Below are positions 1-64,000 of a DNA stretch of 64,000 nt, piece after piece. A program made the translations under genes and the position numbers. The DNA is taken from IMG/VR virus record IMGVR_UViG_3300032092_000004, positions 89,131-153,130 of that record; one strand, given 5' to 3'. Below the pieces are notes generated by a model, which saw nothing but the letters and a program-made list of their open reading frames with translations, made no database searches and had not been told where the DNA came from. Position 1 is the stretch's first letter. Every line of letters begins with the position of its first letter. The DNA is from a virus.

Positions 1-1
1 T

Positions 2-226
2 AAAATGATGAAACCAATTTTTGAAAGAGTTGCATCGTCAAATGAAACTGAAGTTCAAATGTATACTCTTAATATTGATAATAACAGAGAAGTCGCTTTA
101 AGTCTTGGTATCAGAAGTATCCCAACCGTAAAGATGTTTAATTCAGGTGAAGTAGTTGAAACAAAGGTGGGTATAATGAATGAAGGGCAGATAAAAGAAA
201 TGGTAAGTGAATTAATCAATGGATAA
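2..226 (+). CDS. Thioredoxin, C-terminal part (cut by window start)
   Basis: The reading frame is open to the left edge, so the gene starts outside the window. The visible part has the thioredoxin C-terminal half: KMMKPIFE follows where the active-site CxxC would lie just upstream, then a beta-strand, RSIPTVKMF with the cis-proline typical of thioredoxins, a strand and a final helix. Thioredoxins reduce disulfides, for example in ribonucleotide reductase, in the cytoplasm. The stop overlaps the glutaredoxin start by 8 bases, so the two redox genes are co-translated. The CxxC itself is not seen here. Confidence 0.8.
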   Translation, partial: KMMKPIFERVASSNETEVQMYTLNIDNNREVALSLGIRSIPTVKMFNSGEVVETKVGIMNEGQIKEMVSELING

Positions 227-506
227 AATTGCAGTTGTGTTTACAATGAAGAGTTGTCCTCATTGTCACACATTTAAAAAAATGTTAGAAGAAGCTGACA
301 TTGAATTTATTGATAGAGATATTGATGAATATGAAGAAGAATATGATATGTTTGTTGAAGTCACAGGAAATGACTTTGTACCGGCATTCATGTTAATTGA
401 AAATCCTGAAAGTGAATCACCAACATCAAATCTATACGCTCCTGATCGAGATTTTGAAGATATAGATGAAGGATTGCAAATAATCAAAGAATTTTACGAA
501 AGATAA
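219..506 (+). CDS. Glutaredoxin-like protein
   Basis: 95 residues. It opens with a beta-strand (KIAVVFTMKS) and the redox motif CPHC at residues 13-16, followed by a helix, then FVPAFMLIE in the position of the cis-proline loop, and a long acidic C-terminus. This is the thioredoxin/glutaredoxin fold. It probably supplies electrons to a phage ribonucleotide reductase (inference; no reductase is in the window). It overlaps the thioredoxin gene and is followed at once by a strong terminator. Confidence 0.8.
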   Translation: MDKIAVVFTMKSCPHCHTFKKMLEEADIEFIDRDIDEYEEEYDMFVEVTGNDFVPAFMLIENPESESPTSNLYAPDRDFEDIDEGLQIIKEFYER

Positions 507-510
507 AAAA

Positions 511-531
511 ACCCCTCAATTGAGGGGTTTT
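511..531. terminator. Bidirectional rho-independent terminator
   Basis: Perfect stem with CCCCTCAA and TTGAGGGG flanked by A and T tracts, placed between the convergent glutaredoxin gene and the minus-strand gene ending at 535. It can serve both strands. Confidence 0.85.
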
Positions 532-534
532 CTT

Positions 535-1230
535 TTATATTAATATTATGTCTTTTAGTCTATCTTGAATCAAGTATGGTTTGTCTAATGTCTGATCAGT
601 GACATCTTTTGTAAAGTCGTAGTTAGACATCCTTTCTTTAAACTCAGTAAGATCCATATCAAAACAATCTAAAACAAGACTTTCAATGGTTTTCTTTGGA
701 ACTTGAGAATCACAGATCACTTTAATTCTATAATCCTCATCTTCATTTAGATCACTTGAGTAATGAAAGTATACCTTATCAACACCTAACAAAGAATACA
801 TTTGATTGAATATGTAATGTGAGTAATATAATATTCCTCTACCACATCCTAAACTATGACCATAAGGAAACTCTGATGAAGTGTTTATTTCTGAAATGGG
901 GTCTAATTCGTTAACATACAAAAATTTATTAACTGTGATCCATGCTCTTGGAAAATCTGTGATTTCTTGTTCATACTTAATGATGTCAATAATGTTAAGA
1001 CTTTCTTTATTAAGTGATTTAAATAATTCTTTGTTTGATTCTATGAATTCTATTTTAAGTTCATTAAGATTTAAAACATTACTACTTATGGTTTGACCGT
1101 TTACAACCACAAAGTTTTCACAATCTGTTACTTGAATTATTGTATTTTCTGATTTGTTGAATTTTGACAGGATGTAGTCTGCGAATAGATTCACAAAATA
1201 CCGTTTTGTGTTTTTTTCTAATTTTCTCAT
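535..1230 (-). CDS. Unknown protein, 231 aa
   Basis: Not recognised. A basic N-terminus (MRKLEKNTKRYFVNLFADYI) precedes mixed alpha/beta sequence with a Gly/Cys-rich stretch GHSLGCGRG near residue 124. The ATG is preceded about 40 bases upstream by a TATTTATA motif, which lies over the end of the next minus-strand gene. It shares the minus-strand block with the propeller protein, so it could belong to the virion or tail, but nothing in the sequence proves that. Confidence 0.55.
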   Translation of the reverse strand: MRKLEKNTKRYFVNLFADYILSKFNKSENTIIQVTDCENFVVVNGQTISSNVLNLNELKIEFIESNKELFKSLNKESLNIIDIIKYEQEITDFPRAWITVNKFLYVNELDPISEINTSSEFPYGHSLGCGRGILYYSHYIFNQMYSLLGVDKVYFHYSSDLNEDEDYRIKVICDSQVPKKTIESLVLDCFDMDLTEFKERMSNYDFTKDVTDQTLDKPYLIQDRLKDIILI

Positions 1231-1270
1231 ATTCTTGGTTTTTATAATGAATATGAGAATTAAATGAAAC

Positions 1271-1278
1271 TATAAATA
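1271..1278 (-). promoter_or_regulatory. TATTTATA late-promoter-like motif
   Basis: Read on the minus strand it is ACTATTTATAGT, the same core seen before many putative late genes here. It lies about 40 bases before the start at 1230. Confidence 0.4.
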
Positions 1279-1279
1279 G

Positions 1280-2392
1280 TTAGATATATTCAGGAAACAT
1301 TTCGTTGATGTTTTTCTGTGTTAAAGAGTAATCAGGGTAGTCTGGAATTCTAGCGTCAATACATTCAATTATATCATTATTTATTAAGCCTACCAAGAAT
1401 TCACTATAAGTACCGTAATATTCTAAAAACGAATCACTATAAGTTGAACCCTTGTTATTTTCTAAAAACCCTCTAATTTCTTTTACAAAATATCTAATTT
1501 TAATGTATTGAATGTAACGAGTTTTTCCGTCTTTTCCTGATATCGGAACATCATCAATTTTACCTTCAAACAACTCATCTAAACCACCGTAAATGGCATC
1601 ATAAATTTCTTGTTCGTATGCTGAATTTTCAGAGTTATAATAAAGACTTCTTAATTCTTGACCAATCTCTTCTAAATCATTACTGAACAGCTCATTAGTT
1701 GCGTCGGTATCTTTTAACAAATCGTTTAGATCTTCAGGTCTTATTCTAAAATAACCAGGAGTTCCTTGTTCTTCAGATAAGGACTCAAAAAAGTCAGAAT
1801 CATAGTCATCTAAAGATAATTCAGTATTACCAATTTCTTTGTAAACAACATCTTTTAGTTTGGTTAAGTTTGTGTCGTCTAATTCAGTTACTGTCTCATA
1901 TGGTAAAGCACCACTATCGTAATAACCATAATCCAAACCTTCCTCACTGAATATTTGTTCTGCAATATGTCTTACTCCTTCTCTTCTCCCACTACTCCCA
2001 CAATAAAAGTTTGCCAACTCTTCTCTATTTTTTAGAAATAAATAAAAACCACCATTTCTAATTTCAACATCGGTTAATAAATTATTAATAATAAAAAGAA
2101 TTGTACCTTCATAGTCTTCATCTAATTTACGAAGTAGAAGAACATTTTTTAATTCATCAGGTGCATCATCATAACTAAGATTACCTAAAACACCATTTTC
2201 ATTCAGATATTCTATGATCTCATCATCCCACTGACGGTAACCTACTTGACCTAAATCTAATTCATCTAAAAGACCGTATTTTTTAACAAACTTAAAAAAT
2301 GTAATTAAATCATTAAAATACGGCTCAATGTCGTCATCAAAATCGCCATCATTAAATGAATTAACTAATTGTCTTGCTCTATCTAAACTCAT
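1280..2392 (-). CDS. Unknown acidic protein, 370 aa
   Basis: Not recognised. Very acidic throughout (many Asp/Glu runs such as DGDFDDDIEPYF), no signal peptide and no membrane segment. Predicted mostly helical with several Asn/Gly turns. It lies 2 bases from its upstream neighbour on the minus strand, so it is in one transcript with the 84-residue protein and probably with the propeller protein. A structural or virion-associated role is only an inference from context. Confidence 0.55.
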   Translation of the reverse strand: MSLDRARQLVNSFNDGDFDDDIEPYFNDLITFFKFVKKYGLLDELDLGQVGYRQWDDEIIEYLNENGVLGNLSYDDAPDELKNVLLLRKLDEDYEGTILFIINNLLTDVEIRNGGFYLFLKNREELANFYCGSSGRREGVRHIAEQIFSEEGLDYGYYDSGALPYETVTELDDTNLTKLKDVVYKEIGNTELSLDDYDSDFFESLSEEQGTPGYFRIRPEDLNDLLKDTDATNELFSNDLEEIGQELRSLYYNSENSAYEQEIYDAIYGGLDELFEGKIDDVPISGKDGKTRYIQYIKIRYFVKEIRGFLENNKGSTYSDSFLEYYGTYSEFLVGLINNDIIECIDARIPDYPDYSLTQKNINEMFPEYI

Positions 2393-2394
2393 TT

Positions 2395-2649
2395 TTAGTT
2401 GTTTTGATTCTCAGGTTCTTGATATAATACGTTAGTTTCATTTAAATTAATAGTGATATTATCAACAGTTAATAAATCACCGTTAACTTGAAAATCAGTT
2501 CTATATTGTAATACTGATCCTGAAGGAATGTTTGATGTGTCAACATCCAACCCCATAACTTCTTCACCAATAAAGATGTTAAAGATTAAATCTTGGATTA
2601 CCTCAACTGCGGTAATTGTTCTTCCGTTTAAATATTCATTAATTGTCAT
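2395..2649 (-). CDS. Unknown small protein, 84 aa
   Basis: Not recognised. Short beta-rich sequence (SVLQYRTDFQVNGDLLTVDNITINL) with acidic ends. It sits between the propeller protein and the 370-residue protein on the minus strand, and could be a fibre-associated or tail-accessory subunit by position only. Start is the ATG preceded by an A-rich stretch on the minus strand. Confidence 0.5.
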   Translation of the reverse strand: MTINEYLNGRTITAVEVIQDLIFNIFIGEEVMGLDVDTSNIPSGSVLQYRTDFQVNGDLLTVDNITINLNETNVLYQEPENQNN

Positions 2650-2678
2650 AATTTTGTTTTTTTATTTTTATTTAGTTA

Positions 2679-5234
2679 CTAACTATTTAACCCATTTCCA
2701 CCCAAAAGTACAGCGTTCATTTGAGTTACAGAACCACCATTAAGACCTATCCAAACCGGATGTGGAACACTCACCAATGAAGCACTTCCATCACAAATAA
2801 GACAGTCAATATATTCGGTGTTTGCACTGATAGGTATAACATAACCATTACATATTTCACATTCTGAGAAGAGTTCTAATGCGGTATATTCTGATTCAAG
2901 AGGAACACTCAAAAGACCGGTAAATTTATATGCGTTTAAATTGGCGATTTCAGTAAAATTACCACCAACCAATATATTACCATTTGATTGTAATTTTATT
3001 GAATAAATTTCTGAGCCTTGGTTAAATCCACTACCAACGTTAAAATTTGTATCTATAGATCCATCTGAGTTTAATCTTACTATTTCACCTTCAGATAAAC
3101 CATTGTATGAATTAAAAGGACCACCAGCTAAGATTTTTCCATCTGATTGTAATGCTGATGCATAAACATTACCAGCAAATCCACTACCAATAGAAAAACT
3201 AGAATCTATTGATCCATCAGAGTTTAATCTAATAATTCTATTTCTGGATGACCCACTATAAGTTGTGAAAGTACCCACAACTAATATTTTTCCATCCGAC
3301 TGAACTTCAATATCCCAAACAATACTGTTAAATCCGGTACCAACAACAAAACTAGAATCTATTGACCCGCCTGTGTTTAATCTAATAATCCTATTAATAG
3401 ATACACCACTATATGATGTAAAATTACCACCAACTAATATCTTCCCGTCTGATTGTATGTTAATTTTAAATACCGAATTGGCCGTAAATCCAGTACCAAT
3501 AACAAAACTAGAATCTATTGATCCATCGGTATTTAATCTAACTATACAATTTCTACTTACACCACTATAAGAAGAAAAATAACCCCCAACTAATATTTTC
3601 CCATCTGTTTGTATTTCAATACTATTTACATTACTAGTAAATCCTGTACCAATAGAAAAACTATTATCGATAGATCCATCGGTATTTAATCTAACGATTC
3701 TATTTTTAGTCACACTACTATATGATGTAAATAGACCACCAACTAATAACTTTCCGTCTGATTGTGGTGTAATTACGGTAACTCGGTTATTAAATCCGGT
3801 ACCAATAACAAAACTAGTGTCTACTGTATAGTCGGTGTTTAATCTAATAATCCTATTTATGGATACCCCACTATATGATGTAAAATCACCACCAACTAAT
3901 ATTTTTCCATCTGTTTGTGTTTGAATAGCCCATACGGAACCATTAAATCCAGTTCCAATATCAAAAAGAGGGTTTATATTGTTGAACGATTCATTCAATG
4001 CCTCGTAACATCTAAAATCTGTCGTGTATAATATTGGGTTATTATCTAAAGAATCTAATTGACAAATACGATTGCAAAAATATCCATTAAATTTTGTGAA
4101 GGAACTACCACCAACAATTATTTTTCCGTTTGAATTTGTCACAAACGAAATAACACTACCGTCAAACCCGAAGCCAGTTACAAAACTAGAATCTATTGAT
4201 CCATCAGAGTTTAATTTAATAATTCTATTTTTAGATACCCCACTATACGTTGTGAAATCACCACCAACTAATATTTTTCCATCCGACTGAACTTCAATAT
4301 CCCTAACATTATTGTCAAATCCAGTTCCAATAACAAAACTTCCATCTTTGCCACCATTAGAGTTTAATCTAACAATATAATTATCAATTGATCCACCAAA
4401 TGTTATAAAATTACCACCAATTAATACCTTCCCGTCTGATTGTAATGCAATTGAAAAGACGGTAGCTTCATCTATACCGGTACCACTATTCCATGATACG
4501 TCTCTTGTTCCATCTGAATTTAATCTTACTATACCAGAACCAATATAAGCTCCATTATATTGAGTAAATCCACCACCAACAATTATTTTTCCGTCTGGTT
4601 GGTATTGAATTGCGAAAACAGATCCATCACCCCCTTCACCATAAGTATTATAAAATCCTGAACCGGTATTAAATGTATTATCTATCGATCCATTAGTATT
4701 TAATCTTATTAAACTCGCACCTACTGATACCCCACTATAAGAAGTAAAATAACCACCAACCAATATCTTTCCGTCCGATTGTAACTCAAGATCATAAGGG
4801 GGTAAATTCAAACCGGACCCAATACTAAAACTGTTGTCAATAGACCCGTCTGTGTTTAATCTAATGATATAATTTCTGGCAACACCACTATACGATGTAA
4901 AACCACCAACAACTAATATTTTCCCATCTGTTTGTACTTCAATATCACTTACATACGATGTAAAACCACTTCCATTAACAAAACTATCATCAACAGAACC
5001 ATCAGTATTTAATCTAACAATATAATTTTTGGCAACACCACTATAAGAAGTAAAATAACCCCCAACTAATATCTTCCCGTCTGATTGTAACTTTACACTA
5101 TTAATTTGATTGTTAACCCCAGACCCAATATCAAAACCAACATTTGGAATACCTGGTAATGGAATCGATAAATCCCCTCCATCAATATATTTGTTTTCGC
5201 CTGTTAGGCAAGATTCGCAGTAGTATGTACTCAT
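2679..5234 (-). CDS. Delta-60 repeat beta-propeller protein, probable tail fibre/adhesin
   Basis: 851 residues. Fourteen repeats of about 50 residues carry the pattern (S/T)DGKILVGG-F-x-YSG...IIRLN(S/T)DGSID, which is the delta-60 (DUF5122-type) beta-propeller repeat. Seven come before an insert (about residues 400-430, with Cys residues) and seven after, suggesting two seven-bladed propellers. The N-terminus (CESC) and C-terminus (CEIC, CLIC) carry Cys pairs that may bind metal. No signal peptide. In a phage such a long repeat protein most likely forms a fibre or receptor-binding protein (inference). A TATTTATA motif lies 13 bases before the start, with an AAAAGG stretch that could act as a ribosome site. 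Confidence 0.75.
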   Translation of the reverse strand: MSTYYCESCLTGENKYIDGGDLSIPLPGIPNVGFDIGSGVNNQINSVKLQSDGKILVGGYFTSYSGVAKNYIVRLNTDGSVDDSFVNGSGFTSYVSDIEVQTDGKILVVGGFTSYSGVARNYIIRLNTDGSIDNSFSIGSGLNLPPYDLELQSDGKILVGGYFTSYSGVSVGASLIRLNTNGSIDNTFNTGSGFYNTYGEGGDGSVFAIQYQPDGKIIVGGGFTQYNGAYIGSGIVRLNSDGTRDVSWNSGTGIDEATVFSIALQSDGKVLIGGNFITFGGSIDNYIVRLNSNGGKDGSFVIGTGFDNNVRDIEVQSDGKILVGGDFTTYSGVSKNRIIKLNSDGSIDSSFVTGFGFDGSVISFVTNSNGKIIVGGSSFTKFNGYFCNRICQLDSLDNNPILYTTDFRCYEALNESFNNINPLFDIGTGFNGSVWAIQTQTDGKILVGGDFTSYSGVSINRIIRLNTDYTVDTSFVIGTGFNNRVTVITPQSDGKLLVGGLFTSYSSVTKNRIVRLNTDGSIDNSFSIGTGFTSNVNSIEIQTDGKILVGGYFSSYSGVSRNCIVRLNTDGSIDSSFVIGTGFTANSVFKINIQSDGKILVGGNFTSYSGVSINRIIRLNTGGSIDSSFVVGTGFNSIVWDIEVQSDGKILVVGTFTTYSGSSRNRIIRLNSDGSIDSSFSIGSGFAGNVYASALQSDGKILAGGPFNSYNGLSEGEIVRLNSDGSIDTNFNVGSGFNQGSEIYSIKLQSNGNILVGGNFTEIANLNAYKFTGLLSVPLESEYTALELFSECEICNGYVIPISANTEYIDCLICDGSASLVSVPHPVWIGLNGGSVTQMNAVLLGGNGLNS
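2930..5130 (-). repeat. Tandem ~150-base coding repeats (14 copies)
   Basis: Near-identical DNA segments encode the propeller blades, for example repeated AATATTTTTCCATCTG-like words on the plus strand. Identity between copies is high enough to allow slippage or recombination that would change blade number. Confidence 0.75.
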
Positions 5235-5247
5235 TTTCCTTTTAATT

Positions 5248-5255
5248 TATAAATA
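5248..5255 (-). promoter_or_regulatory. TATTTATA late-promoter-like motif
   Basis: On the minus strand GATATTTATAAA, 13 bases before the propeller-protein start. It lies downstream of the terminator that ends the preceding 49-residue gene, consistent with a new transcript starting here. Confidence 0.5.
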
Positions 5256-5269
5256 TCAAGAAATAAAAA

Positions 5270-5294
5270 AAGGTGTCCCAAAATGAAACACCTT
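5270..5294 (-). terminator. Rho-independent terminator of the 49-aa gene
   Basis: Stem AAGGTGT/ACACCTT followed on the minus strand by a run of T. It separates the small Cys/Gln-rich gene from the propeller protein. Confidence 0.75.
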
Positions 5295-5316
5295 ATTATT
5301 CGATGATACGCAAATA

Positions 5317-5466
5317 TTATCTTCTGTAATATTTGTTAATGATTTTTTTTACCGACTCTTGAACGTTAGTATTATTTTGAGTGGTATTAGCACCTTGTTG
5401 TGTTTGAGTTTGTGTTTGTGTTTGAGGTTGTTGTGCCTGTTGCTTGTTTTTACATCCGCAGCCCAT
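5317..5466 (-). CDS. Small Cys- and Gln-rich protein, 49 aa
   Basis: Too short to be found by usual length cut-offs, but it is bracketed by its own upstream TATTTATA motif and its own terminator. The protein starts MGCGCKNKQQAQQ, then has a (TQ)n tract, then NVQESVKKIINKYYRR, a short basic helix. The CGC pair may bind a metal or anchor the protein. The function is unknown. The dedicated transcription unit argues that it is real. Confidence 0.6.
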   Translation of the reverse strand: MGCGCKNKQQAQQPQTQTQTQTQQGANTTQNNTNVQESVKKIINKYYRR

Positions 5467-5495
5467 AACTAAATGTTTTTATTGGTTTATTTATC

Positions 5496-5503
5496 TATAA
5501 ATA
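5496..5503 (-). promoter_or_regulatory. TATTTATA late-promoter-like motif
   Basis: Minus-strand ACTATTTATAG, 29 bases before the start of the 49-residue gene; the same extended core occurs at 1271 and 33465. Confidence 0.45.
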
Positions 5504-5560
5504 GTATCTAAAACAAGTTTAATTCAGAATAAATAAAAATCAATTATTTTTATTTTGTTA

Positions 5561-5568
5561 TATTTATA
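5561..5568 (+). promoter_or_regulatory. TATTTATA motif 4 bases before a start codon
   Basis: TATTTATA, then AAGT, then ATG. If it is a -10 element the transcript would begin at or inside the start codon, giving a leaderless mRNA. Confidence 0.5.
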
Positions 5569-5572
5569 AAGT

Positions 5573-6778
5573 ATGAGAGACTTCATTAAAAATTTCTTAT
5601 TAGAACAAGATGAGAATCTTGTCACACTAACTCCTGATCAATATACAGAAACATTAGAGGATGTTGGAGGTATTGCAGCAAGAGTTGCAAATCTCAAACC
5701 TTATCGTGGTAAGGGTATTGTTATTAATGGTGGTTTAGATCTTAGAAAATTTAAAAACATTGGTCCTTTAACTGGCGTTGTTAGAGTTATGGGACGATTA
5801 GACATATCTAATACGAATATTTCAAATCTTGATGGAACTAAGGTAGATGGGTATGTTAGTAGTTGGGGTTCAACAATGCATACAAATAAATTAAAACAAG
5901 AAAGAAATAAAAAACTTTCAGAATTAGCCGATTATAGAGAAGATGATGAATGGAATATTGAAAATAATGATGATGAATCTGAAAGAACTGAAGCGTTATA
6001 TGAATTCTTAGTTGAAGAAGGTATTCCTACCTTATATGAAGACGACAATGGTGATGAAATAGAAGAAGATAAATATTTTATTTATCCAAATGGTACTGGA
6101 AATCACGGTATTGGAAAACAATACGAATGGTTAGGTGGTGGAACTTTACAACCTGACACATATGATGTTTATACTCAAGACGAGTTAGATGTTGCGGCTA
6201 AAAGATATGTTGAAAGATCGGTTGATGACATGGGTTATGATGCATTCTCAAGTTGGGTTTGGGATCAAGCGATTAATAAAGGAGAGTGGCAAAGTTGGTT
6301 AGATGATTTTTTTGAAGATATAGTTAGAGTTGATCCTGAACATTATGATATAGGACTTGAATTATCTAAAAATCAACAACATCAAGTTAATCAATTAACA
6401 AAAACTATAGAAAATCTAAATAATAGATTAGAAAAAGAGGAATTGTCTGACGAAGAATTCGAAAACATCGAAAGAAAAATTGAAGGTTTAGAAGAGACAA
6501 TAGAAGACATCAAAGAAGATCCACAAGGTGGTTATGATGAAAGTTCTATACAGAATGAAATCAATGATAGAGTTAATGAATATGTTGATGATATTGATGA
6601 GTTTATCAAACATTACGGTTATGAAAGTAGTTTTATAATGGATTTTGTTGATTTAAATGAAGTAACTGACATTGTAGTTAATAGTGATGGGTATGGTAAT
6701 TTATTAAACTCACATGATGGAGAAATGTTTGAAACAAAGGTAAATGACGATTGGTATTTTGTAATGAGAGCTGGTTAG
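5573..6778 (+). CDS. Putative capsid-targeted protein with coiled coil, 401 aa
   Basis: N-terminus MRDFIKNFLLE/QDE is amphipathic and ends in L-L-E, matching the (I/L)xE prohead-protease consensus known from T4. The body has a short leucine-rich-repeat-like stretch (LDISNTNISNLDG, about residues 83-95), an acidic middle, and a coiled coil at about residues 260-320. No enzyme motif seen. By analogy with T4 internal proteins it may be packed in the head and injected (inference). The stop is TAG. Its start is preceded at 4 bases by TATTTATA, as in other genes of this class. Confidence 0.6.
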   Translation: MRDFIKNFLLEQDENLVTLTPDQYTETLEDVGGIAARVANLKPYRGKGIVINGGLDLRKFKNIGPLTGVVRVMGRLDISNTNISNLDGTKVDGYVSSWGSTMHTNKLKQERNKKLSELADYREDDEWNIENNDDESERTEALYEFLVEEGIPTLYEDDNGDEIEEDKYFIYPNGTGNHGIGKQYEWLGGGTLQPDTYDVYTQDELDVAAKRYVERSVDDMGYDAFSSWVWDQAINKGEWQSWLDDFFEDIVRVDPEHYDIGLELSKNQQHQVNQLTKTIENLNNRLEKEELSDEEFENIERKIEGLEETIEDIKEDPQGGYDESSIQNEINDRVNEYVDDIDEFIKHYGYESSFIMDFVDLNEVTDIVVNSDGYGNLLNSHDGEMFETKVNDDWYFVMRAG

Positions 6779-6818
6779 GTCTTTATTTGTTGAACAATAT
6801 ATCATATTTTTATTATGA

Positions 6819-7586
6819 ATGGCACGAAGAAAAAAAATAGAATTTTTGATGAACACCGATTGGATGTTTGAAAAACCTATTGATAGAGAATACAAAGAAT
6901 ACAAACTACTTTCTTATTTTCAAAAAATGGGAGATAAACTCGATAAGTTAGAGTTATACCCTGGTTTTATTGAATTATCATTACACTTAATGAATATCCA
7001 AGCTCTTATGAGGGATAAGAAAATTGTCTACACGGATAAAAAATTAAATACCGTAGACGATGAAATTATGGTGAAGGATCTGAAAGTAAAAGACGCTCCG
7101 ACCATGTCTATTGAAGAAAATGAAGAGTTTAGAAAAATTTTATCTTATTCAGCACCAAGAATCATGGAATACTTTAATGTAGCCAAGTCTGTTTGGACGA
7201 TAGTATTTGATTCTTTGGATATGAAAATCAAAAGAAACAAAAAAAATATCTTACACCCAAAAGGGTATTTCTTTTATACTGAAACAGAAAGTAAAAAAAC
7301 TTATGTGTGGGAGTACATTATAAAGAAAGAAACAAAAAGTAACCCACAAAGAATGGCGAATATAAATTTAATTTATTTCGATGAGATCGGAGAGTTGACC
7401 ATCCCAAATATAATATCTACATTTTCAACATACGAACCAAAAGACAAGAGAATGGGGCCAGTATTTCAAATGTCATCAAACGGAATTTTTCCTGTTAATG
7501 AAACATTATTACCCCTCTTCAAAAGAAGAATTGCGGGACTCATATCACAAACAAAAAACCAAGAAGAAAAACAAGAAACAGAATAA
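6819..7586 (+). CDS. Unknown protein, 255 aa
   Basis: Not recognised. Basic N-terminus (MARRKKIEFLMNTDWMFEKP), mixed alpha/beta, no signal peptide, Lys/Glu-rich tail. It is followed after 3 bases by a 60-residue gene and appears to lead a plus-strand run of small genes including DUF3310. The ATG used overlaps an out-of-frame ATG 4 bases upstream. No motif suggests a function. Confidence 0.55.
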   Translation: MARRKKIEFLMNTDWMFEKPIDREYKEYKLLSYFQKMGDKLDKLELYPGFIELSLHLMNIQALMRDKKIVYTDKKLNTVDDEIMVKDLKVKDAPTMSIEENEEFRKILSYSAPRIMEYFNVAKSVWTIVFDSLDMKIKRNKKNILHPKGYFFYTETESKKTYVWEYIIKKETKSNPQRMANINLIYFDEIGELTIPNIISTFSTYEPKDKRMGPVFQMSSNGIFPVNETLLPLFKRRIAGLISQTKNQEEKQETE

Positions 7587-7589
7587 GTT

Positions 7590-7772
7590 ATGGGATTTAA
7601 TAAGAGAATTTTAAAGAAAGAAAACATTTTAAAAAACCTCCCAAACCTTATGACCTATTTGGACGCCGATGCGATAATTTGTACCGACGATTTCTCACGC
7701 AAAGTTTATAGGATGTATAGTGAAGGTTTTACCGAAGAAGAAATAATAAATATAATAAATAAAATGAAATGA
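7590..7772 (+). CDS. Unknown small protein, 60 aa
   Basis: Not recognised. Basic N-terminal half (MGFNKRILKKENILKN) and a C-terminus with GFTEEEIINIINKMK that looks like a helix-turn-helix-sized segment. Starts 3 bases after the previous stop and overlaps the DUF3310 start by 4 bases (ATGA), so it is part of this operon. Confidence 0.5.
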   Translation: MGFNKRILKKENILKNLPNLMTYLDADAIICTDDFSRKVYRMYSEGFTEEEIINIINKMK

Positions 7773-8152
7773 AAGACATGATGACTTCTTTTGTGGATAT
7801 GGATGGTTTAAGTGGAAAATACGGAACAATCTCTAATGATGAATTATTAAAAGAATATAGTGAGGAGGAAAATATGATGGATAATTTAAAAGTATGTTTA
7901 TGTAATGGTACAGGACCTTGTCAGTGTACCTCACCAAAAGTAGAACAAGTAAATCATCCACAGCATTACGGAGGTAAAAATAATCCTTACGAAGCAATTA
8001 AAGTTATTGACGCTTGGGATTTAGGATTTAGTTTAGGAAATACAGTAAAATATATAAGCCGTGCAGGAAAAAAAGGAAAAGATAAAGAACTTGAGGACCT
8101 CAGAAAAGCACTCTGGTACCTCCAACACCACATCGAAACACTCGAAAAGTAA
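7769..8152 (+). CDS. DUF3310 family protein
   Basis: 127 residues. The C-terminal half carries the DUF3310 signature common in phages: VNHPQHYGG, then YEAIKVIDAW, then SLGNTVKYISRAGKKG and EDLRKALWYLQHHIE. The N-terminal extension of about 60 residues is acidic and has a Cys cluster (CLCNGTGPCQC), which is unusual and may bind metal. DUF3310 proteins are often found with nucleotide metabolism genes, but the biochemical role is not settled. Overlaps its upstream neighbour (ATGA). Confidence 0.8.
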   Translation: MKDMMTSFVDMDGLSGKYGTISNDELLKEYSEEENMMDNLKVCLCNGTGPCQCTSPKVEQVNHPQHYGGKNNPYEAIKVIDAWDLGFSLGNTVKYISRAGKKGKDKELEDLRKALWYLQHHIETLEK

Positions 8153-8456
8153 CACAGGTTTTGATAAAGAGATCAGTGTTTGGGATGCTCTTACAACCCC
8201 AAATGAATTATTGAGAGAAACCCTAATTAACTTTATGTGGGGGTTTTTAGGTAACTCTATTGTTGTGTTTGCATCAAAAGAACTGGACTTTTTGGTCCTT
8301 ATAAATTATATTACTTATTACATACTGATTTCTTACATTGTGAATAGAAAAAAATATGAAACTATGTTAGGTAAGTTCATTATTCTTCCTGGATCTGCAG
8401 CAGCAGGGGCATTCACAGGATATAAATTGGCTCAGATGATCTCAAATTTTATTTAA
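8061..8456 (+). CDS. Small membrane protein, start uncertain
   Basis: Two to three hydrophobic segments: LINFMWGFLGNSIVVFA, FLVLINYITYYILISYIV, and IILPGSAAAGAFTGYKLA. The first about 30 residues, if the ATG at 8061 is used, overlap the DUF3310 gene out of frame and are Lys/Ser-rich; an in-frame TTG at 8091 or a later ATG near 8235 are alternatives. A small inner-membrane protein next to another one-TM protein at 8459. No family recognised; the membrane topology is the only clue. Confidence 0.5.
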   Translation: MQEKKEKIKNLRTSEKHSGTSNTTSKHSKSNTGFDKEISVWDALTTPNELLRETLINFMWGFLGNSIVVFASKELDFLVLINYITYYILISYIVNRKKYETMLGKFIILPGSAAAGAFTGYKLAQMISNFI

Positions 8457-8458
8457 AA

Positions 8459-8608
8459 ATGGAAAAAGATTGGAACCCAAATGACTTTCAAGGAAGATCA
8501 AAAGATCAAATGGAAAGAAACTATAGAATTTTTGCAATTCTAATTACATTATCGTGGTTAGTTGGGACTGGACTTGTTTCATTCAAATTAATTAGTTACA
8601 TTTTTTAA
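8459..8608 (+). CDS. Single-pass membrane protein, 49 aa
   Basis: Begins MEKDWNPNDFQGRSKDQ and has one hydrophobic helix (IFAILITLSWLVGTGLVSF) near the C-terminus. It starts 2 bases after the preceding membrane protein stops and ends 11 bases before the next gene. Codon use matches neighbours. Role unknown; perhaps paired with the gene before it. Confidence 0.55.
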   Translation: MEKDWNPNDFQGRSKDQMERNYRIFAILITLSWLVGTGLVSFKLISYIF

Positions 8609-8619
8609 TCTATAATAAT

Positions 8620-9150
8620 ATGAAATATTACAAAATTACAATCGGAGGTAAAGGAGCTGAAGTTTACCCATTTCAATTAAACACAAAACAATATGAAGCA
8701 CTAAGAGATGGTGGAGTTGAACATGATGAATTGGATCACGATCAGATCTCTGAAATTTTGGGGGTTGATACTTTTTTTGATTCACCAAACGAATCTATTA
8801 TGGGACCATATCCCGACGCATTCTTTGTGAGAGTTGAGGACGAGGAAGGGAATGTTGTTTATCAAAGTGAGGAACTTGATAACGAAAAAAGTGATTACGA
8901 AGAACAATATTGTGGTGAGGTTGCTTACCTAATCATCGAAGACTATTGCAAGGGAGAACATCTTGTTTATGATATTCCATTAGAAGAGGACTTCGAGATC
9001 GATAAGTTAAGATTCAAAGTCGATGACATTGGATGTAGAGTTGAGGTAGTAAGTGGTATACTATACGAAGAAAAAGAATACACTATATATAAATCATTTG
9101 GTGATACATCCAGTAAAGGATACTACTACCATTTAACCGCAGGAATTTAA
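8620..9150 (+). CDS. Unknown acidic protein, 176 aa
   Basis: Not recognised. Acidic (HDELDHDQISE, EELDNEKSDYEEQ), beta-rich, no signal peptide. The stop is followed within 3 bases by the methyltransferase start, so it is co-transcribed with it. It could be a partner of the methyltransferase or simply a neighbour. Confidence 0.55.
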   Translation: MKYYKITIGGKGAEVYPFQLNTKQYEALRDGGVEHDELDHDQISEILGVDTFFDSPNESIMGPYPDAFFVRVEDEEGNVVYQSEELDNEKSDYEEQYCGEVAYLIIEDYCKGEHLVYDIPLEEDFEIDKLRFKVDDIGCRVEVVSGILYEEKEYTIYKSFGDTSSKGYYYHLTAGI

Positions 9151-9153
9151 ATA

Positions 9154-10005
9154 ATGATAGAAACAGGAAAAATAATTAATGGAGATTGTATTGAGGTGAT
9201 GAAGACATTACCTGAAGGATCTGTGGATTTAATCGTAACGTCTCCACCCTACGGAGTTGGGATTGCTTACGATGTTCACGAAGATGACGTTGAGTTTAAC
9301 GAGTATGTGGAGTTTGCAAAGTCTTGGTTATCTGAGGCCTATCGACTATTAAAAGATGATGGAAGAATTGCTCTTAACATTCCTTACGAAATTAATAGAC
9401 AGAAAAAAGGTGGACGTATTTTCTTTGTGTCGGAGATGTGGCAAATCATGAAAGAAATTGGTTATGGTTTCTTTGGTATTGTTGATCTTGAAGAACAATC
9501 ACCACACAGAAGTAAAACCACTGCTTGGGGATCTTGGATGAGTCCAAGTTCACCGTACATTTATAACCCAAAAGAATGTGTCATTTTGGCATACAAAAAT
9601 AAACACATTAAAAAAATCAAAGGTCAACCACAATGGACTGGAGAATTAACTGAAATTGAAAATGAAGATGGTTCAAAAAGGAACAAAATGGTCTATGACG
9701 AGAATGATAAAAAAGAATTTATGGAACTTGTGTTTGGTCAGTGGAATTACTTTGCAGATACTAAATCACTCACCAAGGCAACTTTCTCGATGGACATACC
9801 AACTAAAGCGATTAAAATATTATCCTACAAAAACGATGTAGTTTTAGATCCATTTGCGGGTTCAGGAACTAGTTTAGTGGCCGCTGAGATATTGGATAGA
9901 AGATGGTTAGGAATTGAATTATCACCAAACTATTGTGACGTTGCAAGAGGGAGAGTTCAATCTTTTGTTGATGAAAAAACAAAAGTAAAAATTGAAAGTG
10001 AGTGA
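9154..10005 (+). CDS. DNA methyltransferase (beta-class, N4-cytosine or N6-adenine)
   Basis: 283 residues. TSPPYGVG (motif IV, about residues 29-36) precedes DPFAGSGTSLVAAE (motif I, about residues 231-244), the order typical of beta-class amino-methyltransferases. The SPPY form is common in N4-cytosine enzymes but also found in N6-adenine ones. It transfers a methyl group from S-adenosylmethionine to DNA. No restriction endonuclease lies beside it, so it is probably an orphan enzyme protecting phage DNA (inference). Confidence 0.88.
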   Translation: MIETGKIINGDCIEVMKTLPEGSVDLIVTSPPYGVGIAYDVHEDDVEFNEYVEFAKSWLSEAYRLLKDDGRIALNIPYEINRQKKGGRIFFVSEMWQIMKEIGYGFFGIVDLEEQSPHRSKTTAWGSWMSPSSPYIYNPKECVILAYKNKHIKKIKGQPQWTGELTEIENEDGSKRNKMVYDENDKKEFMELVFGQWNYFADTKSLTKATFSMDIPTKAIKILSYKNDVVLDPFAGSGTSLVAAEILDRRWLGIELSPNYCDVARGRVQSFVDEKTKVKIESE

Positions 10006-10013
10006 TATTTATA
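10006..10013 (+). promoter_or_regulatory. TATTTATA motif 4 bases before a start codon
   Basis: GATATTTATA, then TCAT, then ATG of the 62-residue targeting-peptide gene. The motif overlaps the methyltransferase stop region. Confidence 0.5.
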
Positions 10014-10017
10014 TCAT

Positions 10018-10206
10018 ATGAAAAATTATTTAATCAACGAAAAACAACTTAAGAGAATTCTTGAACAAGTTGAGGACGAAGAAAACGATCCTAAAGATGA
10101 GGAAACTAATGATGAAAATGTAAGTAGTGGTTTTTTTGATGATATCACAAAAAAACCTATAGATAGTAGTGATCCTTTAAAGATTTTTTTTGATTCTTTA
10201 AATTAA
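10018..10206 (+). CDS. Small acidic protein with capsid-targeting-like N-terminus, 62 aa
   Basis: Starts MKNYLINEKQLKRILE/Q, with I-L-E at residues 14-16 matching the (I/L)xE cleavage rule. The rest is acidic and short (mature part about 46 residues), like the small T4 internal proteins. No domain recognised. Its 3' end overlaps the convergent DUF192 gene by 9 bases. Confidence 0.6.
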   Translation: MKNYLINEKQLKRILEQVEDEENDPKDEETNDENVSSGFFDDITKKPIDSSDPLKIFFDSLN

Positions 10207-10542
10207 TTCAATTAAATCTTCTTCTTTAATATTGTATTTTTTACAAGTATTAGAAGGTAATTCTAAGATCATATCTCCTTCACCAGAATAGTGTTCGCAA
10301 TCATCAGAATGACAAGGTTTACAATTGTGATGTATTTTTGTTATTTTATTACCATTTATAAAAACAATATCTAAAGGTATAATACAGTTTTTCATCCAAA
10401 AAGAATGTGGTTCATTTTTCATTAGAAACAACATACCGTCAAATGTATCATCGAATTTTTTATTCATCATACCTTGTTGAGTGTCTTTATCAGTAAAAAC
10501 AGTTTTTAGGTTAAAAAGATTATTATTTATTTTTGCCTTCAT
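10198..10542 (-). CDS. DUF192 family protein
   Basis: 114 residues with the DUF192 hallmarks: GMMNKKF, GMLFLM, then SFWMKNCIIPLDIVFIN, a Cys cluster (CKPC..DDCEHY) and GEGDMILELPSNTCKK. DUF192 proteins are small beta-rich proteins usually exported in bacteria; this copy has no signal peptide, so it acts inside the cell or in the virion. The biochemical role of the family is not established. A TATTTATA motif lies 3 bases before the start on the minus strand. Confidence 0.8.
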   Translation of the reverse strand: MKAKINNNLFNLKTVFTDKDTQQGMMNKKFDDTFDGMLFLMKNEPHSFWMKNCIIPLDIVFINGNKITKIHHNCKPCHSDDCEHYSGEGDMILELPSNTCKKYNIKEEDLIELI

Positions 10543-10553
10543 ATTTATAAATA
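10542..10553. promoter_or_regulatory. Palindromic divergent TATTTATA/TATAAATA element
   Basis: TATTTATAAATA contains TATTTATA on both strands. It is 3 bases before the minus-strand DUF192 start and 7 bases before the plus-strand Nudix start, so one element could drive both divergent genes. Confidence 0.5.
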
Positions 10554-10556
10554 TCT

Positions 10557-10973
10557 ATGAAAAAGTTTAGAAGAAGTTCTGGTGTTATTTTAAAACATGG
10601 TGATGAAGTTTTACTTTGTAAAAGATCACCAAAAGAAACATTACCAAATATTTGGTCCATACCCGGAGGAGGTATCGAAAATGGTGAAACGCCAGGTCAA
10701 GCGGCAATAAGAGAATTCCATGAAGAGACAAATATTGAAATTGGAACAGACTTGGACCTTGTCGGTATAATTGATAACTTCAATGACGACGGTACCAAAA
10801 GAGGAATGATGTTTGTTTTTTTACAAAACATTGAAGAAAAAAAAGAACCTGACTTATCTGAAGCTTCACATGGACACGAACACACGTCTTGTAAATATTT
10901 TAAATCTGAAGATATTCCTGAACAGAAAGGGAGTGAACAACTTTACAAAATTTTAAAAAAAGTTTTTAAATAG
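10557..10973 (+). CDS. Nudix hydrolase
   Basis: 138 residues. Complete Nudix box: G-G-I-E-N-G-E-T-P then QAAIREFHEETNIEIG, fitting GX5EX7REUXEEXGU except that the position after EE is T-N. It hydrolyses a nucleoside diphosphate linked to another moiety using Mg2+ held by the REFHEE glutamates. Possible substrates in phages are oxidised dNTPs, NAD-like compounds or capped RNA; the sequence does not discriminate. No signal peptide. Confidence 0.88.
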   Translation: MKKFRRSSGVILKHGDEVLLCKRSPKETLPNIWSIPGGGIENGETPGQAAIREFHEETNIEIGTDLDLVGIIDNFNDDGTKRGMMFVFLQNIEEKKEPDLSEASHGHEHTSCKYFKSEDIPEQKGSEQLYKILKKVFK

Positions 10974-10996
10974 TAGTTTGGAACAAAAATTTTTAT

Positions 10997-11004
10997 TATA
11001 TTTG
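10997..11004 (+). promoter_or_regulatory. Bacteroidota-type promoter (-7 TATATTTG)
   Basis: TATATTTG matches TAnnTTTG, with TTTG at 10977-10980 as a possible -33 element 16 bases upstream. The start codon at 11020 leaves a short leader. Confidence 0.6.
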
Positions 11005-11019
11005 TAGAAATAATTAGAG

Positions 11020-11295
11020 ATGATAAAGACGACCTTAAACCATAACATTAAAATCATGAACGAAAAATTCGGAACTTTGCTTTCTGAATCATTCGTAGAC
11101 CCAATCCAATTTAAGATCTTCTTAAAGATGGTAGATGGAGCATTAAATTTAGGTGAGGATTTATCTTACTTTGATGGTAATACCTTCTTGGTTCACATAC
11201 CAAATAAGATCCTAAAAGAATCTGTTATTTTAACAAACACAACTGAGATTAGTTTGGTAGAACAAGTTAGAAACAAAATTGAAAGTTTAGTATGA
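11020..11295 (+). CDS. Unknown small protein, 91 aa
   Basis: Not recognised. Helical N-terminus, then LSYFDGNTFLVHIPNKILKES, which looks like a beta-hairpin, and a final helix. It has its own TAnnTTTG promoter and overlaps the following lipoprotein gene by 4 bases. Confidence 0.55.
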   Translation: MIKTTLNHNIKIMNEKFGTLLSESFVDPIQFKIFLKMVDGALNLGEDLSYFDGNTFLVHIPNKILKESVILTNTTEISLVEQVRNKIESLV

Positions 11296-11729
11296 TGAAG
11301 TCATTTGTAGTTTTTTTATTAAGTAACATTTTATTAACTTCTTGTTATAAAGAAGATATTAAACCTCAACAACCATTGAGTCCTCAACCGATAATTACTG
11401 ACTCAACTTTAGTTGATACTACATTATCATTGGCGGGACAAACTTGGGTTATCAAAAAAGTTTTAAACACTGATTTTGATGACGACTTAAGATCTGACAC
11501 TTTAATTTTTATTGATGTTGATGACTACACTTTTAACGGTTATCCATCTAAATATAAATTAACAACAACATCAACCACATATAATTTAACGTTATATGAT
11601 ACGCCTTGGGGTAACATTAGTGGAAATTTAATTAACTTTAATATTGTATCAGGTACAATAGAGAGTAAGACATTCAATGATATACTTGGTATATACGGTG
11701 AGACAAAAATATGGATGTATAGATTATAG
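11292..11729 (+). CDS. Predicted lipoprotein, 145 aa
   Basis: Signal peptide MMKSFVVFLLSNILLTSC ends in a lipobox (LLTSC), so the mature protein would begin at Cys18 and be lipid-anchored. A Pro/Gln-rich linker (PQQPLSPQP) precedes a beta-rich domain resembling small lipocalin-like lipoproteins of Bacteroidota (LAGQTWVIKKV, then alternating strands). Phage lipoproteins often block superinfection, but this is an inference. The start overlaps the upstream stop (ATGA). Confidence 0.65.
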   Translation: MMKSFVVFLLSNILLTSCYKEDIKPQQPLSPQPIITDSTLVDTTLSLAGQTWVIKKVLNTDFDDDLRSDTLIFIDVDDYTFNGYPSKYKLTTTSTTYNLTLYDTPWGNISGNLINFNIVSGTIESKTFNDILGIYGETKIWMYRL

Positions 11730-11791
11730 TTTCCTTGTTCTATAAAAATAAGGTGGTGGAGAAACTGACATTCAATGTCGGTCCTAAAATA

Positions 11792-11818
11792 AAAGGTGAG
11801 GCTTTCTCACCTTTTTTT
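11792..11818 (+). terminator. Rho-independent terminator
   Basis: AAAGGTGAG / CTCACCTTT stem with a 5-base loop and a T run. A smaller hairpin (GACAT/ATGTC) lies about 25 bases upstream. Ends the lipoprotein transcript. Confidence 0.85.
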
Positions 11819-11828
11819 ATTTTTCATA

Positions 11829-11836
11829 TATTTATA
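11829..11836 (+). promoter_or_regulatory. TATTTATA late-promoter-like motif
   Basis: CATATATTTATATAA, 16 bases before the start at 11853 and just after a terminator, the expected place for a new promoter. Confidence 0.5.
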
Positions 11837-11852
11837 TAATAAAAAATTTGAT

Positions 11853-12815
11853 ATGAAAAATAAATTTATTTTAACAGAGGAAGAATCTAAAAGAATTCTT
11901 TCTTTACACAAACAAAAAATCCAAGAAGAAAGAGAAAATATAGAAGAATATTCAGATCAAGGTCAGTCAGCAACTAGAATTGGAGGATCATTAGCTGCTG
12001 GCGCTGGAGTAGGTGCTGGTGTAGGTACAATCATTGCACCAGGTGTTGGAACAGTTGTTGGTGCAATTATTGGTGCTGGTGTTGGGGCATTAACAGGTTG
12101 GGCAACAACAGGAGGTGGATATTATGAAAGAGTTGCTAAAGCATTCAAATTTTGTCGTGATAATAGAAAATATATGGGTAAACCTGTAAACTCACCTGAA
12201 AAACTCCAAGACATTGCAGACTTTATAAGATCTGCAGTTACTGGTTTAGGTACTGATGAAGTTTTAATTGCAAAAAATTTAAGAAAATTAAAAACAATTC
12301 CTGATTTTTGTGCTTTAAGTAAAATTTATAATGAAAGATTTACTGAAACTTTATTCGATGCTTTGGACGGTGATATAGATCAAGATAATGAATGGAGAGA
12401 TTATGTTTGGTTACCAATTTCTGAATTGGCAAAAAATACAAAAAAAGTTAGCGAAGATAAGTTAAAAGAAAACGCTAAAAAATGCGGTTGGGGAACTGAC
12501 ATTAATGGTTATAGAAATTCAGGATGGCAATGTCCTAAAGGAGGAAAACCAACACCAAATCCTATTCCTAACCCTAATCCAAACCCTAATCCAAACCCTA
12601 ACCCAAATCCTAATCCAAACCCAAGAAGAAAAAGATATTATTTCAATTACCAAGATGCGTTAAACGCATTGAATAAAAAAGGATGTCCTACCGGAGGTGG
12701 TGGTGAAGAAGGTAAAAAAGAAGATGGTTTTGCCGATGATTGGAGAGTACCTCAAGCAGATCAAAAAGTTGATCCTGTAGTTTCATCTGACGATTTTTCA
12801 AATTGGTCTAAATAA
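11853..12815 (+). CDS. Putative packaged membrane-active protein: Gly-zipper + annexin-like repeat
   Basis: 320 residues. The start at 11853 is chosen because MKNKFILTEEESKRIL matches the targeting-peptide class and follows the promoter motif; an upstream in-frame ATG would extend into the terminator. I-Q-E at residues 23-25 fits the cleavage rule. Next comes a glycine-zipper membrane segment (about residues 48-82; GAGVGAGVGTIIAPGVG), then a stretch like one annexin repeat (GLGTDEVLIAKNL, DFCALSKIYNERF, about residues 130-170), a (PN)n linker and an acidic tail. It could insert in the inner membrane during DNA entry (inference). Confidence 0.6.
   Translation: MKNKFILTEEESKRILSLHKQKIQEERENIEEYSDQGQSATRIGGSLAAGAGVGAGVGTIIAPGVGTVVGAIIGAGVGALTGWATTGGGYYERVAKAFKFCRDNRKYMGKPVNSPEKLQDIADFIRSAVTGLGTDEVLIAKNLRKLKTIPDFCALSKIYNERFTETLFDALDGDIDQDNEWRDYVWLPISELAKNTKKVSEDKLKENAKKCGWGTDINGYRNSGWQCPKGGKPTPNPIPNPNPNPNPNPNPNPNPNPRRKRYYFNYQDALNALNKKGCPTGGGGEEGKKEDGFADDWRVPQADQKVDPVVSSDDFSNWSK
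12559..12626 (+). repeat. (CCNAAY)n-like repeat coding Pro-Asn tract
   Basis: About eleven alternating Pro-Asn codon pairs (CCTAAYCCWAAY words). It encodes a flexible linker and is a likely slippage site. Confidence 0.8.
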
Positions 12816-12831
12816 AAAAAAACAAATAACT

Positions 12832-13056
12832 ATGAGCAAGATTAAATTAACAGAAAGTCAATACAACAAATTAAAAAATAATATTGTTGAATCCGCATTA
12901 ATTACTGAAGCATCGAATACAAGAGAAGAGGTGATGACAGTTCAAAAAGCATTAAATAAATGCTTTAAAGCTGGTTTAGCTGAAGACGGAATTTGTGGAA
13001 AGAATACAAAATCTGCAATTGAGAGATACTTAGGAATTCCGGTTATGGAAGTTTAA
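12832..13056 (+). CDS. Capsid-targeting-like peptide fused to peptidoglycan-binding domain, 74 aa
   Basis: N-terminus MSKIKLTESQYNKLKNNIVE/SALITE/A has two (I/L)xE sites (residues 18-20 and 24-26). The rest is a short PG_binding_1-like module: VMTVQKALNKCF, GLAEDGICGKNTKSAIERY. Such modules bind peptidoglycan. A packaged wall-binding protein could help the tail or DNA cross the periplasm (inference). It follows the Gly-zipper protein by 16 bases. Confidence 0.65.
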   Translation: MSKIKLTESQYNKLKNNIVESALITEASNTREEVMTVQKALNKCFKAGLAEDGICGKNTKSAIERYLGIPVMEV

Positions 13057-13080
13057 GTTTAGTATCCTATAAAAATAATA

Positions 13081-13103
13081 AAGGGAGTTAAACTCCCTTT
13101 TTT
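13081..13103 (+). terminator. Rho-independent terminator
   Basis: AAGGGAGTT/AACTCCCTT perfect stem followed by a run of T, ending the 11.85-13.06 kb unit. Confidence 0.88.
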
Positions 13104-13120
13104 TATGCAATTTTTTTTCA

Positions 13121-13128
13121 TATCTTTG
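13121..13128 (+). promoter_or_regulatory. Bacteroidota-type promoter (-7 TATCTTTG), 4 bases before ATG
   Basis: T-rich stretch, TATCTTTG, then TATT, then ATG. The transcript start is expected at or beside the start codon, predicting a leaderless mRNA. Confidence 0.7.
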
Positions 13129-13132
13129 TATT

Positions 13133-13552
13133 ATGGAAAAAGTATTATATATCGTTAGAGGAATACCGGGTAGTGGAAAATCCACATTGGCAAAAAGATT
13201 GGTTGGTGAAGATTTTTTGGTTTGCGAAGCCGATAAATATTTTATCAATGAAGAAAATGGTAAATATGAATTCGATATTTCAAAAATAAGAGACGCTCAT
13301 AAATGGTGTCAAAATTTAGTTGAAACTTACATGAGGGATAGTCTAATTAATGACCAGTATTATCGTGAAATTGCGGTATCCAACACATTTACACAGGAAT
13401 GGGAAATGGAACCGTATTTTGAATTGGCTAAAAAATATGGGTATAAAGTATTTTGTGTTGTTGTTGAAAATAGACATGGTGGTAAAAATCAACATGATGT
13501 TCCTGAAGAAAAGATTGAGTTAATGAAAGAAAGATTTGAAATAAAATTATAA
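13133..13552 (+). CDS. P-loop kinase, polynucleotide-kinase-like (AAA_33 type)
   Basis: 139 residues. Walker A GIPGSGKST at residues 10-18, then a lid/substrate region with CEADKYF, VSNTFTQEWEMEPYFELAKKYGY, and RHGGKNQHDVPEEKIELMKERFE, the pattern of the N4BP2/PNK-like P-loop kinases. Such enzymes phosphorylate 5'-OH ends of RNA or DNA. Overlaps the phosphoesterase start by 1 base, so the two are translationally coupled and may act together in end repair (inference). Confidence 0.75.
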   Translation: MEKVLYIVRGIPGSGKSTLAKRLVGEDFLVCEADKYFINEENGKYEFDISKIRDAHKWCQNLVETYMRDSLINDQYYREIAVSNTFTQEWEMEPYFELAKKYGYKVFCVVVENRHGGKNQHDVPEEKIELMKERFEIKL

Positions 13553-14205
13553 TGAAGTTTGATAAAATATTAACAACAGGTAAAGTGTGGGTTACATCGG
13601 ATCCACACTATAACCACAAAAATATTTGTAGGGGAGTCACCAATTGGCGAACAAAAGATGGACTTGTACCTGATTTGTCAACAAGGGATTTCCCAACATT
13701 AGAACTAATGAACTCAACATTAGTAGAAAATATCAATGCAAAAGTTGGTCAGGATGATACTTTAATTATTTTGGGTGATGTGGCTTTTGGCGGATTTGAA
13801 AATATTGGAATTTTCTTAAACAGATTGGTATGTAAAAACATTCACTTGGTTCTTGGGAATCACGATCACCACATTAGAAACAACAGAGATAACATCAAAG
13901 ATATGTTTATATCTGTTAGTGATTACTTACAGGTTAATATTTTTGGGGTTGACTTTGTAATGACTCACTACCCATTTGAAAGTTGGAATGGTCTTAACAA
14001 AGGTGTTATTCACCTTCACGGACACGTTCATTTACCTATGAATAAAAAGTGGGGTAAAGGTAAACGATTGGATGTTGGTGTTGATGGAAACAACTTACAA
14101 CCGTATAGTATTACTGAGATTGTTCACATGATGGACAAACGAGAAATTGCATCTCAGATGGACGATGATCACCATTTAGACGATTTAGTTGGGGTTGTAG
14201 GATAA
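13552..14205 (+). CDS. Calcineurin-like metallophosphoesterase
   Basis: 217 residues with the ordered metallophosphoesterase motifs: SDPHYNHKN (D-x-H), LGDVAFGG (GD), LGNHDHH (GNHD), THYPF, and HGHVHLP (GHxH). Two divalent metals would sit at these residues. Likely substrate is a phosphomonoester, phosphodiester or cyclic nucleotide; context with a kinase suggests nucleic-acid end processing. Starts at the last base of the kinase stop codon. Confidence 0.85.
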   Translation: MKFDKILTTGKVWVTSDPHYNHKNICRGVTNWRTKDGLVPDLSTRDFPTLELMNSTLVENINAKVGQDDTLIILGDVAFGGFENIGIFLNRLVCKNIHLVLGNHDHHIRNNRDNIKDMFISVSDYLQVNIFGVDFVMTHYPFESWNGLNKGVIHLHGHVHLPMNKKWGKGKRLDVGVDGNNLQPYSITEIVHMMDKREIASQMDDDHHLDDLVGVVG

Positions 14206-14220
14206 ACTACAACTCCAACA

Positions 14221-14228
14221 TATTTATT
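14221..14228 (+). promoter_or_regulatory. TATTTATT motif 3 bases before a start codon
   Basis: TATTTATT, GTT, ATG of the metalloprotease gene. Same geometry as at 5561, 10006 and 52053. Confidence 0.45.
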
Positions 14229-14231
14229 GTT

Positions 14232-15479
14232 ATGAGAAATATTGTTATTACCGAAAGTCAATTAAAATTAATTACAGAAGCTTTAGGCGTTCCTGATTAT
14301 ATTTTAGATGCGGCTGAGATGTTATATGATGTTGTTGAAAAAGACATCAAATCAATAGATAGTGTTGAAGATGAATATGAATTCGATGGTGAGATTGAAT
14401 TTGAGTTAGGTGATAAGAAAAAAATCAAAATTGATTCTTATGAATTAAAAGTAGAAATAGAAAAAGTAGAAGGTCACGGAGATGGAGTGATAGACATCAT
14501 CTCAATGGGTATGTCTGGTGGGTTTGGATTTAACAGAGATGTTTATATGAAAGAAACTCAACCATCGACAACTTTGGAATTAACAATAACATTTGCGGTT
14601 GGCGAAAATTGGGAACCTGAACAACTAATTAAAAAAATGGAGGAAGAAAGAGATGAATATGTTGCATCTTTGGCTCATGAAATTAAACACAAATACGACA
14701 AACAATCAAAAAAGTTTGGTTTAATCGGTCCTGATGCTACATATCAAGCAACACAAAGAAGGGGTAATTTTGGAATACCAGTATTAGATAGAGTTTTCTT
14801 TAGGTATATGTATTATATCCACGGTATTGAAAACCTCGTTAGACCCGTTGAGGTTGCATCTTCAATGAGAAGTAAAAACGTTACAAAATCACAATTTTTG
14901 GATTTCTTACAAAACAATAGAGTATTCAGAGAGTTGGTGGAAATTAAAAAATTCACATTTGAGGATTTTATTAATGAGTTAAAAGAAAATGAAGATAGGT
15001 TAGATGCTCTTATTGAACATATAGGTGAAGATCCATCTGAAATGACTTTAGATGAGAAAATTAATAGAGTATTGGAAGTTGCTTACATTGATTTAGTTAA
15101 TAATAGAATGGAGATTTTTGTTATAATGACACAACATCATATGGATGATATGATAAAATTTGGGGGACAACTTGGGATGTTACCGCCAAATTTAGATGAT
15201 GAGGTAAAAAAATTAGAAAAAACAGATGAGATTAGACGGAAGTTTTTATCTTATGTGACGAAATATGAAAAGAACCCAACTAAATTCTTTGAAGATGAAA
15301 TCGAGAACTTTCAATACATTGCAAACAAAATGTTAAAGAAAATATCAAAACTATATTCTATGGCAAAAGACGACGAACAAGTTAGTGAATCAATTCTAAA
15401 TTGGGATCTTCACCAACAAATCATGGAAAAAAAATACGGTACAAGAAAAATAGAAACCGAATACAAGTTTAAGAGATAA
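14232..15479 (+). CDS. Putative packaged zinc metalloprotease (HEIKH) with capsid-targeting-like N-terminus
   Basis: 415 residues. MRNIVITESQLKLITE/A gives I-T-E at residues 14-16 for prohead-protease cleavage. HEIKH at residues 149-153 (SLAHEIKHKYDKQ) is an HExxH zinc-binding helix, followed by a helix-rich C-terminus with a possible third ligand among later Glu/His residues. I infer a protease carried in the head and injected to attack or process host proteins. No signal peptide. Alternatively it acts on the virion itself. Confidence 0.65.
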   Translation: MRNIVITESQLKLITEALGVPDYILDAAEMLYDVVEKDIKSIDSVEDEYEFDGEIEFELGDKKKIKIDSYELKVEIEKVEGHGDGVIDIISMGMSGGFGFNRDVYMKETQPSTTLELTITFAVGENWEPEQLIKKMEEERDEYVASLAHEIKHKYDKQSKKFGLIGPDATYQATQRRGNFGIPVLDRVFFRYMYYIHGIENLVRPVEVASSMRSKNVTKSQFLDFLQNNRVFRELVEIKKFTFEDFINELKENEDRLDALIEHIGEDPSEMTLDEKINRVLEVAYIDLVNNRMEIFVIMTQHHMDDMIKFGGQLGMLPPNLDDEVKKLEKTDEIRRKFLSYVTKYEKNPTKFFEDEIENFQYIANKMLKKISKLYSMAKDDEQVSESILNWDLHQQIMEKKYGTRKIETEYKFKR

Positions 15480-15491
15480 CCCCAAAATCTT

Positions 15492-15499
15492 TATTTATT
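15492..15499 (+). promoter_or_regulatory. TATTTATT motif upstream of the RlpA-like gene
   Basis: 25 bases before the ATG at 15525. A T-tract and TATTTTAA (weak TAnnTTTG relative) lie between, so the true promoter is uncertain. Confidence 0.3.
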
Positions 15500-15524
15500 G
15501 ATATTTTTTTCATATTTTAATAAT

Positions 15525-15890
15525 ATGAGAAAATTATTCATACCAATATTATTTTTAACTTTATCGTTAACAATTCCTGGTGAAGTATATAAAGGTACCG
15601 CATCATACTATGGTCAGAACTATACAGGAAGATTAACAGCATCGGGTGAAAAGTTCCATAAAGATAGTTTATTCGCAGCACATAAAACCTTGAAGTTCGG
15701 AACTTTAGTTAAAGTTATTAATCTGATTAATGATTCTGTTAGGTTTGTAAAAATAAACGACAGATTACCAAAATCATCCAAACACATAATAGATTTATCA
15801 TATGGTACCGCAAAAGAATTGAATTTTATTAAACGAGGTATCGTTCCTGTATCTATTGAAATTGTTGGATCACTACCAATTAAAAAATAA
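15525..15890 (+). CDS. RlpA-like double-psi beta-barrel protein, secreted
   Basis: 121 residues from the ATG at 15525, which gives a clean signal peptide (MRKLFIPILFLTLSLTIPG); a TTG 27 bases upstream is less likely. The mature part has the RlpA/DPBB pattern: GTASYYGQNYTGRLTASGE, FAAHKTLKFGTLVKVIN, VKINDRLP, HIIDLSYGTAKEL. RlpA-type domains bind or cleave peptidoglycan. Exported to the periplasm or outer membrane, it may remodel the wall during infection or lysis (inference). Confidence 0.82.
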   Translation: MRKLFIPILFLTLSLTIPGEVYKGTASYYGQNYTGRLTASGEKFHKDSLFAAHKTLKFGTLVKVINLINDSVRFVKINDRLPKSSKHIIDLSYGTAKELNFIKRGIVPVSIEIVGSLPIKK

Positions 15891-15915
15891 TTTTGTTTTA
15901 TTAGGAAAGTTTTCT

Positions 15916-15923
15916 TATCTTTG
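15916..15923 (+). promoter_or_regulatory. Bacteroidota-type promoter (TTTG-N20-TATCTTTG), 4 bases before ATG
   Basis: TTTG at 15892-15895, 20 bases, then TATCTTTG, TTCT, ATG. Good match to both elements of the Bacteroidota housekeeping promoter; predicts a leaderless transcript. Confidence 0.75.
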
Positions 15924-15927
15924 TTCT

Positions 15928-16155
15928 ATGTGGACAACTAAAGAAACTAAAAGAGAATATCGTGGTTTTGAGATCATCAAGTATGAAGGATCCAAGATGA
16001 AGGATTATTTTAGAAAAAAAGACCCAAGGACATTTCAAAATGGTGATAGTAAGTTCACCAAGTGGCATTCCTACGAAGTAACCATTGATGGTGTTAAATA
16101 TGATTTTGACAAGTTAAAGGATTCAAAAGAATTTATTGACTCAAAGTTAAAATGA
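15928..16155 (+). CDS. Unknown small protein, 75 aa
   Basis: Not recognised. Basic protein with YRGFEIIKYEG near the start and KWHSYEVTIDGVKYDF near the end, a pattern of short antiparallel strands. The start at 15928 is fixed by the promoter 4 bases upstream; longer in-frame readings run into the RlpA-like gene. Overlaps the next start by 4 bases. Confidence 0.5.
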   Translation: MWTTKETKREYRGFEIIKYEGSKMKDYFRKKDPRTFQNGDSKFTKWHSYEVTIDGVKYDFDKLKDSKEFIDSKLK

Positions 16156-16343
16156 AAAAACCTTGTAAAGAATGTCCACATGTGATTCGTAATCGTCATA
16201 ATGATATGATTGTTGACTTTGGTCGTAGAACTGGTAAAAAACATAATTGTCATATGACCGAAGGAGTTAAAGATTTGTGGAATGTTAAAGATGGAAAATT
16301 AGAATGTTATGGATCAAAGAGAGATAATTTACGGAGTGTGTGA
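16152..16343 (+). CDS. Small Cys/His protein resembling DUF6283
   Basis: 63 residues with KPCKECPH near the start, CHMTEG in the middle and ECYGSKR near the end. This Cys/His spacing resembles small phage proteins of the DUF6283 type (PCKECP...PCHMT...C.G). Probably a zinc-binding protein; function unknown. Overlaps both neighbours. Confidence 0.55.
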   Translation: MKKPCKECPHVIRNRHNDMIVDFGRRTGKKHNCHMTEGVKDLWNVKDGKLECYGSKRDNLRSV

Positions 16344-16530
16344 TAAGACAGGATCTTGTGATTCCTACTTCGGATTCTTCAAAACCAAAGAAGATGCTGA
16401 ACACGAGGTATCTGTACAGGCAAAACGACTCAAAGAAGATTTGGGAATGATGGATATTGACATCCGATCAGACCGAGCGTTATACAATGGTAAATTAGTA
16501 ATAGTAATTCATTCATATGTATTGAGATGA
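16309..16530 (+). CDS. Unknown small protein, paralogue of the gene at 19389
   Basis: 73 residues: IIYGVCDKTGSCDSYFGFFKTKEDAEHEV...VIHSYVLR. The 19389 gene has LIYGVYDRTRGVGGCDDYFGYFKKESDARTEM...IIHPILVR, so the two are clear paralogues. A compact alpha/beta protein; no known family recognised. It overlaps the Cys/His gene by 35 bases and the next start by 4. Confidence 0.55.
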   Translation: MDQREIIYGVCDKTGSCDSYFGFFKTKEDAEHEVSVQAKRLKEDLGMMDIDIRSDRALYNGKLVIVIHSYVLR

Positions 16531-16889
16531 AAAAAATAGAGACAAAATTTGGAACCTATATGGAAAGAGAAGATGACCCTACAAAATTGACTGGTGATAA
16601 AATCAAGGTCTTTGTAGAAAGATTAAAAAAACTTGGAATTGAAATTAAACTTAAGGGTAATTTCCCTTGGGTTTATATTGATGAAATCTGTGGTATTAAA
16701 GTGAATGAGAGGTTATATGGTAATCACGGTTTTACTTTGATATTCTTACCGGGTAGGATCGATAGTCCACCATCTGATTTTACGGATATTACTGAGACTT
16801 TCAAACTAATACGAAAGTATAGTAGAAAAGCTTTGTTGATTCAGATGATGAAAGACGATGAAAAAGATGGTATGTATGATGTTGAATGA
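16527..16889 (+). CDS. Unknown phage protein, 120 aa
   Basis: Not assigned. The pattern FPWVYIDEICGIKVNERLYGNHGFTLIFLP followed, after DFTDI, by ETFKLIRKY is reminiscent of a conserved hypothetical family seen in large phages. No catalytic motif. Overlaps its neighbours on both sides, so it lies in the 15.9-17.3 kb operon. Confidence 0.5.
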   Translation: MKKIETKFGTYMEREDDPTKLTGDKIKVFVERLKKLGIEIKLKGNFPWVYIDEICGIKVNERLYGNHGFTLIFLPGRIDSPPSDFTDITETFKLIRKYSRKALLIQMMKDDEKDGMYDVE

Positions 16890-17265
16890 GTTAAGGGTAG
16901 GTAGTATTGTGACCCACCCACTTTTTGAAACTCCAACTAATGTTAAGGCGATTGCATTTAACGGACTTTATATTGGAACCAAAGATGGTTTACCACTACA
17001 TATTGACGACTTTAACCCCGTTAAAATAACTGATGAGGTTTTGGAGTTACTTCATTTTGTTAAGATGAAAGACACGGCACTTGGTATTGGTGAGTTTGAT
17101 TGGTGGGAAACAGATGATATATCACTTACACACATACATAAAGGTTTATACGGCATCGAAGGATTAAGTGGTATTAAACCGATGAAATATGTTCACGAAT
17201 TACAAAATGCGTATTTTGTGATAACAGGAAAAGAATTGAATACAGAAAAATTATTATATTTGTAA
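16876..17265 (+). CDS. Unknown phage protein, 129 aa
   Basis: The start is one of several close ATG codons (16858, 16876, 16879); 16876 overlaps the upstream stop only slightly. Sequence opens LRVGSIVTHPLFETPTNVKAI and ends MKYVHELQNAYFVITGKEL, an ending I associate with small hypothetical proteins of Bacteroidota phages. Beta-rich N-terminus. Function unknown. Confidence 0.5.
   Translation: MMLNELRVGSIVTHPLFETPTNVKAIAFNGLYIGTKDGLPLHIDDFNPVKITDEVLELLHFVKMKDTALGIGEFDWWETDDISLTHIHKGLYGIEGLSGIKPMKYVHELQNAYFVITGKELNTEKLLYL
17255..17262 (+). promoter_or_regulatory. Bacteroidota-type promoter (-7 TATATTTG), 5 bases before ATG
   Basis: TATATTTG overlaps the end of the upstream gene; TTG at 17236-17238 may serve as -33. 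Followed by TAAAA and ATG. Confidence 0.6.
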
Positions 17266-17267
17266 AA

Positions 17268-17678
17268 ATGGAAAAAGCAAGAATTTATTTAGATGATGTA
17301 AGAACACCTGTTGATCCAAGTTGGACAGTAGTTCGTTCTTATGACGAGTTTGTAAGTAAGGTAAAAGAGATTGGTTTAGAAAATATTGAACTAATTTCTT
17401 TGGACCACGATTTGGGTGATAGTGCAATGAAAGAATGGTTACATGGTGTTGTTAGAAACTATGAAATCAACTATGATAACATCACCGAAAAGACTGGTAT
17501 GGATTGTGCCAAGTGGTTGGTTAATCAGTGGATGGATGGTAAACCACTTGTTGATGTTGTAGTACATTCACACAATGCTATTGGTGCGGGTAATATGATG
17601 GGATATATTAACAATTATCGACACATCAACAAATTACCACAAAATTGTAACAGAGTATTTTGGGAACACACAATATAA
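17268..17678 (+). CDS. Cyclic-phosphate-processing receiver-like domain protein (cREC)
   Basis: 136 residues. RIYLDDVRTPVDPSW, VVRSYDEFVSKV, ELISLDHDLGDS, GMDCAKWLV and DVVVHSHNAIGAGNMMGYI form the signature I know as the receiver-like cREC domain, predicted to process cyclic phosphates at RNA ends in RNA repair systems. The conserved Asp residues (LDDVRTP, LDHDLGD) and His-Ser-His would form the active site. It lies just before an RNA ligase, supporting a role in repair of cleaved RNA (inference). Confidence 0.72.
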   Translation: MEKARIYLDDVRTPVDPSWTVVRSYDEFVSKVKEIGLENIELISLDHDLGDSAMKEWLHGVVRNYEINYDNITEKTGMDCAKWLVNQWMDGKPLVDVVVHSHNAIGAGNMMGYINNYRHINKLPQNCNRVFWEHTI

Positions 17679-17688
17679 AAAAATAGTT

Positions 17689-17952
17689 ATGGAATTAGAA
17701 AAATTTGAACAAGCAAAAAAAGTTAAAGAAAACCTTGATAGATTGGAAAGACAGAAGCGTAAATTGGAATCCGCTTTAGAATCTTGTTCTTTAAATGTGA
17801 CGATTGAATTTAAACCGTCAAAGGTATTTCTCTCAAGAAAAGATGAGGTTAGTGTTTATAGTAAAGACGCCATTAAAGAAATGATATCTAAAGAACTTGA
17901 CAGGTTGAATAGTGAAATAGAGTTAGTAAAAGAAGAATTTGAAAACGTATAA
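17689..17952 (+). CDS. Small coiled-coil protein, 87 aa
   Basis: Two helical, charged halves (LEKFEQAKKVKENLDRLERQ and KELDRLNSEIELVKEEFENV) flank a short beta-like stretch, so it probably forms a coiled coil. Located between the cREC-like protein and the RNA ligase with 3-10 base gaps, so co-transcribed. It could be an accessory subunit. No family recognised. Confidence 0.5.
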   Translation: MELEKFEQAKKVKENLDRLERQKRKLESALESCSLNVTIEFKPSKVFLSRKDEVSVYSKDAIKEMISKELDRLNSEIELVKEEFENV

Positions 17953-17955
17953 GAA

Positions 17956-19089
17956 ATGGAAAATTTAAATAGTGTATGTTATGTTGGTGTGATCGGTGAG
18001 ATTCGACCAATAGAAGGGGCAGATAACATAGAACTTGCAATGGTTGGTGGATGGCATGCCATTACCAAAAAAGGCGAATACAGTGTAGGTGATAAGGTTG
18101 TTGTTGCAACTACCGATGCGGTAATCCCTGTTGAGTTATCTGACTTGATGGGTGTGACTGGATACTTGAGAAAAGGTCAAAGAGTTAGAACTGTGAAATT
18201 ACGTGGAGTTTACTCTGAGTGCTTGTTAATACCATTCAAATACTTAGCGCCAAAATCTTTGGAGAACAATGTAAGTGAAGGTCACGATATGATGGGTATC
18301 TTGGGTGTTACCAAATACGAACCACCAGTTAAGATGGTTGAGATGAGTGTTGGAGGTAGAAAATTCAAATACCACCAAAACCCTAACTTCCATGTTTACC
18401 ACAAGTTCCCTAACTTGAAGAATGTGCCTGAGTTATTTACCGAGGAGGATAGAGTATCTATCACTCGTAAACTTCACGGAACCAATGCTCGTTACGGTAT
18501 AGTTAGAAAGAAAAAACTTTCTATCTTGGATCGTATCAAAAAATTCTTTGGAAACAAATGGGTTGAGTTTGATTATGTTTATGGATCTCATAATGTTGAA
18601 AAAGGATCTACTTCTCAAGGGTTCTACTCTACTGATGTTTGGAGAACCGCCGATGGGGACTACAACATCCAAGAAAAGTTGTGGAACTACGTAAAAAAAC
18701 ATTACACGCCTAAAATGTTAGGAAGTGGTATTGTTATCTATGGTGAGATCTACGGACACGGAATCCAAAAGAACTACGATTATGGTTTAACTGATATTCG
18801 TTTTGCGGGATTTGACGTTGAGGTTAATGGTGAATACTTACCGTTCTTTACTGAGAGAGGTATATTCGAAGAGTTAGATTTACCGAAGGTTGATGTGCTA
18901 TATACAGGTCCTTGGGAGAAAGAAACTCAAGATAGTTTTGTATTCAATAACTTTATAGAAGGAACTAAAGTTCCGCACGAAGGTATTGTTGTAAAATGCT
19001 TGAGTGGTGATCGTCACAAAGTAGCGAAGGTAATCAATCCTGATTACCTCATCTACGGAGAGAAGAATAATGTTGGTGACTCCCATTGA
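17956..19089 (+). CDS. RNA ligase with N-terminal OB-like domain (Rnl5/DRB0094-like)
   Basis: 377 residues. N-terminal module RPIEGADNIELAMVGGW...GDKVVVAT resembles the OB-fold placed before the ligase core in Deinococcus DRB0094-type ligases. Nucleotidyltransferase motif I is TRKLHGTNAR with the predicted AMP-accepting Lys172; later EGIVVK (motif IV) and KVINPDYL (motif V). It would seal 3'-OH/5'-phosphate RNA ends with ATP. Neighbouring cREC and kinase/phosphoesterase genes suggest a repair pathway, perhaps for tRNAs cut by host defence nucleases. Confidence 0.82.
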   Translation: MENLNSVCYVGVIGEIRPIEGADNIELAMVGGWHAITKKGEYSVGDKVVVATTDAVIPVELSDLMGVTGYLRKGQRVRTVKLRGVYSECLLIPFKYLAPKSLENNVSEGHDMMGILGVTKYEPPVKMVEMSVGGRKFKYHQNPNFHVYHKFPNLKNVPELFTEEDRVSITRKLHGTNARYGIVRKKKLSILDRIKKFFGNKWVEFDYVYGSHNVEKGSTSQGFYSTDVWRTADGDYNIQEKLWNYVKKHYTPKMLGSGIVIYGEIYGHGIQKNYDYGLTDIRFAGFDVEVNGEYLPFFTERGIFEELDLPKVDVLYTGPWEKETQDSFVFNNFIEGTKVPHEGIVVKCLSGDRHKVAKVINPDYLIYGEKNNVGDSH

Positions 19090-19106
19090 TGGAGTCACCT
19101 TTTTTT
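19075..19106 (+). terminator. Rho-independent terminator overlapping the RNA ligase stop
   Basis: GGTGACTCC / GGAGTCACC nine-base-pair stem followed by T7. The stem begins inside the last codons of the ligase gene. Confidence 0.88.
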
Positions 19107-19128
19107 ATTATTATTTAAAAAAAAAATT

Positions 19129-19389
19129 ATGGCAATATTTTGGACACAAGCAGAAGTAGATTTATCGGTTGATGAGATCTACGAAAATTTATCAGATCGT
19201 GAAGTTCTGAAGTTGGTTGATTTATTTGTTGAAGAAGGTTTGGTTATCTCAACTAACACAAGTAAAAATGAAAGTATGAGTTTTTTAGATGAAGAGTGGA
19301 AGAAGACACTATTGAATCTGATGAACAACAGACACAGGCTTTCAAATGAAGATGAAGAAACAATTAAGACACTCGCTAACAAACTATAA
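19129..19389 (+). CDS. Unknown small protein, 86 aa
   Basis: Not recognised. Begins MAIFWTQAEVDLSVDEIYENLSD, then REVLKLVDLFVEEGLV, a helical pattern like small phage proteins that sense or bind something through a helix bundle. The end overlaps the next gene by 1 base. Upstream is an A/T-rich stretch without a clear promoter. Confidence 0.5.
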   Translation: MAIFWTQAEVDLSVDEIYENLSDREVLKLVDLFVEEGLVISTNTSKNESMSFLDEEWKKTLLNLMNNRHRLSNEDEETIKTLANKL

Positions 19390-19634
19390 TGACAAAAGAA
19401 AACGACCTGATCTACGGGGTCTACGACAGAACAAGAGGAGTGGGTGGTTGTGACGACTACTTTGGGTACTTCAAAAAAGAATCAGACGCGAGAACAGAAA
19501 TGAAAGCTCAATTTGAACACTTAAAAACAAAAAACCCAAAAGAAACTCTGAAACTCCATAAAGATAGAGTTGTGAAAGTAAAAGATAAAACAGAAGAAAT
19601 ATTAATAATTATACACCCAATTTTAGTAAGATGA
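19389..19634 (+). CDS. Unknown small protein, paralogue of the gene at 16309
   Basis: 81 residues; shares LIYGVYDRT...GCDDYFGYFKKESDA and a C-terminal ILIIIHPILVR with the protein at 16309. The duplicated copies sit 3 kb apart on either side of the RNA ligase. Overlaps the AAA+ start by 4 bases. Function unknown. Confidence 0.55.
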   Translation: MTKENDLIYGVYDRTRGVGGCDDYFGYFKKESDARTEMKAQFEHLKTKNPKETLKLHKDRVVKVKDKTEEILIIIHPILVR

Positions 19635-20620
19635 GAGAGGACCAAATTCAAGACTACATCCAAGAGTTAAAGATGATTGAAGAAATGGAAAATATTAGAA
19701 TACCAAACGATTATATTGAAACAACTAGTTATGATGATGACAAGATTGTAACTAATTCACCAACATGTTGGGGAACATTACAAGATGAAGAGTTTGTACC
19801 AGCATTTAAATCAGTTCCTAAAGTACCATCCGGTATTTATGAAATTGTTTGGAACAGACAATTAAATCAACACACATTAAAAAAACAACCATTCAAGACA
19901 GATGAGTTGTATCAGTTACCTTCTTATGAAATTATAGATATCCTTAAAGACATTCAAAATTTTTGGGATCGTAAAGACAAGTATAAAGAATATAGTTTTG
20001 TTCACAAAAGAGGTATTTTAATGTATGGTGAACCAGGTTGTGGTAAGTCAGGTATTATTCAGTTAATCTCAAAACAATTAATTGAAAATGATGGTATTAT
20101 CATTAACATTAAAGATCAAGAAGATATTGATTACTTCATGGATTTTATTGCGACATTCAGAAAGATTGAACCAGATCGACCATTGATTGTTTTATTAGAA
20201 GACATAGACTCAATTGCCGGTGAGAATAGCCACTCAACAAGTAGATTGTTAAACATCTTAGATGGTGTAAAACAGATTGAAGATGTGGTGTATATTGCAA
20301 CAACCAACTATCCTGAAAAACTACAAGATCGTATTACTAACAGACCATCTCGTTTCGATAGAAGATACAAAGTTGAATTACCAAACGATGAGATTCGTGA
20401 AGCATATATTCGTCACAAATTAACAGACGAAGATATAAAAAATGTTGATGTCCAAGAATGGGTAAAAAGAACAGACGGAATGTCACTTTCACACTTGAAA
20501 GAAGTTGTAATTTCAACTATAGTTATGGGAAGAGAATTTGAGGAAGTGATGGATAACCTCGAAGGATTAAAGAAAGCACCATCAATTAAAGGATCAGGAA
20601 AAGTAGGATTTGGACGATGA
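19631..20620 (+). CDS. AAA+ ATPase
   Basis: 329 residues. Walker A GEPGCGKS at residues 133-140, Walker B LIVLLEDIDS, sensor 1 IATTNYPE, and an arginine-finger-like RPSRFDRR. The overall order is like BCS1/FtsH-type AAA modules. A 130-residue N-terminal region of unknown fold may bind the substrate. Hydrolyses ATP to remodel a protein or complex; the target cannot be named. Overlaps the next membrane protein gene by 4 bases. Confidence 0.85.
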   Translation: MREDQIQDYIQELKMIEEMENIRIPNDYIETTSYDDDKIVTNSPTCWGTLQDEEFVPAFKSVPKVPSGIYEIVWNRQLNQHTLKKQPFKTDELYQLPSYEIIDILKDIQNFWDRKDKYKEYSFVHKRGILMYGEPGCGKSGIIQLISKQLIENDGIIINIKDQEDIDYFMDFIATFRKIEPDRPLIVLLEDIDSIAGENSHSTSRLLNILDGVKQIEDVVYIATTNYPEKLQDRITNRPSRFDRRYKVELPNDEIREAYIRHKLTDEDIKNVDVQEWVKRTDGMSLSHLKEVVISTIVMGREFEEVMDNLEGLKKAPSIKGSGKVGFGR

Positions 20621-20769
20621 AAAAAGGAATTTATTATGTGCCATTATTTTTAATTTTGTTATTCGTAATGGGAGGAACATTTTATGTTGAGGATCGATTA
20701 GGATTTGCAATGTCTACATTATCATTGTTATTATTAGGTGAAGTTTATTATTTAAGATTTTTAAAATGA
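20617..20769 (+). CDS. Two-helix membrane protein, 50 aa
   Basis: MKKGIYYVPLFLILLFVMGG gives one membrane helix and GFAMSTLSLLLLGEVYYL a second. Starts in an ATGA overlap with the AAA+ gene and ends in an ATGA overlap with the lipoprotein below, so all three are translationally coupled. Role unknown. Confidence 0.55.
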   Translation: MKKGIYYVPLFLILLFVMGGTFYVEDRLGFAMSTLSLLLLGEVYYLRFLK

Positions 20770-20933
20770 AGAATTTTAGTTTAATTATTGGATTGATATT
20801 ATTATCAAGTTGTAAAACATCAAAAAGTAACTGTGATGCATACTCATCATACGAGATAAAAGTAGAACACTGCCATATTGAGGAAGAAAATTATTGTTAT
20901 TATACAGTTGATACAATTCGCTTGACCAAGTAA
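20766..20933 (+). CDS. Small predicted lipoprotein, 55 aa
   Basis: Signal peptide MKNFSLIIGLILLSSC with a lipobox ending at Cys16. The mature part (about 40 residues) carries four more Cys residues (NCDAY, EHCHIEEENYC), so it may be disulfide-bonded outside the cytoplasm. Short phage lipoproteins commonly act in superinfection exclusion; that is inference only. Confidence 0.55.
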   Translation: MKNFSLIIGLILLSSCKTSKSNCDAYSSYEIKVEHCHIEEENYCYYTVDTIRLTK

Positions 20934-20969
20934 AAAAGATTACTTATACTTTCAAAACAAAAATAAAAC

Positions 20970-21404
20970 ATGACAATTAAACAGGCACTTAAACAGAAAA
21001 ACAAACTGGTTAAAAACATTGCTGAGAACACGAAGTTGATGCAACAACACAACTCAGTTGAGGTTGGTAACCAAAGACCATACAGCACGGTGGTGTTGTA
21101 TAAAGAAATCCAAAAAGACACCAAAGAATTGGCGTCTTTGAAGGCAAAAATCCACATCGCAAACGCAGAGGTGATGGAAGACATCTTTTGGATGTCAGAA
21201 ATGAAATCCACAATTGCGGCCCTAAAGAAAATGGACTGTACTGAAGGAAAATCAAATCGTGACCGTTACCGAATGGAAAGTGAAGTGGTTTTAACTTCTG
21301 AAATCTCTTTAGTGAATAGAAATCAAGAGATCAAATTGTTGGAATCAAAAATTGAAGAAATTCAAGATAAGTTGGACACCTTCAACGTAACCACTGAAAT
21401 TTAA
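20970..21404 (+). CDS. Coiled-coil protein, 144 aa (DIP1984-like pattern)
   Basis: Starts MTIKQALKQKNKLVKNIAEN, later LKAKIHIANAEV and MSEMKSTIAALKKM, and a C-terminal helix IKLLESKIEEIQDKLD. Long helices with a short loop suggest an antiparallel coiled coil. The layout recalls DIP1984/septicolysin-like small helical proteins, but I am not sure. No signal peptide. Confidence 0.55.
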   Translation: MTIKQALKQKNKLVKNIAENTKLMQQHNSVEVGNQRPYSTVVLYKEIQKDTKELASLKAKIHIANAEVMEDIFWMSEMKSTIAALKKMDCTEGKSNRDRYRMESEVVLTSEISLVNRNQEIKLLESKIEEIQDKLDTFNVTTEI

Positions 21405-21584
21405 TATGGTTTGTAGATAGGGTTAAAAAGTTATGGTTGTTCTACACTTAGTATCCGACTGGATGGATAATTGATGAAGATAACGAACTGACATTAAACG
21501 AAATTTCAAATATTCAAAAGTCATTTGATTAAAACTTAAAACTCTCTTTTGAACCTATTTTCGACTCTTGAAACAAATCATATG

Positions 21585-21667
21585 AACCCCTATCCTTGTG
21601 GTGGGGGTTTTTAAAAGACCCCATCCTTAGTGGTGGGCTTTTAGGACCGTTATCCGTTAGGGTAACG
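21585..21667 (+). ncRNA. Array of three similar hairpins, possible structured RNA
   Basis: Hairpins at 21585-21609, 21620-21637 and 21648-21667. Each has an A-U-CC strand, a 4-5 base loop (TTGT, TTAGT or GTTA) and a GG strand, on different outer stems (CCCC/GGGG, CCC/GGG, CGTT/AACG). Shared apex with changing outer stem suggests structure is conserved rather than sequence. It ends at a strong terminator. Confidence 0.4.
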
Positions 21668-21671
21668 ATTT

Positions 21672-21699
21672 AAAGGGGGAATTCGCTACTCCCCCTTTT
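21672..21699 (+). terminator. Rho-independent terminator
   Basis: AAAGGGGGA / TCCCCCTTT nine-base-pair stem with a 9-base loop and a T run, closing the hairpin array. Confidence 0.85.
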
Positions 21700-21746
21700 C
21701 TATTTGGCATATACCATTATCATTTGTATATGTGGGGAATTTTATT

Positions 21747-21754
21747 TATATTTG
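21747..21754 (+). promoter_or_regulatory. Bacteroidota-type promoter (TTTG-N20-TATATTTG)
   Basis: TTTG at 21723-21726, 20 bases, TATATTTG: the best two-element match in the window. The start codon is 46 bases downstream, so this transcript has a leader. Confidence 0.75.
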
Positions 21755-21800
21755 TGGTAATTATGTTGGCTATTTTTAAAAAAAATCAAAAACTCAAACG

Positions 21801-22388
21801 ATGAAAGTTTTATTTTTAGATAATGATGGTGTAATCTGTCTCTCAAATAATTGGGGTGGAAGAACAAAAAAATGGGCTAAATACCGAAGTGAATATCCTG
21901 ACAGTAGTAAAGAAAAAAAAGAGGCTCCTGTTGATTATCGCTTTGATGATTTTGATAAAAAGGCTGTTAAGGTATTAAATGAGATCGTCGAAGAAACAGG
22001 ATGTGAGATTGTTGTTAGCTCTGATTGGAAATTACACGCGACACTTGAAGAACTTGGTGATTACTACGAAAGTCAAGGAATTATCAAACGACCAATCGCG
22101 TTAACACCAAACATTCAGAATTGTACCGCTCATAGCGATTTATTTATATGGTCACCACAATGGGAGTTAGAACAAACACGAACTCTTGAGATTAGACAAT
22201 ACTTACACGATCATCCTGAAGTTACTCATTGGGTTTCAGTTGATGATTTGAACATGGGTAAGAATGGTGAACCTTGGAAAGACGCTTGGGCAATTGATAA
22301 TTTTGTTTTAACACCTAAATCAAATGAGGGTATCAAACAAAGTGGAGTAAAAGAAAAAATTATTAAATTTTTAAATGATGGTGAATAA
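21801..22388 (+). CDS. HAD-family phosphatase-like protein (SAK/RNA-repair-like)
   Basis: 195 residues. Motif I is FLDNDGV at residues 5-11 (second Asp replaced in the common DxD by D-N-D), motif II region IVVSSDWK, and a C-terminal acidic motif SVDDLN. The layout fits the HAD families linked to phage polynucleotide and RNA repair. It would hydrolyse a phosphate ester such as a 3'-phosphate end. Start overlaps nothing; a leader of 46 bases precedes it. Confidence 0.72.
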   Translation: MKVLFLDNDGVICLSNNWGGRTKKWAKYRSEYPDSSKEKKEAPVDYRFDDFDKKAVKVLNEIVEETGCEIVVSSDWKLHATLEELGDYYESQGIIKRPIALTPNIQNCTAHSDLFIWSPQWELEQTRTLEIRQYLHDHPEVTHWVSVDDLNMGKNGEPWKDAWAIDNFVLTPKSNEGIKQSGVKEKIIKFLNDGE

Positions 22389-22608
22389 AAAAATAAATGA
22401 GAAAGAATTATGGTGTGAGTACAGCAATATGCCATCACCTATTGCTTATGCTCAATGTGCTGACTACGATAGTATGGGTAATCACGGAAGATTTCCAAAA
22501 ATAAAAGATGAAAAAATAACTATCTTGAAAAGACTAATACAGAAATTAGCTCTTTGGGTATCATATAAATTACCTAAGAGAAAAAGAAAAAGTATATGGG
22601 ATCTATGA
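22375..22608 (+). CDS. Unknown small protein, 77 aa
   Basis: Not recognised. N-terminal Lys/Glu stretch, then MPSPIAYAQCADYDSMGNHGRFP and a basic C-terminus (KLPKRKRKSIWDL) that could bind nucleic acid. Overlaps the HAD gene by 14 bases and the next gene by 4. Confidence 0.45.
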   Translation: MMVNKKINEKELWCEYSNMPSPIAYAQCADYDSMGNHGRFPKIKDEKITILKRLIQKLALWVSYKLPKRKRKSIWDL

Positions 22609-22916
22609 AGAACATAAAACAAATATTTAAGACTAATACCCATCTGATGGATCATCCTGAAGTTCAGGAATTGATCGATTATTGTGTTGAGTTAGAAGGT
22701 CAAGTTGTTGAAAAAAAAATTGATGATACTTATAGTAAAGAAGAGATTTATCTTCAGATGCTTAAGGACATCTATGATAGTTGTGATAAAACTTTGACTG
22801 ATGATCAGCTGTCAGAAAGGTTTAAGGAGACACCAAGAGTGGACTTCAAGCAAGCTGTGATAAATCTAAAAAAATATATGGGAGCCGTATCACAAATGTA
22901 CGGGTTTATGTTATGA
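22605..22916 (+). CDS. Unknown helical protein, 103 aa
   Basis: Not recognised. Predominantly helical and acidic (LIDYCVELEGQVVEKKI, YSKEEIYLQMLKDIYDSC). The ATG at 22605 gives an ATGA overlap with the previous stop; an ATG 9 bases upstream is also possible. Overlaps the next gene by 4 bases. Confidence 0.5.
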   Translation: MKNIKQIFKTNTHLMDHPEVQELIDYCVELEGQVVEKKIDDTYSKEEIYLQMLKDIYDSCDKTLTDDQLSERFKETPRVDFKQAVINLKKYMGAVSQMYGFML

Positions 22917-23230
22917 GTGAAAATACAAAACAAACAGTTAAATTAATTATGGTTGAGGAAAGACCATATGTTGTGTCCTTAGACAAAGTAGAAATTGGTG
23001 ATAAAGTTATTGTTACGGTGAACGGTCAATACCCATCGATTGTTGAATGTGAAAACCAAACAGTTCTCACATTGTTAACTGATTCTAAACTATCATTAAC
23101 CAAGGCTTTCAAAATCTTTATGGAACCTGAGAACATTAAATTCCAACCAGACCAAATTGAAAAGATTTTGGAAAATGATGGATTGATGGAGGTTGAGTTT
23201 GATAATGGCGTGTATAAGTATAGTTTATGA
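22913..23230 (+). CDS. Unknown protein, 105 aa
   Basis: Not recognised. Beta-rich N-terminal half (VKLIMVEERPYVVSLDKVEIG, DKVIVTVNG) and a helical C-terminus. No signal peptide or known motif. Last gene of a run from the HAD protein. Confidence 0.5.
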   Translation: MSENTKQTVKLIMVEERPYVVSLDKVEIGDKVIVTVNGQYPSIVECENQTVLTLLTDSKLSLTKAFKIFMEPENIKFQPDQIEKILENDGLMEVEFDNGVYKYSL

Positions 23231-23317
23231 TATTTACAACACAAACCAAATAAGCGTTACTTCAAATCATACTTTATGTTTTAATTTGAAGGACAAATAA
23301 AATTTAAATTTTTAAAG

Positions 23318-23539
23318 ATGAAAACACTTGATTTACATGGAGTTAAACATGCAGATGTTCCAAAATTGATGGATCAATTTTTATGGGAACAGATGAATAA
23401 AAAAACTATAGAAGTTGAGATCATTACAGGATTGAGTACGACCATGAGAGAAATTGTAATAAAAAATTTAAAAGATTATGATTTTATTTACAACGATGGG
23501 TGGAACAATCCTGGTAAGGTATTGGTTAAATTAACATAA
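23318..23539 (+). CDS. Smr (MutS-related) domain protein
   Basis: 73 residues, essentially one Smr domain: LDLHGVKHADV (the LDxHG motif), then EIITGLSTTMREIVIKNL (the TGxG-like motif is TGLST) and a C-terminal NPGKVLVKL strand. Stand-alone Smr domains are DNA- or RNA-nicking endonucleases or ligand binders in known proteins. It is followed by a strong terminator. Confidence 0.75.
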   Translation: MKTLDLHGVKHADVPKLMDQFLWEQMNKKTIEVEIITGLSTTMREIVIKNLKDYDFIYNDGWNNPGKVLVKLT

Positions 23540-23554
23540 TAAAAAAAGTTGAAT

Positions 23555-23583
23555 CCCCCGGTTGAATAAGTCGGGGGTTTTTT
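23555..23583 (+). terminator. Rho-independent terminator
   Basis: CCCCCG / CGGGGG stem with an 11-base loop and a T6 run after the Smr gene. Confidence 0.85.
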
Positions 23584-23584
23584 G

Positions 23585-23592
23585 TATCTTTA
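23585..23592 (+). promoter_or_regulatory. Promoter-like TATCTTTA, 4 bases before ATG
   Basis: One mismatch from TAnnTTTG; TTG at 23562-23564 is 20 bases upstream. The start codon follows after CTTT, the same geometry as the other leaderless-type promoters. The terminator T run overlaps this region. Confidence 0.5.
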
Positions 23593-23596
23593 CTTT

Positions 23597-25354
23597 ATGT
23601 TAGAAGTAGAAGGTAAAACATTTCATAAGTTTGTAGAGATAAAGAACTATAGAACTAGTTTATATCTTAACTATTGTGATATAAATCAAAAAGATAGAAA
23701 TGTCTTAGGTTTGTATGTTGAAACAAAACATAAAGACAAGTTCTTTTCTGATGTTCAGTTCTATACTGAAGATGCTTTTGTTAAACATTTTGGAAATCCA
23801 TTTGCGTCAGTCCATTTTGATAGAGTAAGATTATTCATAGAAGAGGGTGATGATAAAATATCAATCAAACACCAATTTCACATAAAAAATAGACAAGTAG
23901 GTGGTAGGTACTTCACAGAAAGAAAGGTAACAAACTACCTCACATTCAATTTCAAAAAGAAAATGTTTTATTCAGGAACATTCTCAACCAAAAAGAAACA
24001 AGTTATTGGAAGAAGTATGAAAGTGAATCCAACATACTTCGTTATAGAAACTTTTTTAAGGAGTCTTAGAATTGAAAATAGTGTTGCTGTGGAACAGTAC
24101 CTTTATTTTTTCTTAGAAAAGATTTGGGATAGAATGGGGATTGAAAACCCACAAAACTTTCAGTGGGATTGTATGAGGTCTTTTTATAGTTTAACTTACT
24201 ATTTGGTTAATGGTATTAAAATCCCAAACAATTGGAGAAAATTCACAGGCACATTCTTTTCTAAAAAAGAATTGAAGAAGTTTGATATGAACTTGGTTGA
24301 TACCGCGATGGATAAACTAAAACTCAAAGGATCCAAAGTTAAACAGATTTTCAATGAAATGGAATGGATTGATTTTGATAGGTTGTATATGGTTTATAAC
24401 ATTTTAGGTATTGACAGGTTTAATAAAATTGAAAACAAAGTATTTGACCCATACTATGGCGATGAGACAATGCCAATTGAGATGAATCAAATGGGTGCGT
24501 CTTATGAATGTTTTTATTCAGATAAAGAACAATTTAGTCGATATTTCTTGGGTAGAATATTAGTTCCTTTAACTCCAAAAGAAAAAGATAGAATTTTAGA
24601 TTTGATGCCATATTTTGACCATTATAAATGGAGAACCTTAATTGATCATTTAGAGATGAAAAAAGATTTAATGAATCTTGGAGAGGATGTTAAATTTAAA
24701 TTCACAAACATGAGTAGTTTTAATTTAGAACACGAGGAGTTTAGTCGTCTTTTACAATCATACAGAAAAGGTGAGGTTGAAAGATTTTATGGTAATGCCG
24801 ATAGTTTAGAAACTCCAATTGAACACGAAGGTGAAACATATTATCCGGTACTTCTTACTAAAACATCGGACTACGAAAAAGAATCACAACACCAACGAAA
24901 TTGTGTTAGAACTTATAGTGAAAGGCCTGATTGTATTATATTCTCAATTCGTAAAGGATCCTCAGATGGTGATGATAGAGTTACGGTTGAATACCAATAC
25001 AGAAAAAATGAGATATTGAATGTTCAAGAGAGAGCGAAGTTTAATGCTTTACCTTCAGATGAGTTTTCACAAGTTGCCAAAATACAACTTGCGAACATCA
25101 ACCTTATGTATAAACTTGGAACTTTGAAGTTGCCAAGGTTGGTTAAAAAATATCGTAGCGGTAAAGTTATTGAACAACAAGCAACCTTTGATGAAATGAG
25201 TGTGAGTGAGAAAAGATATGAATCAAGAATTATAAATATGACACCACAATGGGACACCTACACACCTGAATTACAAAATTGGCAAAATGAACTTTTGGAC
25301 TATAATGAAATACCTGTTAGAGATTTTGCTGATTGGATTGATGAATTACCATAA
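23597..25354 (+). CDS. PcfJ-like protein, 585 aa
   Basis: The start at ATG 23597 is chosen by the promoter 4 bases upstream. The C-terminal part has SQHQRNCVRTYSERPDCIIF, then RVTVEYQYR, the pattern of PcfJ-like proteins (QxNCVxSY, then VTxEx). PcfJ was named in conjugative plasmids; the biochemical role is unclear. The first about 380 residues are unrecognised, with many Lys and aromatic residues. No signal peptide. Confidence 0.65.
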   Translation: MLEVEGKTFHKFVEIKNYRTSLYLNYCDINQKDRNVLGLYVETKHKDKFFSDVQFYTEDAFVKHFGNPFASVHFDRVRLFIEEGDDKISIKHQFHIKNRQVGGRYFTERKVTNYLTFNFKKKMFYSGTFSTKKKQVIGRSMKVNPTYFVIETFLRSLRIENSVAVEQYLYFFLEKIWDRMGIENPQNFQWDCMRSFYSLTYYLVNGIKIPNNWRKFTGTFFSKKELKKFDMNLVDTAMDKLKLKGSKVKQIFNEMEWIDFDRLYMVYNILGIDRFNKIENKVFDPYYGDETMPIEMNQMGASYECFYSDKEQFSRYFLGRILVPLTPKEKDRILDLMPYFDHYKWRTLIDHLEMKKDLMNLGEDVKFKFTNMSSFNLEHEEFSRLLQSYRKGEVERFYGNADSLETPIEHEGETYYPVLLTKTSDYEKESQHQRNCVRTYSERPDCIIFSIRKGSSDGDDRVTVEYQYRKNEILNVQERAKFNALPSDEFSQVAKIQLANINLMYKLGTLKLPRLVKKYRSGKVIEQQATFDEMSVSEKRYESRIINMTPQWDTYTPELQNWQNELLDYNEIPVRDFADWIDELP

Positions 25355-25360
25355 AATTAT

Positions 25361-25368
25361 TATATTTG
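25361..25368 (+). promoter_or_regulatory. Bacteroidota-type promoter (-7 TATATTTG), 4 bases before ATG
   Basis: TTG at 25338-25340, 20 bases, TATATTTG, then TAAA and ATG. Predicts a leaderless transcript for the membrane protein operon below. Confidence 0.7.
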
Positions 25369-25372
25369 TAAA

Positions 25373-25651
25373 ATGGAAGACAAACAGTACGAGTTACTAA
25401 ACGAAATGATCGTTAAAATTAACGAGGCAAGAACCTATAACATAATTTCAGGTATACTTATACTTCTTTGGGTTATTGAATGTTTCTTTGAAATTTTTTG
25501 GATTCAAAAATTTGATGGGTTTTATTGGGTAATTTGGATTTTTTGTATGGTTGGTTGGTACCACATGAATCAAAAGTTCAGAGGTGCTATGAATGAATAT
25601 GAAGAATTAAAAAAAGAATACGATATAAGATTTGATGATGAAAACAATTAA
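25373..25651 (+). CDS. Membrane protein, 92 aa
   Basis: A charged N-terminus (KQYELLNEMIVKINEAR) and two hydrophobic helices (IISGILILLWVIECFF and FYWVIWIFCMVGWYHM) followed by a charged helix. No family recognised. Overlaps the next gene (a lipoprotein) by 14-20 bases, depending on the start used, so they are co-translated and may work together. Confidence 0.55.
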   Translation: MEDKQYELLNEMIVKINEARTYNIISGILILLWVIECFFEIFWIQKFDGFYWVIWIFCMVGWYHMNQKFRGAMNEYEELKKEYDIRFDDENN

Positions 25652-25883
25652 TATTTTACTACTAACTATTTTATTATTTTCCTGTACAGGAAAAAAATAC
25701 AAGTACGAAATTAAAGGAAAAGTTTATGTACCAACCTCAGGAGTAAACCCTCTACACGACGCAATTTGGTACACAGACACAATAAATTTTGATGGAGATA
25801 CGATATATTACTTCAACAGTGATGGATCTGAAGTCAGAATCAATCCACCATTTATTTTAATTGATCATACATTAGACAAATGA
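25638..25883 (+). CDS. Predicted lipoprotein, 81 aa
   Basis: Three ATG codons in a row; the third is used here. Signal peptide MKTINILLLTILLFSC ends in a lipobox Cys. The mature part is beta-rich (YKYEIKGKVYVPTSG, IYYFNSDGSEVRINPP). It overlaps the membrane protein upstream and the next gene by 4 bases. Role unknown; exported surface lipoprotein. Confidence 0.55.
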   Translation: MKTINILLLTILLFSCTGKKYKYEIKGKVYVPTSGVNPLHDAIWYTDTINFDGDTIYYFNSDGSEVRINPPFILIDHTLDK

Positions 25884-26461
25884 AAATATACAAACAACTA
25901 CCTATCCCTGAAGATAGTGCTTGGAGTAGAAATACTTTATACGGTAAACTACATTGGAGAATAAGATATTTCCTTACCGGTATTAAAAACATCATCAGAT
26001 GGATACCAACTATATATCATGACAGAGATTGGGATGGAGATTATATTTTAAAGATCTTACAAAAGAAAATAGAGTACCAAAGAAAAGAACTTGTCAATGC
26101 CAATAGACATACAGAGGTTGAAAGAGATAATCGTTATATGACCTTGGCTCTTAACTTACTTGAAAGAGTCAGACAAGACCACTATTCATTAGAGTGTATG
26201 GATTATTGGGATAATACTATGAGTTTTGAGGATGTACCAGATAACCCAAACTTAAAATCTATTGAGATTGAAACAACTGCGGAAAGATTTGAAGAGTACT
26301 TAAATAAATATCCTTCTTCAGTTCGTGCTATCATTAAAGAACATGGTGAACAAGATGACAAAAAACGTTTATGTTTATTAGTATCTTACTATAATCATAA
26401 TAAAGCAAATAAACTTCTTTTCCGAGTTTTAGAGGAAAGACTAGCCCAATGGTGGGATTAA
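25880..26461 (+). CDS. Unknown phage protein, 193 aa
   Basis: The N-terminal segment has aromatic/basic sequence (LHWRIRYFLTGIKNIIRWIP, then YHDRDWDGDYILKILQKKIE). I recall this arrangement from small hypothetical proteins of Bacteroidota phages (WKDRDWD-like). The rest is helical. No enzymatic motif. Overlaps the lipoprotein gene upstream. Confidence 0.5.
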   Translation: MKIYKQLPIPEDSAWSRNTLYGKLHWRIRYFLTGIKNIIRWIPTIYHDRDWDGDYILKILQKKIEYQRKELVNANRHTEVERDNRYMTLALNLLERVRQDHYSLECMDYWDNTMSFEDVPDNPNLKSIEIETTAERFEEYLNKYPSSVRAIIKEHGEQDDKKRLCLLVSYYNHNKANKLLFRVLEERLAQWWD

Positions 26462-26471
26462 AAACAAAATT

Positions 26472-26651
26472 ATGCAAGACAAAAGAATTATACACGGACA
26501 ATTGATGAATGAACATCGAAAATTAGCAAACGAGATTGCCGATATCAAGGCAAATAGTTACGAACTAAATGAGGAAGAAAAAAGAAAGGTTGCCGATCTA
26601 CAAAGACGACAAATGGTCATAATGAAACAACTTGAAAATTTGTTTAGATAG
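26472..26651 (+). CDS. Small coiled-coil protein, 59 aa
   Basis: Entirely helical: LMNEHRKLANEIADIKANSY, ELNEEEKRKVADLQRRQMV, MKQLENLFR. Starts 10 bases after the previous gene and ends one base before the RmlB start codon (TAG then T, ATG). It has the heptad-like spacing of a coiled coil. Function unknown. Confidence 0.5.
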   Translation: MQDKRIIHGQLMNEHRKLANEIADIKANSYELNEEEKRKVADLQRRQMVIMKQLENLFR

Positions 26652-26652
26652 T

Positions 26653-27579
26653 ATGAGAGTAGTTGTAACTGGAGGAGCGGGATTTATTGGTTCCGCATTT
26701 ATAAATTATTTATTGGATAACTTTGAATGTGATGTTCTTTGTGTTGATAAACTAACATATGCCGGACGTAGAGAGAACATTAAACATAATGTTTCATTTT
26801 TACAAAAAGATATTTGTGACGTAACTGCCGATGAATTAGGTGAATTTGATTATATGGTTCATTTTGCTGCAGAATCACATGTTGACAATTCAATCACTAA
26901 CGGGTTACCATTTGTGAGAACAAACGTAGAAGGAACATTCAACCTATTAGAGATATCAAGAAAAAATAAAAACCTTAAGAAATTTATTCACATCTCAACA
27001 GATGAAGTTTATGGTGACATGGATGATCATATCGCAATCAATCACATAGCACAAGAAGGAGATAACTTATCACCAAGTTCATATTATTCGGCAACAAAGG
27101 CCGCTTCGGATATGTTGGTATTATCTGCTAACAGAACTTACGGATTACCTTATTTGATCACAAGAACTTGTAATAACTTTGGTGAACATCAGTTTGAAGA
27201 AAAGTTTTTACCAACAATTGCAAGATCAATCCAAGAAGGAAAACCAATACCTGTTTATGGTGATGGAAAACAAGTCAGAGAGTGGATGTATGTTCATGAT
27301 AACGTTAAAGTTATTTGTGATTTCATGTTTGATGATACTATCATTAACCAAATAATGAATATTGGAACAGGATTTAGAGTTACAAATTTGGATATCATTA
27401 ATAAGATTGCATCGATTCTAAATAAAGAAGTTCAAATAAAACATGTTGAAGATAGATTAGGTCATGATAGAAAGTACGGACTATTTTCAAAAAAGATGAT
27501 GTGGTTTTATCAAAAAAAAGAAGAGACAATTGACTTTAAAAACCTTTATAATTATTTAGAAGAACAATATGGAAAATAG
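26653..27579 (+). CDS. rmlB: dTDP-glucose 4,6-dehydratase-like (RmlB family) enzyme
   Basis: 308 residues. Rossmann motif GGAGFIGSAF at residues 7-16, NAD-binding acidic D at CVDKLTYAG, HFAAESHVDNS, HISTDEVYGD (the Asp/Glu pair of RmlB) and YYSATK (Tyr-x3-Lys). The short length (RmlB is about 340) fits a trimmed phage version. It makes dTDP-4-keto-6-deoxyglucose from dTDP-glucose. A TTG upstream is less likely than the ATG at 26653. Paired by pathway with RmlC-like 42740; RmlA and RmlD are not seen here. Confidence 0.85.
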   Translation: MRVVVTGGAGFIGSAFINYLLDNFECDVLCVDKLTYAGRRENIKHNVSFLQKDICDVTADELGEFDYMVHFAAESHVDNSITNGLPFVRTNVEGTFNLLEISRKNKNLKKFIHISTDEVYGDMDDHIAINHIAQEGDNLSPSSYYSATKAASDMLVLSANRTYGLPYLITRTCNNFGEHQFEEKFLPTIARSIQEGKPIPVYGDGKQVREWMYVHDNVKVICDFMFDDTIINQIMNIGTGFRVTNLDIINKIASILNKEVQIKHVEDRLGHDRKYGLFSKKMMWFYQKKEETIDFKNLYNYLEEQYGK

Positions 27580-27814
27580 AAGCAGACACTACGGAGATGT
27601 AGGAAAATGGATTGAAAAAGTAATTGACTCTTGTAAGACAACTGATCAAGTTATGACAACAAGAAAATTAATTAAAAACTTTGACAAACAAATACAAAAT
27701 AAACATATTGACGCTTACTGGCACACATACTATTACGAGTTAATACAACCACTTGAATACTACCTACAAAGTAAAAGCGACGAAATCTTTAATGAAAAAC
27801 TCAAACAATGTTAG
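27569..27814 (+). CDS. Unknown small protein, 81 aa
   Basis: Not recognised. Helical with aromatic residues (KHIDAYWHTYYYELIQPLEYYL). Overlaps both neighbours (11 and 7 bases), so part of the 25.4-29.9 kb operon. Confidence 0.5.
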   Translation: MENRSRHYGDVGKWIEKVIDSCKTTDQVMTTRKLIKNFDKQIQNKHIDAYWHTYYYELIQPLEYYLQSKSDEIFNEKLKQC

Positions 27815-28059
27815 GGTATTTAATAACTAAAAATGATGAGTGGATGGTGAAATATGATGATGGTGGAAATTTAAAGTTCTACCCATTATGCCCTGATACT
27901 CAAAAATGGTCAGAAAAACCTGAAACTAAAAAATTTTTAAAAGAAGAAATTGAGGTGGTATTTGATTTCATTGTTATGGGTGAATATTGTGAAACCAAAG
28001 AACAAATGACCAAAAATTACTTTGCAAAAATTAAACGAATAGAACACCACAGTTTATAA
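27808..28059 (+). CDS. Unknown small protein, 83 aa
   Basis: Not recognised. Beta-rich N-terminus (MLGYLITKNDEWMVKYDDGG) with EEIEVVFDFIVMG, a pattern similar to small phage accessory proteins that adopt an SH3-like fold. No function inferred. Stop overlaps the next ATG by 1 base. Confidence 0.5.
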   Translation: MLGYLITKNDEWMVKYDDGGNLKFYPLCPDTQKWSEKPETKKFLKEEIEVVFDFIVMGEYCETKEQMTKNYFAKIKRIEHHSL

Positions 28060-28502
28060 TGAAAGATTTAACAAACTTCAGAATCATCAGATTCGAATAC
28101 CCATTCCCAACGGAAGAACTTACGGTAAGAATTTGGGATAAGATGGATGAAACTGAAACAAAATGGGCAATCCAATTGACCTTGAAAGGAATTAATGATA
28201 CGGGAGATTCGCCTATGGGTTCTTGGGATATATTCTTCTTGGATGATAAGTTACAAGAAAAAATTGAAGAGATATTAAAAAAGTATGACGTACCTTTCAA
28301 GATAGAAGATCGTAGCGATCGTTTATTAAATGATCTTGAATACTTCTCAGAAGAATTTTTGGAAAAATTAGATTCGTACTTAGGTGAGAATTTGACTATT
28401 GATGATATTTTGGATAGAATTTTAGAAGTAGGTTATGAAAATATAACTGTGTTTGAAAAATACTATTTAGGAAACAACATCGAGATTAGAGAAAAAAAAT
28501 GA
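28059..28502 (+). CDS. Unknown protein, 147 aa
   Basis: Not recognised. N-terminal beta-hairpin-like segments (LTNFRIIRFEYPFPTEELTV, KWAIQLTLKGIND), then an acidic helical C-terminal half. Overlaps the repeat protein below by 4 bases. Confidence 0.5.
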   Translation: MKDLTNFRIIRFEYPFPTEELTVRIWDKMDETETKWAIQLTLKGINDTGDSPMGSWDIFFLDDKLQEKIEEILKKYDVPFKIEDRSDRLLNDLEYFSEEFLEKLDSYLGENLTIDDILDRILEVGYENITVFEKYYLGNNIEIREKK

Positions 28503-29602
28503 AAAATCCAACAGGAAATAAATTAGAGAAACTTATCTTTGGGATGTTTGACCAAATGGTTGAAGGTGCCGACAAGTATGTGACAAAACAAGAATCGACT
28601 TGGTTGATCTTCACCGAAGACAAAAGATGGGTGATTGAGTTCACAAGAGATAAAACCTTATGGTTCAATTATAACATATTCCAAAGTGAGTTGGAACTAA
28701 TCGGTAAGGACTGTACCGAAGAAAGAGATTTGATTAAGAGATGGTTTGAATCAAGATTTTTGAATAAACCAAAGGTGAAAGAGGCCCATCATGTTGATGT
28801 TATGAAGTTTTTTGATAAAAAAATGGAAAATACAATTGAAAATGGGGTGAAGAACACCTTGGGTAAAAACTATGACCCTACGCGAGGTGTTGAAGACATC
28901 ATTCAAAATGGAGTGAAACGCACCGAAGTCGATGAACACAAAATCATATCCGATATTAAAGATGTGATTCAAAATGGTGTGAAGGAAACAAAACGCAATT
29001 ATGACGGTTCAAGAAAACAGAGAACAAAATACGTCATTGAAAATGGGGTGAAGGAAGCAACACCTAGCGGTTATTTGGGTTCAATAGAGATGAAAGGTAA
29101 AATAGTTCATCAAATTGAATCTCCAAAACAAAATAATGAGGTTGAAGACACCATTCAAAATGGTGTGAAGGAAACCAAAGAGAATAGACTTATTCGTACC
29201 ATAAGTGTTATAAGTACGATTAATAATGGTGTAAAAGAAACTAAAGAAAGTATGTTGGAAAGTTTGGAACAAATAGACCATCAGGTAACTAATTGTGAGA
29301 TTACCGAAAGTATTAACGACGTAATTGAAAATGGAGTTAAAGAAATTAAAGAAATTTCAAATATTAGTTTAACGTCTGAAATTTTTAAGGTTAAAGCAAA
29401 ACAAGCAATAAGTGATGGTGTTAAAGAAATACAACCACTACCAGCACAAGATGGTAATAGAGATTGGGGGTTATATTACCAAAGACAAGGAAACCTAACA
29501 AAACCACATACTGAATACGTGAAAGAAATAATTGAAGATTCTTACAATCATATGGGTAGAGTTGAGGGTGTAATTAGAAATACAGATAAAGATGGGATTT
29601 GA
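28499..29602 (+). CDS. Protein with eight I-x-N/D-G-V-K repeats, 367 aa
   Basis: N-terminal about 90 residues form one domain (TWLIFTEDKRWVIEFT, then RDLIKRWFESRFL). From residue 113 the phrase I(E/Q/N/S)(N/D)GVK(E/N/R)(T/A/I) occurs eight times, at 113, 135, 157, 180, 219, 241, 276 and 304, mostly 22 residues apart. Between them are charged helices, so it may form a solenoid or a multivalent binding array. No family recognised. The DNA words AAAATGG(A/T/G)GTGAA repeat as well. Confidence 0.6.
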   Translation: MKNPTGNKLEKLIFGMFDQMVEGADKYVTKQESTWLIFTEDKRWVIEFTRDKTLWFNYNIFQSELELIGKDCTEERDLIKRWFESRFLNKPKVKEAHHVDVMKFFDKKMENTIENGVKNTLGKNYDPTRGVEDIIQNGVKRTEVDEHKIISDIKDVIQNGVKETKRNYDGSRKQRTKYVIENGVKEATPSGYLGSIEMKGKIVHQIESPKQNNEVEDTIQNGVKETKENRLIRTISVISTINNGVKETKESMLESLEQIDHQVTNCEITESINDVIENGVKEIKEISNISLTSEIFKVKAKQAISDGVKEIQPLPAQDGNRDWGLYYQRQGNLTKPHTEYVKEIIEDSYNHMGRVEGVIRNTDKDGI

Positions 29603-29909
29603 TAAGAAGATATTAGATTTGAGTAGAACAATCTACCAAACATCTGTAATGGTATATGGGTCAAAACAGAATCCAACGGAACAGATTGGTAAGATAAAAG
29701 ATATGATCCGTGAGTTCATTAGAACAGAAGTTGTTCCTTATGAGTTGACAAATCAAGAAAAATTGTCTTTTATTTTAAAAAACGAGGGAATTATTAACGA
29801 GGCGGTTGTCAAAGGACACAAGGCAAGTAATGGAGACGAGTTCCAACCTGTCAGAGACAAAATAAGAAAATACAGAATTGAATTAGGAATTATTAAAGAT
29901 GGAAAATAA
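29592..29909 (+). CDS. Unknown protein, 105 aa
   Basis: Not recognised. Helical and charged; begins MGFDKKILDLSRTIYQTSVM. Overlaps the repeat protein by 11 bases and the next gene by 11 bases. No motif. Confidence 0.5.
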   Translation: MGFDKKILDLSRTIYQTSVMVYGSKQNPTEQIGKIKDMIREFIRTEVVPYELTNQEKLSFILKNEGIINEAVVKGHKASNGDEFQPVRDKIRKYRIELGIIKDGK

Positions 29910-30084
29910 CATAGAACAAAGTCCTGTAGACTGGTTAGTTGATCAGTACAAAAAAGTTGGTGGGATTTCTATTAGTATGGCAGAAAAGGCCAAACAAATG
30001 GAGAATGAAAAATTGGAATCCCTCAAAGATTTTGAAACTTGGAAAGAATGGAAAAATAGACCAGAAGATGAACAAACTAGATAA
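29899..30084 (+). CDS. Unknown small protein, 61 aa
   Basis: Not recognised. Helical; begins MENNIEQSPVDWLVDQYKKVG, continues as a helix with many Glu/Lys. It overlaps the start of thymidylate synthase by 17 bases. Confidence 0.45.
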   Translation: MENNIEQSPVDWLVDQYKKVGGISISMAEKAKQMENEKLESLKDFETWKEWKNRPEDEQTR

Positions 30085-31048
30085 ACAATACCAAGATTTA
30101 CTCCAATCAATCTTAGATTACGGAGTTGAAAAGAAAGACAGAACAGGTACAGGAACCAAAAGTATTTTTGGTTATACCATTCGTCATAATATGCAAGATG
30201 GATTTCCAGTTCTTACAACCAAGAAAATGGCTTGGAAAACTATGGTAACCGAGTTATTATGGTTCCTTCGTGGCGATACAAACATCAAGTTCCTTGTTGA
30301 TAATAATTGTCATATTTGGGATGGTGATGCTTATAAACGATATAAAAATACTAATCCTGATAAATTAGCTAATGATGAAATGTTTGAAAAAGAGTATAGA
30401 ATAGATAATAAAACATTTAGATATTTTACTCAAGAAGAATTCATCAACAAAATCAAAACAAATGATGAGTTTGCTAAAAAGTGGGGTGAACTCGGTCCTG
30501 TGTATGGTAAGCAATGGAGAAAATGGGGTATTGAATGGGAAGACACTGAAAGTATCATATACATAGACCAAATTCAAAACCTAATCAACGACCTTAAAAC
30601 AAATCCTGACTCAAGACGATTGATGGTTAATGCTTGGAATGTAGGTGAATTAGACCAAATGACACTTCCACCTTGTCATTATGGATTTCAATGTTATGTC
30701 AGAGAGGGTAAATATCTTTCTTTAATGTGGAACCAACGTTCAGTAGATACATTTTTAGGCTTACCATTCAACATTGCATCTTATGGATTGTTACTTACAA
30801 TTTTGGCAAAAGAGGTAAATATGATTCCTGACCAATTGATTGGAAACTTGGGTGATACTCACTTATACTTAAATCATATTGAACAAGCGAAAGAACAGAT
30901 TGGTAGAGAACCATTTGAGTTACCGACACTAAATCAATTCCCAACTTATGAAGGGTCAAGACCAAGTATTGAATCTTATGTTGTAAGTGACTTCAGATTA
31001 AAAGATTATCAATCACAACCATCAATTAAAGCACCATTATCAAATTGA
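30068..31048 (+). CDS. thyA: Thymidylate synthase
   Basis: 326 residues. The ATG at 30068 is chosen because it starts MNKLDKQYQDLLQSILDYG, the usual ThyA N-terminus; longer upstream reading is a chance extension. Signature DRTGTGTKSIFG, FPVLTTKKM, LRGDTNI, catalytic Cys in LPPCHYGFQCYV, NQRSVDTFLGLPFNIASY and GDTHLYLNH. It makes dTMP from dUMP with methylene-tetrahydrofolate. An insertion of about 50 residues sits after KRYK relative to the shortest ThyA. Confidence 0.95.
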   Translation: MNKLDKQYQDLLQSILDYGVEKKDRTGTGTKSIFGYTIRHNMQDGFPVLTTKKMAWKTMVTELLWFLRGDTNIKFLVDNNCHIWDGDAYKRYKNTNPDKLANDEMFEKEYRIDNKTFRYFTQEEFINKIKTNDEFAKKWGELGPVYGKQWRKWGIEWEDTESIIYIDQIQNLINDLKTNPDSRRLMVNAWNVGELDQMTLPPCHYGFQCYVREGKYLSLMWNQRSVDTFLGLPFNIASYGLLLTILAKEVNMIPDQLIGNLGDTHLYLNHIEQAKEQIGREPFELPTLNQFPTYEGSRPSIESYVVSDFRLKDYQSQPSIKAPLSN

Positions 31049-31050
31049 TT

Positions 31051-31293
31051 ATGAGAACAATTAAAATTAGATTTGTAAAAAATAAAAAGGGTTATTACAA
31101 CATCCAAAGAAAGGGATGGTTTGGTAAATGGAAATATATTGGGTATTCCGTTGATATGGGATATGGTGGTTATCACTCATATTATAGTGGAGAAACAAAA
31201 GAGGTGTTACTTGAGGAAGTTTTAGATACACATTACGAAGTATGTAGAAAACATGTTGAGATTATAGAATACCCAACAATAAAAATTTATTAA
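31051..31293 (+). CDS. Unknown small basic protein, 80 aa
   Basis: Not recognised. Basic and aromatic (IKIRFVKNKKGYYNIQRKGW, FGKWKYIGYSVDMG), so perhaps a compact beta domain binding nucleic acid or wall. Start at the ATG 2 bases after the thyA stop. The end lies 5 bases before ClpP. Confidence 0.5.
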   Translation: MRTIKIRFVKNKKGYYNIQRKGWFGKWKYIGYSVDMGYGGYHSYYSGETKEVLLEEVLDTHYEVCRKHVEIIEYPTIKIY

Positions 31294-31298
31294 AGATT

Positions 31299-32024
31299 AT
31301 GAATTACGGAAAAGAGTTTAGAAGTTTCGCAAAAAGCGAAGGAATTAGTTCACTGGCGTTGGACCAGTTTGAAGCATCACTAACCCCATACATTTTGGAG
31401 GAAAGAGAATTAAGAGCAACACAAATCGATATCTTCTCGAGATTGATGCGTGACCGTATCTTGTGGTTGTCAGGGCCTGTCGATCAAAGAATGTCTGACA
31501 TTGTACAAGCACAATTATTGTTTTTGGATTCAGTTGAGAAGAAAGACATCACACTTTATATCAATAGTCCTGGTGGTTCTGTGATGTGTGGTCTTGGAAT
31601 TGTAGATTTGATGAACTACGTAAGTTCAGATATTGTAACCACAAACTTGGGTATGTGTGCATCTATGGGTTCAGTTCTTGTGTCATCAGGAACAAAAGGA
31701 AAAAGATCATCTTTGATACACGCAAAAGTAATGACTCACCAAGTAAGTCACGGAACACGAGGAAACATCCAAGATACTCGTATTGATCAAATGGAAGGTG
31801 AAAAATACAATTACATCTTATTTAAAATCTTAGCCGAAAATTGTGGTAGAACATTTCAGGAGGTATTAGATTTTTCGTCAAGAGATAGATGGTACAATTC
31901 AGAAGAAGCAAAAGAGTTCGGACTTATTGATGATATAATCGGAGCGGATAAAAACAAATCAATTACAAACTACTTGGATGGTTTTGATGATTATTACAAG
32001 AAAGAAGTATTGGGTGTGAAGTAA
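31299..32024 (+). CDS. clpP: ClpP-like serine protease
   Basis: 241 residues. ClpP core with IDIFSRLMRDRILWLSGPV, YINSPGGSV, catalytic Ser122 in CASMGS, His147 in THQVSHG and Asp196 in SSRDRWY, so the triad appears complete. An N-terminal extension of about 40 residues precedes the core. It would form a tetradecameric peptidase that needs an unfoldase; the phage AAA+ at 19631 or host ClpX could serve (inference). Confidence 0.88.
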   Translation: MNYGKEFRSFAKSEGISSLALDQFEASLTPYILEERELRATQIDIFSRLMRDRILWLSGPVDQRMSDIVQAQLLFLDSVEKKDITLYINSPGGSVMCGLGIVDLMNYVSSDIVTTNLGMCASMGSVLVSSGTKGKRSSLIHAKVMTHQVSHGTRGNIQDTRIDQMEGEKYNYILFKILAENCGRTFQEVLDFSSRDRWYNSEEAKEFGLIDDIIGADKNKSITNYLDGFDDYYKKEVLGVK

Positions 32025-32061
32025 ATATTTACACCCAAATATTTTTAATTAAAATTAAATT

Positions 32062-32352
32062 ATGGAAAAAGAAATATTAAAAGAAACGGTAAGCAAAGAA
32101 AGACCAGCACCGCAAAAGAAAAGAAATTACAAACCAAGAAAGAAAAAAGAAACTAAACAAGAAGAATTTACAGGTTTAGAAATGGAAATGGTCCAAAGAT
32201 CAAATGAAATACATAGTATCATAAAACCAAACCAAGCAGGTTCTTACAAGGTTGGAAAGAACTTTCACATTTTCTTTGAGAAAAAACCAAATTCAATACA
32301 CAGATTCTTCACCAAATTATTTTTGGGTTGGATATGGCAAGACCAAAAATAA
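32062..32352 (+). CDS. Lys-rich small protein, 96 aa
   Basis: N-terminal half is highly basic (KERPAPQKKRNYKPRKKKE), which could bind DNA or RNA, followed by a possible small beta domain and an aromatic end (FTKLFLGWIWQDQK). Not recognised. Overlaps the next gene by 25 bases. Confidence 0.45.
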   Translation: MEKEILKETVSKERPAPQKKRNYKPRKKKETKQEEFTGLEMEMVQRSNEIHSIIKPNQAGSYKVGKNFHIFFEKKPNSIHRFFTKLFLGWIWQDQK

Positions 32353-32582
32353 AAAGAATTCATGTGAATCAACATCACATCAGATCTAATAAAACAAAAG
32401 GAACTGATCTACCTGTCATTACAATAAAGGAAGGTAAAACAAATACCTATTGTAATGAAGTTGAAATCTTAGGTCCAAGTAAAATTATATATGGTGGATC
32501 AGGTTGTGATGAAAAACCACTTTTGAGTTGTGGAGCAAGAGTGGTGATTGAAACTACAAGTGATATAAATATTATATCATAA
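32328..32582 (+). CDS. Unknown small protein, 84 aa
   Basis: Not recognised. Basic N-terminus (MDMARPKIKRIHVNQHHIRS), then a predicted beta-rich part containing CNEVEILGPSKIIYGG and a Cys pair region (GCDEKPLLSCGARVVIE). No signal peptide. Ends just before a bidirectional terminator. Confidence 0.45.
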   Translation: MDMARPKIKRIHVNQHHIRSNKTKGTDLPVITIKEGKTNTYCNEVEILGPSKIIYGGSGCDEKPLLSCGARVVIETTSDINIIS

Positions 32583-32583
32583 A

Positions 32584-32607
32584 AAAACCCCGAGTGATCG
32601 GGGTTTT
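32584..32607. terminator. Bidirectional rho-independent terminator
   Basis: AAAACCCCGA / TCGGGGTTTT with a 4-base loop between convergent genes. Confidence 0.88.
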
Positions 32608-32612
32608 GTGTT

Positions 32613-33449
32613 TTACTTAAGTAAGTTGTAATACTCTTTAAAGTGTTTGATTCTATCAGGTAAACCAATAGTCCCACCATTCACTCTCTTTGTTACCGCA
32701 GTAACCGTAGCATCGTCAGCACCTTTATCACATATTGCCCACAATTTGTTTGAGTCAAAGAAGAATGCTGCCGAAGCCAAAGGATATTTTGTTGCAACTA
32801 AATCAGGATTAGAAACACAATCTTCACCAATAAATTTTGTGAAGTTAGTATAGTTCGCTTTACCTGTTAATTGAATGTAACCTCTTCCTCTAAACTTAAA
32901 ACCTTCTTTAGATGCTTCATCACCGTTACCCATTCTTGATGCGTAAACACGAGCGGCAATCTTTTCAGGTTGACGAGCGTAAGACTCATTTAGATTACCA
33001 GGGAAATACTTACCGAAGATCTTTTTCAAACCATCCGCAGAGTAATTTAAGTTCTCACTAACCGCTTTGAAATTACCTGATTCATGACCACATTGTGCCA
33101 AAAAATGAGCTAGTCTCAAATTATTTGTGATATTGAATTTTTTCGCGGTGTCAGGAATCTGAGCAAGAACCGCATCAGGAACATGACCTTTTAATTTTTC
33201 AATATTTAATGGACCTCCCGATGGGATAACCACATCCTCTTTGATTACTTCTGTGGTAGGTTTTGACTCACCAAATAGTTTTGCCCATGTTGCATCACCA
33301 ACGATACCATCATCTTTTAAACCATTTGATTTTTGCCAAGCTTTAACCGCAGCTTCTGTTTTAGGTCCAAATTTTCCTATGGCTTCTACGCCTAATTTTT
33401 CTTGGAGTTTTTTTACATCAGCCCCTTCTGATCCAACTTTTAGTATCAT
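32613..33449 (-). CDS. Endolysin: peptidoglycan-binding domain + GH19 chitinase-like domain
   Basis: 278 residues from the ATG at 33449 (MILKVGSEGADVKKLQEKLG). Residues 1-60 are a PG_binding_1 domain (KFGPKTEAAVKAWQKSNGLK, DGIVGDATWAKLFG). The rest is a GH19-type muralytic domain: RLAHFLAQCGHESGNFKAVS, FPGN, RVYASRMGNGDEASKEGFKF, RGRGYIQLTGKANY. The catalytic Glu is expected in CGHESGNF. It degrades peptidoglycan from the inside at lysis. A TATTTATA motif sits 15 bases upstream. Confidence 0.87.
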   Translation of the reverse strand: MILKVGSEGADVKKLQEKLGVEAIGKFGPKTEAAVKAWQKSNGLKDDGIVGDATWAKLFGESKPTTEVIKEDVVIPSGGPLNIEKLKGHVPDAVLAQIPDTAKKFNITNNLRLAHFLAQCGHESGNFKAVSENLNYSADGLKKIFGKYFPGNLNESYARQPEKIAARVYASRMGNGDEASKEGFKFRGRGYIQLTGKANYTNFTKFIGEDCVSNPDLVATKYPLASAAFFFDSNKLWAICDKGADDATVTAVTKRVNGGTIGLPDRIKHFKEYYNLLK

Positions 33450-33464
33450 AATTTTTGATTTTCC

Positions 33465-33472
33465 TATAAATA
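33465..33472 (-). promoter_or_regulatory. TATTTATA late-promoter-like motif
   Basis: Minus-strand ACTATTTATAG, 15 bases before the endolysin start. The extended core is identical to those at 1271 and 5496. Confidence 0.5.
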
Positions 33473-33557
33473 GTAAATTCTCAAACAAAGTAAAGATTTT
33501 AATATAAAAAAAACATCAGTTAGTGATTTTTAAGATACTTATTAGAAAAAGAGAATT

Positions 33558-34157
33558 ATGGGATACACAAGAGAACAGGTCGAGGCTGCCGTCAAAGCCA
33601 AAGGTTATGTTTACTTCGAAGACACAAACAACAAAGGGTTCGATGTAAACATTATAGGTATAAGAAATGCTGCTACTGGTCAAAAGGTAACAAATGCATT
33701 TGATGACTTATTAACAATAAGTTATAAAGATGAAACAGGTGCGTGGAAATATCACGAATGGCCGGCAACCACGGATCCTGGAAAAAAAGGTGTAATGGAA
33801 TATCACAACGCCGCAGGAGTTGCTAGACTTGTTGAAGGACAATACAGAGGTTCACACGGAATCGGTCTTCATCAAGGAAAGTACGAAGCATTAAAACAAG
33901 CAAAAAATGTTAAAGTTTATCGTGACCCAAATCGTGATTTAACTTATGACGAAACAAAAATTGCTGAAGGCGTATTTGGTATTAACATTCACAAGGCTGG
34001 TGCTGACTCAACTTATGTAGAGAATTGGAGTGAAGGATGTCAAGTCTTTAAAAAAGCTGCAGACTTTGAATCTTTTATGAAAATCTGTAGAAAGGCTAGA
34101 GACACTCACGGAAACTCTTTTACTTACACATTGATTGAAAGTTCGGACATAAAATAA
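33558..34157 (+). CDS. L,D-transpeptidase-like cell-wall enzyme
   Basis: 199 residues. The C-terminal half has GSHGIGLHQGKYEAL, then GVFGINIHKAG and WSEGCQVFKK; a His followed by SxGC is the YkuD-type L,D-transpeptidase active-site pattern. It lies divergent to the endolysin, so a wall-modifying or lytic role is likely. No signal peptide seen, so it would be released at lysis or packaged. A variant of the TATTTATT motif (ATACTTATTAG) lies upstream. Confidence 0.65.
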   Translation: MGYTREQVEAAVKAKGYVYFEDTNNKGFDVNIIGIRNAATGQKVTNAFDDLLTISYKDETGAWKYHEWPATTDPGKKGVMEYHNAAGVARLVEGQYRGSHGIGLHQGKYEALKQAKNVKVYRDPNRDLTYDETKIAEGVFGINIHKAGADSTYVENWSEGCQVFKKAADFESFMKICRKARDTHGNSFTYTLIESSDIK

Positions 34158-34186
34158 ATAAAAACTAAAACTTAAAAACCACGTAA

Positions 34187-36094
34187 ATGAAACAATTAAG
34201 AAGTCTGTTATTTGGACTTTTATTTTTATTACCATTCATTGGTAAAGCTCAAGTACCTGCGGCCCCTTCAAACGGATTGTGGGGAATTATTGCATCCCAA
34301 TATCAAGTTGGGACAACCGCACAAGGCACAACAGATGCGAAGATTACATTACAAAACACAACCCTTACAAAATTTGCGGGGGTACAGTTTAGAGTATTCT
34401 ACGATAATGTAGCGTTTACAAATGCAACCGTATCTCTTATCGGATCATCAACAAACTTAGACCTTCAGTTTATCACCAACACAACAAATGGTTACATTAC
34501 CATTACTTTGGTTTATACAGGTCCAAGTGCGACTTATACGATTCCAAATGGTGAGAGATTTTTAATTACCTTTACTCACGCACCAGCAGCAACATTTAAT
34601 AACTTGGCGTCTATTTCCAACTTAACTTGGACAGGACCTCAGTCTTTTACACCATATGCTGCTAAACAAGATGGTATGGATACCACATTAAGTGTTCATA
34701 ACTATGGTGGTGTGTTCACACCTGTTAACTTCGACTATCATGGAACATTCACTAATGTTACAGGTACTTCGGCTAAATATTTAAATTTAGCATTAGAAAG
34801 AAGACCATTCGGTGGAAACACTTGGACACAACATTCTACTTATGTTACAGATATCAACGGAGACTTCAATATTTCAGTTCCATTGGACACAACATATTGG
34901 GATGTAAGATTAGCGATTCAAGGAGACACTATGGGTGTGGGTAATATTATTTCATCAACAGATGCTCAGTTGATTAATCAGTGGGTTCTTGGAAACGGTA
35001 CCATGACTGGTTTTGATTATTATACAGCAGATGTTAACGGATCTAATAACACAACAATATCTGATGTGTGGGGTGTATTTGGTAGAATCTCAGGTAGATT
35101 TACTCAATGGCCTAACAACACAAAAGATGTTAAGTTCTTTACAGCATCTGAATACACAACTATTAACGGATCTGTAACTAACTACACATCAACAATTGCA
35201 GGTGTAACAAACTTTACATTTGATATCTTACCGGGTCAACCTGACTCTGTAGTTTATTATGTAATGGTTCCTGGTGATGCCAACGGAACAGGTTATCATA
35301 TGGCTCGTGTAACTCCTATCGAAGTATTGGTCGGACCAATACCAGGTTTAGAGTCACAAATTTATAATGTAATCGACACCAAAGTTGAGTATGATTTCCC
35401 AACTTCAACAATTGAAGTTAATGTACCTAACATTTCTGTAGATGCAGGAAACTTGGTTGAATTACCAGTTAAAGTTTTTACAAACGGAGAAGTGTTATCA
35501 TCACTTCAGTTTGGATTGAAATACGACACTGACCTATTAGAATTTAAAGGTGTGTATTCTTCATCAAATGCTATGGAATGGATTACATATGTAAATCCAA
35601 ACGATGGTCAAGTTGATTGGGGTGGATTTGATCCTACAAATAATGAACAACCATTAGTGAATGGGGATGAGGTTGTGACTCTACAATTTATTGCTAAACA
35701 ACCACAGAACCTATGGGAAGAAAGTCCTCTTTACACTTCTTTGAAGTTTGCGGGAACGACACAATCTAAAGATCTAACAATTACACCAACAAATGGAATC
35801 CTTCAAGTATTAAAAAGTAATATGGGTGAAGTAGTTGGGAATACAATTTCAGTAGTCCCTAATCCTGTTATTGATGAAGTAACAATTTCATTTGAAGTTA
35901 AAGAAACAACAAATGCAAATCTATCAATTTCAGATGTTGTTGGAAGAAAGTTAATTACGATCTTGGATGGTCAATTACCTAATGGAGAGTATAGCTATGT
36001 TGAGAACTTAGGTAGTTTAGATAGAGGTCTTTACTTAGTTACATTAAGTATGGAAAACGGAGAAACAAAAGTTTCAAAAATTGTAAAACAATAA
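34187..36094 (+). CDS. Exported cohesin/dockerin-like protein with T9SS C-terminal sorting domain
   Basis: 635 residues. Sec signal peptide MKQLRSLLFGLLFLLPFIGKAQ. Residues about 40-130 look like one cohesin-like beta domain. A dockerin-like stretch (YYTADVNGSNNTTISDVW) follows near residue 285, and a second cohesin-like domain (LQFGLKYDTDLLEFKGV) is near residue 440. The last about 80 residues (VVPNPVIDEVTISFEV, ISDVVGRKL, LDRGLYLVTLS, KVSKIVKQ) are a type A T9SS sorting domain (Por secretion tail). It would be exported through Sec and then placed on the host surface through the host T9SS. Such a tail in a phage is unusual. Confidence 0.8.
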   Translation: MKQLRSLLFGLLFLLPFIGKAQVPAAPSNGLWGIIASQYQVGTTAQGTTDAKITLQNTTLTKFAGVQFRVFYDNVAFTNATVSLIGSSTNLDLQFITNTTNGYITITLVYTGPSATYTIPNGERFLITFTHAPAATFNNLASISNLTWTGPQSFTPYAAKQDGMDTTLSVHNYGGVFTPVNFDYHGTFTNVTGTSAKYLNLALERRPFGGNTWTQHSTYVTDINGDFNISVPLDTTYWDVRLAIQGDTMGVGNIISSTDAQLINQWVLGNGTMTGFDYYTADVNGSNNTTISDVWGVFGRISGRFTQWPNNTKDVKFFTASEYTTINGSVTNYTSTIAGVTNFTFDILPGQPDSVVYYVMVPGDANGTGYHMARVTPIEVLVGPIPGLESQIYNVIDTKVEYDFPTSTIEVNVPNISVDAGNLVELPVKVFTNGEVLSSLQFGLKYDTDLLEFKGVYSSSNAMEWITYVNPNDGQVDWGGFDPTNNEQPLVNGDEVVTLQFIAKQPQNLWEESPLYTSLKFAGTTQSKDLTITPTNGILQVLKSNMGEVVGNTISVVPNPVIDEVTISFEVKETTNANLSISDVVGRKLITILDGQLPNGEYSYVENLGSLDRGLYLVTLSMENGETKVSKIVKQ

Positions 36095-36116
36095 ACACAA
36101 AATAAACAAAAACAAA

Positions 36117-36455
36117 ATGTCAGAAGAAACACAAGAGACAAATGACGGAACATGGTCAGGATTAAAAAAGACCATCGTTGGTACATTATCAACAGTAATT
36201 GCTGGTGGTGGAACTTGGTTAGGTGTGATGTTATATGGTGGTGGTGAAGAAGAACCAAAAGAGGAAACAAAAACAGAACAAAATGGAGGTCAAGCACCAA
36301 TCACAATTAATGTACAACAAAACCAAGAGAATAAACAAAAAACTGAGAACAATAATGGTGGTGGTGTAGTTCGTGAAAGAATTATCGAAAGACCGGCACA
36401 ACAACCAGCAACACAACCTGAAAAACCAAAAAAGGTTGAAGAGGAATCTTGGTAA
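36117..36455 (+). CDS. Membrane-anchored Gln/Pro-rich protein, 112 aa
   Basis: One hydrophobic helix near the N-terminus (LKKTIVGTLSTVIAGGGTWLG) followed by a Gln/Asn/Glu/Pro-rich linear region (TINVQQNQENKQKTEN, PAQQPATQPEKPKKVEEESW). No signal-peptide cleavage signal obvious, so the helix is probably a membrane anchor. Unknown role; lies in the exported-protein locus. Confidence 0.5.
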   Translation: MSEETQETNDGTWSGLKKTIVGTLSTVIAGGGTWLGVMLYGGGEEEPKEETKTEQNGGQAPITINVQQNQENKQKTENNNGGGVVRERIIERPAQQPATQPEKPKKVEEESW

Positions 36456-36488
36456 TAAAAAATAAATTATAAAAAAATTAAAAATAAA

Positions 36489-36770
36489 ATGGCACAAAAG
36501 AAAACAAAAAAATCATTCTTGGTTAGAATGTTTATGGATAAAAATGACATCAACGAGAAATCAATTGTAGGTTTTGGATCGTTTTTGATGATGGTGATTT
36601 GTCTTGGTGTTGATATCTACACAGGATTACACGGACAAGAAATGCCAATTAACAAATTCATCTACGATGGTTTTTTATGGATCACTTTAGGTTCATTTGG
36701 TATTGCTTCAGTTGACAAATACTTGTCAGGTAAAAATCAAACTAACGAGGAAGAAGAAGTAGAAGGATAA
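36489..36770 (+). CDS. Two-helix membrane protein (holin-like size), 93 aa
   Basis: Basic N-terminus (MAQKKTKKSFLVRMFMD), two membrane helices (KSIVGFGSFLMMVICLGVDI and FLWITLGSFGIASVDKYL) and an acidic tail. Size and topology fit a class II-like holin, and endolysin genes lie 3 kb upstream, but the sequence is not diagnostic. It could equally be a membrane partner of the exported proteins around it. Confidence 0.5.
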   Translation: MAQKKTKKSFLVRMFMDKNDINEKSIVGFGSFLMMVICLGVDIYTGLHGQEMPINKFIYDGFLWITLGSFGIASVDKYLSGKNQTNEEEEVEG

Positions 36771-37510
36771 TGAAAAGAATACTTTACATATTATCACTTT
36801 TATTGATTGGATGTAAAACAGTACAAGCCCAACCCCCTCAAAAAGGAGGGGGTATTGGCTCTGTTAAGACAGAACAATATGTTGCTGATTTTGAAAAGAA
36901 ACAATCAATAGACTCGGTTGCTGATTACGACGGATCAATTCAGGTTCCCATCCAATTATTAAAGATTGGTATCAACGAAGAACTTTATGAATTATATCCT
37001 GAGTTAAAAGATAAAAGAGTAGGTCTTGGCGTAACGAATATCGTAATCGAATATTTGGAATACACTAACAGATTTATTTTTACCGAAGAAAAGGAAGAGA
37101 TCAAACAAAGAATGATTGCTCAAGACAAAGCATCAGACAAGGGAGTATCTTCAAACAAAATCGAAGTGAAAGGTAATGTTGTATTAGCTAAATACTTTGT
37201 TTATATTGAGGTGTATGATTTCTCGGTATCTGAGGACGAAGTTGTAAAAGTTAATGGACAACAAACTGTAAATCAAACTACAAGATTAGGTCTTCAGATC
37301 AAATTTGTAGATGCTGAAACAAGTCAAGTGATTGTAGGATCAGGACTTGGAGAAGCCGTAACAATTAAAACAACATCAATCTTGGGTGATATCTCAGATG
37401 ATGTTAAATTCAATCAATCAACCGTAGGTATATCTACAAAAAAAGCTTTAGAGACAGCGTCATCAAGAGTTGTAACTAGACTTATATCAAAAGGTGTATT
37501 TCCAAAGTGA
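36770..37510 (+). CDS. CsgG-like lipoprotein (curli-export pore family)
   Basis: 246 residues. Signal peptide with lipobox (MKRILYILSLLLIGC). The mature part has the CsgG-like order: RVGLGVTNIVIEYL, the RFIFTEEKEEIKQRM (CsgG RFxVxER-like) segment, then KYFVYIEVYDF, LQIKFVDAETSQVI and a C-terminal helix KALETASSRVVTRLISKGV. CsgG forms an outer-membrane pore that exports curli subunits. Here it may provide a pore for the adjacent exported proteins (inference). Overlaps the next GTG start by 4 bases. Confidence 0.68.
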   Translation: MKRILYILSLLLIGCKTVQAQPPQKGGGIGSVKTEQYVADFEKKQSIDSVADYDGSIQVPIQLLKIGINEELYELYPELKDKRVGLGVTNIVIEYLEYTNRFIFTEEKEEIKQRMIAQDKASDKGVSSNKIEVKGNVVLAKYFVYIEVYDFSVSEDEVVKVNGQQTVNQTTRLGLQIKFVDAETSQVIVGSGLGEAVTIKTTSILGDISDDVKFNQSTVGISTKKALETASSRVVTRLISKGVFPK

Positions 37511-39159
37511 GAATAAACATTTTAATATCTTTGTTATTTGTCTTATTTAGTTTTTTCAATCTAAACGCACAGACTTATAACTATTCTTACACCGATCCTT
37601 GTACAGGAAATGTAAAAAATATCATAGTCCCCATCAATGGTTCAGTCACGGTGGGGTACTATGGTTTTGTCGAGAACTTTACTCAACAACAATTTACCGA
37701 TGGAACTTTTGAAACTTGGACTAACCAAGTTTTTTCGCAATATCAAGGATCTCCTTGTTCAGAAATAGTAGGACTTGGTGGTCAGATAAACATGGCTCAA
37801 GATGTTGCTTTAAATACAATAGGTATTATCAATTCACTATCGTCTTTAATGGACATATCAAATGGGGCAACAGATTTTCTTAGCGGTAGTTTAACCGCAG
37901 CATCTAACTCTTCTAATACCAATAATTCAGGTAATAAGAAGAATGGGAATAGTTCCCAAAATAATGGAAGTGGAAATAATAATAACGTTACAACAACAAA
38001 TACTAATAACTCCACAACCAATAACAATCAAAACCAAAATAATGGAACAAGTAACACTACTGAAGGAAGTCAAACCACTTCTGGAACAAATGAAACAAGT
38101 TCAAACAACGGAGGAAATGGAACCGCTAATACAAATGTTGGAACTCAAGGTACAACATCAACAGGAGGCTCTACAACTCAAAGTGGATCAAATGAAAATG
38201 GAAATTCACAGGCTGTGTCGCCTATAAACAATCAAAACACTAATACGAATGAAAACAATAGCAATACTACTGTCGGTAGCAATACTGGGGAGTCTAGTGG
38301 GAATGGGACTAGTGGGAATGGTGAAGGAAATAATCAAACGAACCAAGAAGTAACGACTAATGGTTCTAACGGTAATGGTAATTCTGGTGTTGGGAATAAT
38401 AATGAAAACCCACCTAGTGGTGAGGAAACTACAACCCAAACAGAAGAACAAGGTGGTGGACAAACCAACGTTACACAAGGAGCAACAAAAACAGTAAATC
38501 AGAATAGGGAAGGTGGAAAACCCACAGTCATCGCGTCAAGTGACTTTGTGGGTTTTAACTTTCAAAACTCTGAAGTTAAAACAGGATTGAAATTAACAGG
38601 AGGATATCATAACCTGCGTTGGGATGGTGAAACTGCTCGTGGTGGTTTAGTTGATTACGTGTCAGCACAAAAGGGGCCAAACATGACAGGATATCACGCA
38701 TGGATCAACAAAAAAAGTGTTGGACTTTTATCGGGAACTTTATCTTTAGGATTTGAAGGTAGGGGATCTGTCTATGGAACTTTAGCGGGTGGACAAATGT
38801 TCATGTTCCCAAAGATCCCAAGTCTTAAAGCGGTTTATATGGGAACAGTATCATACGGACAAGTTTATAAAACATCATTTTTAGGAACGGCTTTAATTGC
38901 TGGTGGAATGTATGACTTGAAGTTTGGTAAAAGAATAGATGTAAAGTTAATGACTTTATTTGTCTATTCACCATATGTAAGTTACTATAACGATTTAGTA
39001 TTAAAATCTCCTTATGTGATTCTACCAAGTTTGGGTACAAACATCGCAATTACAAAAAGATTTAAATTTAATATAAATGCAGGAGGTGCGTGGGCAATCA
39101 AGGTAAACACTTTAAATTATACAATAACATGTGGAACAAGATTATTAGTTGGACAATAG
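37507..39159 (+). CDS. Exported Asn/Gly/Thr-rich protein with barrel-like C-terminus
   Basis: 550 residues. GTG start overlapping the CsgG-like stop. Signal peptide MRINILISLLFVLFSFFNLNAQ. Residues about 130-330 are low-complexity N, G, T, S and Q. The last about 200 residues alternate polar and hydrophobic residues (LKLTGGYHNLRW, GTLSLGFEGRGSVYGTL, KAVYMGTVSYGQVYKTS), as in an outer-membrane beta-barrel, ending TCGTRLLVGQ. It may be a surface protein using the CsgG-like pore, or a barrel itself. The low-complexity part could act as a spacer or as an amyloid-like fibre. Confidence 0.58.
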   Translation: MRINILISLLFVLFSFFNLNAQTYNYSYTDPCTGNVKNIIVPINGSVTVGYYGFVENFTQQQFTDGTFETWTNQVFSQYQGSPCSEIVGLGGQINMAQDVALNTIGIINSLSSLMDISNGATDFLSGSLTAASNSSNTNNSGNKKNGNSSQNNGSGNNNNVTTTNTNNSTTNNNQNQNNGTSNTTEGSQTTSGTNETSSNNGGNGTANTNVGTQGTTSTGGSTTQSGSNENGNSQAVSPINNQNTNTNENNSNTTVGSNTGESSGNGTSGNGEGNNQTNQEVTTNGSNGNGNSGVGNNNENPPSGEETTTQTEEQGGGQTNVTQGATKTVNQNREGGKPTVIASSDFVGFNFQNSEVKTGLKLTGGYHNLRWDGETARGGLVDYVSAQKGPNMTGYHAWINKKSVGLLSGTLSLGFEGRGSVYGTLAGGQMFMFPKIPSLKAVYMGTVSYGQVYKTSFLGTALIAGGMYDLKFGKRIDVKLMTLFVYSPYVSYYNDLVLKSPYVILPSLGTNIAITKRFKFNINAGGAWAIKVNTLNYTITCGTRLLVGQ

Positions 39160-40127
39160 TATTATTTTGTGTATTCTCACTAAACGCACAAACTTTTACA
39201 TATTCAGGTTACATAAGAAATGCTGATGGTACTGGAGCCGTTAACGTACCAGTAAAATTATACAAAAGAACGACACCTGTAATGAATGGGTTCACATCTC
39301 AAAATAATTACAACGGTCATTCTTATTATAGATCTACAGGATCTATGTTTTGGAATGACGCTAAACAAGCTTGTTTGAATATGGGAGGACACTTAGTTAC
39401 GGTAACAACCGCGGCAGAAAACTCTTTTATATTTGGTTTATGGCCTTCAGGTTGGATTGGATTAACTGATGAAGTAATAGAAGGTCAATGGAGATGGGTT
39501 ACAAATGAAACTTATTCATACACATCTTGGAATGGAGGCGAACCAAACAATGCGGGAAATGAAGATTACGTACAATTCGTGGGAGGGGGTAGATGGAATG
39601 ACTTACCAAACGGAGTTTCACTACCATATGTTTTAGAGTTTGAATACATAGTCACATACACACCATGGGTATTACATCAAACAGTCTACACAAATGCTTC
39701 AGGATATTATAGTTTTTCACAACCAACAAACCCATCAGTTGAATGGTATATTCAATACGACGCACCAACACCTGTTACTACATTACAGCTAACGGATATG
39801 ATCGAGGTTTCAAAGTTAGTTTTAGGGACTACATTAATTAAAAGTATTCACTACCATAGATATGATGTTAACTATGATGGTAGAATAAATGTCGCCGATG
39901 AGAATTACATTAATTTAAGAAGATTTGGGTTTTTAAATGGTTGGGTAAATACAACTCCCGCTCGATATTATACAACTGCACAATACACAACATTAACAAC
40001 AAACACAACAGATATGAGAATAGCAATTCCTGGTGTGTCATCTATAACAATAAACTCACCTGTAAGTGGGGGATCACAAAACTATTACTTGATTGCTTCC
40101 GGGTATAAATCAACAGTTAATTATTAA
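39129..40127 (+). CDS. Exported C-type lectin with dockerin-like module
   Basis: 332 residues. The ATG at 39129 gives a signal peptide (MWNKIISWTIVLFCVFSLNAQ); a longer upstream reading is less likely. A C-type lectin domain spans about residues 55-175: YYRSTGSMFWNDAKQACL, GGHLVTVTTAAENSF, WIGLTDE, GEPNN (EPN sugar-binding motif), and RWNDL (WND). A dockerin-like Ca-loop (YDVNYDGRINVADENYINLR) follows. Its C-terminal half is related to the module in the T9SS protein at 34187. It likely binds a glycan on the cell surface. Confidence 0.72.
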   Translation: MWNKIISWTIVLFCVFSLNAQTFTYSGYIRNADGTGAVNVPVKLYKRTTPVMNGFTSQNNYNGHSYYRSTGSMFWNDAKQACLNMGGHLVTVTTAAENSFIFGLWPSGWIGLTDEVIEGQWRWVTNETYSYTSWNGGEPNNAGNEDYVQFVGGGRWNDLPNGVSLPYVLEFEYIVTYTPWVLHQTVYTNASGYYSFSQPTNPSVEWYIQYDAPTPVTTLQLTDMIEVSKLVLGTTLIKSIHYHRYDVNYDGRINVADENYINLRRFGFLNGWVNTTPARYYTTAQYTTLTTNTTDMRIAIPGVSSITINSPVSGGSQNYYLIASGYKSTVNY

Positions 40128-40579
40128 TGAAAAATATAATCTTACTACTTGGTATGTTACTACTTGGTAACCTCGCAATGGCTCAACAATGTGTTTATGT
40201 TGATTCAGTTTACAACACAGCTAAATTAAAAGAGATGGGAAACAGAGACATTCGTTTTGGTATTAGACAAATTGTTGAAGACGAACTATCTGAAAAGTTC
40301 TGTTTATCTGAAGATGGAAAAGATATTGATGTTGAAGTATATTACTTTGGATTACCAAAGACAACGATCAGAATTGTTGGTGTTGAAAAAACAGAATCAG
40401 TTACACAGGTTGGTGTAAGACTATATTATGATGGTAAATGTTATGAAGGTATTGGAGAATCTGAAACTGAGATCAGAGCAATAATGATTGAAGTAAAAGA
40501 GGGGATGTTACCTTTTGAAAAAATGACTGTATCATCAGCACTTAAGAAGGCTATACACGAAGCTGTTATCAAAATATGA
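40127..40579 (+). CDS. Exported protein, 150 aa
   Basis: Signal peptide MKNIILLLGMLLLGNLAMAQ. The mature part has two Cys (QQCVY near the N-terminus, GKCYEG later) and is alpha/beta (KDIDVEVYYFGLPKTTIRIV). No known family. Overlaps the lectin stop by 1 base and the next gene by 4, so it is part of the exported-protein operon. Confidence 0.55.
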   Translation: MKNIILLLGMLLLGNLAMAQQCVYVDSVYNTAKLKEMGNRDIRFGIRQIVEDELSEKFCLSEDGKDIDVEVYYFGLPKTTIRIVGVEKTESVTQVGVRLYYDGKCYEGIGESETEIRAIMIEVKEGMLPFEKMTVSSALKKAIHEAVIKI

Positions 40580-41028
40580 AAATATGGCAACTTTTGATAT
40601 TATTAATGTTTTGGTCATCATCTTTCTCGCAAATCCGTATTGCGGATGTTGGAGATGGTTGGAAAAATAAAGTAGAACAGGCTTTAGATACCATAAAGAA
40701 ATACGATATTCATAAGTATTATCTGATTATGGAGAACTGTTCTAATGTTGCATATTGGAACGGAGGGTTTTCAACAACAGAGGGAGATAGTACAATTACC
40801 ATTTCAACAAGAGAAATGAAAGATGGAAATATCTATAACATTTCTGTAATACTTGTTCACGAATCTTTACATTTATTCTTCAAAAGATCCAACTTCAACT
40901 TTAAACCAAATCTTGAAGAAGTGGTATGTTATCAACATGAGTTGGAGTTTTTAGAAAAAATACCTTGTGTTGATGATTGGTTAATAGAAAACGCCAAAAA
41001 CAAAATCAAATTTTATTCAAAACCATAG
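40576..41028 (+). CDS. Exported HExxH protein, putative metalloprotease
   Basis: 150 residues. Signal peptide MKIWQLLILLMFWSSSFSQ. The motif VHESLHLFF (HExxH) sits in a helix, about residues 95-103, followed by Glu residues in NLEEVVCYQHELEF that could be the third zinc ligand. This small size resembles a minimal gluzincin/astacin-like fold, not proven. It would act outside the cytoplasm, perhaps processing the exported proteins. Confidence 0.6.
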   Translation: MKIWQLLILLMFWSSSFSQIRIADVGDGWKNKVEQALDTIKKYDIHKYYLIMENCSNVAYWNGGFSTTEGDSTITISTREMKDGNIYNISVILVHESLHLFFKRSNFNFKPNLEEVVCYQHELEFLEKIPCVDDWLIENAKNKIKFYSKP

Positions 41029-41063
41029 TTGATTTCACAACACAAATCATTTATTTTTTAGGT

Positions 41064-41357
41064 ATGAAAAAACTTAAAATAGATCCAAACAAAATTATTA
41101 AAGTAAAACCAAGAATGATCAAAGAAGGTTCTGATGTTGCTCCATTATTTACAATTATACTTGGATTTTTACTTGGTATCGTTTTTATGTCTTTAGTGTC
41201 CTGTGAAGAACAAAAATCACAAAAAGAAATCCCAACAGAAATTACAAATGTAACTGAATACACTTACCAAGAGTGTGAATACATCAAGGTAGGAATTGGC
41301 ACTCGTGCTTGGGGAACACATAAAGGAAATTGTAAAAACCCAATCCACAAAAAATGA
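41064..41357 (+). CDS. Single-pass membrane protein with Cys, 97 aa
   Basis: N-terminal basic part, then FTIILGFLLGIVFMSLVSC, a membrane helix ending in a Cys that could be lipidated, and a short Cys-containing tail (TYQECEYIKVG, HKGNCKNP). The start at 41064 is preferred over an upstream in-frame ATG inside the previous gene. Role unknown. Confidence 0.5.
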   Translation: MKKLKIDPNKIIKVKPRMIKEGSDVAPLFTIILGFLLGIVFMSLVSCEEQKSQKEIPTEITNVTEYTYQECEYIKVGIGTRAWGTHKGNCKNPIHKK

Positions 41358-41677
41358 CAGATCAAGAAATACTTAAGTTCGGAGAGATTCAATATCTTAA
41401 AGGAAGATTGGATGAATTATATAAAGCGATCCCAACCATAACCAATATGGAAAGAAGACGAAAAATAGATCAACGAATTGAAAAATATATTACTAAATTG
41501 AAGAAAGTTGATGAGGTTGCATATAAATTATACGAGGTTCAATTAAACGCAACACACAGAGTTAAAGTTAAAGGAAAATTAGAAACTGAAAATTTACTAA
41601 AAGAAATTTTGGCAACTGAAAGTATTACAGATGAAATTCTGATTAAAAAAATCAAAGACAAAATTGAGACTTTATAA
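41354..41677 (+). CDS. Helical protein, 107 aa
   Basis: Not recognised. Long helices with heptad-like hydrophobics (DRRIEKYITK-like and EILIKKIKDKIETL). Overlaps the preceding gene by 4 bases and the next by 1. Likely a coiled-coil or scaffold-like cytoplasmic protein. Confidence 0.45.
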   Translation: MTDQEILKFGEIQYLKGRLDELYKAIPTITNMERRRKIDQRIEKYITKLKKVDEVAYKLYEVQLNATHRVKVKGKLETENLLKEILATESITDEILIKKIKDKIETL

Positions 41678-42051
41678 TGTCAAACAAACCTGATAATGTT
41701 TCCGACAACCCTGGTTTACTTCCTTATGGTAGTAATGTTGGGGCACCTGCAATTCAAGTAACAAATATTGAAAATTGGAAAGAACCAAGAGTTTTGAATG
41801 TTAACAAACAATTTGAAGATAAGTTCGAACAATTAAAAAAAGAATATCAAAAACTTATTGACGAATATAAATGGAATGACTTGGTCTATAAATCAAAATT
41901 TAGTTTTGAACCAGTGATCGGAAAAATTTATCACCTATATTATGCGAATGATGGAAAAATATTTCTATCTTTGATATCACCAAGTGAATGGAACCGAGAA
42001 CATATCGGTTCGTTCAAATATAACCACGATAATAAATGGATTAAGATATGA
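41677..42051 (+). CDS. Unknown protein, 124 aa
   Basis: Not recognised. Begins MSNKPDNVSDNPGLLPYGSN, then a helix (EDKFEQLKKEYQKLIDEYKW) and a beta-hairpin with VIGKIYHLYYANDGK. It overlaps the phosphoesterase start by 4 bases. Confidence 0.5.
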   Translation: MSNKPDNVSDNPGLLPYGSNVGAPAIQVTNIENWKEPRVLNVNKQFEDKFEQLKKEYQKLIDEYKWNDLVYKSKFSFEPVIGKIYHLYYANDGKIFLSLISPSEWNREHIGSFKYNHDNKWIKI

Positions 42052-42740
42052 TACTTACAATACTTTCTGATACACACAACAAACACAATCATGTCAAAGG
42101 TGACTTGAAAGGTGGTGATTTGTTATTACATGCTGGTGACATTTCCTCTATGGGTTATGAACACGAGATCGTACAATTTACTTCTTGGTTTAGTAGACTT
42201 GATGCGTACAAACACAAAGTATTCATTGCTGGTAACCACGATTGGGGTTTTCAAAATAATGTTGAGAAAGTTAAAGAGATAGTTGATTTTTATCCTACTA
42301 TGACTTATCTACAAGACCAACTACATACCATTCAAGATGATAATGGGACTGAAGTTAAAATTTGGGGTAGTCCTTGGCAACCTGAGTTCTACAATTGGGC
42401 ATTTAACTTACCACGAAATGGTGAAGAGTTAAAAGCTGTATGGGATATGATACCTGAAGATATTGATATCTTAATTACTCACGGTCCAGCTTGGGGTATT
42501 TTGGATGATGTTGAAGGTAACCGCAATGTTCATTTGGGTTGTGAATTACTTGCGGAGCGAATCAAACAAATCAAACCAAAGATCCATATCTGTGGACACA
42601 TCCACACTGGCTACGGACACTACTACGACGGACATACACACTACTTCAATGCTGCTATGTTGAATGAGCGATACCTATATTCACATTTACCTTGGCACAT
42701 TGATTGGAACCCAATAACAAATGAAATTAAATTTTTGTAA
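42048..42740 (+). CDS. Calcineurin-like metallophosphoesterase
   Basis: 230 residues with DTHNKH, AGDISS, GNHDWGF, THGPAW and GHIHTGYGH in the correct order for the five metal-binding blocks of the family. The cytoplasmic enzyme cleaves a phosphoester; the exact substrate is not predictable. Overlaps the next gene by 1 base, and it lies directly before RmlC-like. Distinct from the phosphoesterase at 13552 and the LpxH-like one at 55717. Confidence 0.85.
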   Translation: MILTILSDTHNKHNHVKGDLKGGDLLLHAGDISSMGYEHEIVQFTSWFSRLDAYKHKVFIAGNHDWGFQNNVEKVKEIVDFYPTMTYLQDQLHTIQDDNGTEVKIWGSPWQPEFYNWAFNLPRNGEELKAVWDMIPEDIDILITHGPAWGILDDVEGNRNVHLGCELLAERIKQIKPKIHICGHIHTGYGHYYDGHTHYFNAAMLNERYLYSHLPWHIDWNPITNEIKFL

Positions 42741-43237
42741 TGGAGAAAGCACATTTTATTGAGAACAGAGTTTTCAGAGACATACGAGGAACATTTAGCC
42801 CATTAGATCTTACTAAGTTAGATAAGAATTGGTTACAGAGTAATATTAGCGTAAACCCCCGTAAATACACACTTCGGGGGTTACATTTCCAAAAGAATGA
42901 ATATGCTCAAGCCAAACTAATTAAGGTCATTTCAGGAAAAATATTGGACTTCGTTATTGATATGAGAACTGTGTCTGAAGATTACAATAAAGTATTTTTC
43001 TTTGAAATGGATGAAGGTGATGAGGTGTATGTCCCAAGATACTTTGCTCACGGATTTATAACAACCGAGGAAGACTCGGTAGTTCAATATTTGGTTGATA
43101 ATGATTATAGTCCTGATAACGAAGGAGTTAAAGTTTGGACTGATTATCCTGAGATTGAAAGAAAAATAAAAGAGTTAGATCCATTCTTTGGAAAAGAACT
43201 TGTAATCATACATGATAAAGATTTAATTGAAAAATAA
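42740..43237 (+). CDS. rmlC: RmlC-like dTDP-sugar epimerase
   Basis: 165 residues in a cupin-like arrangement: FIENRVFRDIRGTFSPL, TLRGLHFQKNEYAQAKLI, KVISGKILDFVIDMR, YVPRYFAHGFITTEE. RmlC epimerises dTDP-4-keto-6-deoxyglucose, the product of RmlB. The catalytic His in the RGLHFQ segment and the HGF motif are present. Contains a strong hairpin in its coding sequence at 42851-42884. Linked in pathway to 26653. Confidence 0.82.
   Translation: MEKAHFIENRVFRDIRGTFSPLDLTKLDKNWLQSNISVNPRKYTLRGLHFQKNEYAQAKLIKVISGKILDFVIDMRTVSEDYNKVFFFEMDEGDEVYVPRYFAHGFITTEEDSVVQYLVDNDYSPDNEGVKVWTDYPEIERKIKELDPFFGKELVIIHDKDLIEK
42851..42884 (+). other. Strong hairpin inside rmlC coding region
   Basis: GTAA-A-CCCCCG pairs with CGGGGG-TTAC across a 13-base loop inside the gene, about 110 bases after its start. 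It has no T run beyond it, so it is not a clear terminator; it may be fortuitous or an RNA-processing or attenuation feature. Confidence 0.3.
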
Positions 43238-43248
43238 AAACTTGATGA

Positions 43249-43256
43249 TATTTATA
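43249..43256 (+). promoter_or_regulatory. TATTTATA late-promoter-like motif
   Basis: GATATTTATAATA, 14 bases before the ATG at 43271. Confidence 0.5.
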
Positions 43257-43270
43257 ATAAAAAATATATT

Positions 43271-43765
43271 ATGGATAAGTTTGATTTAAGTGAAAAATTG
43301 AAAGAAGAACTAAAGAAAAGAAATCTTTGGGAACAAGAGGACGATGAAGATGATCAAGAAGAAAATGATGATCAAGATAATGACTCTTCGTCAAGTAATA
43401 ATGAGGACTTCTGTGAAATGGTTTGTCAATTATTACACTCACAAACTCAAGTTCATATATTCCATTTAGGTACTAAATCATATTCTGAACACAAAGCTTT
43501 ACAAGGTTATTATGAAGGAATTGATGCACTTGTTGATGGTATCATCGAATCTTATCAAGGTAAATACGGTCTTTTAACAAACTACAAATCATACAAGAAT
43601 CAGTCTTATAAAAACAAAAACCAAGTATTGAAATACTTTACAGGTTTGTTGAATATGATTGAAGAAAAAAGAGATTGTTGTGATGATTCTTACATCCAAA
43701 ATCAAATTGATACAGTACAGGAGTTGGCTTACTCAACTATGTATAAGTTGAAATTCTTACAGTAA
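43271..43765 (+). CDS. DUF5856-like protein with possible capsid-targeting N-terminus
   Basis: 164 residues. N-terminal MDKFDLSEKLKEELKKRNLWE/Q has L-W-E at residues 19-21, fitting the cleavage rule, then a run of Asp/Glu/Gln (EDDEDDQEENDDQD). The C-terminal part has HSQTQVHIFHLGTKSYSEHKALQGYYEG and SYQGKYG, the DUF5856-type phage signature with His/Glu spacing like a small ferritin-like four-helix protein. Its 3' end overlaps the convergent gene by 9 bases. Confidence 0.65.
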   Translation: MDKFDLSEKLKEELKKRNLWEQEDDEDDQEENDDQDNDSSSSNNEDFCEMVCQLLHSQTQVHIFHLGTKSYSEHKALQGYYEGIDALVDGIIESYQGKYGLLTNYKSYKNQSYKNKNQVLKYFTGLLNMIEEKRDCCDDSYIQNQIDTVQELAYSTMYKLKFLQ

Positions 43766-44590
43766 TAATTTACCACCAAAGAATACAAAGTTATTATCAT
43801 TTAGTTCATCTATTTGATTATCTACATTCCAATCATATTTGATGTCTTCCATGCTGTAAGTTTCTCTAAAGTTCCTCTCTCTTAAGGAAGGTTGTTTGAG
43901 TACGACTGAATTATAATAACGCCCCTCAAAAGGAATGTCATCATCCATATCACCAAGTTTATTTATGGTATATACTTTATCGTAGAATTCATCATAACCC
44001 ATTACATCTGTTTCTACATTTCCACGACCATCGCAATTATTACAATCAAATTCTCCGTCGCCATCACAACTGTAACACATCTCATCACCTCTACCATCAC
44101 ATTCATTACAAATTTCATTACCACTTCCATCACATTCACCACAAGCATCGCCTTCATCATCCTCACCTGTACCATCACAAGCAGAACAATCTTCTTTACC
44201 ATCACCATCACATGACCTACAGATTACATTACCTTCACCATCACAATTATCACAAGCTTCTTTACCACTCCCATCACATGACGAACAATCCTCCTCTAAA
44301 TAACCGCTTTGTTCATATACAAAGAACTGATAACCTTTAAGATTTTCTAAAACATACTTTACTGATTTTGCAGCATCACCTGTTATGTGATAGTAATAGA
44401 TTGAAAAAAATAAGTACATTTCTTCAGATCCATTTAATTTGGAAAGATACAGACTTAAAAAATCATCTCCGTTGATTTCGTATTTAATATCTGAAACAGT
44501 ATTAAAAATTTTAGGATTAGAAGAATCTTCTAAAGACTTATGTATTTGTTTTGTAAATTTTACGAGTAAAGGAATTTTATTTGGATCCAT
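43757..44590 (-). CDS. Protein with eight DnaJ-type CxxCxGxG zinc motifs
   Basis: 277 residues. Eight CxxCxGxG motifs lie in about 90 residues (CSSCDGSG, CDNCDGEG, CRSCDGDG, CSACDGTG, CGECDGSG, CNECDGRG, CYSCDGDG, CNNCDGRG), twice the four of DnaJ, with Asp/Glu-rich linkers. They would bind about four zinc ions. The flanking N-terminus (about 100 residues) is unrecognised. It could be a zinc-dependent chaperone or binding scaffold. A TATTTATTT motif is about 18 bases upstream. Confidence 0.7.
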   Translation of the reverse strand: MDPNKIPLLVKFTKQIHKSLEDSSNPKIFNTVSDIKYEINGDDFLSLYLSKLNGSEEMYLFFSIYYYHITGDAAKSVKYVLENLKGYQFFVYEQSGYLEEDCSSCDGSGKEACDNCDGEGNVICRSCDGDGKEDCSACDGTGEDDEGDACGECDGSGNEICNECDGRGDEMCYSCDGDGEFDCNNCDGRGNVETDVMGYDEFYDKVYTINKLGDMDDDIPFEGRYYNSVVLKQPSLRERNFRETYSMEDIKYDWNVDNQIDELNDNNFVFFGGKLLL

Positions 44591-44607
44591 TATGAATTTC
44601 TTTTTTC

Positions 44608-44616
44608 AAATAAATA
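44608..44616 (-). promoter_or_regulatory. TATTTATTT motif upstream of zinc-motif protein
   Basis: Minus-strand AAACTATTTATTTG, about 18 bases before the start at 44590. Confidence 0.4.
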
Positions 44617-44665
44617 GTTTATTTTTAGTAATGATACAGAAAAAAAATTTCAATTAAACAATAGT

Positions 44666-45019
44666 ATGGCACATCCAATATTACATGCAAAGAGTTCAGC
44701 CAAAAAGTTTGGTGGAAAATGGGAAGATTACATTCACATTCATAACTGGTTAGATGAGACCAAAGGATGGTATGGGCATTCTTTACATAGAGCATTTAGA
44801 CATCATTCAGAAGGTATATTTGAACTTCAAGAGAAGTTTGGTCCTGAGTTTAAAAACAGTGATGGAAAAACAGTATACACTAGATATATTGGTGAACAAC
44901 ATGTTAAGGAAGATTGTGATGGTCATATTCCTTCTGCGTCTGAATGGATGAAGATATTGATGTCTGGTGAAAGACCAACATGGGCAACTCGAACAAAAAA
45001 GTTAGAGTTTGAAGATTAA
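44666..45019 (+). CDS. DUF6915-like protein, 117 aa
   Basis: MAHPILHAKSSAKKFGGKWEDYIHIHNWLDE, SLHRAFRHHSEGIFELQEKFG, YIGEQHVKEDCDGHIPSASEWM is a pattern I recognise as the DUF6915 family of small proteins, common in phages and bacteria. Several conserved His residues may bind a metal. Function unknown. Intergenic region upstream is A/T rich. Confidence 0.6.
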   Translation: MAHPILHAKSSAKKFGGKWEDYIHIHNWLDETKGWYGHSLHRAFRHHSEGIFELQEKFGPEFKNSDGKTVYTRYIGEQHVKEDCDGHIPSASEWMKILMSGERPTWATRTKKLEFED

Positions 45020-45022
45020 AAG

Positions 45023-45030
45023 TATTTATT
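45023..45030 (+). promoter_or_regulatory. TATTTATT late-promoter-like motif
   Basis: AGTATTTATTAGAAAAT, 12 bases before the ATG at 45043. Confidence 0.4.
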
Positions 45031-45042
45031 AGAAAATATCAT

Positions 45043-45774
45043 ATGGAACTTACAGAAAAACAAATACAAGATTTAAAAAAGTATTCAAAGTTATTGAATT
45101 CATTAAACATGGAGGATGGTGTGACTTGGTATTACCAATGCTATGACGGTGAATTTGAAAGTTTGTATGGTCCTGTACATGGCGGTAGAAATGTTAGTGA
45201 TGAATTATCATTTTTACCTGGATCAATTGAAGAGATTTTTGAAACTATCAGAGATAATTTTGACACAGGTAATTTTTATAATGATTACTATGATAATGAA
45301 AACGGTTCTTTAACTTTCACTATAAATGTTGAAAGAAATGAAATGGATGTGATGTATGATTACTACACAGTTAATACCGAAGAAAGTCATATTGAAAAAG
45401 ATTTTTCTTTTTTTTCTGACATGACACCAGGGTGGAGAGGAGATGATAGAGAAGCAAAAAAACTATCAGATCCTGCAATTGTTGAACAATTAAAATCTGT
45501 TTATGGTGAATCTTGTAGTTGTACTTATGATGGTAGCGGTGATAGTGGATGGATTAATGATGAGGTTAGATGCTCAAAAGGTAGATTAAAATTGAACGAA
45601 CAACTAGAGCGTATTTGTTATGACTTACTTGACTTATATTACGGAGGATGGGAAATAAATGAAGGATCCAACGGATCTATTGATTTAAATTTTGAAGATC
45701 AAACAGTAGAATTGAGTCACAATCAGAATGTAGAAGAAAACGTTGATGAACATTATATGACTTTAGAATTTTAA
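45043..45774 (+). CDS. Unknown acidic protein, 243 aa
   Basis: Begins MELTEKQIQDLKKYSKLLNS, which resembles the second type of targeting-like N-terminus (TExQ) although no (I/L)xE site is clear. The rest is acidic with WYYQCYDGEFESLYGP and several Asn-rich strands. Not recognised. It ends 2 bases before the packaged-nuclease candidate. Confidence 0.5.
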   Translation: MELTEKQIQDLKKYSKLLNSLNMEDGVTWYYQCYDGEFESLYGPVHGGRNVSDELSFLPGSIEEIFETIRDNFDTGNFYNDYYDNENGSLTFTINVERNEMDVMYDYYTVNTEESHIEKDFSFFSDMTPGWRGDDREAKKLSDPAIVEQLKSVYGESCSCTYDGSGDSGWINDEVRCSKGRLKLNEQLERICYDLLDLYYGGWEINEGSNGSIDLNFEDQTVELSHNQNVEENVDEHYMTLEF

Positions 45775-45776
45775 TA

Positions 45777-46625
45777 ATGGATAAATTAATTAGAGAAGAT
45801 ATTGAAAGAATAAAAAGTCTGATGCTTGAGTCGGAAGGTAAGAATGAGTACAATTTTTGTGATAGGTTTTCAGGTAACAAACAAAAAATGTATGTGTGTA
45901 GTAAAATTGGTTCATTAAAAGGACTTCTTTCAAAAAGTAACGGTCTTGATTTAAGAAATGTTATTGATAAAAAAATTAAAGATTTAGAAACAGAAATTCC
46001 TCAAGTTTTACAAGATAAATTTATTGATTGTGCGATTTTTTTGGAATCACTTGGAAAAATAACTGAGGAAGAAAAAAATAATTTTATAGAAAATAAAGTA
46101 AAAAATAACAAATTGGTTTACTTAAATGGTGAATGGCAACCAATAAATAAGTTGAACACAAATTATTTTGATTTGGCAGAATTATTAACTGAACTGATCT
46201 ATAAAAATAAAAACAATATTACATTCCAAGCAATTATCAAAGATCCTAAAACCACTTTAATGAGGATGAAATCAGAGTTAGAGAAAATGATTGAAGATTA
46301 TTTTGACGATCCTATGATGTTATTTGATTACACCAAAAACATCCAACGAACAACTCAACAGGGTGAAAGTGCCGAAAGAAGAGTTAAAGAATATTTACAA
46401 GACAAAGGATTCAAAGTTGAATATGAAGGTGGAAATGGTGATTTAATTGACATGGTATTTGGAACCGATCTTATTATGTCTCATCCTGATTTTGGAGTTA
46501 AAACAATCCAAGTTAAGGCGAATGAAAAGGCTTATGATCAAGATTACAAATATGTTGATTGGGTGATAATTGCAAACCCTTTCACTATTTATGATAATAA
46601 AACAAAAGAGAAAGTTCAATTATGA
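45777..46625 (+). CDS. Putative packaged PD-(D/E)XK nuclease
   Basis: 282 residues. N-terminus MDKLIREDIERIKSLMLE/SE is targeting-like with M-L-E (relaxed rule). The C-terminal part has E200 in QGESAERRVKEYLQDKGF, an Asp-rich segment NGDLIDMVFGTD, and a Q-V-K in TIQVKANEK, matching the E..D..(Q/E)xK order of restriction-endonuclease-like folds. The middle is helical. It may degrade host DNA after injection (inference). Overlaps the next gene by 4 bases. Confidence 0.6.
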   Translation: MDKLIREDIERIKSLMLESEGKNEYNFCDRFSGNKQKMYVCSKIGSLKGLLSKSNGLDLRNVIDKKIKDLETEIPQVLQDKFIDCAIFLESLGKITEEEKNNFIENKVKNNKLVYLNGEWQPINKLNTNYFDLAELLTELIYKNKNNITFQAIIKDPKTTLMRMKSELEKMIEDYFDDPMMLFDYTKNIQRTTQQGESAERRVKEYLQDKGFKVEYEGGNGDLIDMVFGTDLIMSHPDFGVKTIQVKANEKAYDQDYKYVDWVIIANPFTIYDNKTKEKVQL

Positions 46626-47218
46626 TGACAACAGGTCAAATATGGATTACGAGAAGATTGGATGATATAATCGGAACTGTTGAAGAAGCTGCTGGTGATA
46701 TTGACACTGCTGATTACCCAAATTTCCAATCTTGGATGATGGATGTATTTGATAGTGCGTTGAATAGATTACATGACGAAAGTTATCAATCAGAAAGTAA
46801 TTTTTTAGACAAATATAGTGGTATTTTATCTGCTATGGAAGACATGTTTAAAGATCAATTGGAGGATTTTTATTTATCAGAAAAAGATAATGATGTAATA
46901 AATGAAAGTTCAGAAATACCTATTAGATTACTCAGACGAGGAGTAGAATTAGAAAAGATTGGTGATATAGTAGAATACCAAACAGAGATCAACGATCCTT
47001 GTGATTTTGAGGATGAGGAAGACTATTCTGACTTTTGTATTTTACAGGGAATTCATTTTTATTACTGTGATGAAGGATATTGTGATGAAGATGAAGATAC
47101 TGAAGATTATGAAGGACCATCACCAGCAATGGTAGAAGTAAGAGATGAGGTTGAACAATATATATATGATAAATACTATGACTATTTAGTTGGTCTTTAT
47201 AATGACTCAAATTGTTAA
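46622..47218 (+). CDS. Unknown acidic protein, 198 aa
   Basis: Not recognised. Two helical regions and a highly acidic, Cys-containing tail (CDFEDEEDYSDFC, YCDEGYCDEDED). It overlaps the nuclease candidate upstream by 4 bases, so it could be its inhibitor (acidic immunity-like partner), a hypothesis only. Confidence 0.5.
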   Translation: MMTTGQIWITRRLDDIIGTVEEAAGDIDTADYPNFQSWMMDVFDSALNRLHDESYQSESNFLDKYSGILSAMEDMFKDQLEDFYLSEKDNDVINESSEIPIRLLRRGVELEKIGDIVEYQTEINDPCDFEDEEDYSDFCILQGIHFYYCDEGYCDEDEDTEDYEGPSPAMVEVRDEVEQYIYDKYYDYLVGLYNDSNC

Positions 47219-47220
47219 TA

Positions 47221-47529
47221 ATGAAAATACTAATATCAGAAAAACAAGCCGATAGAATATTCAACGACAAAATTGAATGTGAAAAGTGTGAACACTCGTG
47301 GAAAAAAGAAAAAAATGGTCCACAACCTTTTCTTTGCCACGATTGTGGGTGGGACCAAAAGAAACAAAAGTACGATAAAGAAAACCTATTCAAGTTTTGG
47401 AAAAATAAATTATCCAAAGAACCAATTGACGAAAAATGGTCTGAAAAGTATAAAAGGTCAATAAATTGTAATAATCCAAAAGGGTTTAGCCAGAAGGCTC
47501 ATTGTCAGGGTAGGAAAAAAAGAGATTGA
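47221..47529 (+). CDS. Zinc-ribbon protein with targeting-like N-terminus, 102 aa
   Basis: Starts MKILISEKQADRIFND (type with ISEKQ). A Cys4 zinc ribbon follows: IECEKCEHSW, then FLCHDCGWDQK. The C-terminus NCNNPKGFSQKAHCQGRKK is a Cys/Gly/Lys-rich motif I associate with several large-phage proteins. The longer in-frame reading from 47212 is rejected because the preceding gene ends 2 bases before this ATG. Function unknown; may be packaged. Confidence 0.55.
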   Translation: MKILISEKQADRIFNDKIECEKCEHSWKKEKNGPQPFLCHDCGWDQKKQKYDKENLFKFWKNKLSKEPIDEKWSEKYKRSINCNNPKGFSQKAHCQGRKKRD

Positions 47530-47532
47530 TTT

Positions 47533-48411
47533 ATGAATATTGCCGTCTGTGTACATTTATATCATACCGATATGTGGGATGAGATTGAAAATTATTTAAA
47601 TAATTTAGTTTTACCATATAAATTATATGTTAATTTACCTTACGAAACCGATGGAAACAGACTTTTAGATTTTCAATGGGATACTTATGTGAATTACTAT
47701 CAAGACCTGAAAAAGGCAGGTAAAAACAATCACGAAATGGCTTATAGTCATTTTATTAAATATGGATTTAAAGAGCAAAGATTTTATAGAAAAGATCATT
47801 TAGACGTTTACGAAAAAATAAAAAATTTTAAAGAAGATAGTGAAATTTTTTTATCACCAAACCGAGGAGTTGATTGCGGTGGATTTTTATATACCTATAA
47901 AAAAATTGAGGGTGATACTGATTTAATACTCAAAATACATACAAAAAAAGGTTTAGGGTCTGAAACAGTCCCATCATTAGAATTAGAAAAAAAAGGTAGT
48001 AATTTTGCAATCAATCACGGTAGGGATTGGTTTCATGGGTTAATGGGCGGGGTTTTATCTAATAGCACTCAGGTGAATAATATTATTAACAACTTCAAAC
48101 AAGATAAGACTACTGGAATGGTAGGTTTCAGAAGACACAACAATTTTGGATTAAACTATGATGAAACATTAAAAATATTATCCAAACTTAATCTAAAAAA
48201 AATACACGAAAATTCTGATTTTGTTGGCGGAACTATTTTTTGGGTAAGAAATGAAATTTTAAAAAAATATTTATCTAATGATGTTATTGATGAGATACTG
48301 GAGTCGATGCCATACGGGTATGTTAGAGAACCATCTGTGAATCACGCTATGGAAAGAGTTTTTGGTATATTAGTTTATTTTGAAAATAAAAATATTAAAA
48401 TTATTAAATGA
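47533..48411 (+). CDS. RgpF/rhamnan-synthesis-like glycosyltransferase
   Basis: 292 residues. NRGVDCGGFLYTYKK, ILKIHTKKGLG, DWFHGLMGGVL and FVGGTIFWVRNEILKKY match the rhamnan synthesis protein F (RgpF-like) family, which extends polyrhamnose chains. Residues about 60-90 contain an inserted YVNYYQDLKKAGKNNHEM-like segment similar to short surface-protein repeats. It heads an operon of five sugar-transfer genes. Confidence 0.7.
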   Translation: MNIAVCVHLYHTDMWDEIENYLNNLVLPYKLYVNLPYETDGNRLLDFQWDTYVNYYQDLKKAGKNNHEMAYSHFIKYGFKEQRFYRKDHLDVYEKIKNFKEDSEIFLSPNRGVDCGGFLYTYKKIEGDTDLILKIHTKKGLGSETVPSLELEKKGSNFAINHGRDWFHGLMGGVLSNSTQVNNIINNFKQDKTTGMVGFRRHNNFGLNYDETLKILSKLNLKKIHENSDFVGGTIFWVRNEILKKYLSNDVIDEILESMPYGYVREPSVNHAMERVFGILVYFENKNIKIIK

Positions 48412-49019
48412 AACACGTTATAGTAACAAGGTGTAAATTTGGTAAAGACGAAGATTTTCAAAAATATTTTGAGGTAATGAAAAAAACTTATATACCCTCA
48501 ATTAATTCGCAAACAAATAAAAATTTTTCAATTGCATTAATTGTTAACCCAAGACATTACGATTTAATTAGAAATGAAATTAATACGGATATTGAAATAA
48601 TCCCATTATCTGACATTAAAGGGGATTATAAAGAATACGTTTTGAATAACACAATAACTATCCAAACGAGACACGATTGTGATGATGTTATGGTACCAAA
48701 CTATATCGAACACATTCATAACCTTTATAATCAAAATAAAAACAACTTTGATGATTTTATTTTGAATTTTCACCCAACTAAATTAGTTGTCGACACAGGT
48801 AAAGAATATACTCATGGTAGAGATTATAGTAAGGTATGTTCAATGTTTAGTACTTTAATACAAAAGAATGTTAAACATGGAATTATGGATTGTGTTCACG
48901 ATCATTTAAGAGGATTCACAAAAAATATTATATATATCCCAAGAGGATATGTCAAATTAGGAATTCACGGTAACAATACCTTATCTAAATTAACCCCTAA
49001 TGATATACCACTAAATTAA
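48408..49019 (+). CDS. Putative rhamnosyltransferase-like protein
   Basis: 203 residues. RCKFGKDEDFQKYFEVMKKTY, QTRHDCDDVMVPNYIEHIHN and PRGYVKLGIHGNN fit the small putative rhamnosyl-transferase family that I know from polysaccharide loci. The DCDD segment would bind the metal and nucleotide-sugar. Overlaps RgpF-like by 4 bases. Confidence 0.6.
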   Translation: MKHVIVTRCKFGKDEDFQKYFEVMKKTYIPSINSQTNKNFSIALIVNPRHYDLIRNEINTDIEIIPLSDIKGDYKEYVLNNTITIQTRHDCDDVMVPNYIEHIHNLYNQNKNNFDDFILNFHPTKLVVDTGKEYTHGRDYSKVCSMFSTLIQKNVKHGIMDCVHDHLRGFTKNIIYIPRGYVKLGIHGNNTLSKLTPNDIPLN

Positions 49020-49020
49020 T

Positions 49021-49641
49021 ATGAAATTCACCTACGCATATATAACATACAAGAAGGATGTTTTTGATCAATATTTAGGACCTTGTTTAAATAAAATTAA
49101 AGACAGGGTTGATATAATAACAAAATCAAATATTAAACCATCAAAATTTCATAATGAAGTTATTAAAGAATCCAAAAACAGATACATAATATTCTCCCAC
49201 GAAGATGTTACATTCTCAGATGAGATGATAGATCAAATTCAAAAAACAGTAGATCAACTTCCTAATTTTGGTGTGTTGTGTGTTGTGGGAAAAAACGGTG
49301 ATAATAAAAATATTGGAGCATTGGCCTCTAATATATATGATTTAAAATTTTGTGATCCTTGCTTTTTTGTTATTGATAAAGAAAACGAATTAAGATTTGA
49401 TGAAGTCACATTTGATGAATTTCATTTTGGCGTTGAAGATTATTGCATTGGAAGTCAGGAACTACATAATAGAGGAACTTATAGTCTATTGGTTAATTGG
49501 GGAAAAGAAGATGGTCCTTTTTATTTTAAACACCACAGTTATACCTGTAAAACAGTTAGATATCAGTGGGGTAATTATGCTGAGTACAAAAAAAGATTAA
49601 AACAAAAATGGGGCCACTTGACAAATATTAAAAATTTTTAA
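49021..49641 (+). CDS. Glycosyltransferase-like protein
   Basis: 206 residues. IIFSHEDVTFSDEM and the pattern of a GT-A fold with a short C-terminal part (HHSYTCKTVRYQWGNY). Probably a sugar transferase but the family is not certain. It is 1 base after the upstream gene. Confidence 0.5.
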   Translation: MKFTYAYITYKKDVFDQYLGPCLNKIKDRVDIITKSNIKPSKFHNEVIKESKNRYIIFSHEDVTFSDEMIDQIQKTVDQLPNFGVLCVVGKNGDNKNIGALASNIYDLKFCDPCFFVIDKENELRFDEVTFDEFHFGVEDYCIGSQELHNRGTYSLLVNWGKEDGPFYFKHHSYTCKTVRYQWGNYAEYKKRLKQKWGHLTNIKNF

Positions 49642-49643
49642 TA

Positions 49644-50699
49644 ATGATAAGTATCATAATCACGGCGCATAACAACGATTTTTTTTTATATGAAACATTA
49701 GATTCTATAAATAAAAGTAACGTAGAATTCGATTATGAAATTTTATTGGGAGTTGATAACTGTCAAATTACAATGGACTCAATTAAAAATAACCTCAATA
49801 AAATATCTAAAAATGTAAAGATTTTTTTATTTCCTAAAGTTGGAACGTATGTCATTAGAAATAGTTTGGCAAAAATTTCCAAATTTAACGATCTTTTATT
49901 TGTTGATTCTGACGATATATTAACAGATGACACTTTGGCGTTTGTTTGTGAAAATTTAAAAAAGTATGATGTTGCCAAATATAAATTCGCAATGTTTGGT
50001 GGTAATTTTAATATCGACAATATTAAAACATATAAAAAATACGATACAAGTCCTGCTGGATCATTTGGTATTAAAAAAAATGTTTTTTTAGAAATGGGTG
50101 GATTCGAGCCTTGGTCTTGCGCTGCGGACGGAGAGTTTCAATGGAGAGTTGAAATGACCAAAAAAAAGGTAATAACTAAAAATAACGTTGGTTTATACTA
50201 TAGAAGACACGACTCAAATCTTACTATTGATAGTAAAACAGGTATGAAATCACCTATAAGATTATATTATCATTCACTTAAAAAAGAAAAAATTAAAAAT
50301 AACAAATATGATAATATAGAAAAAATAAATGTTTCTGAATATTTGGAAATAAATCAAAATAATATAAAAAATTACAAAATTATTTTTGAAAATTTAAAGT
50401 TACCTAATTTATATAACTTCCAAGAAATGATTGAAAACGGAAAACTAAAAAGAAGTGAAGCTTTAAATTTGGTTTTAAATCCTCATGTGGTGGAGGAACC
50501 ACCAAAGAATGAATACAAAGATCTATCAGTTAAAAGTACTATTGAACAAAAAAAATCCCAAATAGATTATGATAGAGTTAATTATGTCTTTCAAAATAGT
50601 AACAACAAACTTACCTCAATGAGAGTTAACAAACCAACAATACCACAACAGACTAGAAACAACACAAGTTTTTTAAATAAATTAAATAAAAAAAGATAA
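49644..50699 (+). CDS. Family 2 glycosyltransferase
   Basis: 351 residues. GT2 N-terminal ISIIITAHNNDFFLYETL, DSDDILTDD (DxD metal motif), MGGFEPWSCAADGEFQW (the GGFE...AADGEF region) and RRHDSNLT. Residues 250-351 are a charged extension with IEQKKSQIDYDRVNYVF. It shares this design with the next gene. Transfers a sugar to a polymer or protein in the cytoplasm. Confidence 0.8.
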   Translation: MISIIITAHNNDFFLYETLDSINKSNVEFDYEILLGVDNCQITMDSIKNNLNKISKNVKIFLFPKVGTYVIRNSLAKISKFNDLLFVDSDDILTDDTLAFVCENLKKYDVAKYKFAMFGGNFNIDNIKTYKKYDTSPAGSFGIKKNVFLEMGGFEPWSCAADGEFQWRVEMTKKKVITKNNVGLYYRRHDSNLTIDSKTGMKSPIRLYYHSLKKEKIKNNKYDNIEKINVSEYLEINQNNIKNYKIIFENLKLPNLYNFQEMIENGKLKRSEALNLVLNPHVVEEPPKNEYKDLSVKSTIEQKKSQIDYDRVNYVFQNSNNKLTSMRVNKPTIPQQTRNNTSFLNKLNKKR

Positions 50700-51655
50700 T
50701 GTCATTATCTGTTATAGTCCCAACATTCAATAATGTTAAATTCTTAGATGAGTTATTTGATTCATTTGAGAAAAATAAAGTAAATTTTCCTCATGAATAT
50801 TTAATTGGTGTTGATAATTGTGAAAAAACAAAACAATATATTGAGGAAAAAGAGTTTCCTAAAAATGTATTTTTTTTCTATTTTGTTGAAAATGTTGGAC
50901 CTTATAAGATTAAAAATACGTTAGCCGAAGTTGCTAAATATGAAAATTTATTCTTCTTTGATTCTGATGACTATATGACCGAAAGTTGTTTATCTGAGAT
51001 TAACAAGTTAATAGTTAAATACGAATGTATTAAACCAAAATTTATAAATTTTAATGATACCAAAGATGGTAGAGTTTATATTAATGATAGTGGTTTACAT
51101 GGTGAGGGTGTCTTTGCAATCCGTAAAAGCGTTTTTTTGGCCATGAATGGTTTTGAAGGTTGGAGATGTGCAGCAGACTCTGATTTTATGGGTAGATTGT
51201 ACAAACTGAGAAGAAAAATTAACCTAACAAACCTCATTTTATTTCATAGAAGATTACATGAAAATAGTCTTACTATGTCCAAAGAAACTGGATATGATTC
51301 CGAAATAAGAGGAAAATACTTCTCAATATCTAAGAACAAAACTGATCATGGACCTTTACCAAAATTAGAAAAGGCTGATTATCAAATGTTAGATAATGAA
51401 ACTAAAATATGGTCAGAACCTATATCAACATTAGAACAGAGAAAAATTGATTTACAAAAAGAACTTAAAGAAAAAAAACACAAACTTCTTGAATCAATTT
51501 TTAGTGATGCACCAAAAGAAGTCCTACAAACAGAAATTAAAGTTGTTAATTATGTTCAAGTAAATCAAACAACAAATCGCCAAACTCACTCAAACTTAAA
51601 CAAAGCATTAAAAAAGGCAAAACTAGAAAATATTAAAAGAAATTCGAGGCGTTAG
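50699..51655 (+). CDS. Family 2 glycosyltransferase, paralogue of 49644
   Basis: 318 residues. LSVIVPTFNNVKFLDELF, DSDDYMTESC, NGFEGWRCAADSDFMGR and RRLHENSLT mirror the gene at 49644, with a C-terminal STLEQRKIDLQKELKEKK. A tandem duplication probably produced the pair. The stop overlaps nothing; the operon ends here. Possible target: virion proteins, host glycan or modified DNA bases. Confidence 0.8.
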   Translation: MSLSVIVPTFNNVKFLDELFDSFEKNKVNFPHEYLIGVDNCEKTKQYIEEKEFPKNVFFFYFVENVGPYKIKNTLAEVAKYENLFFFDSDDYMTESCLSEINKLIVKYECIKPKFINFNDTKDGRVYINDSGLHGEGVFAIRKSVFLAMNGFEGWRCAADSDFMGRLYKLRRKINLTNLILFHRRLHENSLTMSKETGYDSEIRGKYFSISKNKTDHGPLPKLEKADYQMLDNETKIWSEPISTLEQRKIDLQKELKEKKHKLLESIFSDAPKEVLQTEIKVVNYVQVNQTTNRQTHSNLNKALKKAKLENIKRNSRR

Positions 51656-51667
51656 AATTTTTTTCAT

Positions 51668-51675
51668 TATATTTG
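51668..51675 (+). promoter_or_regulatory. Bacteroidota-type promoter (-7 TATATTTG), 4 bases before ATG
   Basis: T-rich tract, TATATTTG, then TCTT and ATG. Same leaderless-type geometry as at 13121 and 15916. Confidence 0.65.
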
Positions 51676-51679
51676 TCTT

Positions 51680-52042
51680 ATGGAACACAAATTCAAATCA
51701 GGAAACGTAATTAAGGACGATCACATCAAAAGAGTTAAAAAACTTTTAAAGAATAATGGAGTGTCTTTTGAAATTAATATTTGGAGAGATAACGCCGAAT
51801 TCCAGATCACTAACATTAGAAAATACAAAAACGGATGGTCTTTTGGTGATAAAAATAAATATTGCTATGAGGTGGATATCAAAATGATTGGTAACGCACC
51901 TTTTCCTCGTTACTATATAAACTCCAATAAAAGACGATTAAACTCTCGAGTTAGAGCTTGGTCTAACGAAAAAGTGTTATTAGAAGAATTACAATTCTTT
52001 GGGATGGATAACATTTGTATCTCAAAGATTCAATATGTTTAG
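51680..52042 (+). CDS. Unknown basic protein, 120 aa
   Basis: Not recognised. Basic throughout (HIKRVKKLLKNNGVSFEINI, KYKNGWSFGDKNK, RYYINSNKRRLNSRVRAW), no signal peptide. A beta-rich centre. Its own promoter suggests an early-type gene. It ends just before the packaged lysozyme. Confidence 0.5.
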   Translation: MEHKFKSGNVIKDDHIKRVKKLLKNNGVSFEINIWRDNAEFQITNIRKYKNGWSFGDKNKYCYEVDIKMIGNAPFPRYYINSNKRRLNSRVRAWSNEKVLLEELQFFGMDNICISKIQYV

Positions 52043-52052
52043 AGTTCTTTTA

Positions 52053-52060
52053 TATTTATT
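52053..52060 (+). promoter_or_regulatory. TATTTATT motif 3 bases before a start codon
   Basis: TATATTTATT, AAT, ATG of the lysozyme with the targeting-like N-terminus. Confidence 0.5.
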
Positions 52061-52063
52061 AAT

Positions 52064-52975
52064 ATGAAAGTATCGATTACAGAAGATCAACTCAAAGTTG
52101 TACAATCAAAAGTGATTTATGAACAAATCCTTGACGACCTTGTTTTCAAACTATCTTTAATCACAGAAGATGGTAAGACTAAACCTGATATGGAATGGGA
52201 TTTTGAACCTATCAAAAAAGAAATTGATTTATCCAAGTTATGGGTTAAAACTAAAGAAGATGCTATAAAATATATTGAAAAAGTTAAAGATAAAATTGAA
52301 AATCTTCCTTCTGACTTAAAAAAAAGAATTGTAAAATATATTGCCTATTCCTTATTAGGTTTATTAAGTTTAAAACAAATTGAAAAATATTTAGAACCTC
52401 CATTACAAAGTGCGGTAGAAACTGAAAAAGAATTCATCAAAAAGGTAATACCACCAAGAATAAGAAAATCATCAGAAGGTTTAATTAATCATTTAAAGTA
52501 CGAAGAAGGGTCTATTAGACATAAAGGACAACCAAATTTAGTTGCTTATGATCTTGGTGATGGCGCTTATACCATTGGTTATGGACATGCTATATTTCCT
52601 GATGAACAAGAGGGATTTGATTTTTTACCAAGATACTCAAAGATAGTTCCAGGTAGAACAACAATTACAAAAGAAGATGCCGAAACATTATTGAAAGATG
52701 ATATGAGAGAAGCTGAAAGCATCGTTAATCGAATTTTGGATCAATGGGAAGAAAAAGGAATTAAACCACCAATTACACAAGGAATGTATGATGCAATGGT
52801 CTCTATGTCATTCAATATGGGAAGAGGTATAAGAACTTCAGATTTTATCCAAGCGGTTAAACGAGGTGATTTTGATTTGGCAAGAAAATTAATTTCAACA
52901 ACAAGTGAAAACTTGTTTGATGACTTTCCTGGTCTTGAATCAAGAAGGAAAAAAGAATCGGAAATGTTTATATGA
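52064..52975 (+). CDS. Putative packaged GH24 (T4-like) lysozyme
   Basis: 303 residues. N-terminus MKVSITEDQLKVVQSKVIYE/Q with I-Y-E at 18-20. A helical region with one hydrophobic stretch (IAYSLLGLLSL, about residues 93-103) precedes the lysozyme domain: catalytic Glu in LKYEEGS (about 147-148), Asp in AYDLGD (163), and Thr170 in YTIGYGH, the Glu-Asp-Thr triad of T4-type muramidases. MYDAMVSMSFNMGRG and the C-terminal helix fit the family. It may help DNA entry through the wall from inside the virion. Confidence 0.8.
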   Translation: MKVSITEDQLKVVQSKVIYEQILDDLVFKLSLITEDGKTKPDMEWDFEPIKKEIDLSKLWVKTKEDAIKYIEKVKDKIENLPSDLKKRIVKYIAYSLLGLLSLKQIEKYLEPPLQSAVETEKEFIKKVIPPRIRKSSEGLINHLKYEEGSIRHKGQPNLVAYDLGDGAYTIGYGHAIFPDEQEGFDFLPRYSKIVPGRTTITKEDAETLLKDDMREAESIVNRILDQWEEKGIKPPITQGMYDAMVSMSFNMGRGIRTSDFIQAVKRGDFDLARKLISTTSENLFDDFPGLESRRKKESEMFI

Positions 52976-53637
52976 TGGACAGAGAAAAAATATTAAAACT
53001 ATTCAAAAGGTTTGCTGGTGATGCAATTGATCTTTACGGATTGAAATGTATTCCTGTTGGACTTGGGGAAGAAATAATATCAAAAAGACATAATAAACCT
53101 TATTATCCGATTGAATTTAAAATTAAAAATCCAAATGATGTTTCTTATTTCTATTCAATAGTAGATGAGGAACTTTTAGATATAGTAATGGAGTTTGAAG
53201 AATATGTTGGCCTTAAATTAACTACTAAAGTATTATGGGGTGAACAACCAACATTTTATCTTAACGACAAAACAAAAAACAAAATTCAAAAAGTTTTCGA
53301 CTCTGTAAGAGAAATTAAATTCACCACAGGAACCCCATTTGTTGGGTATAGAAGATATGTAATCAATATAGAATCTGTTGGTTTAAAAAGCAAACATTTT
53401 GATGATGATGTGTATTATATTCAAAACACCGTTGTCCCATTATCAGCAACAAAAAATGGTGAAAATATTGATGTTAATGATGCGATAAATGAATATATCG
53501 ATGAGTTCTTACCACATGTTGAAACATATTATGAAAGTGAAGAATATTATCGAGGTGTTGATCAAGTAATCAGTCAACACCCATTACTTAACGCTGATTA
53601 TGTTGCAACTTATTACGACACCAAGTTTATCCGATAA
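52972..53637 (+). CDS. Unknown protein, 221 aa
   Basis: Not recognised. Acidic alpha/beta protein (YFYSIVDEELLDIVMEFEEY, RYVINIESVGLKS). No signal peptide. It overlaps the lysozyme by 4 bases and the convergent UvrC gene by 11 bases, so it is the last gene of a late unit. Might be packaged or act with the lysozyme, but there is no evidence. Confidence 0.5.
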   Translation: MMDREKILKLFKRFAGDAIDLYGLKCIPVGLGEEIISKRHNKPYYPIEFKIKNPNDVSYFYSIVDEELLDIVMEFEEYVGLKLTTKVLWGEQPTFYLNDKTKNKIQKVFDSVREIKFTTGTPFVGYRRYVINIESVGLKSKHFDDDVYYIQNTVVPLSATKNGENIDVNDAINEYIDEFLPHVETYYESEEYYRGVDQVISQHPLLNADYVATYYDTKFIR

Positions 53638-54901
53638 GGGACTTACTTCTTTTCTTACGGTGAAAAGTAATAACAAATCGGTGAACTTCATTTTGAATCT
53701 CGGCTAACAAAAACCCAAACTCACTTCTTGGAATATCAAAACTTAAGCCATCAATCTTGTGGATTGTAGATGATCTGTGTTTTTCGTCTTTTGAAATGGA
53801 GATCAAGTCAACTCGATTCAATAAACCAAGATCCTCAAATACTTTTTTGGCGACACCCAACTGACCTTTACCACCATCAATAATAACAAGTGAGGGTAAC
53901 TCTTGTTTCTCATTTAAAAGTCTCTTGAATCGACGATTTAATACCTCATCGAAAGAAGCATAGTCATCAGGACCCTCAACAGTTTTGATGTTGAACTTAC
54001 GATAGTTAGACTTATCAGTTTTACCATTCTTGTAACGAACAAGAGCGGACACCTGACAATCACCAGCGGTATGAGAGTTATCAAATGCCTCAATAAGAGT
54101 TGGAACATTCAATAAACCAAATTGTTCTTTGAAAGATCTTGCAATATCGCTATACTTTCGAATACGAAATGACTCAAGTCTTTTCTCCAATAAATCAACA
54201 ACATCCATTTTGTTTTTGAAGTTTTGAGCAAGCTCAAACTCCATTTGATCAGAGTGATACTTCATGTACTTCTTCAAACGATTTCGAACTTTGTCGAACT
54301 GAAATGAAAATACATCTTTCATCTCACTTACAATCTTCAAGTAAGAAAACTTTTGAATAGAAGAAACACAAGGAGCATTACAACGACCAAGATGAAACTC
54401 CAAACAATTCTTGAACTTTTCGTTTTGGATATTCTCTTCAGTCAAGTTGTAAGAACAAGATCTAAGATTGAAAATGTCATGGACCATCTCATAGATCTCA
54501 TAACAAGAGTTGGAACTTGTAGACTCCAAAAGAACTTCACCAGTAAAGTTAGAAGGATTACAAACCAAAAGTCTTGGGAACTCATCTTCACTCAAAGTAA
54601 TAAACCAACGACGAGAACGATCATCTTTTGCTTTGATGTTGTATTTTGGTTTGTGTGATTTGATAAGTTCATCCTCCAGTAACAAAGCCTGACTTTCATC
54701 ATTTGTAGTCATGAACTCAACATCAGTGATCTCATTCACCAAAGACAAAGTCTTCTGATCTTTGTGATTTTTCTGAAAGTAAGACTTCACTCGTTTTGGT
54801 AGATACTTTGACTTACCAACATAGATGATCTGACCCTTCTTGTTTTTGAAAAGGTAACAGCCGCTAGATTGGGGGATATTTGAAAGTTTCTCTGTAATCA
54901 C
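53627..54901 (-). CDS. uvrC: UvrC-like excision nuclease, short form
   Basis: 424 residues, GTG start. N-terminal GIY-YIG domain (SSGCYLFKNKKGQIIYVGKS, LPKRVKSYFQ), a Cys region (CLEFHLGRCNAPC), UvrB-binding-like coiled segment and the RNase H-like C-terminal nuclease (IEAFDNSHTAG, VIIDGGKGQL, SISKDE). Bacterial UvrC is about 600 residues and ends in a helix-hairpin-helix; that end is missing. It would nick DNA beside lesions, perhaps with host UvrAB. A TTTG-N19-TATATTTG promoter lies 4 bases upstream. Confidence 0.88.
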   Translation of the reverse strand: MITEKLSNIPQSSGCYLFKNKKGQIIYVGKSKYLPKRVKSYFQKNHKDQKTLSLVNEITDVEFMTTNDESQALLLEDELIKSHKPKYNIKAKDDRSRRWFITLSEDEFPRLLVCNPSNFTGEVLLESTSSNSCYEIYEMVHDIFNLRSCSYNLTEENIQNEKFKNCLEFHLGRCNAPCVSSIQKFSYLKIVSEMKDVFSFQFDKVRNRLKKYMKYHSDQMEFELAQNFKNKMDVVDLLEKRLESFRIRKYSDIARSFKEQFGLLNVPTLIEAFDNSHTAGDCQVSALVRYKNGKTDKSNYRKFNIKTVEGPDDYASFDEVLNRRFKRLLNEKQELPSLVIIDGGKGQLGVAKKVFEDLGLLNRVDLISISKDEKHRSSTIHKIDGLSFDIPRSEFGFLLAEIQNEVHRFVITFHRKKRSKSLIG

Positions 54902-54905
54902 AATA

Positions 54906-54913
54906 CAAATATA
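54906..54913 (-). promoter_or_regulatory. Bacteroidota-type promoter (TTTG-N19-TATATTTG), 4 bases before GTG
   Basis: On the minus strand: TTTG at 54933-54936, 19 bases, TATATTTG, TATT, GTG. A leaderless-type start with a GTG codon. Confidence 0.7.
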
Positions 54914-54997
54914 GTGATTTTTTTCGTTAAGGCAAAGTTAAGTTTTACTTTGAAACTGTTTATAGGTAAATTTAAAACTATATATTGGTAAAAAAAT

Positions 54998-55720
54998 ATG
55001 AAATTAAATGAACTAGTAACAATAGTAATTCCTTGTAAAAATGAGAAGAGAATTATTGAAAAGACGTTGGATCTTTTAAATTATCAATCAGACATTTTGA
55101 ATGTAAAAGTTGTTGTTTGTGATTCATCTAATGATGGTATTACAAAACCATATCTTTTGGATAGATTGGAATATGATTCAGGAAGAGACAGATTTGATCT
55201 ACACATAATGGAGGGAGGACTTCCCGCAAGAGCAAGAAACAACGGATTCAAACTTGTGACAACACCCTATGTTTTATTTATGGATGCAGATGTGTTTCTA
55301 TTGGATCCTAAAATAATTAAAAGAGCGTTTCTTCGAATACATAAAAACCATTTAGATTTAGTGACCGCTAAGTTCAGAAGTGATAACGGTAAATACAACT
55401 ATATTTACCGTTTGTTTGATTTTTTACAGTTAATATCAAAGTGGTCAACACCATTTTGTTTGGGTGGATTTATGATGGTTAGAACAGAAACATTTAAAAC
55501 ACTAAAAGGTTTTGATGAGGAGATTAAAGTTGCAGAGGACTATCACTTTTCAAAACAGGTCAAACCAAAGAAATTTGGTAGAATAAATAACGTAGTTTTT
55601 ACACCACCAAGAAGATTTGAAAACAAAGGATTAATTTACATGACTAAATTGTTCTTGGGGTCATTCTTTAACCACAAAAACAAAGACTACTTTACTAAAG
55701 ATCAAAACTATTGGAAATGA
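54998..55720 (+). CDS. Family 2 glycosyltransferase
   Basis: 240 residues. LVTIVIPCKNEKRIIEKTLD, GLPARARNNG, FMDADVFLL (DxD), FCLGGFMMVRTETF and KVAEDYHFSKQ are GT2 features. Contains a short C-terminal amphipathic stretch and overlaps the phosphoesterase start by 4 bases. Probably acts on a membrane or lipid-linked acceptor together with that LpxH-like enzyme (inference). Confidence 0.8.
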   Translation: MKLNELVTIVIPCKNEKRIIEKTLDLLNYQSDILNVKVVVCDSSNDGITKPYLLDRLEYDSGRDRFDLHIMEGGLPARARNNGFKLVTTPYVLFMDADVFLLDPKIIKRAFLRIHKNHLDLVTAKFRSDNGKYNYIYRLFDFLQLISKWSTPFCLGGFMMVRTETFKTLKGFDEEIKVAEDYHFSKQVKPKKFGRINNVVFTPPRRFENKGLIYMTKLFLGSFFNHKNKDYFTKDQNYWK

Positions 55721-56430
55721 AAAAGTGGAAGACAGTAATAATGAGTGATCTTCATTTAGGGGCAAGACAATCACAAACAGATAAGATATTAAAGTTCTTA
55801 GAAGAAAATGAAATGGAAACTTTAATATTAAATGGGGACATAATCGATGGGTGGGCAATCAAAAGTAACGGTAAATGGACCAATGAATGTACCAAAATAA
55901 TAAGAAAGATAATCAAACTATCTGAAGGTAAAACAAAAGTGGTATATATTAGAGGAAATCACGATGACTTCTTAAAAGACTTTATTCCATTTCAATTAAA
56001 CAATATTGAGATTGTTAGAATGTATAATCACATTGGAGTTGATGGAAGAAATTATTATTGTTTTCATGGTGATGTTTTAGATTTTGTTATTATGAAAGCA
56101 AGATGGTTGGCAGTTGTTGGTGGGTGGTCTTATGATTTTGTTATTAAACTAAACACAATCTATAATAAAATTAGAAAGACTTTCAAATTGAAGTACCACT
56201 CATTGGCAAATGATATTAAACAATCTGTTAAGGGTGCGATTAACTTTGTTTCTGATTTTGAAACAGGAGCTAAAGGACTTACACAAGAGAAAGGGTATGA
56301 TGTTGCGGTATGTGGTCATATCCACCAACCAAAACTTGAAGTTGATTATATGAACTCAGGTGACTTTTGTGAGAACTCTACATGCCTTGTCGAAGATAAA
56401 AAAGGTAATTGGAAAATATTAGAGATATAA
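55717..56430 (+). CDS. LpxH-like metallophosphoesterase
   Basis: 237 residues from the ATG at 55717 (ATGA overlap). SDLHLGARQSQTDKI, NGDIIDGWA, RGNHDDFL, FHGDVLDF and CGHIHQPKLE follow the family order; the spacing, with HGDVLD and the hydrophobic helix in the middle, resembles UDP-2,3-diacylglucosamine hydrolases. It may hydrolyse a lipid- or sugar-linked phosphoester. Third phosphoesterase of the window. Confidence 0.78.
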   Translation: MKKWKTVIMSDLHLGARQSQTDKILKFLEENEMETLILNGDIIDGWAIKSNGKWTNECTKIIRKIIKLSEGKTKVVYIRGNHDDFLKDFIPFQLNNIEIVRMYNHIGVDGRNYYCFHGDVLDFVIMKARWLAVVGGWSYDFVIKLNTIYNKIRKTFKLKYHSLANDIKQSVKGAINFVSDFETGAKGLTQEKGYDVAVCGHIHQPKLEVDYMNSGDFCENSTCLVEDKKGNWKILEI

Positions 56431-56485
56431 TTTTTTCTTAACACACATCAATTCATTTTCAATTTACATGTCGAAATAAAAGAAT

Positions 56486-56494
56486 TATCTTTTG
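56486..56494 (+). promoter_or_regulatory. Promoter-like TATCTTTTG
   Basis: One extra T relative to TAnnTTTG; 30 bases before the YceI start. Weak call. Confidence 0.35.
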
Positions 56495-56524
56495 AAAAGA
56501 AAATAAACCAATAACAATATAAAA

Positions 56525-57076
56525 ATGAAACAACTTGTAATTGATCCAGCTCATTCTGACTTGGGATTTAAAATCAGACACTTGATGGTGTCAAACGTAA
56601 AAGGAACATTAACAAATTATTCAGGTGGTATGTCTTATACTACTGAAGATATGAGTGACGCTCAGATTCGTTTTGAGGCTGAAGTTAACTCAATTTCAAC
56701 AGGAAATGGAGACAGAGATGCACACCTTAATGGAGAAGACTTCTTCAACACGGATAGATTCCCTAGAATGTATTTCGAATCAACTCACTTGAATCTTACT
56801 GACGGTAAAATGAAAGGTGAAATGACTATCAAAGACACAACTAAAACTATTGATTTAACTGTTGAGTATAATGGTAAATCAGTTGATCCATGGGGTAACA
56901 CAAAACACGGATTTGAGATCTCAGGAACTATTAACCGTTCAGACTTTGATCTTACTTGGAATGCGGCACTTGAAACAGGTGGTGTATTGTTGAGTGATGA
57001 GGTTAAACTGAATTTGGATGTTCAGATGATGGAATTGGTTGGTGAATTAGAACCACAAACTGAAACAGCAGAATAA
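56525..57076 (+). CDS. YceI family protein
   Basis: 183 residues with YceI features: VIDPAHSDLGFKIRHLMVSN, GTLTNYSGGMSY, VNSISTGNGDRDAHLNGEDF, FPRMYFESTHL, and FEISGTINRSDFDLTWN. YceI folds as a lipocalin-like barrel that binds polyisoprenoid lipids; bacterial ones are usually periplasmic. This copy has no signal peptide, so it is cytoplasmic or packaged. Followed by a strong terminator. Confidence 0.85.
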   Translation: MKQLVIDPAHSDLGFKIRHLMVSNVKGTLTNYSGGMSYTTEDMSDAQIRFEAEVNSISTGNGDRDAHLNGEDFFNTDRFPRMYFESTHLNLTDGKMKGEMTIKDTTKTIDLTVEYNGKSVDPWGNTKHGFEISGTINRSDFDLTWNAALETGGVLLSDEVKLNLDVQMMELVGELEPQTETAE

Positions 57077-57105
57077 AATAATTCTTATACAACCTTAAAT
57101 AATAT

Positions 57106-57133
57106 AATCCCCACTCAAAAGGTGGGGATTTTT
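57106..57133 (+). terminator. Rho-independent terminator
   Basis: AATCCCCAC / GTGGGGATT stem with a short loop and T5 run after the YceI gene. Confidence 0.85.
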
Positions 57134-57145
57134 CTATTACTAAAG

Positions 57146-57153
57146 TATTTATA
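57146..57153 (+). promoter_or_regulatory. TATTTATA motif 4 bases before a start codon
   Basis: AAGTATTTATA, TGTA, ATG; first promoter-like signal of the long targeting-peptide operon, immediately after a terminator. Confidence 0.55.
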
Positions 57154-57157
57154 TGTA

Positions 57158-58111
57158 ATGAAAAATCTTGTTAGATCAATCCTTAATGAAGTTTACCAAC
57201 AACAAAACAAACCTGACTTAATTAAAGAATGTACAATTGCTGCGGTAAGATTGGATGACACCGTAGTTTTAGCAAAAAACAGAGATAGAGGTTACAAGGC
57301 TAGAGTTGAAATTATTCATGAGATTGTGAAAGATGTTGAAATGGTTTATTGGAGAGATATTGATACTGATTGGAGTGAGGGAATGAATGAATTTGGTATT
57401 GGTATTGTAAATTCTAGTTTGATGGTTGCCCAAGATGAGAAAGAAGGTAAAGGGGTTGAAAAAGAAAGAAAGATTGATGATAAAACTAAGGATAAGACCG
57501 AAAAGAAAAGATTTGCCGCTGATGGAGGTAAAATAAGAAAGGCTTTAACTTATAAAACTTTACCTAAAGTAATTAAATCTATAATTTCTTACAGAGGTGA
57601 AGATAAAAAAGATGTGGGACTCAAAGGAGAAACAATAGTCTCAAATAACGAAAATATTTATATAGTTGAGATGACCGCTAAACATTCTCCAATAATTAAA
57701 AAATTAAAAACTGACTCTAAAATTGTTGTAAGAACAAACCATGGAATTTATCAAAAGAGTGCTGGGTATACTCATGGTAGAAAAAGAAAATCTTCTGTAA
57801 CTAGAATGGAATTGGCAAAAAAACACTTAGAGGGTGTTAAAAAAGACATAGATGTGATTGATGCGATGAAAAAGAAATACAAGAAAGATCCATTTTTAAA
57901 TCCATATAGAACAAAGAACATGTATCATATGCAAACAACAGGTCAAATAATGATGAATCTTGACAAAAAACTTGTTGTTGTTAGAATGGATAATGATATG
58001 GGAGAGTTTGTTGGTATCCAAACAAAACTACCAAAAGATTACGAACCAAAAATTAAAATAAGAATAGAGGGTGAAAAAACCCATGATAAAGGCAAAAAAT
58101 TACCAACGTAG
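57158..58111 (+). CDS. Putative packaged Ntn hydrolase with capsid-targeting-like N-terminus
   Basis: 317 residues. MKNLVRSILNE/VYQQQNKPDLIKE/CTIAAVRLDD: (I/L)xE sites at 9-11 and 22-24, the second directly before Cys25. CTIAAVRLDDTVVLAKNRDRG and EGMNEFGIGIVNSS are features of choloylglycine/AAT-type N-terminal nucleophile hydrolases, where Cys must become the first residue. Cleavage by a prohead protease would expose this Cys and activate the enzyme (inference). Substrate unknown; family members cleave amide bonds. Confidence 0.68.
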   Translation: MKNLVRSILNEVYQQQNKPDLIKECTIAAVRLDDTVVLAKNRDRGYKARVEIIHEIVKDVEMVYWRDIDTDWSEGMNEFGIGIVNSSLMVAQDEKEGKGVEKERKIDDKTKDKTEKKRFAADGGKIRKALTYKTLPKVIKSIISYRGEDKKDVGLKGETIVSNNENIYIVEMTAKHSPIIKKLKTDSKIVVRTNHGIYQKSAGYTHGRKRKSSVTRMELAKKHLEGVKKDIDVIDAMKKKYKKDPFLNPYRTKNMYHMQTTGQIMMNLDKKLVVVRMDNDMGEFVGIQTKLPKDYEPKIKIRIEGEKTHDKGKKLPT

Positions 58112-59796
58112 TGAAAAATTTAATTAAAAGAATATTAAAAGAAGAAACAAAATCACTTTTGACAGAAGGTGGTATTCGTGATATCAAGAATCTTGCTAAA
58201 AGATATAAAATGGCTAAGATCTACTTTCACCTTGATTTAGATGGTGTTACAACTGCTTTGGCAATGAAACATTATTTAGAAAGAAATGGTATTAAAGTGG
58301 TTGAGGCCGAACCAATTCAATACGGAGCAAAAGAATTCGCAGTTAAAAAACCTGAAGGCGAAGGTGAAATTATGCCAGTTCTTGTGGATTTTGCTCATGG
58401 TAAACCAATGTTTGTTATTCATACAGATCACCACGATACACAAGCCGGAGTTGAAGGAGATACGTCAACAAGCTTCAAGTCTGCAAGATCAAACGTCGAA
58501 ACAATCTCACAAACTGTATCTCCATCTGAGATCTTTACTCCTGAAGATGTTGAAACAATTTCAATCGTTGACTCCGCTGATTTTGCAAAACACGACATCA
58601 AACCAAGAGACGTTATTAATTACCTATTCCAAATAGATAGAACCAAAGGTTTTAAAGAAAACAAAAGAAAAATGGGTCTTGTTGCTAATAAACTATTATT
58701 GGCATTTAAGAATAAACCTGGTTTCTTAAGTGATATTGTATTAAATGCTCAACCATCTTTACTTAGTATCTTGATGAACATCAAAGATCAGATGCAAAAG
58801 AAAGGATATGCGACTTTAGATAAGTTAGAACAAAATAAAGAAGCCTACATTGAGTCAAGAAAGAAAGAAGGTGCGGTCCAATACTCTGATGGAGTTATTA
58901 GTCAATATGGTTTTGGTTCTACGATGAAACCAGGATCTTATGATCGTTATACACCATTCGAAAATTATCCTGAAGCTGATTTCTTAGTAACAGGAATGCA
59001 TTTAGGGATGGTTCAAGCATCTTGTAACCCATACAAGAAAGATAGAGCACTTAAAGGTGTTAACTTAGGTGAAGTTAAAGATGAGGTTTTAAATAAAATG
59101 TCATCAGAATTAGAAAATATAAAAGTAACTTTTGGTGATCTTAAAAGAGTTGGTGAACAAGAGGCTGAGTTTGGTTCTGTTGGATTCACATTGAAAGACT
59201 TCATGGCAATTTATGGTAATGCTCCTTCATATAAACTTGATGGTAGTAAAAACACTTTAGAAATTATTGGAAACATTTCTCAAACCTTATATAGAAAACT
59301 AAGTGATAGACAAAGAGATGTGTTAGATAAAATAACAGTCAATGGTTTAGATGTGATTAAAGCAAACTCAGGTGGTCACAAATGTATTACTAATATTTCA
59401 GGAATAAATTTCTTATTGAGAGATAGAAAAGCTCGAACCAACACTGAGGTTGAAACCATTTCTGCTGAACTACAACCAATTGCCAGTTATGAAGGAAGTA
59501 ATGACTTTGTTAAAGATATCAAAAGTAAGTTATTAAGATTTGGTAGTATTTCTGACAAACAAAAAGATGCCGCAATGAGACAAATTAATAAAGAAGGTAC
59601 TTGGTCTAAAGGTGAAGTTGAGAGACCTAAAAAAACATTTGTTGATTTGGTCAAACAAATACAAGAAGAATTTGTTTCAATTTTAAAAGATAAAATAAAA
59701 TTGTCAGGCGATGAAAGATCCGAACCTGAATTAGAAATAGAACTTGAAGAGCAATTGAGAAGAATTACCAAAAAACAATTATCTTCAAGAATCTAA
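58111..59796 (+). CDS. Putative packaged DHH-family phosphoesterase
   Basis: 561 residues, GTG start directly at the end of the previous gene. N-terminus MKNLIKRILKE/ETKS. FHLDLDGVTTALAMKHYL (motif with D42 and D44), VDFAHGKP and IHTDHHDTQ (D106-H107-H108) are DHH motifs; ANSGGHKCITNISG near residue 420 matches the GGGH motif of DHHA1. RecJ- and NrnA-type enzymes cut single-stranded DNA, nanoRNA or cyclic dinucleotides. A packaged DHH enzyme could remove a cyclic-nucleotide alarm signal or host DNA (hypothesis). Confidence 0.75.
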   Translation: MKNLIKRILKEETKSLLTEGGIRDIKNLAKRYKMAKIYFHLDLDGVTTALAMKHYLERNGIKVVEAEPIQYGAKEFAVKKPEGEGEIMPVLVDFAHGKPMFVIHTDHHDTQAGVEGDTSTSFKSARSNVETISQTVSPSEIFTPEDVETISIVDSADFAKHDIKPRDVINYLFQIDRTKGFKENKRKMGLVANKLLLAFKNKPGFLSDIVLNAQPSLLSILMNIKDQMQKKGYATLDKLEQNKEAYIESRKKEGAVQYSDGVISQYGFGSTMKPGSYDRYTPFENYPEADFLVTGMHLGMVQASCNPYKKDRALKGVNLGEVKDEVLNKMSSELENIKVTFGDLKRVGEQEAEFGSVGFTLKDFMAIYGNAPSYKLDGSKNTLEIIGNISQTLYRKLSDRQRDVLDKITVNGLDVIKANSGGHKCITNISGINFLLRDRKARTNTEVETISAELQPIASYEGSNDFVKDIKSKLLRFGSISDKQKDAAMRQINKEGTWSKGEVERPKKTFVDLVKQIQEEFVSILKDKIKLSGDERSEPELEIELEEQLRRITKKQLSSRI

Positions 59797-59798
59797 TT

Positions 59799-60080
59799 CT
59801 AACCCATACTCTTTAGGACCATCTCCAAAGTGTAGATGGAATCTTTATCTTGTTTAGTCTTAACCTGTTTAGACTTCAGATATTCCAAACTTTGTAATAC
59901 CTCTTCCTTTTTAGATTTAGGATTTTGAGTAGAGTTATTACTCTGAGTTTTTTTAACCACTGAAAATGATTTTTTTTGAGGAACTGATTCATTACCTAAA
60001 AATTCTCTAACTATTTCTAAAGACTTGTCAGGGTTCCAAGTGAACATATTTACCAAAATGTAAGCGAATATCTTTTTCAT
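59799..60080 (-). CDS. Unknown basic protein, 93 aa
   Basis: Not recognised. N-terminal MKKIFAYILVNMFTWNPDKS, then a Ser/Lys/Gln-rich linker and a helical C-terminus (EEVLQSLEYLKSKQ). It runs against the surrounding plus-strand operon and has its own TATCTTTG promoter, so it is probably under different control. Confidence 0.5.
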   Translation of the reverse strand: MKKIFAYILVNMFTWNPDKSLEIVREFLGNESVPQKKSFSVVKKTQSNNSTQNPKSKKEEVLQSLEYLKSKQVKTKQDKDSIYTLEMVLKSMG

Positions 60081-60084
60081 ACTA

Positions 60085-60092
60085 CAAAGATA
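60085..60092 (-). promoter_or_regulatory. Bacteroidota-type promoter (-7 TATCTTTG), 4 bases before ATG
   Basis: Minus-strand TATCTTTG, TAGT, ATG of the 93-residue gene. It is 15 bases from the plus-strand TATTTATA motif, so the two promoter types face away from each other here. Confidence 0.65.
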
Positions 60093-60106
60093 ATGAAAAT
60101 AAATGA

Positions 60107-60114
60107 TATTTATA
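60107..60114 (+). promoter_or_regulatory. TATTTATA motif 5 bases before a start codon
   Basis: GATATTTATAAAAAT then ATG of the GIY-YIG-like gene. Confidence 0.55.
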
Positions 60115-60119
60115 AAAAT

Positions 60120-61526
60120 ATGAAAAATCTGATTAGAAACATTTTGAAAGAAAAGGTGTCAACAAAATCAAAACAATTGATTTACGAGACCGAGAGAGAG
60201 TTAGATGAGAGGGGTAGACCAAGATTGTATTCTGATGAGGAAATTTTAAGTCGTGCTTGTCAATATACAAATCAAAGAGATTTTGAAAAAGGAAATGATA
60301 AAAATTATTTTTATTTAGCTAAGAATAGAAAATTATTACCCACAATTAGATTACAATGTAATTACGTACCACTTGGAAATGCTTACAGTAGGATGTTATA
60401 TATGTATATATGGGAAAAAAATGTAAGTGCTGTTTATTTTGGACTCACTTGTGATGAAGAGAGAAGATATGAAGAACATACACGTTTAGAACAACAAATT
60501 TTAAATAATGCAGACGTTAAACCAAGTTGTAAAGTCGGATCCAATTCTGCGGTTAAAGAGTTTATTAAAAAAAATGGGATTCATGATAGATATGTAATGA
60601 TTTCTGATGGTTATATTGATGCAGTTCAAGCGGCACTTGCCGAAAGGTGTTTAATTGACCACTTCAAAAATGATGATGAGTGGAAAGGTAAGATAGAAGT
60701 TGTTAACAAAAGTAAGGGTGGTGAATTGGGAGGAAGATGTCCCGCGAATGCAAGACGAATGGCCCAAGATGTAAAATTAATTATGGATAATCAAATAAAT
60801 ACACCTGAGGAATTTCAATTAAATTATCCTGTTGAATATGAATATTGGTCAAGAGACAAAAACAGACAAAGAATAATAAATCAAGGGTTGAAAAAAAGAT
60901 TTTTTTCAGATGCCCCATATTCGAAAGAAGAAATACTGAATATAGTTTCAAATTACGACAATTTGGATGAATTTAAAAATGAAAACCGAAGAGCCTTTCT
61001 TTCTGCGAAGAGAAATAAAATGATAGAAATTCTGTACCCTGAGGATAATGTTTACTTCAACCCAAACACAAATAAAACTTATGAATCATTGATTAGTTTA
61101 AATAAAGATTTAAATAAAAATTTCAAAGATTTATATAATGATTTTTTAAGAGGTCAAGGCGAATTGGATTATGGAATTATAACAAAGAAAAAAAACGAAA
61201 TTAACGAAAATATTTTAAGAAGAATTATAAAAGAAGAAACCGAAGAGATTAACCAAAAGGTCATGAACTTCCTTCTGAGAAGACATGAGATCAATGAGAT
61301 TAATATTGATGATCAAATTAAATTTAAAGAAGTATACTTCAAGGTAGGAGATGACTATTATGGGATATCAATGTGGGATAGTAAAAAAAGACAAGTAAGA
61401 CTTATTTTGAATATGTTAGAAGAAAACAATGTTATTGAACCAATTGATAACTTCTCAAACGAAAACGATCCATACAGACAAAAAGTTGTTAGAACAATTA
61501 AAAAGTTTTTATCTGAAATAATGTAA
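60120..61526 (+). CDS. Putative packaged GIY-YIG-like protein with an internal second targeting peptide
   Basis: 468 residues from ATG 60120. N-terminus MKNLIRNILKE/KVST. VSAVYFGLTCDEERRYEEH (about 102-120) resembles GIY-YIG (Tyr, then GLT, Arg) and AALAERCLIDHFKND may supply the Glu of that fold. At residues 363-373 the sequence ENILRRIIKEE repeats the targeting-peptide pattern in the middle of the chain, followed by an about 100-residue domain. That looks like a fusion of two packaged proteins, possibly cut in two by the prohead protease (inference). Confidence 0.62.
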   Translation: MKNLIRNILKEKVSTKSKQLIYETERELDERGRPRLYSDEEILSRACQYTNQRDFEKGNDKNYFYLAKNRKLLPTIRLQCNYVPLGNAYSRMLYMYIWEKNVSAVYFGLTCDEERRYEEHTRLEQQILNNADVKPSCKVGSNSAVKEFIKKNGIHDRYVMISDGYIDAVQAALAERCLIDHFKNDDEWKGKIEVVNKSKGGELGGRCPANARRMAQDVKLIMDNQINTPEEFQLNYPVEYEYWSRDKNRQRIINQGLKKRFFSDAPYSKEEILNIVSNYDNLDEFKNENRRAFLSAKRNKMIEILYPEDNVYFNPNTNKTYESLISLNKDLNKNFKDLYNDFLRGQGELDYGIITKKKNEINENILRRIIKEETEEINQKVMNFLLRRHEINEINIDDQIKFKEVYFKVGDDYYGISMWDSKKRQVRLILNMLEENNVIEPIDNFSNENDPYRQKVVRTIKKFLSEIM

Positions 61527-61963
61527 TGAAAGAGTTGATTAGACACATATTGAAAGAAGAAACTGAGGTTTCAGATCCAAATACAAAAGGAATAGATCTT
61601 GCAATTAAGTTTCTTAAAAAATCATATCCTTACATTATTGGGTGGGAAATTAATGATGAGCGTACATATACAATATACCTTAATATTATCTGTGATATTG
61701 AAAAACTAAAAGAGTTTTATAATAGTGATTTAAAGAATTATTATTTAAGACACAAAGATGATATATATAAAGATATTTTAGCATATCCACATTCAGTTTT
61801 AAAAATAAGTGAAACTATGGATCCAGATGAAAAGTACAAAGAGTATAGTGAAATGAAACAGGAATTAAACGATATATATCAAATGCTTCCTGAACATTTA
61901 ATTATAAATGATAGACATAACGAACCCAAAGAATTAGATCCTGACAAATTTATATATAGATGA
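61526..61963 (+). CDS. Targeting-peptide protein, unknown domain, 145 aa
   Basis: MKELIRHILKE/ETEV then an alpha/beta body (PYIIGWEINDERTYTIYLNI, KYKEYSEMKQELNDIYQM). No family recognised. Overlaps both neighbours by 1-4 bases, so translated in a chain. Mature protein about 134 residues after predicted cleavage. Confidence 0.6.
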   Translation: MKELIRHILKEETEVSDPNTKGIDLAIKFLKKSYPYIIGWEINDERTYTIYLNIICDIEKLKEFYNSDLKNYYLRHKDDIYKDILAYPHSVLKISETMDPDEKYKEYSEMKQELNDIYQMLPEHLIINDRHNEPKELDPDKFIYR

Positions 61964-62394
61964 AAAAGTTGATTAAACATATATTAAAAGAAGACGAGGG
62001 AAACAATCTTGAACAAAGATTTAGAAACTCAATGCAAAAACTCCAATATATTTTTGAAAGTCAAGTTTCATCTCATATTGACTCTGTCGAAATAAGTGAA
62101 ATTGAATTTGACCCTAAATATACTGAAATCCAAGCAAAACTTACGGTTAAATCATATTATGAAGACCATGATTTTGGTTCACTTGCTAAACACATTGATA
62201 GATTAGAAGATGAAGTTTATAAAATTCAAGGAAAATACACATTCACAGAAAACGGTGGTTTGATTAAAAGAGGTCCCGACCATGATTGGATTATGAGTTG
62301 TATACCAATTGGTATGAAATGGCAAGCTGGTGGTGAAGAATCATTTCTGTTAATTTTAGAATTTTGGATAAGACAAGAGGAATACGATGCGTGA
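61960..62394 (+). CDS. Targeting-peptide protein, unknown domain, 144 aa
   Basis: MKKLIKHILKE/DEGN then a beta-rich body (YTEIQAKLTVKSYYEDHDFG, GKYTFTENGGLIKRGPDHDW). No family recognised. Overlaps the next start by one base. Confidence 0.6.
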   Translation: MKKLIKHILKEDEGNNLEQRFRNSMQKLQYIFESQVSSHIDSVEISEIEFDPKYTEIQAKLTVKSYYEDHDFGSLAKHIDRLEDEVYKIQGKYTFTENGGLIKRGPDHDWIMSCIPIGMKWQAGGEESFLLILEFWIRQEEYDA

Positions 62395-63026
62395 TGAGAA
62401 ATTTAATTAAATTGATATTAGAAGATGAGGTTAGTAGAAAATATGCTAAACCTACACCAAAATTAGAACAAGTTGTTTATAGATGGTTAAACAACTATTT
62501 TGATGGTGTGCAAATGTATTATAAAAAATCTTATGAATCAACACATAGTTTTGATTTTTGTAAAAACGGAAGAGAAATATTGGATGTTGTTTTATATTTT
62601 GGTAATGATGATGACGACAATAAAAAAACTGAAGAAATGAGTTTTAATAGGGGTTTAATGAGAGTCCCAAAAAATGTATTTGATGATTTAACCACAGATC
62701 TTCCTATGAGAGTAAGTTATTTAAGATACCTTCTTGAAGAATGGTTCGATGACACTTACTTAGGTGAAATTCAAAAAAAGATGGGTAGAAATGATATTTA
62801 CATTTCCGAACTTTATATAACTAATTACGACGGTGATATTTGTTTTCCACCGATAACAAAACCTGATGATGTAACTGAGGAGGAAATGATAGAAGATATT
62901 CTTAAAGCGGGAAAATATAAAATGAAGGATATATTGTGGTGGGAAGAGAGATCGCCAGGATGGATTGAACAAACTTATTTAGAACAACTTAATGGTGCTG
63001 AATACAGAAGATTAAAAGGACAATGA
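62394..63026 (+). CDS. Targeting-peptide protein, paralogue of 63023
   Basis: 210 residues from ATG 62394 (one-base overlap with the stop before it). MRNLIKLILE/DEVS then KYAKPTPKLEQVVYRWLNNYFDG, RVSYLRYLLEEWFDDTYLG, KMGRNDIYISE and CFPPITKPDDV, all shared with the gene at 63023. Unknown function; no catalytic motif seen. Confidence 0.62.
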   Translation: MRNLIKLILEDEVSRKYAKPTPKLEQVVYRWLNNYFDGVQMYYKKSYESTHSFDFCKNGREILDVVLYFGNDDDDNKKTEEMSFNRGLMRVPKNVFDDLTTDLPMRVSYLRYLLEEWFDDTYLGEIQKKMGRNDIYISELYITNYDGDICFPPITKPDDVTEEEMIEDILKAGKYKMKDILWWEERSPGWIEQTYLEQLNGAEYRRLKGQ

Positions 63027-63664
63027 GAGAACTGATTAGACATATCTTAAAAGAAGAGGTTAATAAAAAATACAAAAAACCTACACCAAAGGTAGAACAA
63101 CTTGTTTATAGTTGGTTAAACAAGTATTTTGATGGGGCTACAATGTATCATGACAAATCGTGGGAAACAAGACATGATTTTGAATGGTGTAATTATGGAA
63201 AAGAAATAATGAGTTTTATATTATTTTTTGAAGATAATAATGATGTTTATGACGATAAAAGAAAAACTGAAGAAAGAGATTTTGGTTCAGGTTCAATTTA
63301 TATCCCAAATGATATATTTAAAGAGTTGATGTCCGATATTCCTGTAAGAGTAAGTTACTTAAAATACCTTTTTGAAGAATGGTTTGACGACACTTATTTA
63401 GGCGAAATTCAAAGTAAAATGGGTAGAAATGACATCTATATTTCTGAATTTAATATAAATGATAAAGATGCTCAAACTTGTGTTCCACCAATAACAAAAT
63501 CTGAAGATGTAAGTCAAGATGATATCATAGAACTTGTTCTTAAAACCACACTGTTTAAAAGAGATGATTTATTAAGACGAGAAGAAGAGGAACCAGGGTT
63601 TATAGAGAAAATTTATTTAAATAAACTTCGTGCTGCAGAAATAGACAGATTAAGAGAAGAGTAA
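63023..63664 (+). CDS. Targeting-peptide protein, paralogue of 62394
   Basis: 213 residues. MRELIRHILKE/EVNKKYKKPTPKVEQLVYSW and RVSYLKYLFEEWFDDTYLG, KMGRNDIYISE, PPITKSEDV: tandem duplicate of the previous gene with about half of the residues identical by eye. Both keep the targeting peptide, so the duplicated product is still directed to the head (inference). Confidence 0.62.
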   Translation: MRELIRHILKEEVNKKYKKPTPKVEQLVYSWLNKYFDGATMYHDKSWETRHDFEWCNYGKEIMSFILFFEDNNDVYDDKRKTEERDFGSGSIYIPNDIFKELMSDIPVRVSYLKYLFEEWFDDTYLGEIQSKMGRNDIYISEFNINDKDAQTCVPPITKSEDVSQDDIIELVLKTTLFKRDDLLRREEEEPGFIEKIYLNKLRAAEIDRLREE

Positions 63665-64000
63665 TGAGAGAACTAATCAGACATATCTTGAAAGAAAATA
63701 GACTCCAACAAGAGTTGAAACAAGTTATCAAAGATGGTAATATTTTTGACGCTGCGGACTTGGTTGGTGGAATCCAACCACTCAAAAGAATATTCAAAGA
63801 CGATCCTGAAATGAGTTCTTTATTTGATAAACTAACAGGGAGGATTATTTTTGATTATTATGTGAATAAAGAACATATAGAATTTCCTTTAGATTATGAA
63901 ATAATTGGTAGAAAGAGTAATAATCATAAGACTAATCATTGGCCTGAAATAAACGTTCTTTATGATGAAAATAAATTAACACCCGAAGAAAATGATACTT
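63664..64000 (+). CDS. Targeting-peptide protein (cut by window end)
   Basis: Starts MRELIRHILKE/NRLQ, with a peptide identical to the previous gene over the first 11 residues, then QQELKQVIKDGNIFDAADLV and continues past the window edge. The overlap TAATG with the upstream stop shows the array continues to the right. No domain recognised in the visible 112 residues. Confidence 0.6.
   Translation, partial: MRELIRHILKENRLQQELKQVIKDGNIFDAADLVGGIQPLKRIFKDDPEMSSLFDKLTGRIIFDYYVNKEHIEFPLDYEIIGRKSNNHKTNHWPEINVLYDENKLTPEENDT

Follow-up and report, generated by a model that had tools for sequence, protein, structure and literature searches.

Why should a set of neighbouring phage genes begin with nearly the same peptide? 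The question is raised by the end of a 64,000-nucleotide stretch of viral DNA (the window), which spans bases 89,131–153,130 and forms the final 64 kb of a linear virus record (G000) of 153,130 bases. A preliminary description of the window had proposed that these shared starts are capsid-targeting peptides of the kind removed in T4 by the prohead protease gp21, and that the proteins behind them form an arsenal packed into the head and injected. The contig belongs to a T4-like myovirus: its first gene encodes the tail sheath, and PHROGs matches include an ssDNA-binding protein, UvsX, baseplate wedge and hub proteins, SbcC and a sigma factor. The Bacteroidota are probably the host group of this large T4-like virus. 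The genomes compared were G000 (172 proteins), G001 (291,867 bases, 332 proteins) and G002 (290,710 bases, 324 proteins), with simple longest-ATG gene calls throughout.

The leader array and its bodies

All eight of the near-identical N-terminal peptides first described are confirmed in the sequence, with the consensus M(K/R)xL(I/V)(R/K)xIL(K/N/E)(E/D). The array comprises the following features:

57158–58111, plus strand: Ntn-hydrolase-like gene; class A leader MKNLVRSILNE, then linker and body
58111–59796, plus strand: DHH-family phosphoesterase gene; class A leader MKNLIKRILKEE, GTG start
59799–60080, minus strand: small leaderless gene that interrupts the array
60120–61526, plus strand: GIY-YIG-like gene; class A leader MKNLIRNILKEK
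61526–61963, plus strand: body without assigned function; class A leader MKELIRHILKEE, class A in 16 of 16 family members
61960–62394, plus strand: body without assigned function; class A leader MKKLIKHILKED, class A in 13 of 14 family members
62394–63026, plus strand: body without assigned function; class A leader MRNLIKLILEDE, paralogue of gene 63023
63023–63664, plus strand: body without assigned function; class A leader MRELIRHILKEE, paralogue of gene 62394
63664–64000, plus strand: class A leader MRELIRHILKEN; body open at the contig end, homologues of up to 1,009 amino acids

Several particulars of the preliminary description require amendment. The eight plus-strand genes do carry leaders, but they do not stand strictly in a row, as the leaderless minus-strand gene at 59799–60080 breaks the run; a comparable small opposite-strand gene (249914–250186) likewise breaks the array of G001, in which about ten leader genes follow one another. 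The bodies, said to differ completely, do so for the most part, with the exception of the paralogues 62394 and 63023. The array was also said to run past the window edge; its last gene is indeed open there, but the edge coincides with the end of the 153,130-base contig.

The enzymatic identities proposed for the first two bodies are supported. An AF2 model of the mature form of the gene 57158 product has a pTM of 0.81, and every top Foldseek match is an Ntn hydrolase (best E 8e-8), including CV2077, isopenicillin N acyltransferase, bile salt hydrolases, penicillin V acylase and HslV. The gene 58111 product matches RecJ/DHH proteins in fold, and PF01368 is found in 12 of 12 of its homologues (best 2.9e-5), the window protein itself falling below the curated cut-off. 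A sequence search of solved structures with Ntn and DHH profiles returned nothing useful, whereas fold comparison did match. Pfam searches of the window proteins gave weak matches only, and the GIY-YIG-like assignment of gene 60120 is retained as a weak one, PF01541 being matched in 4 of 6 homologues (best E 0.0014). This protein contains an internal leader-like stretch, NILRRIIKEE, at about 61209–61238; the profile search found an internal leader in a homologue as well, and since the body that follows the stretch stands alone behind a leader of its own in G001 (gene 246310), the 60120 protein may be a polyprotein. Most leader-protein bodies carry no known domain or recognisable function, and the idea of an arsenal therefore rests on a few enzymes.

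Recurrence, exchange and the junction rule

The N-termini were aligned genome-wide, as the preliminary description had asked, and the leader likeness was found to recur beyond the array. Among N-terminal 18-mers, 42 gene pairs in G000 and 281 in G001 score ≥35, as against 3 and 4, respectively, for internal 18-mers, an excess far too large for the likeness to be due to chance. This comparison was unsupervised and thus provides a signal independent of the profile counts, which are descriptive because the profiles of five leader classes were made from the same genomes. Strict N-terminal profile matches number 21 of 172 proteins in G000, 61 of 332 in G001 and 36 of 324 in G002, compared with none of 1,737 internal control segments; beyond the first 40 residues there are 5 matches in 443,783 residues, 4 of which fall in proteins that already carry an N-terminal leader. 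Altogether, 423 leader proteins occur among 2,268 proteins, and their bodies make up 172 families or singletons. Where two leaders have the same residue, the codon differs in 78 of 188 comparisons, which places the similarity at the level of the peptide; nucleotide-level repeats and translation signals were rejected as its source on this ground.

The leader set first described is but one class of at least five that occur in the phage group. Class A is exemplified by MKNLIRKILKE. Class B (consensus MKIIITExQYxxLxE) opens four consecutive genes at G000 83307–85226 and others in the window. Classes C (MKKxIRLTESDLxRIVRRVINE) and D (MNLQENIxRIxxMMG) are contributed by G001 and G002, while G000 also has class E leaders and single variants. 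Searches of GenBank phages by tblastn with the leaders alone, queries that are too short, returned no match, and the strings RLTESDL and MKIIITE were not found in the literature text searched. Leader genes elsewhere in the window are listed below (↓ marks a junction here and throughout):

5573–6778, plus strand: gene with leader MRDFIKNFLLEQ; homologues combine this body with leaders of class A, B or C
10018–10206, plus strand: class B-like leader MKNYLINEKQLKRILEQ
11853–12815, plus strand: class E-like leader MKNKFILTEEESKRILSLHK
12832–13056, plus strand: class B/C-like leader MSKIKLTESQYNKLKNNIVESALITE↓A
14232–15479, plus strand: class B leader MRNIVITESQLKLITE↓A
47221–47529, plus strand: class B leader MKILISEKQADRIFND
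52064–52975, plus strand: class B leader MKVSITEDQLKVVQSK on a lysozyme-like protein, the body assigned by eye

The leaders are interchangeable, in that near-identical bodies bear different leaders, 7 to about 25 residues in length, in different phages. The DHH body (SGIRDIKxLAKRY; 80 loci) is found behind leaders of class A or B and also behind very short ones, MRKLLNE and MKKGILVE among them. A gene near the capsid gene has its leader swapped between G001 and G002 (MKNLDRLIKQVLRED↓KESSRYMFFSN as against MNREIKITESQLTSLIRKVVNES↓HKESSRYMFFSN), and an invariant E↓AEYQGRKVQLGK is preceded by variable propeptides. With leaders swapping on conserved bodies and unrelated bodies sharing leaders, the original view of the shared start as a sorting signal rather than a mark of homology is supported.

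In T4, gp21 cleaves after L/I-X-E (PMC9026906), and the claim that the shared peptide ends in such a site holds at the leader/body junctions. Among 38 distinct DHH leaders, P1 is E and P3 is L or I in all 38, and the residue after the junction is S in 36 and G in 2; in the Ntn-hydrolase family, P1 is E in 17 of 17 distinct leaders (two of them read by eye), with I, L or M at P3. More broadly, [LI]xE occurs within residues 6–30 in 90% of 143 leader families, compared with 25% for internal windows taken from these proteins and 29% among 503 proteins that lack a leader; some leader-like starts have no clear LxE end. The rule stands, but placement of the cut at the first (I/L)xE does not always do so: in several proteins another (I/L)xE follows a few residues on, and body conservation marks it as the likely true junction. 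For gene 58111 the predicted cut is MKNLIKRILKEETKSLLTE↓GGIRD, with the body beginning at 58168.

Head protease, proposed enzyme activation and alternative readings

The search for a gp21-like protease, also suggested at the outset, was positive in seven large relatives and negative in the contig itself. An S77 (gp21-type) protease scores above the cut-off in G001, G002 and G003 (E 5e-26 to 1e-23), with 88.5 bits against a curated cut-off of 27 and a phrog_207 E of 8e-43 in G001; four more large relatives also have one. The profile search of the G000 contig found neither the PF03420 protease nor a capsid gene, the contig being a fragment without the head cluster; in a comparison of seven records, exactly those three that have no capsid gene also gave no protease match. 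In G001 and G002 the protease shares a cluster with the genes for the portal, the capsid and an acidic scaffold-like protein, as it does in T4. In the capsid precursors the propeptide runs to about residue 60 and terminates in LINE↓A or LLNE↓S, the same place and form as FLTE↓A of T4 gp23, and a leader gene adjoining the capsid gene has the leader MIERTIKNILKE↓A with the junction ILKE↓ATSTSGSRGSYV. An isolate that grows on Flavobacterium sp. LMO8, Flavobacterium phage vB_FspM_immuto_2-6A (NC_055915), combines a gp21-type protease and a capsid site QIVSE↓A with leader sets of its own, e.g., MENFDLKKFLVENKLT..LLKE↓ in four copies. The paper on Baltic Flavobacterium phages contains no mass spectrometry (PMC7077304), and no virion proteomics for these phages was found in the literature.

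The T4-type capsid-targeting peptide and gp21-like protease originally proposed are supported by the junction rule, by the swapping of leaders, by the protease found in relatives together with a matching capsid site, by leader genes adjoining that of the capsid protein, and by an orthologous body that bears a near-T4 signal. We consider it highly probable that the shared starts are cleavable capsid-targeting propeptides, whose proteins are packed into the head, cut by the gp21-type protease and delivered with the DNA; judged by its sequences, the leader system very likely works like the T4 capsid-targeting one. Leader proteins would be made during head assembly, and the N-terminal amphipathic leader would bind the prohead core. 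As the prohead matures, the gp21-type protease would cut after (L/I)-x-E and the leader would be lost, and the mature protein would remain in the head until delivered with the DNA. Many unrelated enzymes and other proteins would thereby draw on a limited repertoire of interchangeable leaders. The 7-mer most enriched ahead of genes, TATTTAT (230 occurrences versus 39 expected from mononucleotide shuffles), would suit late expression: TATTTAT or ATTTATA lies in front of 48% of leader genes, compared with 25% of the remaining genes (p = 4e-7), an enrichment that is not significant in G002, while the Bacteroidota-like TAnnTTTG precedes 3% and 9%, respectively.

For the enzyme encoded by gene 57158, the predicted cut would have a further consequence. 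Its leader and a variable linker are followed by E↓CTIAAV...NRD, the predicted cut (...DLIKE↓CTIAAV) falls after E24, directly before Cys25 (codon 57230–57232), and the Cys at this position is invariant in the family. Ntn hydrolases require their nucleophile at the N-terminus; the cut by the head protease would therefore expose the catalytic Cys25 and seemingly activate the enzyme, and capsid maturation, if this is true, doubles as enzyme activation. A prohead protease joined with an N-terminal nucleophile was not found in the literature searched. The main rival explanation is that the Cys is freed by self-cleavage. Autoprocessing is known for many Ntn hydrolases, and a precursor structure of isopenicillin N acyltransferase (2x1c) ranks with the model's best matches, whereas the gp21 rule precedes the Cys in 17 of 17 leaders that differ in length and class; self-cleavage is thus a serious possibility, albeit on the whole an unlikely one.

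Other alternatives concern the fate of the leader proteins at large. They may bear cleavable head propeptides and yet serve mainly as components of the core or inner-body scaffold, or stay in the head, rather than be injected effectors. Several leader genes do lie within the head cluster, and T4 IPIII influences head assembly (PMC9026906), but a DHH phosphoesterase and an Ntn hydrolase would be odd scaffolds, and most leader genes lie at a distance from the head cluster and differ from phage to phage, which makes this reading improbable. Still harder to sustain is the proposal that the leader docks its protein to some other machine or compartment of the infected cell, its LxE being incidental: an amphipathic helix could bind many partners, but P3 L/I and P1 E are the only residues constant across leader swaps, the capsid protein site obeys the same rule, and an orthologue bears a near-T4 leader. 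Tandem duplication with domain shuffling, or a conserved translation start, with the peptide itself functionless, would account for the tandem arrays and the paralogues 62394 and 63023, but is scarcely credible given the differing codons, the end rule shared by unrelated leader classes and the scatter of leader genes over the genome.

Returning to capsid targeting, we lean, by a modest degree, towards a general protein-loading system in which a few exchangeable leaders bring several dozen proteins into each virion and the maturation protease activates at least one Ntn zymogen in the head. A simple sequence rule would predict dozens of targeted proteins per genome in a large group of uncultivated T4-like and huge phages, sequence alone would reveal which proteins such a phage delivers, and hundreds of orphan genes would be tied to the first minutes of infection. 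New leader sequences would also be on offer for loading cargo into phage heads.

Relation to known systems

The starts of three T4 proteins (NC_000866) provide the closest reference: IPIII MKTYQEFIAE↓A, gp24 MAKINELLRE↓S and gp22 MLKEQLIAE↓A, with arrows set by the published L/I-X-E rule. Two huge phages, LR745206 (634 kb) and LR756502 (642 kb), each with a distant gp21 relative, have the DHH body behind MISKYNQFINE and MLRKYGQFINE, respectively. These leaders come very close to the T4 IPIII signal, including positions 4, 7, 8 and 10; in T4, residues 4 and 7 serve targeting and residues 8 and 10 processing (PMC9026906). As the huge phages put a T4-like signal on the DHH body, a body that bears a class A leader in the window bears a T4-like signal elsewhere.

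With T4 IPI–IPIII and Alt the leader proteins share a short N-terminal propeptide (7–19 residues), the L/I-X-E cut site, an S77 protease and a T4-type capsid. In contrast to the handful of such proteins in T4, each of two near-300-kb genomes here has 36–61 strict matches, with at least five leader classes that are interchangeable on bodies, and none of the bodies was recognised as a relative of the T4 internal proteins. The gp24 propeptide, in its length and LLRE↓S end, is near class A MKNLIRKILKE, but gp24 is a shell protein, whereas class A leaders occur on many non-shell proteins. A known T4 trick would thus be widened about ten-fold, with dozens of unrelated proteins bearing leaders that almost certainly load them into the head and are then removed by its protease; what is new is the scale and the number of interchangeable leader dialects, along with an apparent coupling to enzyme activation.

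Further parallels are more partial. In the phiKZ-like phages SPN3US and 201phi2-1, many head proteins are likewise cut after glutamate by a gp21 relative, but at an A/S-X-E motif and with propeptides that are mostly long and seldom short. In P1, the N-terminal 30 residues of DarB suffice to take a reporter into the head, but the Dar N-termini are without a consensus found (PMC9024508). Finally, the gene 57158 product resembles bile salt hydrolase, penicillin V acylase and isopenicillin N acyltransferase in its predicted fold and in the Cys that opens the first strand, and differs from bile salt hydrolase-type Ntn hydrolases in its precursor, which carries a leader that putatively directs it to the head as well as an (I/L)xE↓C junction.

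Upstream sequences and the host

The most enriched 7-mer immediately 5′ of start codons in the window and its relatives is, by a wide margin, TATTTAT, which occurs 230 times against 39 expected from mononucleotide shuffles. It frequently lies within 10 bases of the ATG, a closeness that suggests that the late mRNAs may be very short or leaderless. Motifs resembling TATCTTTG stand a few bases 5′ of the ATG of the window genes at 13133, 15928, 17268, and 23597, among others. Because these motifs resemble Bacteroidota promoters (TAnnTTTG), they point to a probable Bacteroidota host for this virus.

Genes preceding the array and domains of the DHH homologues

Two window genes before the array of leader-tagged genes were assigned by eye:

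53627-54901, minus strand: UvrC-like N-terminal (GIY-YIG) nuclease, 424 aa, GTG start
56525-57076: YceI-like protein, shortly upstream of the array

Among the 12 DHH homologues in alignment A2, a SET domain (PF00856) was matched in two (best E 1e-12) and a SAF domain in two.

Leaders and prohead protease in other phages

Many genes of the huge phages LR745206 and LR756502 carry an additional leader dialect, MK(H/Y)(L/I)K.(Y/F)..F.E, present on 16 of 84 genes versus 1 of 57 internal MK/MR sites in two 31-kb stretches of these phages (L119, L120). In the relative G015 (162,180 b), a profile search found the S77 match of the prohead protease gene (L162 55-1902) interrupted by ~390 residues, which begin with CHTGDVDILT and end with NHTYYVRSNGKCHWTGN, followed by S; the gene appears to contain an intein.

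In two other relatives, a leader gene adjoins the capsid gene:

G002, L104 15328-16281: capsid-adjacent leader gene
G001, L096 10229-10948: capsid-adjacent leader gene

This gene bears a second leader-like stretch at its C-terminal end (NEVRITESHLVLLIKNILKEL in G002). That C-terminus is reminiscent of T4 Alt, where C-terminal processing occurs.
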